From positions 1-35,057 of the forward strand of contig JAJZCM010000018.1 of NCBI GenBank assembly GCA_021846045.1: 35,057 nt of DNA. Reading direction: 5' to 3'. The stretch is from a bacterium (GTDB taxonomy: Bacteria > Elusimicrobiota > Elusimicrobia > UBA1565 > UBA9628). Of this stretch, positions 1 to 35,057 are shown piece by piece (the first letter of the stretch is position 1; the number at the start of each line of letters is the position of its first letter). A program made the translations under genes and the position numbers. Under the pieces are notes generated by a model. That model made no database searches, was not told the DNA's origin, and saw only the letters and a list, made by a program, of their open reading frames with translations.

Positions 1-1996
1 CGGTGGTTTCCGCCAAAGCCGTTGTCAGGGATTCTCGATTTTTCCGGAGGCGCTCAATGTCGGCCAAGGACAATCCTTCCTGCTCGGAAAGGACCGCGCC
101 GCCAAAAACCCAATGATCGCCGAAAACCAAGGGCCCCAAGGCGTAGCTTTCCGTGAAGAGAAACCGCATTAAATTCTCATAACGTGGATCAAATCTGATT
201 TTAGACAACAGCGGCAGCGCTTCTTCGGGGTAGTTTCTTTCAGAGGCATCAGTGGAAATGGAACTGAGAACTAAAAATCGGCAACGCCCGCGCCCCGAGG
301 ACTTTAAGAAATCGCAAGCATTTCGAGCGGCGCCGGAATCTTCGCAGACCACCGAATGGAGTCTTTCTCCCAATATATCCTGAACTTGAATTCGGATGGG
401 CTCTTCAACTTCAAAAAGAGATTGTAAAGTCCCCACGATGCCTAGAAGACCGGCGCGCACCACCGTACGCGCGCCCACCCAATAAGAATCCTGTTCGCCG
501 CGGGCCTCTAAAGCTTTCACATGGGCTTGCGTTTCCGCGATTTGGGAATGAAGGCGCAAATTTTCCTCATCCAATTCCTTTTCCTTAAGGCGAGCTTTCT
601 CCAATTCCGCCCGCGTCGCCTCCAACTCCGCTTTTGAAGTCTTCAAAACGTCTTCGCACTGCTCAAGCTCCGAACGAACCGCATCAAGGGCTCCGGTCAA
701 AGAAGCCGCGACTTCCATGTCTTTTCCGTATTCCCTCAAGGAAGAACGGATTCGCGCTTCTATTCGGGTTAAGTCCGACTCGCCTTCGGAGACTTTTCGG
801 GTTTCCAATAAAAGCCGCTCGGAAGCCGCGAGAACTTTTCGGCCCTTCTCCTCCCAGTCCGACTGAGACTGGGACACCCGCAGAGCCAAGCCTTCCATTC
901 TTTCCGCCTCGCCTTCTACTTCTTGCCGGAAAGACTGAAGCTCCCCTTCCAATTTCTCCAAATCCATGCGGGCCCGATCGAGATATTCATCGATGGAGAG
1001 CATCTTTTCCTTGAGGGTCATCTCTTCAGTCTGAAGAGACTTAACCCGCTCTGAGGCGGAAGCGGCCTCCCTGTCCCAGGATTGAATCCGTTCTTCCAAG
1101 CGCGCCACTTGAGCCTTGAGCTCGGAAGATTTTTTGCCCGCTTCCATCGCTTGAGCTTGAGCTTGGGCTTGTTCCAGGCTCAGAGCGGAGCTCTCGGCCC
1201 CGGCAACGTCGATTTCAACTTTCTTTTGGCCCAAGGATTCTTCCAAAGGCTGGCGCTTCAAGCGTCCTTCTTCAAGCAGAGCTTCCAGGCGGGATATCTC
1301 CTTCAAAATTTGAGAGGCCTCAGCCGCTGACAATTCTTCTTTGTATTTTTGAAATAGATTCGCTTTCTTGGCGTCTAAGTCGAGTTTTCTGACTTGTTCA
1401 TCGATCAAGGTACGAGCATCCGTGACGCGGGCCATGTCCGCTTCAACGTGCTCAAGTTTTTTAAGGGCTTCTTCTCTTCGCGCGTTGTATTTGGCGACGC
1501 CGGCCGCTTCCTCAAAGAAAGCGCGGCGTTCATCGGGTTTGGCCGAAATCATTGTTTCAACGCGGCCTTGATCAATGACGGCATAGCCTCCGCTGCCGAG
1601 CCCGGTGTCTAAAAAGAGATCGCGCACGTCTTTGAGACGGCATTGGCTTTTATTCAAAAAATAGAGAGATTCCCCGGATCTAAAAAGGCGGCGGGCGACC
1701 GTCACTTCAGAGAATGGAATCGGAAGGCCTTGGGAGGAATTATCAAAGGTCAAAGTCACTTCGCAAAAAGACAAGGCGGGTTTTCGAGTGGTACCAGCGA
1801 AGATAACATCGGTCATCGCGTCGGCGCGCAATGATTTCCAGGAGCTTTCACCCAAGCACCAGCGAACCGACTCCATGATGTTGGATTTCCCGCAGCCGTT
1901 GGGACCGACAATTCCGTTGATGCCCTGCTCAAGGTCTAAATGGGTTTTTTGCGCGAAAGATTTGTATCCGAAAATGTCCACCGCTTTTAAATGCAT
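1..1996 (-). CDS. smc: Chromosome segregation ATPase SMC, N-terminal half (cut by window edge)
   Basis: The reading frame is open from the ATG at 1996 to the window edge (665 codons, no stop), so about the first half of an SMC of usual length (~1150-1200 aa) is present. It begins MHLKAVDIFGYKSF, with a Walker A motif GPNGCGKSN at residues 31-39 and an R-loop-like region following it. A long charged heptad-type coiled coil comes next, and near the left edge a segment with VFGDHWVFGGAV that fits the hinge. SMC dimers work with ScpA/ScpB to compact and segregate the chromosome; the C-terminal ATPase half and any scp genes lie outside. The start is supported by a Shine-Dalgarno AGAGGA at 2004-2009, 7 nt upstream, and by a promoter in the upstream 59-bp repeat. 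The family is certain. Confidence 0.95.
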   Translation of the reverse strand, partial: MHLKAVDIFGYKSFAQKTHLDLEQGINGIVGPNGCGKSNIMESVRWCLGESSWKSLRADAMTDVIFAGTTRKPALSFCEVTLTFDNSSQGLPIPFSEVTVARRLFRSGESLYFLNKSQCRLKDVRDLFLDTGLGSGGYAVIDQGRVETMISAKPDERRAFFEEAAGVAKYNARREEALKKLEHVEADMARVTDARTLIDEQVRKLDLDAKKANLFQKYKEELSAAEASQILKEISRLEALLEEGRLKRQPLEESLGQKKVEIDVAGAESSALSLEQAQAQAQAMEAGKKSSELKAQVARLEERIQSWDREAASASERVKSLQTEEMTLKEKMLSIDEYLDRARMDLEKLEGELQSFRQEVEGEAERMEGLALRVSQSQSDWEEKGRKVLAASERLLLETRKVSEGESDLTRIEARIRSSLREYGKDMEVAASLTGALDAVRSELEQCEDVLKTSKAELEATRAELEKARLKEKELDEENLRLHSQIAETQAHVKALEARGEQDSYWVGARTVVRAGLLGIVGTLQSLFEVEEPIRIQVQDILGERLHSVVCEDSGAARNACDFLKSSGRGRCRFLVLSSISTDASERNYPEEALPLLSKIRFDPRYENLMRFLFTESYALGPLVFGDHWVFGGAVLSEQEGLSLADIERLRKNRESLTTALAETT

Positions 1997-2011
1997 ATTC
2001 GTTTCCTCTGT

Positions 2012-2070
2012 TCTTTTGCGATTCAGAATCCAAAAAGTTATTTTAGCTTTTTTTCAGTCGGAAACAAGAG
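2012..2070 (-). repeat. 59-bp direct repeat, copy 1, carrying the smc promoter
   Basis: This segment is identical over 59 bp to 3433-3491. On the minus strand it holds a -35-like TTGTTT (2062-2067), a 16-nt spacer and a -10 TAAAAT (2040-2045), suitably placed to transcribe smc. The two copies flank the 1.36-kb segment with the Mrr-type gene. Identity and positions are seen; the promoter role is inferred from the hexamers. Confidence 0.9.
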
Positions 2071-2142
2071 TGCTCTGCTCTGGGAGCGTAAGGCATAGGC
2101 GATTTAATTCGGCCTAGAGGCCTTCAGGTTCTGCAACAATCT

Positions 2143-2256
2143 TTAAGTTGAGATCATTCGGAGCGTTTCGCTTTTTTGGCGACAGAAACAATCGCTGCAA
2201 GTTTCTCGGACACCTCGGAATTGATTTTTTAGCTTCTTAGGGGCTGACTTCTTCAT
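2143..2256 (-). CDS. Possible small basic protein overlapping the end of the Mrr-type gene
   Basis: A 37-codon ORF beginning MKKSAPKKLK starts in the stop codon of the restriction gene (ATGA overlap), the arrangement expected for translational coupling. I do not recognise the product. A one-base change in the A6 run after the tenth codon would instead give a Lys/Ala-rich C-terminus ending KKAKRSE, so this may be a frameshifted remnant. It lies wholly in the inserted segment. Either a small protein or a decayed gene end is possible. Confidence 0.25.
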   Translation of the reverse strand: MKKSAPKKLKNQFRGVRETCSDCFCRQKSETLRMIST

Positions 2257-3278
2257 TTGGCTTCCTCGGCAGTCCCAACGCTCTCGGGGATGAAAACTCG
2301 CTTGAGCGGCAACAATCCCTTGTAGCGGGCGTCGAACTGGTCGTAGTGTGCCAGGATGAGACCAACAAGTTCGTCGGCGTCGATGAGCCGCAGATTGCTC
2401 TTGCTCTTCGCGAACTCGATAGCCTTGGGCGTGAAGGTGCCGAGAGTGACAAGCAACCCAAACTCACTTGTTGCGACCTTGCCGTAAAGCGCCGAAACCA
2501 CGGGGTCGCCGACGCTACCGTCGCCGCTCTTGACCTGCACCTTGATGATCGGAGGCTCAAAGCCAAGCTCATCCTTGTGCGCGATAATATCGATGCCGCC
2601 GTCCGGGCCTTCGGGCGACACACGCGTCCGGTATCCCATCGTCCCAAGCAGATGGGCGATGAAATCAGCCAGGGGATGCCCTTTCAACTCCTGAGACAAT
2701 CTCTTTAGAATGAAATCCTCTGTTGTCTGCCCAATCTCCTCGGCGACGACGGCGACGGTCTCGTCCATGGCCGCCGGTTGCGGCGCGTCCTTACCCTCCA
2801 AGGCGGCGCGAAATTCCTCCCCGTAGGTCTTCACCTGGAAGAAGCTCATGGCAGAGCCGATCTCGTAGAGCGCACCTTGTGAAAAACTGGTTCTGGGCAA
2901 AATCTTTAGCCACTTCACGGGCCGAATATTTGGGTAGTGTTCGTTGAGGTGCGGTTGATATTTGTATGGTCCTTCGATTCGTCCAATGTGGACTTGGCGA
3001 TCGTGCTTCGAGGGGTAGACGATGATGTCTCCGACTTTCATCTCATGGATGAAGCGAAAAAGTTGGCCCGCATTGTTGGGGATCGCACCCAGCTTCTTGT
3101 CGGGATATTCTTCGGTGATCCGCGCCTTCAGAGCTTCACGATCCGCCTTGATCTCGCCGATGTCTCCGAGCTTGGGCCAGCCGAGGGCCACGCAGTTGTC
3201 CTTAACGAAAAGCGTGTAGGCATCGCCAGTTCTTCCGGCATGGATTCCCCAGACCGTCGCTTCGATATTATTGGCCAT
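2253..3278 (-). CDS. Mrr-type restriction endonuclease (probable type IV)
   Basis: This 341-aa protein has two parts. Residues ~1-150 (WGIHAGRTGDAYTLF, later VGDIIVYPSKHD) resemble the EVE/PUA-like modules often found in modification-dependent nucleases. Residues ~190-320 are an Mrr_cat-type PD-(D/E)XK nuclease: GPDGGIDI at about residue 229 supplies the metal-binding Asp and VQVKS at about 250 is the (Q/E)xK element. Such enzymes usually cut DNA with modified bases; no methyltransferase is nearby, which fits type IV, but the modification recognised cannot be read here. The start overlaps the stop of a truncated upstream frame (TGATG). The gene looks more GC-rich than its neighbours, has 59-bp direct repeats on both sides, and separates smc from its divergent neighbour, all signs of acquisition. 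Expression is probably from the repeat copy at 3433-3491. Confidence 0.85.
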   Translation of the reverse strand: MANNIEATVWGIHAGRTGDAYTLFVKDNCVALGWPKLGDIGEIKADREALKARITEEYPDKKLGAIPNNAGQLFRFIHEMKVGDIIVYPSKHDRQVHIGRIEGPYKYQPHLNEHYPNIRPVKWLKILPRTSFSQGALYEIGSAMSFFQVKTYGEEFRAALEGKDAPQPAAMDETVAVVAEEIGQTTEDFILKRLSQELKGHPLADFIAHLLGTMGYRTRVSPEGPDGGIDIIAHKDELGFEPPIIKVQVKSGDGSVGDPVVSALYGKVATSEFGLLVTLGTFTPKAIEFAKSKSNLRLIDADELVGLILAHYDQFDARYKGLLPLKRVFIPESVGTAEEAK

Positions 3279-3430
3279 CAGAGTTCTCCATTAAAAGCCT
3301 TCACCAACAGGGCGAATCTCAAGTGGGCCAGATACTTCGACTGAGATTCGGCCGCCGCCCGCGCCTTCTCGACTACCGGCTGTGTTTCGCTGCTGACCTT
3401 AATGCGCAATACAAATCGGTACAGCCCTTG
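3278..3430 (-). pseudogene. C-terminal remnant of an unidentified gene upstream of the Mrr-type gene
   Basis: In the frame whose stop (3278-3280) overlaps the Mrr start, about 50 foreign codons are open, with VEKARAAAESQ and ending LVKAFNGEL. The frame continues into the 59-bp repeat and meets a stop at 3464-3466, so the original N-terminus is missing. The Ala-rich helix and the AFNGEL-type end recall the C-termini of type I restriction specificity (HsdS) subunits, but this is too short to assign. It suggests the cassette was cut from a larger defence operon. Confidence 0.45.
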
Positions 3431-3432
3431 GC

Positions 3433-3491
3433 TCTTTTGCGATTCAGAATCCAAAAAGTTATTTTAGCTTTTTTTCAGTCGGAAACAAGAG
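3433..3491 (-). repeat. 59-bp direct repeat, copy 2, second copy of the smc promoter
   Basis: Perfect copy of 2012-2070. Its -35-like TTGTTT (3483-3488) and -10 TAAAAT (3461-3466) point at the Mrr-type gene, so the restriction gene would be driven by a duplicate of the smc promoter. A 59-bp identity is far beyond a usual transposon target duplication. Confidence 0.9.
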
Positions 3492-3524
3492 CGCGCGCCC
3501 AAAATCTTTCCCTGAGATGCCCGC

Positions 3525-3556
3525 GCACGCTGTCCCTTCGCGAGCAAAGAACGCAG
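3525..3556 (+). repeat. Dispersed 33-bp hairpin repeat, degenerate copy A
   Basis: Matches about 28 of 32 positions of the repeat at 23698-23730 and at 5495-5527 (minus strand). The family consensus contains CTCGCTTCGCGAG, a 5-bp stem with a TTC loop; this copy has mutations in the left arm. It lies just upstream of the promoter at 3561. Confidence 0.6.
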
Positions 3557-3560
3557 GCCC

Positions 3561-3589
3561 TTGACAGCCCCTCTCATTTGCGATACGAT
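3561..3589 (+). promoter_or_regulatory. Sigma70-type promoter for the 3596 gene (leaderless)
   Basis: A consensus -35 TTGACA (3561-3566), a 17-nt spacer and -10 TACGAT (3584-3589). Transcription should begin 6-7 nt downstream, at or next to the ATG at 3596, and no Shine-Dalgarno is present. The mRNA is therefore predicted to be leaderless. Confidence 0.7.
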
Positions 3590-3595
3590 TTTCGT

Positions 3596-4528
3596 ATGCT
3601 GCTTCATCTGCTCAAAGATGTCTGGTTCTATATCTCGGCTGGAGGCTTTCTTGCCAGCCTCGTTTTATTTGTCTTTCTTCTCGGGCAATATCGCCTCGCC
3701 GTCGAAACCGAAGAAGAAAATAATGCCTCTGATGAAAATTTAGAATCTGCCGAAGAAGCAGAAACTCCCACACCCACGCACGCCGAACAATTTAAAATCG
3801 AGCCGGAAGCCCCAATGGAAGAACCATCTCCAGCTTTAATATCGACTGTATCGCCAAGCGCCAACGAAACTCCCAAGGACGATCGGCCTCCGGCCTCAAC
3901 TGCGGCGTCAGAGCCGCCGGAAGAAAATCCAAAGCCCTCTTCTCAAGAAACTCCCCTCCATGCGGACGCGGAGATTAAAATTATTGGTGAGGGAATAAAT
4001 AAACTCGCGGAACAGTTTAATTCCTTGGAAAAAGTTTTTGTCGAGGAATCCCGCAGCAATCTTAAGGCGCTTGAAAAAATATCCGCGCTTCTTGAATATC
4101 AGACGGAGAGGTTATCTCAACTCAATGCGGCGCCGCCAAGCGCCAACAAAATTCCCGAGGGCGCTGGGGACGCTCGGCCTCAGGCCTCGACCGTGACGCC
4201 TTCAAAAGAAGAGGCGCATGCGGAAAAGACCTCGGAAGCCCCCCTCAACTCCGTAAAAAAGATAAAGCTTAAAGCTCCCCAAGCTGAGGATACAATCATT
4301 CTTAAGCCAGGCAACGAACCCCAACAGTTAGAACTTTCCATCAAAGAGTCTCCGAAAGAAGAACCACTGGCCACCAACGAGCCCTCGGCTGAAGTAAAAG
4401 TCGAACCGGCGGAAGAGCCTGCGGTAAAAACTAAAAGTCCCCTTAAGATCAAAAACCCAAAGGACATTGATGCTATTGATGGAGGGAACACGCTTTCGAC
4501 TCGGAAGGGCCCCGTCTGGCCCATTTAG
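3596..4528 (+). CDS. Membrane-anchored low-complexity protein with short coiled coil
   Basis: 310 aa, not recognised as a named family. Residues ~5-32 form one transmembrane segment (ISAGGFLASLVLFVFLLGQY). The remainder is Glu/Pro/Lys/Ser-rich and probably disordered, except for a likely coiled coil at ~128-175 (INKLAEQFNSLEKVF). Two copies of the ~61-bp coding repeat add SPSANETPKD..RPPAST and PPSANKIPEG..ARPQAST blocks. The start at 3596 keeps the membrane anchor and sits directly behind a good promoter; a longer frame upstream would run through the repeat and promoter and is unlikely. The C-terminus (RKGPVWPI) overlaps the signal-peptide region of the following PorV-like gene, so the two are probably cotranscribed. 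A periplasmic linker or envelope scaffold role is only a guess. Confidence 0.75.
   Translation: MLLHLLKDVWFYISAGGFLASLVLFVFLLGQYRLAVETEEENNASDENLESAEEAETPTPTHAEQFKIEPEAPMEEPSPALISTVSPSANETPKDDRPPASTAASEPPEENPKPSSQETPLHADAEIKIIGEGINKLAEQFNSLEKVFVEESRSNLKALEKISALLEYQTERLSQLNAAPPSANKIPEGAGDARPQASTVTPSKEEAHAEKTSEAPLNSVKKIKLKAPQAEDTIILKPGNEPQQLELSIKESPKEEPLATNEPSAEVKVEPAEEPAVKTKSPLKIKNPKDIDAIDGGNTLSTRKGPVWPI
3851..3902 (+). repeat. In-frame coding repeat, copy 1 (9 bp shorter)
   Basis: Shares CGCCAAGCGCCAACGAAA and CGGCCTCCGGCCTC with copies at 4133-4193 and 9986-10046 (minus). It encodes SPSANETPKD..RPPAST. It lacks 9 bp (three codons) relative to the others, so the frame is kept. Confidence 0.8.
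4133..4193 (+). repeat. In-frame coding repeat, copy 2
   Basis: A 61-bp copy in the same gene as copy 1, encoding PPSANKIPEGAGDARPQAST. It begins CCGCCAAGCGCC and ends CTCGACCG, as does the copy in the amidase gene. Confidence 0.8.
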
Positions 4529-5472
4529 TTTTCCTACTGCTCGCGGCTTTAGCCTCTTCCGCCAAAGCCGCTTTTTTTTTGCCCTCCAATCCTTTCACTA
4601 ACGGCGGCATTGGAACAACCGGAGCAGAATTTCTTCAAATTCCGACAGGGGCGCGAGTTCCCGCTATGGGCGGCGTCGCGGCGGCATCCGTTGAGGGCTC
4701 CGACGCTCTGTTTTGGAATCCCGCAGGCCTAGCCCGGCTTCAACCGGAAGACCCGTCGGAAATCGACGTCAGTTATAACAACCTTCTCCAAACGACTTAC
4801 GAAGGCTCTGCATCCTACGCGATTCCACTGGCCAATGGCGGGGTCTTGGGCGCCGGACTTCTTTATTTCTCACAGGCGCCTCAAACCGCTTACGATAATA
4901 TCGGCAATTCCGTGGGAAGTTTCACCCCTTACGATATGGCAATGAACCTTTCCTACGCCCAGCATTGGAAATCGCTTCTAATCGGCGGCGGAATCAACAT
5001 CATTCGATCTCAAATCGACACCGCAGAAGCCTTGGATGCCGCCATCAATATCGGGGTTCAAGCGCTTCACGTAACCGACATCGGAAATCGTCCGGTCGAT
5101 TTGGGAGCCTCCATCACCAATCTCGGTCCCCCCATACAAGTAGGCAGCGTCGCCTCCGCTCTCCCAACCGAGATTCGCGGCGGATTTATATGGCATTTAT
5201 CCAACATGTTGAATGCCGGAATGGATATCGTCCTCGATTCAAATCAGGCTCCGTATCTGAGCGCCGGACTTGAAAGCGTTTTTAAAGCCAACGACATGAG
5301 CGGATCCCTTCGCCTGGGATATAATCAAAGCTATGCGCGCGGGATCAATGGCCTCAGCGGTATCGCCGGAGGCGGCGGGTTTGATATCGGAAAAATTAGA
5401 ATCGACTACGCGTGGGTTCCCTTCGGACTTCTCGGCGTAACCAACCGCCTCGATATTACGCTAAGATTCTAA
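4516..5472 (+). CDS. PorV/PorQ-like outer-membrane beta-barrel protein
   Basis: The mature part starts near LPSNPFTNGG, followed by FLQIPTGARVPAMGG and then DALFWNPAGLA, the N-terminal signature of the PorV/PorQ (UPF0164-like) family. Alternating Gly/aromatic strands run to a terminal RLDITLRF, as expected of an outer-membrane barrel. A clear signal peptide (LVFLLLAALASSAKA, then AFF) lies in frame upstream of the TTG at 4579, so that TTG cannot be the true start. The frame is open back to a stop at 4477-4479 and contains no ATG, GTG or TTG there; the CTG at 4516 is my best guess, with GGAGG at 4481-4485 being rather distant. The start overlaps the upstream gene, so coupling is likely. Family confident, start not. 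Confidence 0.75.
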   Translation: MAHLVFLLLAALASSAKAAFFLPSNPFTNGGIGTTGAEFLQIPTGARVPAMGGVAAASVEGSDALFWNPAGLARLQPEDPSEIDVSYNNLLQTTYEGSASYAIPLANGGVLGAGLLYFSQAPQTAYDNIGNSVGSFTPYDMAMNLSYAQHWKSLLIGGGINIIRSQIDTAEALDAAINIGVQALHVTDIGNRPVDLGASITNLGPPIQVGSVASALPTEIRGGFIWHLSNMLNAGMDIVLDSNQAPYLSAGLESVFKANDMSGSLRLGYNQSYARGINGLSGIAGGGGFDIGKIRIDYAWVPFGLLGVTNRLDITLRF

Positions 5473-5494
5473 GGGCTCGTTACGCGATCTCTTC

Positions 5495-5527
5495 CTGCGC
5501 TCCTTGCTCGCGAAGCGAGAGCGTGCC
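5495..5527 (-). repeat. Dispersed 33-bp hairpin repeat, copy B
   Basis: Read on the minus strand it matches 31 of 33 positions of the copy at 23698-23730. The stem is CTCGC/GCGAG. It lies between two convergent genes and has no T-run after the hairpin, so it does not look like an ordinary intrinsic terminator. Confidence 0.7.
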
Positions 5528-5548
5528 GAATCATCTCCAAGAAAGACG

Positions 5549-6349
5549 TTATGGTTCGGCCTGCGGACCTTGAATATTTTTAATCGCAAGCGCGATATAG
5601 ACCGAAGTCACCGCAAGTGAAACCAGCGCGGCTCCAGGCAAAGGACCGGGCATGAAAAGAAAGAGCGCCCGAACAATAACCATCAAGGTCTGGGCATAGG
5701 CGGCCACATTAAAGAGGGCATTGTAGGGCAATCGCGCGTCAAGAAGAGAATTAATCATCATCGCGACCAAGGAATAGAACAAAGACGCCAACACCTTCCA
5801 CGCCACGAACAAGGCGAAGACCAAAACCAAGACGAAGGGATAAAGGATTTTATCGAGGAAGCGGCGAGCCGACTCGTAGAAATCCGTGTTTATGACCAAG
5901 GGTTTGCTCATCGGCTTTTGAGATGAAAAATCAAATACCCTCAATTCCCCGGGACGGCGCATCACGTAAAGAGCGTTGGACGTCACATAGGCCATGACCT
6001 TTTGACTTTCCAGCATTTGAGGAGTGACAGGGTCGACGCGCGTCGTATCAATGGTCAAGGCTACATCGGGGTCATCCGGATGACGGATGGTCAAGGGAGC
6101 GGTCAAATTGGAGGTCATTTTACCGTTAGCCAAGGTCAAGACCGGCATGGATTTCTCAAGCCAGAAAAAAGTTTTGTCGATTTCGGGACCGACAAACAAC
6201 TTAAAAGCCACCGTTGATATCAGCGCAAAGGCGAAGGCAATATAACACAAATAGCCGACCGTTCTGGCCCAAGACTGCTGCGCCACTTTCTTGTAAAACT
6301 GAATTGAGGTTACGGCATTGACGGGATCTAATATCATCATGAGAACCAT
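5549..6349 (-). CDS. DUF1189-like integral membrane protein
   Basis: 266 aa from the ATG at 6349. One membrane segment follows the N-terminal amphipathic stretch (DPVNAVTSIQFYKKVAQQSW, then TVGYLCYIAFAFALISTVAF). A soluble extracytoplasmic domain of ~110 residues comes next, then three or four C-terminal segments beginning YPFVLVLVFALFVAW. This layout and the FYKKVAQQSW-type start resemble the DUF1189 family, which has no settled function. It is the last gene of the run that starts at 12140 and lies just behind gtrA (gap of 20-30 bp depending on start). A TTG at 6364 is an alternative start. No terminator is visible behind it. Confidence 0.6.
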   Translation of the reverse strand: MVLMMILDPVNAVTSIQFYKKVAQQSWARTVGYLCYIAFAFALISTVAFKLFVGPEIDKTFFWLEKSMPVLTLANGKMTSNLTAPLTIRHPDDPDVALTIDTTRVDPVTPQMLESQKVMAYVTSNALYVMRRPGELRVFDFSSQKPMSKPLVINTDFYESARRFLDKILYPFVLVLVFALFVAWKVLASLFYSLVAMMINSLLDARLPYNALFNVAAYAQTLMVIVRALFLFMPGPLPGAALVSLAVTSVYIALAIKNIQGPQAEP

Positions 6350-6372
6350 TATGCCATGATGCAAGCCTTAAA

Positions 6373-6795
6373 TCAAGCTGTCTTGAAGGAAAAGCGGTTG
6401 TGAACCACGTAGCTTAATACCACTGTTATCGGCAGCAGAACGGCTTGAGCCATAACCGGACCGAGAGAGGTTTTGTGAACCAGAAAAGGCAGAGCAAAAA
6501 AATTAAAAATGAAAATAATCCAATAAACCCCTGAAAACCGAAAATATTCCCGCATATAGCCCCCCTTGGTTTTAAAAACGAAATGTTTATAGCCCAAGTA
6601 GGCGTTCGCTATTCCAAAGAATTGGCTAATGAGAAGAGCGACTAAATAATGCCGCCTCATCCAGTCTCCAGCATGGTAGAGAAAGACAAAACAAACATAC
6701 CCGAAAAGGGTGTTCCAGGCTCCGACGAACAAATAGCGTATTTTTTTCTCGTGCCGGCGCGCAAAATTTCTGGCCTTGATGATTTTCTTTTTCAC
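6373..6795 (-). CDS. GtrA-family membrane protein
   Basis: 140 aa with four predicted membrane helices and the family landmarks: YLFVGAWNTLFGYVCFVFL near the start, a middle AYLGYKHFVFKTKG and a C-terminal VVHNRFSFKTA. GtrA proteins are thought to flip or position polyprenyl-linked sugars for cell-surface glycosylation. The GTG start overlaps the glycosidase stop by 4 bp (GTGA), implying translational coupling. The neighbouring secreted glycosidase and murein amidase fit an envelope-glycan role, but the substrate cannot be told. Confidence 0.85.
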   Translation of the reverse strand: MKKKIIKARNFARRHEKKIRYLFVGAWNTLFGYVCFVFLYHAGDWMRRHYLVALLISQFFGIANAYLGYKHFVFKTKGGYMREYFRFSGVYWIIFIFNFFALPFLVHKTSLGPVMAQAVLLPITVVLSYVVHNRFSFKTA

Positions 6796-8120
6796 GGATG
6801 AGATAAAGGTTGATTATGGCTCGTAACTGCGGGAATGGCGGCAGGGTCCTGACCTGACAAGGCTTCTTCTTTCATATGCTCGGCCAACAAATTCCAGCTG
6901 ACGAAATGCCCTCCCGCTGTCGGCCCTCCGGTCTCGGGATTATAATTTTCGTTCATCCCACCGCTATTTTTAAAATCTCGGATAAGAAAAGCCTCCGTTT
7001 TCTCGGCCAAATCAAGGGCCTCTTTTTTATAGCCGTAATTCAAAAGGCCGTGCATCATTAGGTAATTCGATAGAACCCACACAGGGCCCCGCCAATACCC
7101 GCTCCTAGGATCGTAGAGGACCTCGGTCTTGGCCAGACTTCTAACACCGTTGGGTGACCAAAATTCAGCCGGGTTGAGCAGGTGTTTACGGATCATTATG
7201 CGCGCTTCTTCGGGAGTCGCGATCTTGGTCCACAAGGGAATAAAATTCGTCCAGGTTTTGATCTTGATAAATTTTCCCGTTCGAGAATCGATGTTCCAAT
7301 AGGAGCCGTCCTCCTCGGACCACATCCGCTTACGAATCAATTTTTTTAATGCTGCCGCCTTGGACAAATACCGGGAAACGTCATCCTTACGACTGAGTTT
7401 GCTCGCCAGAAACGCCATCGCCAAATATTCGCGGTCAATGTAGCACGCTAAATCCACGCCCTCAGTGATTTGACTGGGATGATTGGACACCGCAGGGTTA
7501 TTATCGATTCCGCTCTCGACTCCGTTATACCAGACAAAAAGCCCGTCCGGCGCCCGGCGATTTTTTTCCCAAAAAGAAAGCATATCCTTGAGCTTGTGGT
7601 AGTAGGAGCGCCGAGGCTGAACGTCCGGGCGCTCGAAAATTTGTAGTTTTCTGTAATGGGGGTTGGCAGAAGGCGGAATATCGGAATCTTTCAGCCAACT
7701 AAAATTCCCCGACTCCAAGGAAGCGCGAACAGCCGCCTGCGCCATGAAGGGCTTCGACATTTCAGGAAGAGCCCACAACGCCTCGGGCGCGATTTCTCTT
7801 GGAGCATACCCCGTCCAATTGGCGAATTCATCCACGAAATATAAAAAATCCTTAACCGAGCCGATGACCGGGCCAGACACATGATCGTAACTGAGAGCCA
7901 CCGCCATAAAATACATGTCCCAGTCGAAAAGCTGAAAATACGGCCCATAGGGAACGATATACTCATGCTTTAAAATTCCACGCGGGCTTTTGACAATTTC
8001 ATTTTTGACTTGATATTTATCGAAGAAGAATTTTAAATCCTGCGGATTCTGCGCCGCCCGTGAAGAATACGCGGCCATTAGGAACAGCGAAATGATTATT
8101 TTTTCCATTTGATCGTGCAT
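6792..8120 (-). CDS. Secreted (alpha/alpha)6 glycoside hydrolase, GH63/trehalase-like
   Basis: 442 aa. Hallmarks of the GH63/GH37 and mannosylglycerate-hydrolase-like barrel are present: YFQLFDWDMYFMAVAL near residue 60, GYWRGPVWVLSNYLMMHGLL near 345, and MNENYNPETGGPTAGGHFVSW near 395, where the Glu of ENY is the likely catalytic base. The Asp of an earlier loop (ESGIDNNP) is a candidate acid. Residues 5-22 (MEKIIISLFLMAAYSSRA) look like a signal peptide, so the ATG at 8108 may be the true start. The 5' end overlaps the thioredoxin-fold gene by 13-25 bp and the 3' end overlaps gtrA by 4 bp. An alpha-glucoside or alpha-mannoside substrate is likely; which cannot be decided. Confidence 0.8.
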   Translation of the reverse strand: MHDQMEKIIISLFLMAAYSSRAAQNPQDLKFFFDKYQVKNEIVKSPRGILKHEYIVPYGPYFQLFDWDMYFMAVALSYDHVSGPVIGSVKDFLYFVDEFANWTGYAPREIAPEALWALPEMSKPFMAQAAVRASLESGNFSWLKDSDIPPSANPHYRKLQIFERPDVQPRRSYYHKLKDMLSFWEKNRRAPDGLFVWYNGVESGIDNNPAVSNHPSQITEGVDLACYIDREYLAMAFLASKLSRKDDVSRYLSKAAALKKLIRKRMWSEEDGSYWNIDSRTGKFIKIKTWTNFIPLWTKIATPEEARIMIRKHLLNPAEFWSPNGVRSLAKTEVLYDPRSGYWRGPVWVLSNYLMMHGLLNYGYKKEALDLAEKTEAFLIRDFKNSGGMNENYNPETGGPTAGGHFVSWNLLAEHMKEEALSGQDPAAIPAVTSHNQPLSHP

Positions 8121-8623
8121 CCAATGGCGTGAGTTTCCGGCAAGCGGACGGGCTTATCCGCCAATAAATCATCCAACCCGTCCCGCAAATAGCGTTTTTG
8201 AACCAAGGAAGGATTCTCCCAGTTATCGTCGATTTTTCCGGTATAAGCCAAGCGCCTTTCAGAATCAAAAACGAAAAGGTGCGGAGTATGAGTCGCATTG
8301 TAGGCATGAGCCGTTTTTTGATCTTGGTCATGCAGATACGGAAAGTTAAACCTCTTTTCCTTGGAGCGCTTGACCATTTCTTCAAAAGAGTCTTCTGGAT
8401 ACGCGACGGCATCATTCGAGCTGATCGCGACAAGGCGAACCTTTTGATTCTGATAGTCCCGCTGAATTTCGATCATTCGATCCTCATACGCCTTGACATA
8501 AGGACAATGGTTGCAGGAAAAAATAACGACCAAGGCCTTGGCCGCGGAAAAAGATGACAAGGAATAATTTTTTCCATCTACCCCTGGGAGGGAAAAATCT
8601 ACAGCTTTTTCTCCTAATTTCAT
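8096..8623 (-). CDS. Thioredoxin-fold AhpC/TSA-type protein
   Basis: 175 aa with the complete fold: KAVDFSLPGVDGKNYSL, then IFSCNHCPYVKAYEDRM with a CxxC pair at C37/C40, then the cis-Pro loop THTPHLFVFD and GKIDDNW. The CNHCPYVKAYE signature marks the subgroup usually annotated as thioredoxin family protein within AhpC/TSA. No signal peptide is seen, so a cytoplasmic thiol reductase or peroxidase is most likely. It starts 9 nt after the PAS gene and overlaps the glycosidase start. Confidence 0.85.
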   Translation of the reverse strand: MKLGEKAVDFSLPGVDGKNYSLSSFSAAKALVVIFSCNHCPYVKAYEDRMIEIQRDYQNQKVRLVAISSNDAVAYPEDSFEEMVKRSKEKRFNFPYLHDQDQKTAHAYNATHTPHLFVFDSERRLAYTGKIDDNWENPSLVQKRYLRDGLDDLLADKPVRLPETHAIGCTIKWKK

Positions 8624-8632
8624 TTGGCTCTC

Positions 8633-8998
8633 CTATCCTAACGGCGTAATATCTTGAAAGGTGATTGCCACGCCCATCAAGCGGGACTGCGAATCTTTTA
8701 AAACCATCGTCCCATAGCCGATCAGACGGCGTCGATTGCCGTGAAGCCAGTTGATTTCATGCCGCTTAATCGGACTGCGGGTCGCTAGAGTATCCAATAA
8801 AATTTTAGCGAAGTCAGGCGCGCCGATTAAGGCCTGCTCGACCGGCAAATCCAGGTTCAACCCCTCCGGGAGCTCTAAAATGCGGCGAGCCGCCGGATTT
8901 AAAATCATGATGCGCCTTTCCTCATCAATGGCGATAAAACCGCCCGTCAGATTTTCAAGAATCGCCGCCAAAAGCCTCGACTCAGGACTTTCTTGCAT
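8633..8998 (-). CDS. Stand-alone PAS-domain protein
   Basis: 121 aa, essentially one PAS fold: ILENLTGGFIAIDEERRIMILNPAA at residues 13-37, then LLGxP-like ILELPEGL, and a final beta strand LMGVAITFQDIT. It has no kinase, cyclase or DNA-binding domain, so it presumably acts through a partner. The start overlaps the amidase stop by 17 bp and the thioredoxin-fold gene follows after 9 nt, so it is cotranscribed. The ligand is unknown. Confidence 0.8.
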   Translation of the reverse strand: MQESPESRLLAAILENLTGGFIAIDEERRIMILNPAARRILELPEGLNLDLPVEQALIGAPDFAKILLDTLATRSPIKRHEINWLHGNRRRLIGYGTMVLKDSQSRLMGVAITFQDITPLG

Positions 8999-10922
8999 GA
9001 AGTTTTCTCCTTTTTCCGTGAATCTTGCGCTTTTTTCGTTTGCGCCTGGAAGCGACTTTCACTTTCGGCTTGGGATGGAAGTCCGAGGCCGCAAGCGCCG
9101 CCGTGTTTTTGAGAGGAGGCCTTGGCTTCAGGCGGTTAAAGAAAGACCTGATGCCGCCAACGATTGCGTTTGCAATTTTATTTTGAAAGGAGGGATTCAA
9201 AAGATCCGCTTCTTGAGCCGGGTCGCTTAAATAAGCTGATTCGGTCAAAATGGCCGGCATTTCCGTCATTCTCAAGACCAGATAATTCCCGTAGCGAGCT
9301 CCCTCATCGGGAAGAGGCAAGAACTTTTTATATTCCTTTTCAAGCGCGCGCGCCAAACCCAGGCTTTGAGGAAGATAGTAAAAGATCGAGAACCCATGCG
9401 CCGATTTAAACGGGTTCTCCCCGGGAGACAGCGTATTGTTGTGGATGCTGACAAAAACATCCGCCCGATTTTCCCACGCCAATTTCGGACGTTCGGCAAG
9501 CCCCACCTCCTCAGTATCGGTTTGGCGGCTTAAAATAACTTTCGCTCCATCTTTTTCCAGAATTTTCTGGACGCACTTGGCAATCGCAAGATTGACTTCC
9601 ATTTCTTCTGTTCCGAGTCCGCCGATGGCGCCGGGAGCCGAAGGCATATGCCCCGGGTCCAAAAAGATTGTGCGCCCTTGAAGAGAATTCGTGGCCGTGA
9701 CAGCCGGAGGGCGCCGCATTTCAATCACAAGAGAATTTCCTTCGTAAGAGGCATGGTACCCCCACAGATGTTGCCCGCGCCTTAAATGAATGGTCAGTTC
9801 GACCAAATCTTTCGCTCGTTGGCGAATACGGGCTTGGCTGACGAAAGAATCGTCCTGATAAACGATCCAATTGGTATGAATATGCGCATAATAGACGAAC
9901 ACTTTCAAGCGCGTCATATCCAAGGACTCTTCCATTTCAAAAGGGACCCGCTCAGACATAACGAGAACCACCTTCGCTCCATCCGCGGTCGAGGCCGGAG
10001 GCCGAGCGTCCCGAGCGCCCTTGGGGCTTTCATTGGCGCTTGGCGGCGTGGAACTTTTGACGATGACGCTGCCCGTTTCCGAGGAAGGAGGAGAGGAGTT
10101 AATCGGCAACAAATCGAGATGGCGGGTTTCAACCCATCCGGCTTGGTCTTGGCTCAAGGGAATATGGGTCCACGGGCCGATGGATTTCCCCACTCTCACC
10201 CGCGCGCCGGGTAAAAGAGTGAACATTTCCCCCGCGTCAGGCAAGGACTTCATCATCACGGGATACCGGCTTGTGACAAGCGCCACGCGCTCAAAATCGC
10301 CGATAAAGGAAACCTTCGCCTTCGTGTAAATTTTCCGGCCGCTCAAATAGAGCTCAATGGAAGAAGGCTTGAGAGAGTCCTTTTCCAATACCCGGTAAAA
10401 TCCTTGGTAGAGGCCGAGAGACGGATCGTATTCCAGCATCTTCACCCAGGAATGATGCGGAATTTTAAACCATGCCTTCCCACCGGGACTTCCCCGAAAT
10501 GCGACGCGCAATACATCTCCCGCGCGCAAAAACTCATTCGATTGAGGCATGACGCTTGCGGCATCAATCGCGACGGGGCGATTCGGCATCGGAGCAGGCG
10601 GCGACTGAATGACGATATTGCGGTCATAACTATAGCTGGCGCTTCCAACGCTTAAGGCCGCATGAAAAGTAAAAGTTCCGGCTTTGACCGGAAGCCAAGC
10701 GATAAAAGCGCCTGTTTTATAAACGGAAACGCTGGAACCGTTAATCTCAAAACGGCCTTTTGGGTTTGAGACAGAGCCCAAGACGAATTGATTGGGAGTA
10801 AAGGCGAAAGAATCGCCTTCACGCGGGAAAACGATCATGATCGGGACCGTGGACTGCCGAAGAGAGATGCTGGGCTGAGCAAACACCGGCAACGACAAGA
10901 ATAAAAAAGACAAAAATACCAT
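8982..10922 (-). CDS. Secreted N-acetylmuramoyl-L-alanine amidase (Amidase_3)
   Basis: 646 aa. A signal peptide (MVFLSFLFLSLPVFA) is followed by beta-rich regions including an Ig/filamin-like stretch (~20-105) and an SH3-like stretch (~210-275). Copy 3 of the coding repeat sits at ~292-312 as a linker. An AMIN-like region follows, then the catalytic domain at ~415-590: DPGH near 424, GTEEMEVNLAIA, SIHNN, and catalytic Glu in ILTESAYLSDP near 559, giving the expected zinc ligands. Such enzymes cut the amide between MurNAc and the stem peptide. An extremely basic tail (RRKRKKRKIHGKRRK) could bind wall or lipid phosphates. A TAAAAT box 6 nt before the ATG suggests a leaderless transcript in addition to readthrough from the DUF1015 gene. 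Confidence 0.92.
   Translation of the reverse strand: MVFLSFLFLSLPVFAQPSISLRQSTVPIMIVFPREGDSFAFTPNQFVLGSVSNPKGRFEINGSSVSVYKTGAFIAWLPVKAGTFTFHAALSVGSASYSYDRNIVIQSPPAPMPNRPVAIDAASVMPQSNEFLRAGDVLRVAFRGSPGGKAWFKIPHHSWVKMLEYDPSLGLYQGFYRVLEKDSLKPSSIELYLSGRKIYTKAKVSFIGDFERVALVTSRYPVMMKSLPDAGEMFTLLPGARVRVGKSIGPWTHIPLSQDQAGWVETRHLDLLPINSSPPSSETGSVIVKSSTPPSANESPKGARDARPPASTADGAKVVLVMSERVPFEMEESLDMTRLKVFVYYAHIHTNWIVYQDDSFVSQARIRQRAKDLVELTIHLRRGQHLWGYHASYEGNSLVIEMRRPPAVTATNSLQGRTIFLDPGHMPSAPGAIGGLGTEEMEVNLAIAKCVQKILEKDGAKVILSRQTDTEEVGLAERPKLAWENRADVFVSIHNNTLSPGENPFKSAHGFSIFYYLPQSLGLARALEKEYKKFLPLPDEGARYGNYLVLRMTEMPAILTESAYLSDPAQEADLLNPSFQNKIANAIVGGIRSFFNRLKPRPPLKNTAALAASDFHPKPKVKVASRRKRKKRKIHGKRRKLHARKS
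9986..10046 (-). repeat. In-frame coding repeat, copy 3 (in the amidase gene)
   Basis: Minus-strand 61-bp copy encoding PPSANESPKGARDARPPAST. It sits between the SH3-like and AMIN-like regions of the amidase, in the same reading frame as copies 1 and 2 in the gene at 3596-4528. Confidence 0.8.
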
Positions 10923-10928
10923 GATTGT

Positions 10929-10934
10929 ATTTTA
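10929..10934 (-). promoter_or_regulatory. -10 box before the amidase gene (leaderless start)
   Basis: TAAAAT on the minus strand lies exactly 6 nt before the amidase ATG in an AT-rich gap of 27 bp after the DUF1015 gene. No clear -35 and no Shine-Dalgarno are present. Confidence 0.5.
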
Positions 10935-10949
10935 CTATTAATCTAATTT

Positions 10950-12140
10950 CTAATTTTCAAAAGCATGAAATACAAATCCGCTTGAGACCTTCGGATAGAA
11001 ATAAGTCGATTTAGGAGGCAAAAGCCCCAAAACCCGAGCGGCTCGCCTAACATCGGGAATCGAAAATGATTTAACCAAAATGGCCGCCCCCCTCACGGAA
11101 TCCGCCTTTTTTTTAGCCTCAAGGGCATTATAACTGTAATGCATATCCTGGGGAGAAACTCCGGAGAGAATATTCCGGTTGAGCCACTCAGAAGTCAACC
11201 GGCTCTTGCAGCCGTCGCGGCTCTTGGGCGCCGCCAAAAAATAATTTCCGCTTTCATAAATTCCGAAGGCATAAGGATTGGACTCTTTCCCAAGCGCTCG
11301 TTCGAGAAAAGACAAACTTGAAACTTCATTTACATAACAAGAAGCTCTTGCTTCGCCCGCTATTTTTTTGGGCACAACGCGATGAGTCGGCAAAACCAAG
11401 AGCCCGGGATCGTCTTCCGCGCAAAAATAAGCGAGGATTTTTCCCGCTTCGGGATTTTCGCTATTTTTAAAATAATCGCAGGCCGCGCCGAGACGATGGT
11501 GGCCGTCGGCGACAAAAAGCGGCATTTTTTTCAGCGCCTGTTGGATTTCCGCAACTTGAAGCGGATCGTCAATTCGCCACAAACGGCAATCAGTATAGGG
11601 AAAAACCGGCAAACGTCCTTTTTGAAATTTTCTTTTTTTGACTAATTGACTGATGGCGCCCTCTACACGCCCCCGGGGATCCGGATAAACGGTAAAAATG
11701 GGGCTCAAATTCGCCTTGACCATTTGGAGGACCTTCAAGCGATCGGCGCGGGGAATGGGAAGAGTTTTTTCATGCGGAATGATTCGCGATAGATTTTTAG
11801 GGCTCAAACTGACCAGAGCTAAAAAGCCCAAGCGTCGTAAATTTTTCGCCCCATAGTTAAAACGTTCTTCCAAAATATAAATCGCGGCAGAATCGTCTTG
11901 AACAATAGTCCCGTCGTCTCGCCACAATTTCCAAAGCTCGGACGCTTCCTTGTACCCATCTTTTTTGACTCCCGCCGACAAGTCAAGATGAATGGAGTTA
12001 AATTTTTTAGCGCGCAAAATTTTTTCTTCTCTTTCACCGATCGCGTCATAAGGCGGGCAAAGAACCGCGCTCAAAGAAACCTGTTGGGGACAAAAGCGAA
12101 GTCCCTTAAACGGAAAAATATCGGGCATGTAATCCATCAT
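10950..12140 (-). CDS. DUF1015 family protein
   Basis: 396 aa, full length for DUF1015. Landmarks are FPFKGLRFCP and LCPPYDAIGEREE near the start, RIIPHEKT near 120, and VADGHHRLGAACDYF near 210. The family is widespread and uncharacterised; the conserved His/Asp cluster suggests an enzyme, but no reaction is established. It is cytoplasmic (no signal peptide) and is first in the run of genes to 5549. A TAAAAT box lies 5 nt before the first of two tandem ATGs. The protein ends in FVFHAFEN. Confidence 0.9.
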   Translation of the reverse strand: MMDYMPDIFPFKGLRFCPQQVSLSAVLCPPYDAIGEREEKILRAKKFNSIHLDLSAGVKKDGYKEASELWKLWRDDGTIVQDDSAAIYILEERFNYGAKNLRRLGFLALVSLSPKNLSRIIPHEKTLPIPRADRLKVLQMVKANLSPIFTVYPDPRGRVEGAISQLVKKRKFQKGRLPVFPYTDCRLWRIDDPLQVAEIQQALKKMPLFVADGHHRLGAACDYFKNSENPEAGKILAYFCAEDDPGLLVLPTHRVVPKKIAGEARASCYVNEVSSLSFLERALGKESNPYAFGIYESGNYFLAAPKSRDGCKSRLTSEWLNRNILSGVSPQDMHYSYNALEAKKKADSVRGAAILVKSFSIPDVRRAARVLGLLPPKSTYFYPKVSSGFVFHAFEN

Positions 12141-12145
12141 CGCCG

Positions 12146-12151
12146 ATTTTA
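12146..12151 (-). promoter_or_regulatory. -10 box before the DUF1015 gene
   Basis: TAAAAT on the minus strand, 5 nt before the first ATG and 8 nt before the second, so the transcript would begin at or beside the start codon. An inverted repeat CTGTC/GACAG lies just upstream (about 12158-12172), after the exporter operon's last stop. Confidence 0.45.
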
Positions 12152-12177
12152 GCCTCGACTGTCAAGAAGACAGGCGG

Positions 12178-13257
12178 CTAATTTAAAGTCCGCGATAAGC
12201 GCCTGACCGCAAGGGTCGTCACCGCCGTTCCAATCAAGGTGATTTTGGACAGATTCCACCAGAAAACATGGGAATCTCCGCCTTTGAGCATAATATTGAT
12301 TAGCATCGTGATGAAATAGCGCAAGGGGTTGATATAGCTGATCCACGCGATAACCTTGGGAATGTTGTCCAGTGGAAAGCCGATTCCGGAGAGCTGCATC
12401 TGAAGAAAAAGAATAATAAAGCCGATGACCATCGTCCCCTGTTGCGTCGGCGCCAAGGTGAAGACCCAAAACCCCACTTCCACCATCGTCGTGATAAAAG
12501 CAAGTCCCCCCAGAAACAGCATCCACAAGGGCCCGCGCTCCGGAACCCCAAAACCAAAAACCCCTCCCGCGACGCATAAAAAGAAAATGACCATGGTGAT
12601 TACGATAAACGGAATCGTTTTTCCCAAAACAATTTCCCATTTTTTTATGGGAGCCATCAAAAGCATTTCCATGGTTCCGAAATCAGTTTCGCGCGCAAAG
12701 GACATGCTGCTTAAAGGCACCGCCACCAAACACAAAATCATTCCGATGATGGAAGGAACCATGAAATAAGGGGTTTTAAGTTCCGGGTTATACAAGGTTT
12801 TGACGGAAAAGCTGAAAATAGGCTTGGGAATATGCGAAACTTCCGCGACAATCGACTCAAGATAAGTCTCTATAATTCTGGCGCGGGCGCCATTTGAGGC
12901 GTCAATCAGGACCTGAAGCCTTCCGTTTTTTTCTGCGATCGATTTTTGGAGGCCTTCCGGCGGCGCAACTAAAGCGACTTCCGCTTCCCCTGATTTGACC
13001 CATTGATAGGGATCGCGTCCGTGAACTTTCGCCGGAACAAACCAGCCGGAAGAATTGGCCCGGTCGACGACTTCTTCCAAAACCATGTCGGGTTTTCCGG
13101 AAACAGCTAGGCGAATGTTTCTGGTTTCCGTGCGGATAATGACCCCGAAGGTAATCAACTGAATCGCCGGCAATGGAATCATGAAAATCAGCATCCGCGG
13201 ATCGCGCAAATTTTGAGAGAATTCCTTCCGCAAAAAACCCCAAATTGTCTTGTTCAC
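12178..13257 (-). CDS. ABC-2 type permease, second exporter permease (YbhR-like)
   Basis: 359 aa of ABC-2 permease layout: an N-terminal membrane segment after FLRKEFSQNLRDPRMLIFMI, a ~140-residue extracytoplasmic domain, then five C-terminal segments. The conserved SMSFARETDFGTMEMLLMAPI motif sits between them, and INPLRYFI lies near the end. It pairs with the permease gene upstream, overlapping it by 4 bp (GTGA), to form the membrane channel of the exporter. The start is GTG. Substrates of this family range from drugs to polymers and lipids; nothing here decides between them. Confidence 0.9.
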   Translation of the reverse strand: MNKTIWGFLRKEFSQNLRDPRMLIFMIPLPAIQLITFGVIIRTETRNIRLAVSGKPDMVLEEVVDRANSSGWFVPAKVHGRDPYQWVKSGEAEVALVAPPEGLQKSIAEKNGRLQVLIDASNGARARIIETYLESIVAEVSHIPKPIFSFSVKTLYNPELKTPYFMVPSIIGMILCLVAVPLSSMSFARETDFGTMEMLLMAPIKKWEIVLGKTIPFIVITMVIFFLCVAGGVFGFGVPERGPLWMLFLGGLAFITTMVEVGFWVFTLAPTQQGTMVIGFIILFLQMQLSGIGFPLDNIPKVIAWISYINPLRYFITMLINIMLKGGDSHVFWWNLSKITLIGTAVTTLAVRRLSRTLN

Positions 13258-14378
13258 GGCTCGACATCCTTCTTAAAACTTTTAATGGAAATCATAACCG
13301 TAATCAAGGTCAAGACAATTAGAGCGAAAAATTCGATTTTAAGATCTTTAAAGCCGGCTCCCTTTAAAAATACTGGGCGCAAAATTTGCATGAACCAACG
13401 AACGGCGAAAATCCCGGTCAGATGGCGAAAAAAAGGAGTCATGTTTTGAACAGGGAAGATAAAGCCCGACATTAAAAGAGCGGGCAAAAGCCCGACATTC
13501 ATCCCGGTCTGGACCGCCAATTGCTGCTGCCGAGTCAAAACCGAAATGAGAAGCCCTTGAGCCAGCATCCCCGCCAGAAAAATGGCGGAAGAGATAAATA
13601 AAACCCAGTAACTTCCCCGCATGGGCACATGAAAAACAATGCGCGCCAAAATAAAAACAACCCAGACTTCAATCATTCCCAAAATGGCGTAGGGAGCGAT
13701 TTTTCCAAAAATTATTTCGGAGGGACGCAATGGGGTTGCAAGCAAAAGCTCCATTGATCCGCTCTCCCACTCGCGCGCCACCGTCATCGCGGTCAAAAGA
13801 GTCGCAACCAAGCCATTAATGACGGCGATAAGACCGGGAACAAAAAACCAGTAGTTGTTGAGCTCCGGGTTAAATAGATATCGGGGCTTTAAACGGATGG
13901 GCCATTTCCAATTTCCCCAGCGTGCATTAATTCTCTTGTTGGCGGCAAGCTGAACCCCCGAGAGATATCCGGCAACGATACCGGAAGTGAGATTGTCGGC
14001 TCCGTCTAGAATAATTTGGGCCTGAGTGGGCTTTCCCCCCTCGATTCTCCCCCCAAAATGAGGATTGATGATCAAAATAGCCTTGTCTTTTTCCTCATCC
14101 AAGCGTTTGAGCGGATGCGCCGTCAATGCCAGTTTCTCAGGATGGAAATAATCCGACCCATGAAAAACTTCCACGAGTTTTCTTGATACCGGCGTATTGT
14201 CCCCATCTACAATACCGATGTGCACGTCCCTGATGTCAAAATTGATGGTAAAACCGAAAAAAATCAAAAATGCGATCGGAAGACCCAAGGCTAGGGAAAG
14301 TGTATAAGGGTCTCGTTTGAGATGGCTGAATTCTTTTTTGGCAATCGACCAGGCACGGGAAAAGCTAATCCCCCTCAT
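13254..14378 (-). CDS. ABC-2 type permease, first exporter permease (YbhS-like)
   Basis: 374 aa with the same layout: AKKEFSHLKRDPYTLSLALGLPIAFLIFFGF at the N-terminus, an extracytoplasmic domain, and then TAMTVAREWESGSMELLLATPL followed by five membrane segments. It overlaps both the upstream ATPase and the downstream permease by 4 bp. The order adaptor, ATPase, ATPase, permease, permease matches the E. coli YbhGFSR and YhiI-type systems, except that YbhF is a single fused ATPase there. Confidence 0.9.
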   Translation of the reverse strand: MRGISFSRAWSIAKKEFSHLKRDPYTLSLALGLPIAFLIFFGFTINFDIRDVHIGIVDGDNTPVSRKLVEVFHGSDYFHPEKLALTAHPLKRLDEEKDKAILIINPHFGGRIEGGKPTQAQIILDGADNLTSGIVAGYLSGVQLAANKRINARWGNWKWPIRLKPRYLFNPELNNYWFFVPGLIAVINGLVATLLTAMTVAREWESGSMELLLATPLRPSEIIFGKIAPYAILGMIEVWVVFILARIVFHVPMRGSYWVLFISSAIFLAGMLAQGLLISVLTRQQQLAVQTGMNVGLLPALLMSGFIFPVQNMTPFFRHLTGIFAVRWFMQILRPVFLKGAGFKDLKIEFFALIVLTLITVMISIKSFKKDVEP

Positions 14379-15283
14379 GTCCGGGCCTCGACCATTTTAA
14401 TGAAGACATCTTCCAAGGAAGGGCTAATCACCCTTGCCTCGATGCCCACTTCTTCGGCAAAGCGCTTGACTTCCGTCCCGGCTTTGAGCTCAAAATGCCA
14501 ACGCAGTCCGTGAGGAGTCAAGTTAACCACGCCAGGATGATCTGACAGACGTTTTTCCAAAGCCGGATCATTTCCGACATCCGCCTCATACAGGGAATGC
14601 GGAAATGCGGCATCTTTGAGCCTTTGGGAAGAATCAAGCGCGACGATTTTCCCGGAACGCATGAGGCTGATGCGCCCGCAATGCTCGGCCTCATCCATGT
14701 AATGCGTCGTAATAAAAACGGTTTTCCCCTCGGAGGAGACCTTGCGAATCAAATCCCAAAACTTGACGCGGGCCGCGGGAGAGACGCCCGCAGTCGGCTC
14801 ATCCAAAAATAAAATCTCCGGCTCGTGAAGCATCGAAATCGCCAGCGCCAAGCGCTGTTTGACTCCGCTGGAGAGATTTTTAACCAAGGTCTTGGGTGAG
14901 GAGTCGAATTCAACATACTCAAAAAGCTCTTTTGCCCGGGCCGCGATCTTGGCGCTCACCATTTTCCTGAGGCTTCCAGCGAAATAAATATTTTCTTTTA
15001 CGTTCAAATCATTGTAAAGCGTGAACTTTTGAGACATATATCCCACCCGCGCCTTGATCGCGTCCATATCGCGCCCAGGATCGCACCCGGACACGGAAAT
15101 GATCCCCGAAGTTGGGCGAATTAGCCCGCAAAGAACGCGAATCGTCGTCGTCTTCCCCGCGCCGTTGGCTCCTAGAAAGCCAAATATTTCCCCACGCTTG
15201 ACTGCAAAAGAAACGTCATCGACCGCCGCGAAGTCCCCGAAGCGCACAACTAAATTCCGGACTTCCGCCGCGTAATCGTTCAT
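14375..15283 (-). CDS. ABC exporter ATPase, second subunit
   Basis: 302 aa. Walker A GANGAGKTT near residue 40, Q-loop in YMSQKFTLY, signature LSSGVKQRLALA (Ser for the usual Gly at the third position), Walker B EILFLDEP and H-loop FITTHYMDEAEH. A C-terminal extension of ~80 residues follows, typical of ABC-2 drug-export ATPases. It energises the two permeases, probably as a heterodimer with the ATPase encoded just upstream. It overlaps both neighbours by 4 bp. Confidence 0.93.
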   Translation of the reverse strand: MNDYAAEVRNLVVRFGDFAAVDDVSFAVKRGEIFGFLGANGAGKTTTIRVLCGLIRPTSGIISVSGCDPGRDMDAIKARVGYMSQKFTLYNDLNVKENIYFAGSLRKMVSAKIAARAKELFEYVEFDSSPKTLVKNLSSGVKQRLALAISMLHEPEILFLDEPTAGVSPAARVKFWDLIRKVSSEGKTVFITTHYMDEAEHCGRISLMRSGKIVALDSSQRLKDAAFPHSLYEADVGNDPALEKRLSDHPGVVNLTPHGLRWHFELKAGTEVKRFAEEVGIEARVISPSLEDVFIKMVEART

Positions 15284-16023
15284 GCTGCCGCCGCCCGCTT
15301 GAGAAAGAAGGCCTCAAAACTGTCAACCTCTTCAAAGGTCAAAACCGAACGCGGCTCCCCTGAGGCGAGGATTTTCCCATTCTCCATCAAATGAACCTGC
15401 CCACATCTTTCGGCTTCATCCATGTAAGAAGTGCTCGCAAGAATCAAGATTGGGCTGTGGGCGAGAAGGCGGTAGAGCAAACTCCAAAATTCCCGGCGGC
15501 TAATCGGGTCAACCCCCGTGGTCGGTTCATCTAAAAGCACAACGTCGGGCGAAGGAAGCAAAGCGCACATAAGTCCCAGTTTTTTGTACATTCCCCCTGA
15601 AAGCTTTCCGGCTGGACGCAAGACAAAGTTCTCCATTTCCGTGGCTTTGAGTAATTCCTGCCTGCGCTCTTGATAGCGCGCTCGCGGAATGTCATAGAGA
15701 ACACGAAAAAAATCTAAGTGTTCAGAAACCGAAAGATCGGAGTAGAGGCTCTGGGCCTGCGGCATATACGCGATGCGCGGACGAACCTCTTCAAACGGAA
15801 CCTGGACGCCTGCCCGTTTAAAAATCACCTCTCCGCGATTGGGCTTCAATAGCCCCACCAAAATCCGCATCAAGGTCGTTTTTCCAGCGCCATCGGGGCC
15901 GATGAGTCCGTGAAGAGTGGATGAAGACAAAACGCAATTTGCGCCATTTAAAGCCTGATTGGGGCCCAGGCACTTAAAAATTTCACGGATTTCAATTGAT
16001 ACGCCTTGCGGATTAGGGTCCAA
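15280..16023 (-). CDS. ABC exporter ATPase, first subunit
   Basis: 247 aa. Walker A GPDGAGKTT near residue 43, Q-loop YMPQAQSLY, canonical signature LSGGMYKKLGLM, Walker B DVVLLDEPTTGVDP. The H-loop position reads ASTSYMDEAE: Ser stands where the switch His normally is (compare THYMDEAE in its partner). This suggests one of the two nucleotide sites of the heterodimer is catalytically weak, as in asymmetric ABC exporters. Its start overlaps the adaptor gene by 11 bp. Confidence 0.92.
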   Translation of the reverse strand: MDPNPQGVSIEIREIFKCLGPNQALNGANCVLSSSTLHGLIGPDGAGKTTLMRILVGLLKPNRGEVIFKRAGVQVPFEEVRPRIAYMPQAQSLYSDLSVSEHLDFFRVLYDIPRARYQERRQELLKATEMENFVLRPAGKLSGGMYKKLGLMCALLPSPDVVLLDEPTTGVDPISRREFWSLLYRLLAHSPILILASTSYMDEAERCGQVHLMENGKILASGEPRSVLTFEEVDSFEAFFLKRAAAA

Positions 16024-17092
16024 GACGCACCTCGATGGGCATACCGGGTTTCAATATTTTATCCGGATTATCAAAGGCAACCTTGATGCCGTAAACCAAG
16101 CGCGTTCTCTCCTTTTGAGTTTGGACATTTTTAGGCGTGAATTCCGCTTCGGGACGGATAAACTCGATATGCCCTGAAAAAGCCCTCATGTTCATTTCCG
16201 GCAGATATCCACTCGCCTCTTCACCTATGGACAAACGGGCCAGCATGGGTTGAGGAACATAAACATAAGCATAAACCGAGCGCAAATCTGCTAAGGAAAG
16301 AATCACCGTTTGCGGACCGGCCATATCCCCAGGCTCAACAGGACGATAGAGGACGGTGCCGCTAATCGGAGAAGAAATCTTGCACCAATTAAGGTGAATC
16401 TCCGCTTCCTGGTAGCGGGCTTTGAGCGCGTCCAACTCCTCCTGGGTGGCCGAACCCTGCTCGAATAACAGTTGCCCCCGGTTATAGTTTTTTTGAGCGA
16501 GATCAAACTCGGTCTGGATATCCCCGCAAGAAAGCGTCGCGACCAATTGCCCCTTTTCAACGACCGCTCCTTCGCGGGGGAATATTTCTGCGACTCTGGC
16601 CATGATGCGAGGAGCTACGCGCACCTCCACCGCCTCGATCGTTCCGGAATAAAGAAAATCTTTCTTTTCCTCAAGTCCCAGGTAGTTTTTGATCTTTTCC
16701 AGAATCGACGGCGAAGATTTCTCTTCTTCCGGAAGATCGCCAACGGCATCCTTGGTATTTAAGGGCCGCATCTCCTCCAATGACTGGTTCGCGGGTTTTT
16801 CCCCGGATTCAAGCATGCGCGCTTTGTTAAAGGACTCTTGGGAGCGATTTAAGTCTCCTTGGCACAATAAAATATTTCCCAATAGAACGTAGCCCTCCTC
16901 AAAGCGCGGATTCTGGCGGATGAAAGGAATTAAATCCAACAAAGCCGCCGAGTAATTTTGAATCTTGTAGAAATTTCGCGCTTCCTGATAGAGAGGATCC
17001 TGCCCAAGGAGTTGCTCATTTTCCTGAGCTTGGACCGCAACAAAAGCCGTCCCTAAAACAAGGCACAGAAACGCCCCAGCGGCTTTTTGCAT
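16013..17092 (-). CDS. Periplasmic adaptor (HlyD/RND-MFP type) with N-terminal TPR region
   Basis: 359 aa from the ATG at 17092, which gives a proper signal peptide (AAGAFLCLVLGTAFVAVQA). Residues ~30-105 look like tetratricopeptide repeats (YQEARNFYKIQNYSAALLDL, later GYVLLGNILLCQGDLNRSQ). Residues ~150-355 are a membrane-fusion protein: APRIMARVAEIFPREGAVVEKGQLVATL (lipoyl half), a short helical hairpin, then ISSPISGTVLYRPVEPGD (second lipoyl half) and a beta-barrel ending LKPGMPIEVRLGP. A TPR module ahead of an HlyD core is unusual. A longer frame upstream reads into the insertion sequence and is not real. It is the first gene of the exporter operon; no TolC-like gene is in view. Confidence 0.85.
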   Translation of the reverse strand: MQKAAGAFLCLVLGTAFVAVQAQENEQLLGQDPLYQEARNFYKIQNYSAALLDLIPFIRQNPRFEEGYVLLGNILLCQGDLNRSQESFNKARMLESGEKPANQSLEEMRPLNTKDAVGDLPEEEKSSPSILEKIKNYLGLEEKKDFLYSGTIEAVEVRVAPRIMARVAEIFPREGAVVEKGQLVATLSCGDIQTEFDLAQKNYNRGQLLFEQGSATQEELDALKARYQEAEIHLNWCKISSPISGTVLYRPVEPGDMAGPQTVILSLADLRSVYAYVYVPQPMLARLSIGEEASGYLPEMNMRAFSGHIEFIRPEAEFTPKNVQTQKERTRLVYGIKVAFDNPDKILKPGMPIEVRLGP

Positions 17093-17098
17093 AACACT

Positions 17099-17104
17099 AG
17101 GATA
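17099..17104 (-). promoter_or_regulatory. -10 box of the exporter operon
   Basis: TATCCT on the minus strand, exactly 6 nt before the adaptor ATG at 17092, with no Shine-Dalgarno. Its -35 position (about 17122-17127) falls at the inferred insertion-sequence boundary, so the insertion may have replaced the original upstream promoter sequence. Confidence 0.4.
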
Positions 17105-17126
17105 GCCAAAGACTGTTAAATTTTCA

Positions 17127-17145
17127 TGACACGCGAAACGTGTCA
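17127..17145. repeat. 19-bp inverted repeat at the insertion-sequence left end
   Basis: Perfect 7-bp arms TGACACG and CGTGTCA around CGAAA, 34 bp upstream of the exporter adaptor ATG. It has the form of a repressor operator (for example of the TetR type that controls YbhGFSR-like exporters). It also coincides with the position expected for the outer end of the insertion sequence, so it may belong to the element instead. Confidence 0.5.
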
Positions 17146-17262
17146 ACTCATTTGAAAATGTTACCGAAAAGGTCATAGGCCGTTTTATCGTTTTGTTGTC
17201 CTTATTTTTCTTTTTTGCTTCTTTTTTCTTTGTGAAAAGAATGTGAAAAGGGGTGGATAAGA

Positions 17263-18558
17263 TCACCACGTTTGAAGCCTGCGCTCCTTTCCATAAAGTC
17301 GTTTTGAACGCGCCACCTCCGGGGACCAGCCCGTGGATTTTGAACCCGACCTCAACCACGGGTTCCAGCGCGCTCCCACCGGTCTTGGGGGAGGCAGCGG
17401 CTGGACCGGCGTCTTGGACGCTAGGGAGTAGATCCTCTTTAACTTGATGTCAATAATCCTCGACAACTCAAAGGGATCCAAACGCTTGCGCAGTTCAACG
17501 AGTTGGGCCACTTTCTGAGTCCGCCCGCCTTTGCAGGCGACGAGGCGATCCAGCGGAGTCTGCGACTTATCGAACACGCGATGGGACTTCGAGCCTCGCC
17601 TCACCGTCTTGATGAGTTTGACCGAAGGCTCAAAGAGATTCTGAAATAAGCGCAGTTCGTTTCGGTAAAGGTCGTTTAAGGCCTCGACCGCTTGAGAGCT
17701 GTCATAGCGCAGCCACCCCACCCATTTGCGAACATGCGTTTTATTCTTCTGCTCGATGTGAGCCTGATCGTCTTTCTTGTAAGGTCTTGAGCGCGTCATT
17801 AAGATGCGGCGCTCCCTACAGTATTCTTGAATGACTCTGTTGATGAATTCGCTGCCGTTGTCAAGGTCAATTCCCAAAATGTCAAAGGGAGAATCTTCGT
17901 CCATCTCTTTGAAGGATTTTGACACCTCGGCCTCGCTTTTCCCCATCATGGCTCGCCTCTCCACCCACTGCGTCAGGATCGATGTTCTGTTGAGGGTTTG
18001 GGCAAAGAGACCCGAAGCGCTCAGACCGGAATGGCTGACCGTATCGGCTTCGGTCCATCCAGGCTCGCATACGTCCCTAAACTCGGTCCGTATCGGAATT
18101 TGATGCCTGAGCAGATAGGAGCTTTTCTTGGTCTTGCCGTAGATATGCTTTTTCAGTTCGAGCTTTTTGGCCTTAAGTCTGCGGTCGATGGTCGCGGGAC
18201 TGATGCGGTCCAACAGTTCCAGTTCTTGCGGACTTAACTTGAAACGCCGCCCAAGAGATTCCCGCCACAAGGGGATGGCCGCCTTGAGGTTCCAAGACCA
18301 TAAATAATTGCTCGCCCGCCACATCGCTTCAACCGCTTCCATCACCCTGTATCCGTAGACAATCCGCCGCCCGCGGGCTTTAATCGGCCGAACCTTCCCA
18401 GGCGCAGGACCGTTCAGAAGCCTGATCGCCGATTTGTGATGGCATTTGTAAACTGCACAAAACTCCTTGAGTAACTCGCCCTTCGCTTTCTTCCCGACCA
18501 CCTTGTGATACCGAAGATACATCTCTTTCATGTATTCCCACCTCGCATTGGTACTCAT
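17263..18558 (-). CDS. Transposase with rve-type DDE domain
   Basis: 431 aa from the ATG at 18558, which has a strong Shine-Dalgarno (GGGAGG, 8-9 nt upstream); the longer frame from 18663 starts in the terminal repeat. An N-terminal helix-turn-helix-like region (MSTNARWEYMKEMYLRYHKV) precedes an RNase H-fold integrase domain: EADTVSHSG (first Asp), GIDLDNGSEFIN (second Asp) and KKDDQAHIEQKN (Glu). The HVEQKN-like segment followed by HVRKWVGWLRYD is typical of a large group of COG2801-related IS transposases; I cannot fix the IS family by eye. The frame looks intact. It lies antiparallel to the kdsD-like gene. Confidence 0.9.
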   Translation of the reverse strand: MSTNARWEYMKEMYLRYHKVVGKKAKGELLKEFCAVYKCHHKSAIRLLNGPAPGKVRPIKARGRRIVYGYRVMEAVEAMWRASNYLWSWNLKAAIPLWRESLGRRFKLSPQELELLDRISPATIDRRLKAKKLELKKHIYGKTKKSSYLLRHQIPIRTEFRDVCEPGWTEADTVSHSGLSASGLFAQTLNRTSILTQWVERRAMMGKSEAEVSKSFKEMDEDSPFDILGIDLDNGSEFINRVIQEYCRERRILMTRSRPYKKDDQAHIEQKNKTHVRKWVGWLRYDSSQAVEALNDLYRNELRLFQNLFEPSVKLIKTVRRGSKSHRVFDKSQTPLDRLVACKGGRTQKVAQLVELRKRLDPFELSRIIDIKLKRIYSLASKTPVQPLPPPRPVGARWNPWLRSGSKSTGWSPEVARSKRLYGKERRLQTW

Positions 18559-18710
18559 CCGCGCTACCTCCCGATCCCCAACGGGGACCTTCGGAGAATA
18601 GTATAACCCCTCCTTTTTTCGGTAACATCTTGGATGAGTTGACCGATAACCCTTCGGTAACATTTAGCATGATTTGATGCGCGAAAAAGACTCAACCTTT
18701 TTTAAATTGC

Positions 18711-18716
18711 TAAAAT
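18711..18716 (+). promoter_or_regulatory. -10 box for the KdsD-type gene
   Basis: TAAAAT exactly 6 nt before the GTG start at 18723; there is no Shine-Dalgarno and no clear -35. It lies about 50 bp outside the insertion sequence's right end. Confidence 0.5.
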
Positions 18717-18722
18717 GAACAA

Positions 18723-19703
18723 GTGAGGAAAATCTCTGAGAGCGCCGCTAAAAAAGAAATAGAGCGCACGCTCAAAATCGAAGCCGACGCGATTCTCAAA
18801 GCCCGGAAATCGGTGGGGCCTGAATATTTCAAGGCTTTGTCGCTTTTGCTCGGCTGCAAGGGAAAAGTGATTTTCATGGGCGTTGGAAAGTCGGGCCTCA
18901 TCGCTCAAAAAATAGCGGCGACGTTTTCTTCAACCGGAACCCCGGGGATGTTTCTCGATCCCACGGAAGCCAAACACGGCGGTATCGGCTTTATTCAAAA
19001 GCAGGATTTAATCGTCTGCCTAGGGAAATCGGGAGAATCTGAGGAATTAAACGAGCTTTTGCCGGCGCTCAAATCCCTTGGAGTTTCCATCATCGCCATT
19101 ACCGCCAATGCTTCTTCCACTCTCGCAAGAAATTCGAAAGCTGTCGTCATAACCCCAATCCGCGAAGAAGCCTGCCCGCTTAATTTGGCGCCGACGGCGT
19201 CGACCACCGCCGCCTTGGCGGTCGGGGACGCCTTGGCGATCGCCTTGATGAAGGCGCGAAACTTCGGCCCCAAGAGTTTCGCCCAAAATCATCCGGCTGG
19301 GCGAATTGGGAAAAGGCTTCATGGGTTGGTCAAAGACGTCATGCGCTCGGGAGACGCCAACCCGGTCGTCTATGCAGAATGGCCGCTTCGGCGCGCGCTC
19401 GTTGAGATTACGCGCCTTCAAGCCGGCGCGGCTTCGGTCCGAGATTTACATGGGAATTTTGTTGGGCTCATCACCGATTACGACATTCGCATCGCGCTCG
19501 AGAAGAAAAAAGACATCCTTGATTTGCCGGTCCGCAAAATCATGAACTCTCGCCCGACTTTTGTCTCCTCCGATAGTTCTATCTTTAAGGCTATAGCCGT
19601 CATGGAAAACAGGCGCAACCCTTTCAACGTTCTTCCCGTCGTGGATAAAGGACGCCCGGTCGGCCTTATCCAAGTTCACGATTTAAGAGCCCGCGGCCTT
19701 TAA
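18723..19703 (+). CDS. kdsD: D-arabinose-5-phosphate isomerase, KpsF/GutQ family
   Basis: 326 aa, the usual length. A SIS domain at ~30-170 (VIFMGVGKSGLIAQKIAATF, LGKSGESEELNELLP) is followed by two CBS domains at ~205-325. The enzyme interconverts ribulose-5-phosphate and arabinose-5-phosphate, the first step to Kdo for lipopolysaccharide, which points to a Gram-negative envelope. The loop usually reading HGDLG is HGGIG here; the active-site His is kept but the Asp is replaced. The start is GTG with a -10 box 6 nt before it, so probably leaderless. The 3' end overlaps the convergent inositol-phosphatase gene by 21 bp. Confidence 0.92.
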   Translation: MRKISESAAKKEIERTLKIEADAILKARKSVGPEYFKALSLLLGCKGKVIFMGVGKSGLIAQKIAATFSSTGTPGMFLDPTEAKHGGIGFIQKQDLIVCLGKSGESEELNELLPALKSLGVSIIAITANASSTLARNSKAVVITPIREEACPLNLAPTASTTAALAVGDALAIALMKARNFGPKSFAQNHPAGRIGKRLHGLVKDVMRSGDANPVVYAEWPLRRALVEITRLQAGAASVRDLHGNFVGLITDYDIRIALEKKKDILDLPVRKIMNSRPTFVSSDSSIFKAIAVMENRRNPFNVLPVVDKGRPVGLIQVHDLRARGL

Positions 19704-20516
19704 GTCTTTGGGGAACTTAAGCCCCTTAAAAAATGAGAGCATTTCGGAATGAATGCGGCCATTACTAGCCAAGGTTTGAGGGCCGAACACACTGGGGCGT
19801 GACCAGCGCTTCCCGCTAAAATCAGTCACGCGGCCTCCGGCTTCCTCGACTAAAAGCCAGCCGGCCGCCACATCCCAGGGGTTTAAGCGAAACTCCCAAA
19901 AGCCATCCGCTCGCCCACAGGCAATCCACGCCAGATCAAGAGCGGCGCTTCCGCTGCGGCGAATATCATGGGACGCGAGAAGAAATTTTCTCAATCGTTC
20001 CACGTAAAAATGAGAATGTCGGTGGCGATCATAAGCAAAACCGGTGATAAGCAAAGACTCTCTCAATAACTTGGTCTTTGAAACGGAAATCTTTTTTCCG
20101 TTAAGAAAAGCCCCTCGGTTTTTCTCGGCAATAAAACGCTCGCCTCTAAAAGGGTCCTCGACTCCGCCCAAAATGGGTTTATCCTTAAACAATAGGGCGA
20201 TGGAAACGCAGGAAGCTGGGTATCCATGGGCGTAATTGGTTGTCCCATCGAGAGGATCAATCACCCAGCGAAAAGGAGAACCCGTATTCCGAACGGCGTT
20301 TTCCTCCGCTTGATAGTCGTGTAAGGGCGCAAGACGGGCAATCACCGACAAAATAGCTTTTTGACTGAGAATATCCGCCTCTGTCACCAAGTTCGCGCGC
20401 CCTTTATAACGAATGGAGACGTGCAAGAATTTTTTCTTTAAGACCTTGGCTCCCGCTGACAAGGCTTTGAGAAGAACCCCTTGATAACGAGCGATTTCAT
20501 TTTTTGAAATTTTCAC
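19683..20516 (-). CDS. suhB: Inositol monophosphatase family phosphatase
   Basis: 277 aa from the GTG at 20516, which has an AGGGG Shine-Dalgarno at suitable distance; a longer frame from 20570 would overlap hemD by 74 bp. Metal-binding motifs are AEENA near 90, WVIDPLDGTTNYAHGYP near 105 and NPWDVAAGWLLVEEAGG near 220. These Mg-dependent, Li-sensitive phosphatases act on inositol-1-phosphate and related phosphates, including NADP and fructose bisphosphate in some species, so the substrate is open. The start overlaps the hemD stop by 20 bp. Confidence 0.88.
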   Translation of the reverse strand: MKISKNEIARYQGVLLKALSAGAKVLKKKFLHVSIRYKGRANLVTEADILSQKAILSVIARLAPLHDYQAEENAVRNTGSPFRWVIDPLDGTTNYAHGYPASCVSIALLFKDKPILGGVEDPFRGERFIAEKNRGAFLNGKKISVSKTKLLRESLLITGFAYDRHRHSHFYVERLRKFLLASHDIRRSGSAALDLAWIACGRADGFWEFRLNPWDVAAGWLLVEEAGGRVTDFSGKRWSRPSVFGPQTLASNGRIHSEMLSFFKGLKFPKDLKAAGS

Positions 20517-21300
20517 CTGTATCCCCTTTGCGCAAAACTTTTTTGAGGGCTTTAATGAGGCCGCCCTCATCCGGACTTTGAGACTTAACGCCGTTAATTC
20601 CGTAAGCGGCCATGACCTCCGCCGTCACTCCTCCAATGCAAACCCCCGGAACTTCCGAAAATAATTTTCTGGATTTCATAAGGCCAAAGGCCTTCACGAA
20701 TTCCTTAACCGAACGCCCTGAAGTGAAAATAACGGCGTCAAAATCATTTTTTGACATCCGCTGAATCTTTTCCAAAGATTTCTTGTTAGGTAAAACTTGA
20801 TAAACGGTGGGAACACGGACCGTCGCCCCCCGTTTTCTCAGCGTCCGAGGGAGAATTTCCCGGGCTGCCGCAGCTCTGGGAATCAGAATTTTAAGCCCTC
20901 TAACGTTTCTGAGTTCTTCTAAAAGCCCCTCGGCGCGAAATTCTCGCGCCATACGGATTTTTCCAAATCCGGCGGCTTTGAGGGCTTTTGCGGTCTGAGG
21001 CCCGATCGCATAGAGAATCTTGGGATTTAAAAGTCGAATCTTAAGCGTTTGTGCCCGCTCTAAATAAAACTTGACCGCCAACGCGCTGGTGAAAACAACG
21101 ATATCAAACTCGTTCCATTTTTTGAGAGACTCATCGATCGAGCGAAAAGTTTTGGAAGAAACGATCCGCGTCAACGGAAAAACTATGGGCCGCGCCCCCA
21201 ATGCCTTTAATTTTTCAGCAAGGGTGGATGATTTTTCCTCCGGACGAGTGATTAATATTTTTTTACCCGCAAAGGCCGGGTTTCGATTGAAAGTTATCAT
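20497..21300 (-). CDS. hemD: Uroporphyrinogen-III synthase
   Basis: 267 aa with the two-lobed HemD pattern: GKKILITRPEEKSSTLAEKLKALGA at residues 12-36, IVVFTSALAVKFYL near 68, AIGPQTAKALKAAG near 95, then FDAVIFTSGRSVKEFV near 185 and CIGGVTAEVMAAYG near 225. It closes and isomerises hydroxymethylbilane to uroporphyrinogen III in heme and corrinoid synthesis. Sequence is poorly conserved in this family, but the motifs are in order. No other hem gene is in the window. It begins directly after the glpK stop and overlaps the phosphatase gene. Confidence 0.85.
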   Translation of the reverse strand: MITFNRNPAFAGKKILITRPEEKSSTLAEKLKALGARPIVFPLTRIVSSKTFRSIDESLKKWNEFDIVVFTSALAVKFYLERAQTLKIRLLNPKILYAIGPQTAKALKAAGFGKIRMAREFRAEGLLEELRNVRGLKILIPRAAAAREILPRTLRKRGATVRVPTVYQVLPNKKSLEKIQRMSKNDFDAVIFTSGRSVKEFVKAFGLMKSRKLFSEVPGVCIGGVTAEVMAAYGINGVKSQSPDEGGLIKALKKVLRKGDTGENFKK

Positions 21301-22803
21301 CTAAAGGCGGGAACGCCCAATGGCCTGATGCCAAATTTTAAGACGTTCTTCTCTTTCTTTTGCGCTTAAGACGGGAATAAATTCCTTTTCTTTATTCCAA
21401 TTTTTTTTAATCTCCGCTAAATTTTTCCAAAACCCCACGCCTAACCCAGCCATGAAAGCCGCGCCCAATGCCGTCGTCTCGATGATCTTCGGACGATAAA
21501 GCCGAAGCCCGGCATAATCAGCCTGAATTTGCATCAAAAGATCATTCTCAGAAGCCCCTCCGTCGACTCTTAAGACATTGATCGGACGCTTAAAGTCTTT
21601 GGCCATCGCCCGCAAAATATCAACGTTTTGAAGGGCGATTCCTTCCAAGGTCGCCCGTGCAATATGCCCACGCTGAGTTCCCCTCGTCAAACCGCAGAGA
21701 AGCCCGCGAACTTCAGGCTTCCAATAGGGCGCCCCCAAACCGGCTAAAGCCGGCACGAACTGAACGCCCCCGTTGTCTGAAACGGAAGAAGCAAGCCCTT
21801 CAACTTCCGAAGAAGAACGAATAATTTTAAGCCCGTCTCGCAGCCATTGAACGGCCGCGCCGCAAATAAAAGCCCCACCTTCAAGGGCGTAGCTTGGGCG
21901 TCCGTTTAAATAAAGGGCCAGGGTAGTCACATTTCCCCATCGGCTCAAGACTGGAGTTTGTCCGGTATGAAGCAAGATAAAACTGCCGGTCCCAAAGGTG
22001 CATTTAACATCCCCTGAGAATGTCCCCCCTTGTCCAAACAGCGCCGCCTGCTGATCTCCCGCCATTCCGGCAATAGGAATTCCATCTGGAAGATGCGGCA
22101 TGTTTTTAGTCAAGCCCAAGATGCCCACATTTGGGCTGATCTCGGGCAGAACTTTCATCGGAACGCCTAAAACAGAGCACAACCGGCTGTCCCATCGAAG
22201 CGTTTTAAGATTCATCAAAAGCGTGCGGGAGGCGTTAGTCGCGTCGGTTTTGTGAACTTGCCCACCGGTTAATTTCCACAGCAGAAAAGAATCAATGGTG
22301 CCAAAGGCGATATCCCCTTTTTGAGCGCGCGTCAAAACCCCGGGGACATGGTCTAATATCCAGCGTATTTTGGTTCCCGAAAAATAAGGGTCCAGAAAAA
22401 GCCCGGTCTTTTGGTGGAACAATTTCTCCCGCCCCGCTTTTTTAAGAGAAGCGCACAGAGGGGCGGTTCTGCGGTCTTGCCACACAATCGCCGGATAAAC
22501 CGCGCGCCCGCTTTTGCGCTCCCAGAGCAACGTCGTCTCGCGTTGATTGGTTAGCCCAATGGCGGCAACTTGAAATGCCGAAATTTTCGCTTCTTTAAGG
22601 GCTTGAGAGATTCCCTTTAAGACGGAATTCCAAATATCATCGGGGTCATGCTCAACCCAGCCGGGTTTGGGAAAATACTGCTTAAATTCATGAGTAACCT
22701 TGGCAAGAAGGCTCGCCTTAGAGTCGACAACGATGACGGTTGTCCCGGTCGTTCCTTGATCAACGGAAAGAATAAATTTCGGCGAAGCAGGGACTGTCCC
22801 CAT
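21301..22803 (-). CDS. glpK: Glycerol kinase
   Basis: 500 aa, standard length for the FGGY kinase GlpK. ILSVDQGTTGTTVIVVD at the N-terminus binds phosphate; NQRETTLLWERKSG and PAIVWQDRRTA are glycerol-kinase hallmarks; FGTGSFILLHTG and LEGGAFICGAAVQWLRDGL form the second domain; DGGASENDLLMQIQAD lies near 420. It makes glycerol-3-phosphate from glycerol and ATP. No glpF, glpD or glpR is adjacent. The start ATG follows AGGAA and lies 6 nt after the upstream stop, so it shares that gene's transcript. Confidence 0.95.
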   Translation of the reverse strand: MGTVPASPKFILSVDQGTTGTTVIVVDSKASLLAKVTHEFKQYFPKPGWVEHDPDDIWNSVLKGISQALKEAKISAFQVAAIGLTNQRETTLLWERKSGRAVYPAIVWQDRRTAPLCASLKKAGREKLFHQKTGLFLDPYFSGTKIRWILDHVPGVLTRAQKGDIAFGTIDSFLLWKLTGGQVHKTDATNASRTLLMNLKTLRWDSRLCSVLGVPMKVLPEISPNVGILGLTKNMPHLPDGIPIAGMAGDQQAALFGQGGTFSGDVKCTFGTGSFILLHTGQTPVLSRWGNVTTLALYLNGRPSYALEGGAFICGAAVQWLRDGLKIIRSSSEVEGLASSVSDNGGVQFVPALAGLGAPYWKPEVRGLLCGLTRGTQRGHIARATLEGIALQNVDILRAMAKDFKRPINVLRVDGGASENDLLMQIQADYAGLRLYRPKIIETTALGAAFMAGLGVGFWKNLAEIKKNWNKEKEFIPVLSAKEREERLKIWHQAIGRSRL

Positions 22804-22809
22804 TTCCTG

Positions 22810-23769
22810 TCAGGCCCCAGGCGAGCTCGGGGTTCCGTCGGAATTGTAGAGTTTATTGACGAGTTCCCTGATTTTTTGATCATCTCCGCCCGTGCGATAA
22901 ATCTGATTGATATTTCTTATAAAGTCCATGGATTCCTTAATCACGGCGGGAGCATGGGGATCTTGCGCCGCGTTATTTAATCGCTGATAGGTCGTCAATA
23001 ATTCTTCTCCGGTCGGGTAAATCGCCTTAATGCAATCGTATTCTCGGTGGAAAGCATAACTCTCGACATCCTCCGTCGATTCATGGCAAATATTCGGGTC
23101 GGAAGCGTGCCCCGCTTCATGAAAGAGAACACAGGCGGCCAAGGGGCGACCGACGGCAACCGCGATGCGGGCCAGATGCAAATGGAGATTGATCATGCCG
23201 GCCCTTTTCCCGGCCTTGTGGCCACCGCAGATCTTGTTATAGAGTCCCAATTCATTGGACGGTAAATCGGCGTAGGAAATGCGTTTGAGAGACTCCATCC
23301 CGTCAATTTTAGCTAAGGTGGCCTCAACTGTCGAACCCGAGTCTTGACCTTCATTAGTTTCGATTCTATCCTTAGCTGCGGAAATCAAATCTTCAATCGT
23401 CGCGGGAGATTCTCCCAAGTTTGGTTCGATTTTGTACGGATGAAGATGAGGCCGAATCAGAATCGCCGCTCCCGGCATCCCGAATTCATAATTGGCCTCA
23501 GCTTTTTTATGGATGGCGAAAACGGAAGCGTTCTTATTGGCGACCAAGCGCATGATTTCCTGCGTTTCATGCCCCAAATCCAACGCATTGGAAGAAGTTT
23601 CATTGTCCCCCGCCGACATGAACATCGGGTTTGCGTAAAGCGCGGAAACGGAGAAAAGAAGCAGGCCGAAGCATAACATCTTTCCTAAAGACGCTTTGGC
23701 ACGCTCTCGCTTCGCGAGTAAGGAACGCAGAATCGCAAAAAAGCCCGTCCTCCATTGTTTTCGTTGCAT
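22810..23769 (-). CDS. Secreted HExxH protein, putative zinc metallopeptidase
   Basis: 319 aa, not recognised as a known family. H217-E-A-G-H221 in CVLFHEAGHASDPN is a zinc-protease motif, and CHESTEDVESYAFHREYDC, starting about 10 residues later, supplies candidate third ligands (gluzincin-like Glu). Four Cys in the same region could form disulfides. A hydrophobic stretch MLCFGLLLFSVSALYA (31-46) is a signal peptide. The ATG at 23769 is 7 nt behind TATATT (leaderless pattern), giving a long basic n-region that is encoded partly by the dispersed 33-bp repeat; a start at Met31 is the alternative. glpK follows after 6 nt. The peptidase role rests on the motif only. Confidence 0.6.
   Translation of the reverse strand: MQRKQWRTGFFAILRSLLAKRERAKASLGKMLCFGLLLFSVSALYANPMFMSAGDNETSSNALDLGHETQEIMRLVANKNASVFAIHKKAEANYEFGMPGAAILIRPHLHPYKIEPNLGESPATIEDLISAAKDRIETNEGQDSGSTVEATLAKIDGMESLKRISYADLPSNELGLYNKICGGHKAGKRAGMINLHLHLARIAVAVGRPLAACVLFHEAGHASDPNICHESTEDVESYAFHREYDCIKAIYPTGEELLTTYQRLNNAAQDPHAPAVIKESMDFIRNINQIYRTGGDDQKIRELVNKLYNSDGTPSSPGA
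23698..23730 (+). repeat. Dispersed 33-bp hairpin repeat, copy C (inside an ORF)
   Basis: Matches 31 of 33 positions of copy B and about 28 of 32 of copy A. Read with the gene on the minus strand it encodes LRSLLAKRERA, in the N-terminal extension of the secreted HExxH protein. It is either in coding sequence or in the leader, depending on that gene's true start. Confidence 0.7.
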
Positions 23770-23776
23770 TAATATT

Positions 23777-23834
23777 AATATAGCAAAGGAACCACATTCC
23801 GTCCTGGGCCTAAAGGCCTAGAACTTCTAGGCCT
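23777..23834 (-). promoter_or_regulatory. Promoter region with -10 box, shared 16-bp element and palindrome
   Basis: On the minus strand TATATT (23777-23782) lies 7 nt before the ATG of the HExxH gene. Exactly 24 nt further upstream is TCTAGGCCTTTAGGCC (23807-23822), which also occurs before the response regulator at the same distance. A perfect inverted repeat with arms AGGCCTAGAA/TTCTAGGCCT spans 23814-23834 and overlaps the element. Confidence 0.6.
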
Positions 23835-23893
23835 CTTTCCAAATAACCACAAGGTCGGCATTGTCCCGTCCTCAAGGCTACTGAGGAAAGGGA

Positions 23894-25249
23894 CTATGAC
23901 CCACGCTCGAAAATTCCCACCAATTCAACGTGGGAGGTCTGTGGAAACAAATCAACCGGCTGAACTGAGCGCAAAGAAAAACCCTGATGGCACAAAAGAG
24001 ACGCATCCCGGCTAAAAGTCGCCGAGTCGCACGAAATATAGACGAGCTTTCTAATCGGCAGGCGGCCTAAGACCTTGGGAAGATGCGGAGCAAGCCCTGT
24101 CCGTGGAGGATCGCACAAAACGGCGGAGTCTTCCTTAATATCCCGCAGGGTTCGAGAGAGGACCGCTTCGGATTTTCCGGCTAAAAACCGAACACGATTG
24201 ATTTTATTTAAGCGCGCGTTCTCCCAGGCATCCGCCACCGCCTGCGGATTTTCCTCGACACCGATAACTCGATCGGCAACTTGGGACGCCCACAAGCTGG
24301 TGGTTCCAACTCCGCAATAAAGATCCAAAACCAAGGCCGGGCGCCCGCCGTCAGCTAATCCCGCAATCGCCGTGCGGTATAAAATTTCCGCGGCGGGAGT
24401 ATTGACCTGCAAAAAAGAACCCGCCGAGACCTTAAAGACAAAAGGGCCGATTCTTTCGGTCAGAGACTCCTGCCCCCAAAGCTTTTTCCATTTCCGTCCC
24501 AAGATGACCGAGGTTCTAAGCGCTTGGATATTTTGATGGATTCCCACAATTTGAGGGAACTCTTGAATTAAAGAATCAAGCGCGGGACCTTTGGGAAAAT
24601 AATCGTTGCGGGTGATAAAGGCCAAGAGAGACTTCCCTTCGTGGTTTGAGCGTATCAACAAATGCCTCAGCCAGCCATTGCCGGAAACTTCGTCATAGAT
24701 CGGCCAATTTCCTGCCTGAGCCAAAGCCTTGACCTTAAGAGCGATGCGAACTGAAAGATCCGATTGCACCGGGCAACCGGAAAATTCAACGATGCGGTGG
24801 CTTTGCATCTCATAAAAGCCGCAAACAATTTTCCCCTCTTTTTTCCCAAAGGGAATTTGAACTTTATTGCGGTAGTTCCAGACCTGCGGCGAAGCAATGG
24901 TTTCCTTCACATGGGGATTCTTAAACCCGCCGATTTTTTTGAGCGTATCGATGACGAGATTTCTTTTCTCAACGAGTTGCGTGGAATAACTCAAATGCTG
25001 CCAATTGCATCCGCCGCATGCGCCCATTTTGCGGCTCTCGGAGAAATGGAGAGAACACGCGGGATTTATGCGGCCCGGCCCCGGGGAAAGAATTTCCAGC
25101 AGTTTTCCGCGGGCGAAATTTTTCTTGGATTCGGTAATTTCGATTTGAACCCGGTCTCCCGCCGTAGTGAAAGGAACAAAGACAACGGGGCCGGTTTTTC
25201 CTTCGGGAACGGCAAGCCCCGCGCCTTCGACGGCCAAACCCTTAACCAA
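23894..25249 (-). CDS. rlmD: 23S rRNA (uracil-C5)-methyltransferase, RlmD/RumA family
   Basis: 451 aa from a TTG at 25249. Order: TRAM-like beta region (~1-50); iron-sulfur cysteines in GACGGCNWQHL and a later SGCPVQ; LQVNTPAAEILY; SAM-binding LDLYCGVGTTSLW; CDPPRTGL; catalytic Cys in YISCDSATFSRDA. The family methylates U1939 or U747 of 23S rRNA (or tRNA U54 in the TrmFO-independent case); the Fe-S cysteines fit RlmD/RlmC types. The start is doubtful: the frame stays open upstream for 21 codons to the response-regulator stop and includes KLTALVKGLAVEG, which looks like TRAM sequence, with no ATG. A CTG at 25258 is possible. Confidence 0.88.
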   Translation of the reverse strand: MVKGLAVEGAGLAVPEGKTGPVVFVPFTTAGDRVQIEITESKKNFARGKLLEILSPGPGRINPACSLHFSESRKMGACGGCNWQHLSYSTQLVEKRNLVIDTLKKIGGFKNPHVKETIASPQVWNYRNKVQIPFGKKEGKIVCGFYEMQSHRIVEFSGCPVQSDLSVRIALKVKALAQAGNWPIYDEVSGNGWLRHLLIRSNHEGKSLLAFITRNDYFPKGPALDSLIQEFPQIVGIHQNIQALRTSVILGRKWKKLWGQESLTERIGPFVFKVSAGSFLQVNTPAAEILYRTAIAGLADGGRPALVLDLYCGVGTTSLWASQVADRVIGVEENPQAVADAWENARLNKINRVRFLAGKSEAVLSRTLRDIKEDSAVLCDPPRTGLAPHLPKVLGRLPIRKLVYISCDSATFSRDASLLCHQGFSLRSVQPVDLFPQTSHVELVGIFERGS

Positions 25250-25312
25250 GGCCGTCAGTTTCTGGCCCGGAATTAAGAAGGAAGGGGCGGATTTTTCTGT
25301 TTGAATCGTAGG

Positions 25313-25837
25313 CTACCGCCCGCGTTTAAGGAGAGAATCAATCTCCATCCACAGATTTTCCATCGTGATCGGCTTGGAAAGAAAAATCGAGGCTCCGGCC
25401 AGAAGACCCTCAACTTGATCTCGCGGATCGTTGTAACGGAAAGAAGCCGACAAAAGAACTAGTGGGATGGTTTGAAAGCCGTCCATCCGCCGAATCAAGC
25501 GGCATAAATCAAAGCCGTGGATATCCGGAAGGCGAACGTCAACGATAATGACTGCGGGGCGTGAAACCTGAAGCTCTTTTAAAGCCGCGACCCCGGAAGC
25601 CGCGCTTTTGGCCTCGATGCCGCGCAAGGACATGACATCCAAAAAAGTCTCGCGGAAATGAGCGTCATCATCAATGAGGTAAACGAATAATTTTTTTGGG
25701 GATGGAACCTTCGCTAGCTTTAATTTGCTTAAAATTTTTGGGGATTCTTTTGCATTTCCGACTTGAAAAAGCTGACCCCGGCGTGAAAAAGTCCCCGCCT
25801 CTTCCGCCTCTTCCGGTTTTAACTCCATTACATTCAT
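25313..25837 (-). CDS. Single-domain response regulator with N-terminal extension
   Basis: 174 aa. Residues 1-47 are a non-conserved extension; 48-172 are a receiver domain with acidic pocket IDDD (56-58), phosphorylation site D100 in IIVDVRLPD, S130 in LLSAS and K155 in LSKPI. No output domain or kinase is present, so it must signal through a partner. The ATG lies 6 nt behind a perfect TATAAT and lacks a Shine-Dalgarno. The upstream element is shared with the HExxH gene. The rRNA methyltransferase gene follows in the same reading frame after the TAG. Confidence 0.9.
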   Translation of the reverse strand: MNVMELKPEEAEEAGTFSRRGQLFQVGNAKESPKILSKLKLAKVPSPKKLFVYLIDDDAHFRETFLDVMSLRGIEAKSAASGVAALKELQVSRPAVIIVDVRLPDIHGFDLCRLIRRMDGFQTIPLVLLSASFRYNDPRDQVEGLLAGASIFLSKPITMENLWMEIDSLLKRGR

Positions 25838-25843
25838 GTCTCT

Positions 25844-25889
25844 ATTATATCCTGATTTAAAGAATTCCCTATAGGCCTAAAGTCCTAGA
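25844..25889 (-). promoter_or_regulatory. Promoter of the response regulator with shared 16-bp element
   Basis: TATAAT (25844-25849, minus strand) is 6 nt before the ATG. Upstream by 24 nt is TCTAGGACTTTAGGCC (25874-25889), 15 of 16 positions identical to the element before the HExxH gene. A related CTAGGTCCTTTGCC lies about 23 bp further upstream, suggesting tandem binding sites. The usual -35 position (ATAGGG) is not TTGACA-like, consistent with an activator or alternative sigma factor. Confidence 0.6.
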
Positions 25890-25922
25890 TTTTCTCAGGC
25901 AAAGGACCTAGTAAAACAGGCC

Positions 25923-26975
25923 TTATTGGTCGAGATTCCGAGCGTGGCGGAGAAATTCCTGATGCATTTCCTGCTCGAGATTATCCATTTGCCGCATCTT
26001 TTTCAGCAGAAGCTGTCGGCGGTTATAGGGCTTGCTTTCGGTAATCGTCACATGGCGAAGAGGAGTGTGAATGGAAGGAACTTGCGAAGTGGGAACTTTC
26101 TTGGTCACCAGCGCCGACTCATCCATCGAAGAAGGTTCTTTCACATTGGTTTGATTGGCTACGGAATGCGAATCACTTTGGGCCACTTCAGGGCTTTGAA
26201 CGGACGATTTTAAAGGCGCGCTTGAGGGCTCGGCGTAGGCAATGTCCATTCCGGCATTCTGATTGAGCCACTCTCTGATCACATCGGAGCGGATCGCAAA
26301 ATTGACTGCGGTAATGGCCAGCCCGTCCGGGGCCCTACGGGCCATCATTGTATTCATCCCTACGATATCGGCGTTCGCGTTAAGAAGCGGCCCGCCGGAA
26401 TTACCCCGGTTGATCGAGGCGTCGGTCTGATATCCATAGCGGCCTTTGACTCCGCCCAGATTGGCGATCATGGCGCTGATAATTCCGGTCGTCAGAGTCC
26501 AAAGCCCCCCGTCTTCGGGATCGCCAATCGCGGCTACAGGATCTCCGACTGAAATGCTGCCGGGATTGGCCAAGGACAGCGCTGGGCGTCCGGCTGCGGG
26601 ATGATCGAGTTTCAAAAGCGCTAAATCAAGCGTGCGATTATAAAAAGCCACATGCGCCCGGATGGCGTGATTCAAATCCTTGTTCGGGTTTCCCGTCATG
26701 TGTTTGGGCTTGAGATAAACGCGAACCAAAGGCCATGGTCGCCCCGTCGATTTATGGATGACGACATGGGCATTGGTTAAAACCCGGTTTTTGGCGATCA
26801 GGCTGCCGCTTCCCAATTCTCCGTTTCCCCCTTCCGGGCCGCTGCAAATCACGGTCACGACCGAAGGCGCGGCCTTATCGTAAATTTTTCTGGGAGAGAA
26901 TTTGCCCTCACCCGCCAAAGCCAAGTTGGGCGCCCAAAGAGCAAACGCGATTCCAAGAGCCAGTATTTTTTTCAT
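25923..26975 (-). CDS. Secreted trypsin-like serine protease without PDZ domain
   Basis: 350 aa. Signal peptide MKKILALGIAFALWAPNLALA, then a chymotrypsin-fold HtrA/DegP-like protease with the complete triad H70 (TNAHVV), D117 (RTLDLALLK) and S193 (GNSGGPLL). HtrA proteins normally have one or two PDZ domains; here the ~110 C-terminal residues are Ser/Pro-rich and then strongly basic-helical (RRQLLLKKMRQMDNLEQEM), with no PDZ. A periplasmic or secreted role is inferred. A consensus promoter (26995-27023) serves it, with a 19-nt leader, unlike most neighbours. The response regulator lies downstream on the same strand, with its own promoter. Confidence 0.88.
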   Translation of the reverse strand: MKKILALGIAFALWAPNLALAGEGKFSPRKIYDKAAPSVVTVICSGPEGGNGELGSGSLIAKNRVLTNAHVVIHKSTGRPWPLVRVYLKPKHMTGNPNKDLNHAIRAHVAFYNRTLDLALLKLDHPAAGRPALSLANPGSISVGDPVAAIGDPEDGGLWTLTTGIISAMIANLGGVKGRYGYQTDASINRGNSGGPLLNANADIVGMNTMMARRAPDGLAITAVNFAIRSDVIREWLNQNAGMDIAYAEPSSAPLKSSVQSPEVAQSDSHSVANQTNVKEPSSMDESALVTKKVPTSQVPSIHTPLRHVTITESKPYNRRQLLLKKMRQMDNLEQEMHQEFLRHARNLDQ

Positions 26976-26994
26976 CTTAAGCGCCTCTAACTAC

Positions 26995-27023
26995 AATGTA
27001 TCAGGAGATTTCCCTCTTGTCAA
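26995..27023 (-). promoter_or_regulatory. Sigma70-type promoter of the serine protease gene
   Basis: On the minus strand, -35 TTGACA (27018-27023), a 17-nt spacer and -10 TACATT (26995-27000), 19 nt before the ATG. It diverges from the HEPN/MNT promoter at 27058. Confidence 0.7.
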
Positions 27024-27057
27024 GAAGGATTTCTAAAAATCCCATCTGATTTTTTTA

Positions 27058-27105
27058 TACAATCTCAAAATGGCGTTCCGCCGTCATCTTGGCTATGAAT
27101 CTTGA
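27058..27105 (+). promoter_or_regulatory. -10 box and overlapping 11-codon leader ORF of the HEPN/MNT operon
   Basis: TACAAT (27058-27063) is exactly 6 nt before an ATG at 27070, the leaderless spacing seen at other genes. That ATG opens an 11-codon ORF (MAFRRHLGYES, stop 27103-27105) in a different frame from the HEPN gene, whose ATG at 27095 lies inside it. Ribosomes ending on the short ORF could restart on the HEPN gene. Confidence 0.4.
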
Positions 27106-27520
27106 TATCAGCTCGCTTCAAAAGGCCCTCTTGAGGCTCGAAAAAAGCATGGCTTATCTCAATTCGGAAATGTCGCGCCGGGATCCCGATCTTAAGGAGG
27201 AGTTTGAAGCCGCCGCGGTTCAAGTTTATGAATTTACTTATGAATTAGCGTTTAAGATGATTCGCCGACAACTTTCACAAATCTCGGCAAGCCCTCAAGA
27301 ACTTAAGGAAATGGCTTTTATGGACGTCATTCGCTCTGCCGCCGAGGCGGGGCTCATTCGCGAAGCTCTCCCCTTCAAGCGCTACAGAGAAGCCCGAAAC
27401 CTGACTAGCCATACCTATGATCAAGGATGCGCGGATGAGATCATTTCTCTTCTTGATTCATTCGCCGCCGATGTCCGGTTTTTGGTTCGTCAGCTTGAGT
27501 CTCGCAATGCCCGTCATTGA
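27095..27520 (+). CDS. HEPN toxin of the HepT/HI0074 family
   Basis: 141 aa, all-helical. The RX4HXY motif is exact: R101, H106, Y108 in RNLTSHTY, within YREARNLTSHTYD typical of the HI0074 (nucleotidyltransferase substrate-binding) group. In studied HepT toxins R and H are the RNase active site, and the cognate MntA transfers AMP to the Tyr, switching the toxin off. The gene overlaps the nucleotidyltransferase gene by 14 bp, toxin first. No Shine-Dalgarno precedes the ATG; see the overlapping leader ORF. The start follows alignment to family length; a TTG two codons earlier is possible. Confidence 0.9.
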   Translation: MNLDISSLQKALLRLEKSMAYLNSEMSRRDPDLKEEFEAAAVQVYEFTYELAFKMIRRQLSQISASPQELKEMAFMDVIRSAAEAGLIREALPFKRYREARNLTSHTYDQGCADEIISLLDSFAADVRFLVRQLESRNARH

Positions 27521-27809
27521 CGTCGCCCCGGAGCAAATCAAGATCATTTCCTTGATCCTCAGCCGTTTTGTTCCCGATATGGAAGTTTGGGCCTTTGGGT
27601 CCCGCGTCGTGGGAAACGCGGGGAAAAATTCCGACCTTGATATCGCAATCATCACTCAAACCCCGTTGGATCTGGCCTTATTATCAGATTTGAAAGAAGC
27701 TTTCCGAGAATCGGACATCCCGTTTAAAGTGGATATCCTTGACTGGTCAAGAACCAATCCCACATTTCAGGCGCTCATCAAGCGGCAATACGCGATATTG
27801 CCGCGATAA
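27507..27809 (+). CDS. MNT-type minimal nucleotidyltransferase antitoxin
   Basis: 100 aa, a minimal Pol-beta-fold nucleotidyltransferase. The GSX10DXD motif is exact: G31-S32 and D43/D45 in AFGSRVV..NSDLDIAI, and a third Asp is at D76 in FKVDILDW. By family precedent (MntA) it AMPylates the Tyr of the HEPN partner encoded just upstream. The ATG at 27507 overlaps the toxin gene by 14 bp; a longer frame from 27417 is a shadow of the HEPN gene. A terminator follows at 27813. Confidence 0.9.
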   Translation: MPVIDVAPEQIKIISLILSRFVPDMEVWAFGSRVVGNAGKNSDLDIAIITQTPLDLALLSDLKEAFRESDIPFKVDILDWSRTNPTFQALIKRQYAILPR

Positions 27810-27812
27810 TCG

Positions 27813-27835
27813 AATCACGGGGTGTGATTTTTTTT
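27813..27835 (+). terminator. Rho-independent terminator of the HEPN/MNT operon
   Basis: A perfect 6-bp stem AATCAC/GTGATT with loop GGGGT runs into eight T's (27828-27835), just after the MNT stop. It closes the plus-strand operon before the convergent nuclease gene. Confidence 0.75.
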
Positions 27836-27845
27836 CACAGGGAAA

Positions 27846-28832
27846 TCAACGCCCCCAGGCGGCAACAGCGGGAAGAACCATTTTTTGGATGGAAGGAATC
27901 TTTCCTTTTAGAGAAATGGGCTCATAGGAGCCCGGAAGAATTACCGGGGCCGGGGCGAAAGCCTTGTTTAAAAGAGTCGCCAGGCGCACGCCGGCTTTTT
28001 CAAGGCGCAAATCAACGACCGGGCGCATTTCATCTTCATAAGCAGAAGTCACCATATCGCCGCCGGACGCGTGATAATCGGGATAAATTTGATTTTGGGC
28101 GATTTCATAGCCTTCCAAAGCCATATCGGCCAAACTGGCATTGGCCCAAACAACTGCGTCCTGATCTGAAATCTCCCCCTCCAAGGTTTGGGCCAGACTT
28201 TCCGGGTCCATGGTCTTGGCTTCGGAAGCGGGTTCAATAAGATCATCCCACAAGGCATGGAGATTCGTCGCCTTTCCGCCCGATTCAAAGCTCATTTTTT
28301 TGAGGTTCCCACCCCGGTCGCTAGTCCCGTCCGGAAGGATTTCCGTCGCATTGTGGAGCGGCTGATGGAGATCGCCCACCAAATGCGTGACAAACATGAG
28401 AGCCTGTTGTTTTTGATTCAGGGAAGCGGAAGAATCGGAAAGAACTTGAAGATGGCTTTCGATTTGATCAATCGAACACTGGCCATCGGATCCGCAAGCG
28501 GAACCAATAGCGCCGGAAGGGTTTTGGCTGTTGATGGGAATGTCGATAAAATGCCAGCTCGCGGTTTCGGGCATCGGCGGAAGCGTGAAATTTCCGCAAG
28601 AAACGTCTTGTTTGGCGTATTTGATCCAGTCCGCGCAGTTGGCAACCTCTTCCAAATTGCCCTGGGGGCCTAAAATGGAGGCAACTTGATTTTTCGCCTC
28701 GGGGCTCAAGCGCGACTCGGCAATGAGAGCCACGACATCATGCCCCACCGGCCCCCAAGCCCACAGTCTCGATTGACAAATAAACAAGGCTGAAATTAAT
28801 AAGGAGAATATCGCCGCGCGACGCGTGTTCAT
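27846..28832 (-). CDS. Secreted S1/P1-type zinc nuclease
   Basis: 328 aa from the ATG at 28832, chosen because GGAGG lies 6 nt upstream and a signal peptide follows (AAIFSLLISALFICQSRLWA). Cleavage would expose Trp26, the N-terminal zinc ligand of this family. The others are in place: H31 (WGPVGH), Asp in NCADWIKY, His in ASWHFIDI, H/D/H in THLVGDLHQPLH, and H/D in NLHALWDD. S1/P1 enzymes cut single-stranded DNA/RNA and 3'-phosphates at a three-zinc site. It is likely periplasmic or secreted for nucleic-acid scavenging, which fits the nucleobase and nucleoside transporters at 31917-34761. The gap to the upstream coiled-coil gene is 58 bp. Confidence 0.92.
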   Translation of the reverse strand: MNTRRAAIFSLLISALFICQSRLWAWGPVGHDVVALIAESRLSPEAKNQVASILGPQGNLEEVANCADWIKYAKQDVSCGNFTLPPMPETASWHFIDIPINSQNPSGAIGSACGSDGQCSIDQIESHLQVLSDSSASLNQKQQALMFVTHLVGDLHQPLHNATEILPDGTSDRGGNLKKMSFESGGKATNLHALWDDLIEPASEAKTMDPESLAQTLEGEISDQDAVVWANASLADMALEGYEIAQNQIYPDYHASGGDMVTSAYEDEMRPVVDLRLEKAGVRLATLLNKAFAPAPVILPGSYEPISLKGKIPSIQKMVLPAVAAWGR

Positions 28833-28890
28833 GGTCTGCCTCCGGGCCCAAGCTACCGACAGCCCTATTCTATCACAGCCGCGCGTTTTT

Positions 28891-30621
28891 TTACCGCCAC
28901 GAAACGGGAGGCCATAGCCCGCCGGAGGGTTCGGAGGAAGGCTCCGAGGCCTTGGTCGCCTCGGCTTTGACGCGGGCTTCGAGTTTGGCATGATAGCCTT
29001 TAAGGCGCGCTTCCAAAATTTCACGCTCCTTGTTCCACATTTCCTTTTCGTGATTGAATTGTTCGACTTCGATCTCGCGTGTTTTTCCTTCTTTTCTTAG
29101 CTTTTGCTCAAGTTCAGCGACGCTTCTTTCTAAGGCCAAGTTTCCAATCACCGCCGCCTCGATTTCTTTTCTCAGTCGCCCCGCTTCCTCAAGGGCGGCC
29201 TGCCGCTCGTTTTTGAGAAGCTCCATTTCCTTCTGCGCCCCAGTGAGTTTCAAGTCCGCAGCCATAGCCGCCTGCCGGGTCTGGGCGAGGCTTTTTTCAA
29301 GTTCTACCAAGCGATCCATTTGATCCGCGCTTTGCGCCCTCGCTTCCTTAAACTCGCCGCTCAAGGCCTCATGCCTTTCAACAAAATCAGCCAGCTCTTT
29401 TTTCATCCGCGCTTCATTGGATTTCTCCCGTTCTTCAAGCGCCTCCGCGCGTTCAAGAGCTTGCGCCAGGGAATTTTCAAGCGCGACGGATTTTTTCCAA
29501 AGCTCCTCATTTCTTTTTCTGCTTGCGGCAAACTCTTCCGAAAGAATTTGAATCCGCCCTCTTAAATTCTCGATTTCTTTGCCTGAAATTTCAGATCGGG
29601 TCTCTTCCGCGCCCAATTTCGCCTTAAGGTTCTGAGATTCCTCAAGAAGCTCCAAGGCTTGCTTGCGCCACATTTCCGAATTTTTCGACCATCCTTCTTT
29701 ATCGGCTTGATATGCGGCCCTTTCCGCTTCCCGGGCTATCGCCATGCGGTCCAAACCCGCCTGAATTTGAAGGTTTTTTTCCTCAGACAAGGCCAAAAAT
29801 TTTTCCAGGTCGATGTTCTTGGGGCCCAGTTCCTTGACCCTTGAGCGCCAACTCTCCAATTCCCGCATTAAAAGGGCCCGTTCTTCGCTATGAACTTTTT
29901 CCAGAGACTCCCGCCTCTCCTCTAGAATCCGTTCCGCCATCTGAACGCGCAAAGACACTTCTTCCTTAATTTCTTCGCGAAAACCCTTGAGAGCCGATTG
30001 AAGATGCGCCCGTTCTTCCTTGTAATAACTCTCAAAATGCGCTTTTCTTTCATCCAAACGCTTGGAATCGGCCTCAAGCTGCGCCTTTTTGTCGGCCAAC
30101 TCCGCATTTTTAGACGCGAACTCTTCTTCGATCGCTGTTCGTCTAGCTTCGACGGAAGCTTCCGTTCGACGTCGGCTCTCTCGTAATTCATCTTCCATTT
30201 CGGTTTTTAGGCGCTGGAAATCGCGCTCAAGGATTTCCCTTCGGGAGGCGTAATCCTTTTCCAAATGCAGCTGCTTTTGTGAAAGCATCTCTTGAAGCTG
30301 GGAGACCTCCAATTCTTTTTTCGCGAGCAAAGCGACATCAAGTTTTCCGTCTAATTTCAGGGACAGATATTCTTCCAGCTTCGCGTAATAGAGTTCCCGC
30401 TGAGTGGATTCCGCATTTTTAAGCCCAATCGTCTTTTGAAGGGAAATCAGATTTTCTTGGGCTTTTTCGCGCGCGCGTTCAAGAGCGTTGAACTTTTCAG
30501 CGAGTCCAGAATGGTCTTTCTCAAGGGACTGAATTTTTTCAAGAGCCCATCTCAAAGCCAAACGCGCGGTGTCAAGGCTTTGAATCGACTCTATATCTTG
30601 AAGAGACCTGGGTTCATCCAT
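28891..30621 (-). CDS. Long coiled-coil protein
   Basis: 576 aa from the ATG at 30621. Nearly the whole of residues 10-555 is charged heptad-type helix (for example LEKDYASRREILERDFQRLKT), with no globular domain, signal peptide or membrane segment, so it is a cytoplasmic rod. A Ser/Pro-rich tail ends SSEPSGGLWPPVSWR, aromatic and unlike the rod, perhaps a docking peptide. I do not recognise a family; filament-forming or cell-shape proteins such as crescentin-like or FilP-like rods are comparable only in form. A TTG at 30630 is an alternative start. Confidence 0.75.
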   Translation of the reverse strand: MDEPRSLQDIESIQSLDTARLALRWALEKIQSLEKDHSGLAEKFNALERAREKAQENLISLQKTIGLKNAESTQRELYYAKLEEYLSLKLDGKLDVALLAKKELEVSQLQEMLSQKQLHLEKDYASRREILERDFQRLKTEMEDELRESRRRTEASVEARRTAIEEEFASKNAELADKKAQLEADSKRLDERKAHFESYYKEERAHLQSALKGFREEIKEEVSLRVQMAERILEERRESLEKVHSEERALLMRELESWRSRVKELGPKNIDLEKFLALSEEKNLQIQAGLDRMAIAREAERAAYQADKEGWSKNSEMWRKQALELLEESQNLKAKLGAEETRSEISGKEIENLRGRIQILSEEFAASRKRNEELWKKSVALENSLAQALERAEALEEREKSNEARMKKELADFVERHEALSGEFKEARAQSADQMDRLVELEKSLAQTRQAAMAADLKLTGAQKEMELLKNERQAALEEAGRLRKEIEAAVIGNLALERSVAELEQKLRKEGKTREIEVEQFNHEKEMWNKEREILEARLKGYHAKLEARVKAEATKASEPSSEPSGGLWPPVSWR

Positions 30622-30661
30622 CCTACCCAATTTAACAGGGGCGTGTTACAAATTTAATTCA

Positions 30662-30703
30662 AAAAGCCGCTTCCGCATCTACTGGCAGACGATACCGGCT
30701 TTT
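30662..30703. repeat. Inverted repeat with 8-bp arms
   Basis: AAAAGCCG (30662-30669) and CGGCTTTT (30696-30703) form a perfect stem with a 26-nt loop in the gap between the coiled-coil gene and the pseudogene. On either strand the stem ends in a short T run, so it might be a weak bidirectional terminator; the long loop argues against. Confidence 0.3.
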
Positions 30704-30825
30704 CGTAGGTCCTGGAGATGGGCGCGCAATTGCTTGCAGTTCAGGTGAAGATGGGGCGGGTCAGGCGGCCTCAACGGAGAATGGCCAAACTTCCCGAGCA
30801 GAAACCATCTGTCTGAGTTCCCGTT
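30679..30825 (-). pseudogene. Possible C-terminal fragment of an unidentified gene
   Basis: A 49-codon stretch between stops, with protein-like composition (RWFLLGKFGHSPLRPPD, then LRAHLQDLRKAGIV). It has no start codon in context and overlaps the out-of-frame tail of the pseudogene frame. It may be the end of another decayed gene. Not recognised. Confidence 0.2.
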
Positions 30826-30867
30826 TCAAAGAAACCCCGGACGCTCAAGCCGCCAAATAGCCGGAAA

Positions 30868-31784
30868 TCAGCGGCAGGGGAAGAAATAAATTTTAACGGA
30901 AGGATTCTGGTAGGCAAGCCCCCCCCCCCGAAACTCGTGGGAAACCGCTTCAGCAAGAACTGATCTTTGGCGTTGAGCCAGAAATAAAACGGACAGGACA
31001 GTGACGAAACCCTGCCCAAAAGATCCTTGACTCGTTTGCGCGCCGCCAAGACGGGCTCGTCGCGCTTATCGCCGTCCGCATAACCGTAAGTATGGAGCCA
31101 TTCGGCTCCTTCCAGCGCTTCGCCAAAATCCACTTTTTGGAGATAGGTTTCTTCCTTGCTGAGGCGGACGCCCAAGGAATGTCTGACGGAAGGCAGAACA
31201 CACCACGCTTCCAAAAATTTATCAGGGTCCGCGTGAGAAGCCTTAATCATTTGGGCGACATTGCCAAAATACTTCTCCATCTGGAACGGTCCCACAAAAT
31301 TAGGGTCAGAGGACGGGGTCAGGACCGTCGCTTCGGTATAAAGCGACAACAATTCGTTGGTATCGATGGACAGAGATAGAAAAAGAGAGTCCTGCGGGGT
31401 CTTGTTTCGCACCCAAGCCAAGGCCGATTCCACGTTTTGCGGCAAGCCGAACATCCGGTAGGCCGCTTCCGCGCCGCTCTTCTCGTTGGCTAAAGTCAAA
31501 GTAATCAAGAATGAGCAGGCAACGATGGCGAGACGCTTGTCCCACCACGGCTTGAAAGCGATCCACTTGGAAAAAACCAGGAAAAGCATACGGCACCCAA
31601 AAAAAATCCCCAAAGGAATGAAATGAAACGGCTGCATCTGCGCTCCTATCACGACCTGGGCATTTCGGCAGAGAAAAGCCGCCATTTGGGTGCAAATCAA
31701 TATCAGCTAGGCCGCCCGGCGCCGCGAATCCTTCTCTCGATTAAAAAAGAAGGCCCCGAAAGCCATCGCCAACAGATGCCGCAT
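30868..31784 (-). pseudogene. Degraded polytopic membrane protein (C-terminal part)
   Basis: From the ATG at 31784 the frame reads MRHLLAMAFGAFFFNREKD, meets an in-frame TAG at 31707-31709, and continues in the same frame with ILICTQMAAFLCRNAQVVIGAQMQPFHF, the pattern of membrane glycosyltransferase-like proteins (compare NQQVITGxxLQPFH). Near the 3' end an 11-base C tract (30919-30929, G on the coding strand) shifts the frame. Reading with 9 or 12 bases gives LAYQNPSVKIYFF and a stop at 30868-30870, a typical family C-terminus; as sequenced the frame instead runs on to 30771. The N-terminal transmembrane part is missing. A genuine pseudogene is likely, although the tract could be an assembly error. 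Confidence 0.65.
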
Positions 31785-31904
31785 TGCTAAAATAAGTTAT
31801 GCACTTATCCACAGCCACTCACAGAAAGAAAAAGTCGCCAAAAAGAAAGAGGAACGGCCTTGACATTAAAATAGGCATCCGTCTTTCTCTCGCTCAAAAT
31901 CAGG

Positions 31905-31910
31905 TAAAAT
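31905..31910 (+). promoter_or_regulatory. -10 box of the transporter operon
   Basis: TAAAAT exactly 6 nt before the permease ATG at 31917, with no Shine-Dalgarno. A TTGACA at 31860-31865 is too far for a -35 (39-nt gap), so the -35 is weak or absent. The rest of the 31785-31916 gap holds a single DnaA-box-like TTATCCACA at 31805-31813. Confidence 0.5.
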
Positions 31911-31916
31911 TTACGG

Positions 31917-33515
31917 ATGGGAAATAAGACCGCGCGAAGCCTAATTGGACTCGGAGATTTAAACGGGTTTTTCGGTCTTGCCTTCGACAATCTGACGGTC
32001 CTTTCTTTTTTGGCCGGAATCTTGATTTTTGGATTTCATTTTCCCGAAAGCATCGTCTATGGAAGAATGTTCCCGGGAACGGCCTTGGGCGTTCTTTTTG
32101 GAGACCTCGTCTATACCTGGATGGCCTATCGTTTGGCTAAAAAAACGGGAAAAGAATCCGTCACCGCCATGCCGCTGGGACTGGACACGCCGTCAACCAT
32201 CGGAATTGCCTTGACGGTCTTGGGGCCGTCTTTTATCGCGCTTAAAAATCAAGGCCTTCCCCCCCATGACGCGGCCATTCAAGCCTGGGAAATCGGCATG
32301 GCAACCATGATTTCAATCGGAGTTTTAAAACTCATTCTATCCTTTTTCGGCGATTGGATAAGACGAGCAGTGCCGCAAGCGGGGCTTTTGGGCTCTTTGG
32401 CCGGCATCGGGCTGGCCTTAATTGGATTTATCCCCTTGGCCGAAGTTTTCGGAATGCCTTTAGTCGGCGTTTTGTCCTTGGGGCTCATTCTCTATTCCCT
32501 GGTCGCCCATAAAAAACTCCCGGGGAATTTTCCCGGCGTGCTCACCGCCATCGGCCTTGGAACTTTTCTCTACTACCTCGCGGCTCCGCATGGACTCGTG
32601 GGCGGACATTATTCTCCCCCCAACATCAGTTTTCATTTCGGGTTTCCGCTTCCGACATTGGGGTTTATCCACGGCTTCATCCCTTCTCTTAAGTATCTGC
32701 CCATCGCCCTGCCCTTTGGAATCTTAACCGTGGTTGGCGGAATCAACGTCACCGAAAGCGCCAAGGTCGCGGGCGATGATTTTAACACGCGGGATATTCT
32801 TTTAACCGAGGCCGTCGCCACCTTGATTGCCGGAATCTTCGGCGGAGTCGCGCAATCAACGCCTTACATTGGGCAACCCGCCTATAAGCACATGGGAAGC
32901 AAAACCGGGTATACCCTTTTAACCGGACTTTTTATCGGGCTGGGCGGAATTTTGGGATATTTGGGCGCCATCGTCGAAATTATTCCCCGGGCCGTCATCG
33001 CGCCGATTCTCATTTTCGTCGCCCTGGACATCATCTGCCAGGCGTTTCTCGCCTGTCCGGCCAAACACGCCCCCGCCGTCGCCTTCTCTTATTTTCCCAC
33101 CATCGCCCGGCTTCTCCAAATTAAAATTTCAAATCCGGATTGGATCAGCCCCGAAAAATTACAAACGCTGATGTCTGCCGTCGGCAAAGGGCTTCCGGAG
33201 GTTCTCGTCATTACCGCCTTGGGAAACGGATTTATTCTCACTGCCATGCTCTGGGGCGCTTTCATGGCCGAAATGATCGACGGGAAACTCAAACGCTCAT
33301 CTTTTTATTTGGCGCTTCTGTCTTTCTTTTCCTTTTTTGGCGTGATTCATTCCGCCTCCGCAGACGGAGCGATGTATTGGCCCTGGACCTTATCTTATCC
33401 CGCTAATCAAATTCCGTACCAATTTAGCGAGGCTTACGCCCTTTTAGCCGCGCTTTTCTTCGCACTTTCATTTTCCAAGCATTCAAAGGCTGCCGGAGAT
33501 TTGCGTCATGCCTAG
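31917..33515 (+). CDS. NCS2-type nucleobase permease
   Basis: 532 aa, about 12-14 membrane segments. It opens GLGDLNGFFGLAFDNLTVLSFLAG and carries GLDTPSTIG, VVGGINVTESAKVAGDDFNTRDILLTEA and GGVAQSTPYIGQPAYKHMG, the motifs of the NCS2 xanthine/uracil/AzgA-like group. It would import purine bases or similar by cation symport across the inner membrane; the exact base cannot be called. The start is leaderless-type. The stop overlaps the CNT gene by 8 bp, so the two transporters are made together. Confidence 0.88.
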   Translation: MGNKTARSLIGLGDLNGFFGLAFDNLTVLSFLAGILIFGFHFPESIVYGRMFPGTALGVLFGDLVYTWMAYRLAKKTGKESVTAMPLGLDTPSTIGIALTVLGPSFIALKNQGLPPHDAAIQAWEIGMATMISIGVLKLILSFFGDWIRRAVPQAGLLGSLAGIGLALIGFIPLAEVFGMPLVGVLSLGLILYSLVAHKKLPGNFPGVLTAIGLGTFLYYLAAPHGLVGGHYSPPNISFHFGFPLPTLGFIHGFIPSLKYLPIALPFGILTVVGGINVTESAKVAGDDFNTRDILLTEAVATLIAGIFGGVAQSTPYIGQPAYKHMGSKTGYTLLTGLFIGLGGILGYLGAIVEIIPRAVIAPILIFVALDIICQAFLACPAKHAPAVAFSYFPTIARLLQIKISNPDWISPEKLQTLMSAVGKGLPEVLVITALGNGFILTAMLWGAFMAEMIDGKLKRSSFYLALLSFFSFFGVIHSASADGAMYWPWTLSYPANQIPYQFSEAYALLAALFFALSFSKHSKAAGDLRHA

Positions 33516-34761
33516 ACTGATGAGTTTGTTTGGAATTGCCGCGATGCTTATTCTTGCGCGAATGCTAGGCCGCCGCGGCAAAAAAATCAACTGGGCCGTG
33601 GTGGGTTGGGGACTATCACTTCAATTTGTTTTCGCGCTTTTTATTTTAAAGACTTCAAGCGGACATTGGGTATTTGCCAAGATCAATACCCTCGTGACCG
33701 GCCTTTTAAATTTCCAGGAAGAAGGCGGGAAATTCGTCTTCGGCGCCCTCTCCATTCCCCCGGGCCAAGCCAATTCCTTGGGGTTTTTCTTCGCTTTCCA
33801 AGTTCTGCCGAGCGTTATTTTTCTTTCGTCTTTAATGTCGGTCTTTTATTACCTAGGGATCATGCAATGGGTGATTTCCCTGATCGCGCGGCTGATGAAA
33901 AGGGCCATGAAAACTTCCGGAGCGGAAACCTTGAATGCCGCCGCCAACATCTTCATGGGTCAAACCGAGGCCCCGCTTTTGGTCAAGCCCTATTTGGAGA
34001 AAATGACGGAATCCGAGCTTTTCTGCGTAATGGTCGCGGGAATGGCGACCATTTCCGGCGGGGTCATGATCGCCTATGTCGGCCTTTTAAAGGCCTATAT
34101 TCCCGATATCGCCGGGCACCTGATGGCGGCCAGCGTCTTGTCGGCCATCGGCTCTTTGGTTGTCTCAAAACTGGCGTTTCCCGAGACCCAAACGCCCGAA
34201 ACCATCGGCTTTGTCCCCATCGTCAGCGCGGGAAGCGACTCCAATGTTTTGGAAGCGGCGGCCAGCGGAGCCGAAACCGGACTTAAACTGGCCTTAAACG
34301 TTGCGGCGATGCTGATTGCCTTCATGGCGATATTGGCGATGGTCAACGCCGGTCTCCATATAATTTTTGGATATTTCGGGCGCCCCGACATCGGACTTGA
34401 ATTCATTTTAGGGCGCGCCTTGTCCCCGGTTGCGTGGATACTCGGCGTTCCTTGGAAAGACTGCAAAACGGTCGGATTTTTAATGGGCGAAAAAACCATC
34501 CTCAATGAATTTGTCGCCTACACCGACATGTCCAAGATTTTAGCCGGAAGCGCCCACGCTCTGTCCGTCAGATCTCAAATCATCGCCGTTTATGCCCTCT
34601 GCGGCTTTTCCAATCTTCTTTCAATCGGAATTCAAATAGGAGGAATCGGAGTCTTAGCGCCGGGACGCAGAAAAGATCTCGCGCGCCTAGGCGTTTACGC
34701 CTTGATTGCCGGGTCTCTCACCTGTTTCTTAAGCGCCGCCATCGCCGGACTTCTGATCTAA
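33508..34761 (+). CDS. Concentrative nucleoside transporter (CNT/NupC family)
   Basis: 417 aa, the standard CNT length. Signature positions: FAFQVLPSVIFLSSLMSVFYYLG, the substrate-binding AAANIFMGQTEAPLLVKPYL near residue 150, MATISGGVMIAYVG, and GEKTILNEFVAYTDM with LCGFSNLLSIGIQIGGIG near the end. It imports nucleosides with H+ or Na+. The ATG lies inside the end of the NCS2 gene (8-bp overlap). With the NCS2 permease it forms a nucleobase/nucleoside salvage unit, plausibly fed by the S1/P1 nuclease. Confidence 0.95.
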   Translation: MPRLMSLFGIAAMLILARMLGRRGKKINWAVVGWGLSLQFVFALFILKTSSGHWVFAKINTLVTGLLNFQEEGGKFVFGALSIPPGQANSLGFFFAFQVLPSVIFLSSLMSVFYYLGIMQWVISLIARLMKRAMKTSGAETLNAAANIFMGQTEAPLLVKPYLEKMTESELFCVMVAGMATISGGVMIAYVGLLKAYIPDIAGHLMAASVLSAIGSLVVSKLAFPETQTPETIGFVPIVSAGSDSNVLEAAASGAETGLKLALNVAAMLIAFMAILAMVNAGLHIIFGYFGRPDIGLEFILGRALSPVAWILGVPWKDCKTVGFLMGEKTILNEFVAYTDMSKILAGSAHALSVRSQIIAVYALCGFSNLLSIGIQIGGIGVLAPGRRKDLARLGVYALIAGSLTCFLSAAIAGLLI

Positions 34762-34762
34762 A

Positions 34763-35057
34763 ATGCTCCATTCAATTCTAAACCTCATCCGCCAAATTTA
34801 CGACGTCAAGGCCTTGATCAGTTGGGGCGGGATTTCGCTTATCGCGATGATTATCTTCGCCGAGACCGGGCTCTTTTTTGGATTTTTCCTTCCTGGAGAT
34901 TCCTTGCTGGTCACCGCTGGAATCTTTGCGAAAACCGGAGAGCTGTCTATTTCCTGGCTTTTGCTGGCCGCATCCATCGCCGCCATATTGGGAGATCAAG
35001 TTGGATACGCCCTCGGCTTTAAGGCGGGACACGCCCTTTTTCAAAGGGAAGATTCGC
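34763..35057 (+). CDS. DedA-family membrane protein, N-terminal part (cut by window edge)
   Basis: 98 codons are visible, beginning MLHSILNLIRQIYDVKALI. IIFAETGLFFGFFLPGDSLL is the DedA/SNARE-associated signature (E-T-G-L...LPG-D), and LGDQVGYALGFKAG follows as expected. DedA proteins are inner-membrane flippase-like proteins for undecaprenyl phosphate or phospholipids. The ATG is 1 nt after the CNT stop, so it is the third gene of the operon. The C-terminal half is outside. Confidence 0.9.
   Translation, partial: MLHSILNLIRQIYDVKALISWGGISLIAMIIFAETGLFFGFFLPGDSLLVTAGIFAKTGELSISWLLLAASIAAILGDQVGYALGFKAGHALFQREDS

What the first reader, a model, noticed from the sequence alone, without database searches (positions are those of the whole stretch)
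2012..3491. Restriction gene inserted with duplication of the smc promoter
A 1.36-kb segment holding an Mrr-type nuclease, a truncated upstream frame and a small downstream ORF is bounded by two perfect 59-bp direct repeats. The repeat contains the smc -35/-10, so both smc and the nuclease would have the same promoter: the insert took a ready-made one while smc kept its own. Insertion with long target duplication has been described for restriction-modification genes in Helicobacter pylori; this looks like a case in an essential gene's promoter. Repeats are seen; mechanism inferred.
Basis: partly seen in the sequence, partly recalled or inferred. Interest (0 to 1): 0.75.

Follow-up and report, generated by a model that had tools for sequence, protein, structure and literature searches.

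The report
Nuclease gene inserted with duplicated promoter
A bacterium has acquired a single DNA-cutting defence gene exactly between two back-to-back promoters, and the event copied 59 bases of the smc promoter so that smc kept its own switch and the newcomer was given an identical one; it is a clean, confirmed case of a rare but already described way for such genes to settle in a genome.

Summary
It is the only direct repeat of 16 bp or more within 8 kb in the window, and chance gives 13-15 bp. Three of four same-genus genomes have an empty site with one copy, and the smc side (to 2068) joins the divergent gene's side (from 3556) directly. The nuclease is absent from all four genus mates, and the promoter core occurs nowhere else in the genome, so both refuting outcomes were looked for and not found. 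The conserved smc -35/-10 is complete in both copies. The insertion point is a 6-bp gap between back-to-back -35 boxes, so smc, the divergent gene and the nuclease all have an intact promoter. Corrections: the nuclease is solitary (PADLOC PDC-S02; YTH/EVE-like N-terminus plus Mrr catalytic domain), so probably modification-dependent rather than half of an R-M pair; and a ~66-bp dispersed repeat (~47 copies in this genome) also sits in the gap, so the site gained 1,487 bp. It behaves like "insertion with long target duplication". The mechanism (template switching or Ku-independent joining) and promoter use are inferred. Ordinary kind, unusually clear case.

The parts
2012..2070 (-). Repeat copy 1: promoter and part of the leader of smc (-35 TTGTTT 2067-2062, 16-bp spacer, -10 TAAAAT 2045-2040)
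   Evidence: Perfect match to copy 2; promoter hexamers conserved at the same distance from the smc ATG in G002-G004
3433..3491 (-). Repeat copy 2: identical sequence, predicted promoter of the nuclease (-35 3488-3483, -10 3466-3461; start near 3454, leader about 176 nt)
   Evidence: function inferred
2253..3278 (-). Solitary nuclease, 341 aa, PADLOC PDC-S02, N-terminal YTH/EVE-like domain plus Mrr catalytic domain with D230...QVK250 intact
3278..3454 (-). 58-codon open frame overlapping the nuclease start; first codons lie in repeat copy 2; possible remnant of the donor's upstream gene
   Evidence: no relatives found
2139..2256 (-). 37-aa ORF overlapping the nuclease stop (ATGA), possible remnant of the donor's downstream gene; boundaries approximate
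   Evidence: no family match for a related reading
2071..3432 (-). Unique inserted segment, 1,362 bp, 55.0% G+C against 50.6% for the window; no transposase, no terminal inverted repeats, single copy in the genome
3491..3558 (+). Copy of a ~66-bp dispersed repeat family lying between repeat copy 2 and the divergent gene; absent from the empty site of relatives
3561..3589 (+). Promoter of the divergent gene: TTGACA, 17 bp, TACGAT, 6 nt before the ATG at 3596; conserved in relatives
1..1996 (-). smc, N-terminal 665 residues (gene runs off the window)
3596..4528 (+). Divergent neighbour gene, 310 aa, no Pfam match, adjoining smc in relatives

Best explanation
In the lineage of this genome, after it split from its genus mates, a 1.36-kb piece of foreign DNA holding one nuclease gene was joined into the 6-bp gap between the back-to-back promoters of smc and its divergent neighbour. 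In the same event 59 bp of the smc promoter and leader were copied, so they now flank the insert as perfect direct repeats. Shown: the repeats, the empty site, the absence of the nuclease in genus mates, the intact promoters on both sides. Inferred: the copying arose when a broken or stalled end at the gap primed synthesis into foreign DNA and then returned 59 bp back on the smc side (template switching, or equivalently fill-in of long staggered ends followed by Ku-independent joining). Inferred: the nuclease is transcribed from copy 2 and reads modified bases (YTH/EVE-like domain) to cut modified invading DNA, so it needs no methyltransferase partner. The position is explained by selection: it is the one spot where an insertion leaves both native promoters whole.
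For: Perfect 59-bp repeat. Empty sites with one copy in three genus mates, blocks ending at 2068 and resuming at 3556 with adjacent coordinates in the relatives. Promoter core: two places in this genome, one in each of G002-G004. Nuclease absent from all four genus mates and patchy across the phylum, 29 of 341 genomes. Promoter hexamers conserved in G002-G004, with 6 bp between the two -35 boxes. The 59-bp copies are identical to each other but only about 77% identical to the relatives' single copies, which argues for a recent event. No Ku gene in this genome or its genus mates, no transposase or terminal inverted repeats in the insert. Modification-reader fold plus Mrr nuclease.
Against: The donor is unknown, so microhomology at the junctions cannot be scored. 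The genome looks like a draft (93 contigs) and no reads could be checked. Promoter scoring on its own is weak (a shuffled upstream region scores as well 18-30% of the time); the case rests on conservation. Ku may be missed in a 97%-complete genome.
Confidence: 0.75

Rival explanations
1. Campbell-type integration: a small circular DNA (about 1.4 kb) that already carried one 59-bp copy of the smc promoter next to the nuclease entered by a single crossover in that 59-bp homology.
For: Gives perfect direct repeats and one-copy empty sites automatically.
Against: Needs a prior event to put an smc promoter on the circle; the core is absent from viral contigs and elsewhere in the genus; no integrase lies in the insert.
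Confidence: 0.12
2. The insertion is old and the relatives lost it by recombination between the repeats, which would also leave one copy.
For: Such loss is reported for an H. pylori R-M system flanked by 80-bp repeats (PMC7494987).
Against: Would need loss in several genus mates while the two copies stayed 59/59 identical, though each differs from the relatives' copies at about a quarter of aligned positions.
Confidence: 0.06
3. The 66-bp dispersed repeat drove the event: its insertion, or a break at it, made the end that captured the nuclease, because the 59-bp repeat stops exactly where the element starts.
For: Element and repeat edge coincide within 1 bp; the family has expanded in this genome, 47 matches against 1-7 in genus mates.
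Against: Another copy at 5494 entered without extra DNA or a long duplication; selection for the 6-bp gap explains the coincidence more simply; no Y1 transposase was found in this genome.
Confidence: 0.12
4. Assembly artefact: a separate DNA sharing the 59 bp was wrongly joined to the smc region.
For: Draft genome; 59 is also, from general knowledge, a k-mer size used by some assemblers.
Against: Reads joining the insert to the promoter must exist on both sides; the core occurs nowhere else in the assembly; a 59-bp repeat is spanned by ordinary reads.
Confidence: 0.05

Closest known systems
Insertion with long target duplication of restriction-modification genes (Nobusato et al. 2000; Furuta et al. 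2010; as cited in PMC3874152, PMC3031569, PMC1643837)
   Same: Restriction-type gene absent from the empty site of relatives, flanked by a long direct repeat of a sequence present once in the empty site; no transposase. [quoted passage not shown]
   Different: Here the insert is one solitary nuclease rather than an R-M pair, the duplicated stretch is a promoter, and the lineage is unrelated to Helicobacter.
H. pylori HpyAII/HpyII system flanked by 80-bp repeats (PMC7494987, citing Aras et al. 2001)
   Same: Restriction gene(s) between flanking repeats of similar length, through which the genes can be deleted or restored.
   Different: Deletion and restoration are reported there; here they are only possible. 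The repeat here carries smc's promoter.
PADLOC PDC-S02 candidate defence genes
   Same: Full-length match over 327 residues, E 9.5e-139.
   Different: Nothing apart from its location; the family does not usually come with flanking repeats.
MspJI/AspBHI-type and YTH/EVE-fused modification-dependent endonucleases
   Same: Modified-base reader fold plus a PD-(D/E)XK Mrr-like nuclease; best fold matches are MspJI and AspBHI, and the N-terminal domain alone matches YTH and EVE.
   Different: Different reader domain (N-terminal YTH/EVE-like rather than SRA); activity untested.

Membership tests
Insertion with long target duplication | Long perfect or near-perfect direct repeat at both ends of the inserted gene | tested here: met
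   59/59 bp
Insertion with long target duplication | Related genome has an empty site with one copy | tested here: met
   G002, G003, G004
Insertion with long target duplication | No transposase or terminal inverted repeats in the insert | tested here: met
Insertion with long target duplication | Associated with restriction-modification genes | tested here: inconclusive
   A restriction-type nuclease is present, but no methyltransferase in the insert
PDC-S02 / Mrr-catalytic nucleases | Full-length profile match and intact catalytic residues | tested here: met
   PADLOC E 9.5e-139; Mrr_cat E 2.2e-25; D230, Q248, K250 invariant in 28 homologues
Modification-dependent (type IV) restriction enzyme | Modified-base reader domain | tested here: inconclusive
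   The top 16 Foldseek hits of the N-terminal model are YTH/EVE, probability 0.91-1.0, but E is only 0.003-0.05 and TM about 0.45-0.5
Modification-dependent (type IV) restriction enzyme | Cuts modified DNA only | not testable with these tools
   Needs biochemistry
Transposon or integrative element | Own transposase or integrase, terminal inverted repeats | tested here: not met

The most novel reading that the evidence does not exclude
Solitary defence nucleases may settle into the gap between back-to-back promoters of core genes by an event that hands them a duplicated host promoter, without any mobile element or Ku. The insertion step itself would then supply constitutive expression, and the repeats would give a clean way out.
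Probability: 0.15. Interest if true: 0.7.

Novelty: new member of a known kind. Interest (0 to 1): 0.42.

Why it matters
It is a recent, almost unscarred insertion with long target duplication outside Helicobacter, with three empty sites for comparison, in a lineage where no Ku was found. It shows how a single foreign gene can enter a tightly packed promoter region of a core gene without harming either neighbour while gaining a likely promoter. The same repeats would allow exact loss by recombination, restoring the ancestral smc promoter.

Tried and rejected
Flanking repeats as a habit of this nuclease family: 33 homologous loci were searched and none has a tight flanking repeat (the few longer ones, L062, L076, L084, lie far out or look like dispersed repeats or paralogous genes). 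A second or donor copy in the genome: none. Phage or plasmid carriage: no viral contig, two phage records at 30%, plasmid relatives at most 49% identical. Relatives of the upstream open frame: none convincing. NHEJ: no Ku in the genus. REP-type Y1 transposase as mover of the 66-bp element: none found in this genome. Other long-duplication insertions in the window: none.

Full report
OBSERVATION. The two 59-bp copies are perfect and sit at 2012-2070 and 3433-3491. In 20 shuffles of the window the longest direct repeat within 3 kb is 13-15 bp; no other exact direct repeat of 16 bp or more within 8 kb exists in the window, and a 55-kb stretch of a relative has none above 17 bp. The repeat is real and far beyond chance.

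EMPTY SITE. The smc region was taken from the four held genomes of the same genus. In G002, G003 and G004 smc is 85-86% identical in protein and is followed upstream by one copy of the promoter and then directly by the divergent gene. Alignment blocks end at window 2067-2068 and resume at 3556, with adjacent coordinates in the relatives, so 1,487 bp were gained. G001 has a different neighbour and a diverged smc promoter and is uninformative about the site. The promoter core, allowing three mismatches, occurs twice in this genome and once in G002, G003 and G004. None of the four genus mates has the nuclease; 29 of 341 genomes of the phylum have some match, and apart from this genome only two carry relatives above 60% identity.

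POLARITY. Loss from relatives by recombination between the repeats would leave the same one-copy site. Against it, the two copies are identical to each other while each differs from the relatives' copies at about a quarter of aligned positions, and several genus mates would all have to have lost it. A recent gain is the simpler reading.

PROMOTERS. The smc -35/-10 pair (TTGTTT, 16 bp, TAAAAT; -71 and -49 from the ATG) is conserved in G002-G004 (G004 has TTGCTT). As a consensus match it is weak (shuffles match it 18-30% of the time); conservation is the evidence. The divergent gene has TTGACA-17-TACGAT six nucleotides before its ATG, also conserved. In the relatives only 6 bp separate the two -35 boxes. 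The insertion point is this gap. The repeat therefore begins just upstream of the smc -35 and runs into the leader; copy 1 keeps smc's promoter at its ancestral distance, copy 2 puts an identical promoter about 180 bp before the nuclease ATG, and the divergent promoter is untouched. No convincing terminator separates the nuclease from smc, so read-through into smc is possible.

THE EXTRA ELEMENT. Window 3491-3558 belongs to a ~66-bp dispersed repeat with about 47 matches in this genome and 1-7 in genus mates. Another copy in the window, at 5494, is also absent from the relatives. At the smc site it lies in the same 6-bp gap, so the 59-bp repeat ends exactly where the element starts. Tolerance of only this gap explains the coincidence without a causal link, but a link is not excluded.

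THE NUCLEASE. The 341-aa protein matches PDC-S02 over nearly its full length (E 9.5e-139) and Mrr_cat (E 2.2e-25). Catalytic residues D230, Q248 and K250 are invariant in 28 homologues. The whole model is closest to MspJI and AspBHI; the N-terminal domain alone (pLDDT 90.5) has YTH and EVE domains as its 16 best matches, moderate in TM-score. Such PUA-superfamily domains read modified bases in other endonucleases (PMC12707154). With no methyltransferase in the insert, a modification-dependent solitary enzyme is the best reading (inference). Homologues stand alone in unrelated surroundings, and the family does not carry its own flanking repeats.

MECHANISM. The insert has no transposase, no terminal inverted repeats and no second copy. 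No Ku gene was found in this genome or its genus mates, so ordinary NHEJ is unlikely. Copying that switches template into foreign DNA and returns 59 bp back, or fill-in of staggered ends followed by Ku-independent joining, gives this structure in one step; the choice between them is inference. A circle integrating by one crossover is the main rival.

COMPARISON WITH WHAT IS KNOWN. Insertion with long target duplication is described for R-M genes, first in H. pylori, with duplications in the order of 100 bp (PMC3874152, PMC3031569, PMC1643837). The original papers are not in the library and are cited through these. An H. pylori R-M system between 80-bp repeats can be deleted and restored (PMC7494987). 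The present case fits that kind and adds a solitary nuclease, a duplicated promoter of a core gene, and an unrelated lineage.

Noticed in passing
window 3491-3558 (+), 5494-5560 (-), 23671-23730 (+); G000:C29:61773-62134 (L106): A ~66-bp structured dispersed repeat family (consensus GCGCGTGCCTAAAATCTTTCCCGGAGATGCCCGCGCACGCTCTCGCTTCGCGAGCAAGGAACGCAGGC) with about 47 matches in this genome against 1-7 in genus mates, including a six-unit 66-bp tandem array; no Y1 (RAYT-type) transposase was found in this genome.
   Followed up: partly
window 12171-18695: A 6.5-kb segment replaced by about 70 bp in G004: an ABC-exporter-like operon with a transposase-like ORF (17263-18663, minus strand) at one end.
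   Followed up: no
window 3852-3886, 4131-4193, 9983-10048: A second dispersed repeat family (CGCCAAGCGCCAACG...GGCCTC), two copies of it inside the divergent gene's coding sequence.
   Followed up: no
window 3561-3598: The divergent gene's predicted -10 ends 6 nt before its ATG, suggesting a leaderless transcript, conserved in three relatives.
   Followed up: no
G000:C61:47192-47695 (L120): A second, distant Mrr-type nuclease in the same genome (30% identity to the first).
   Followed up: no
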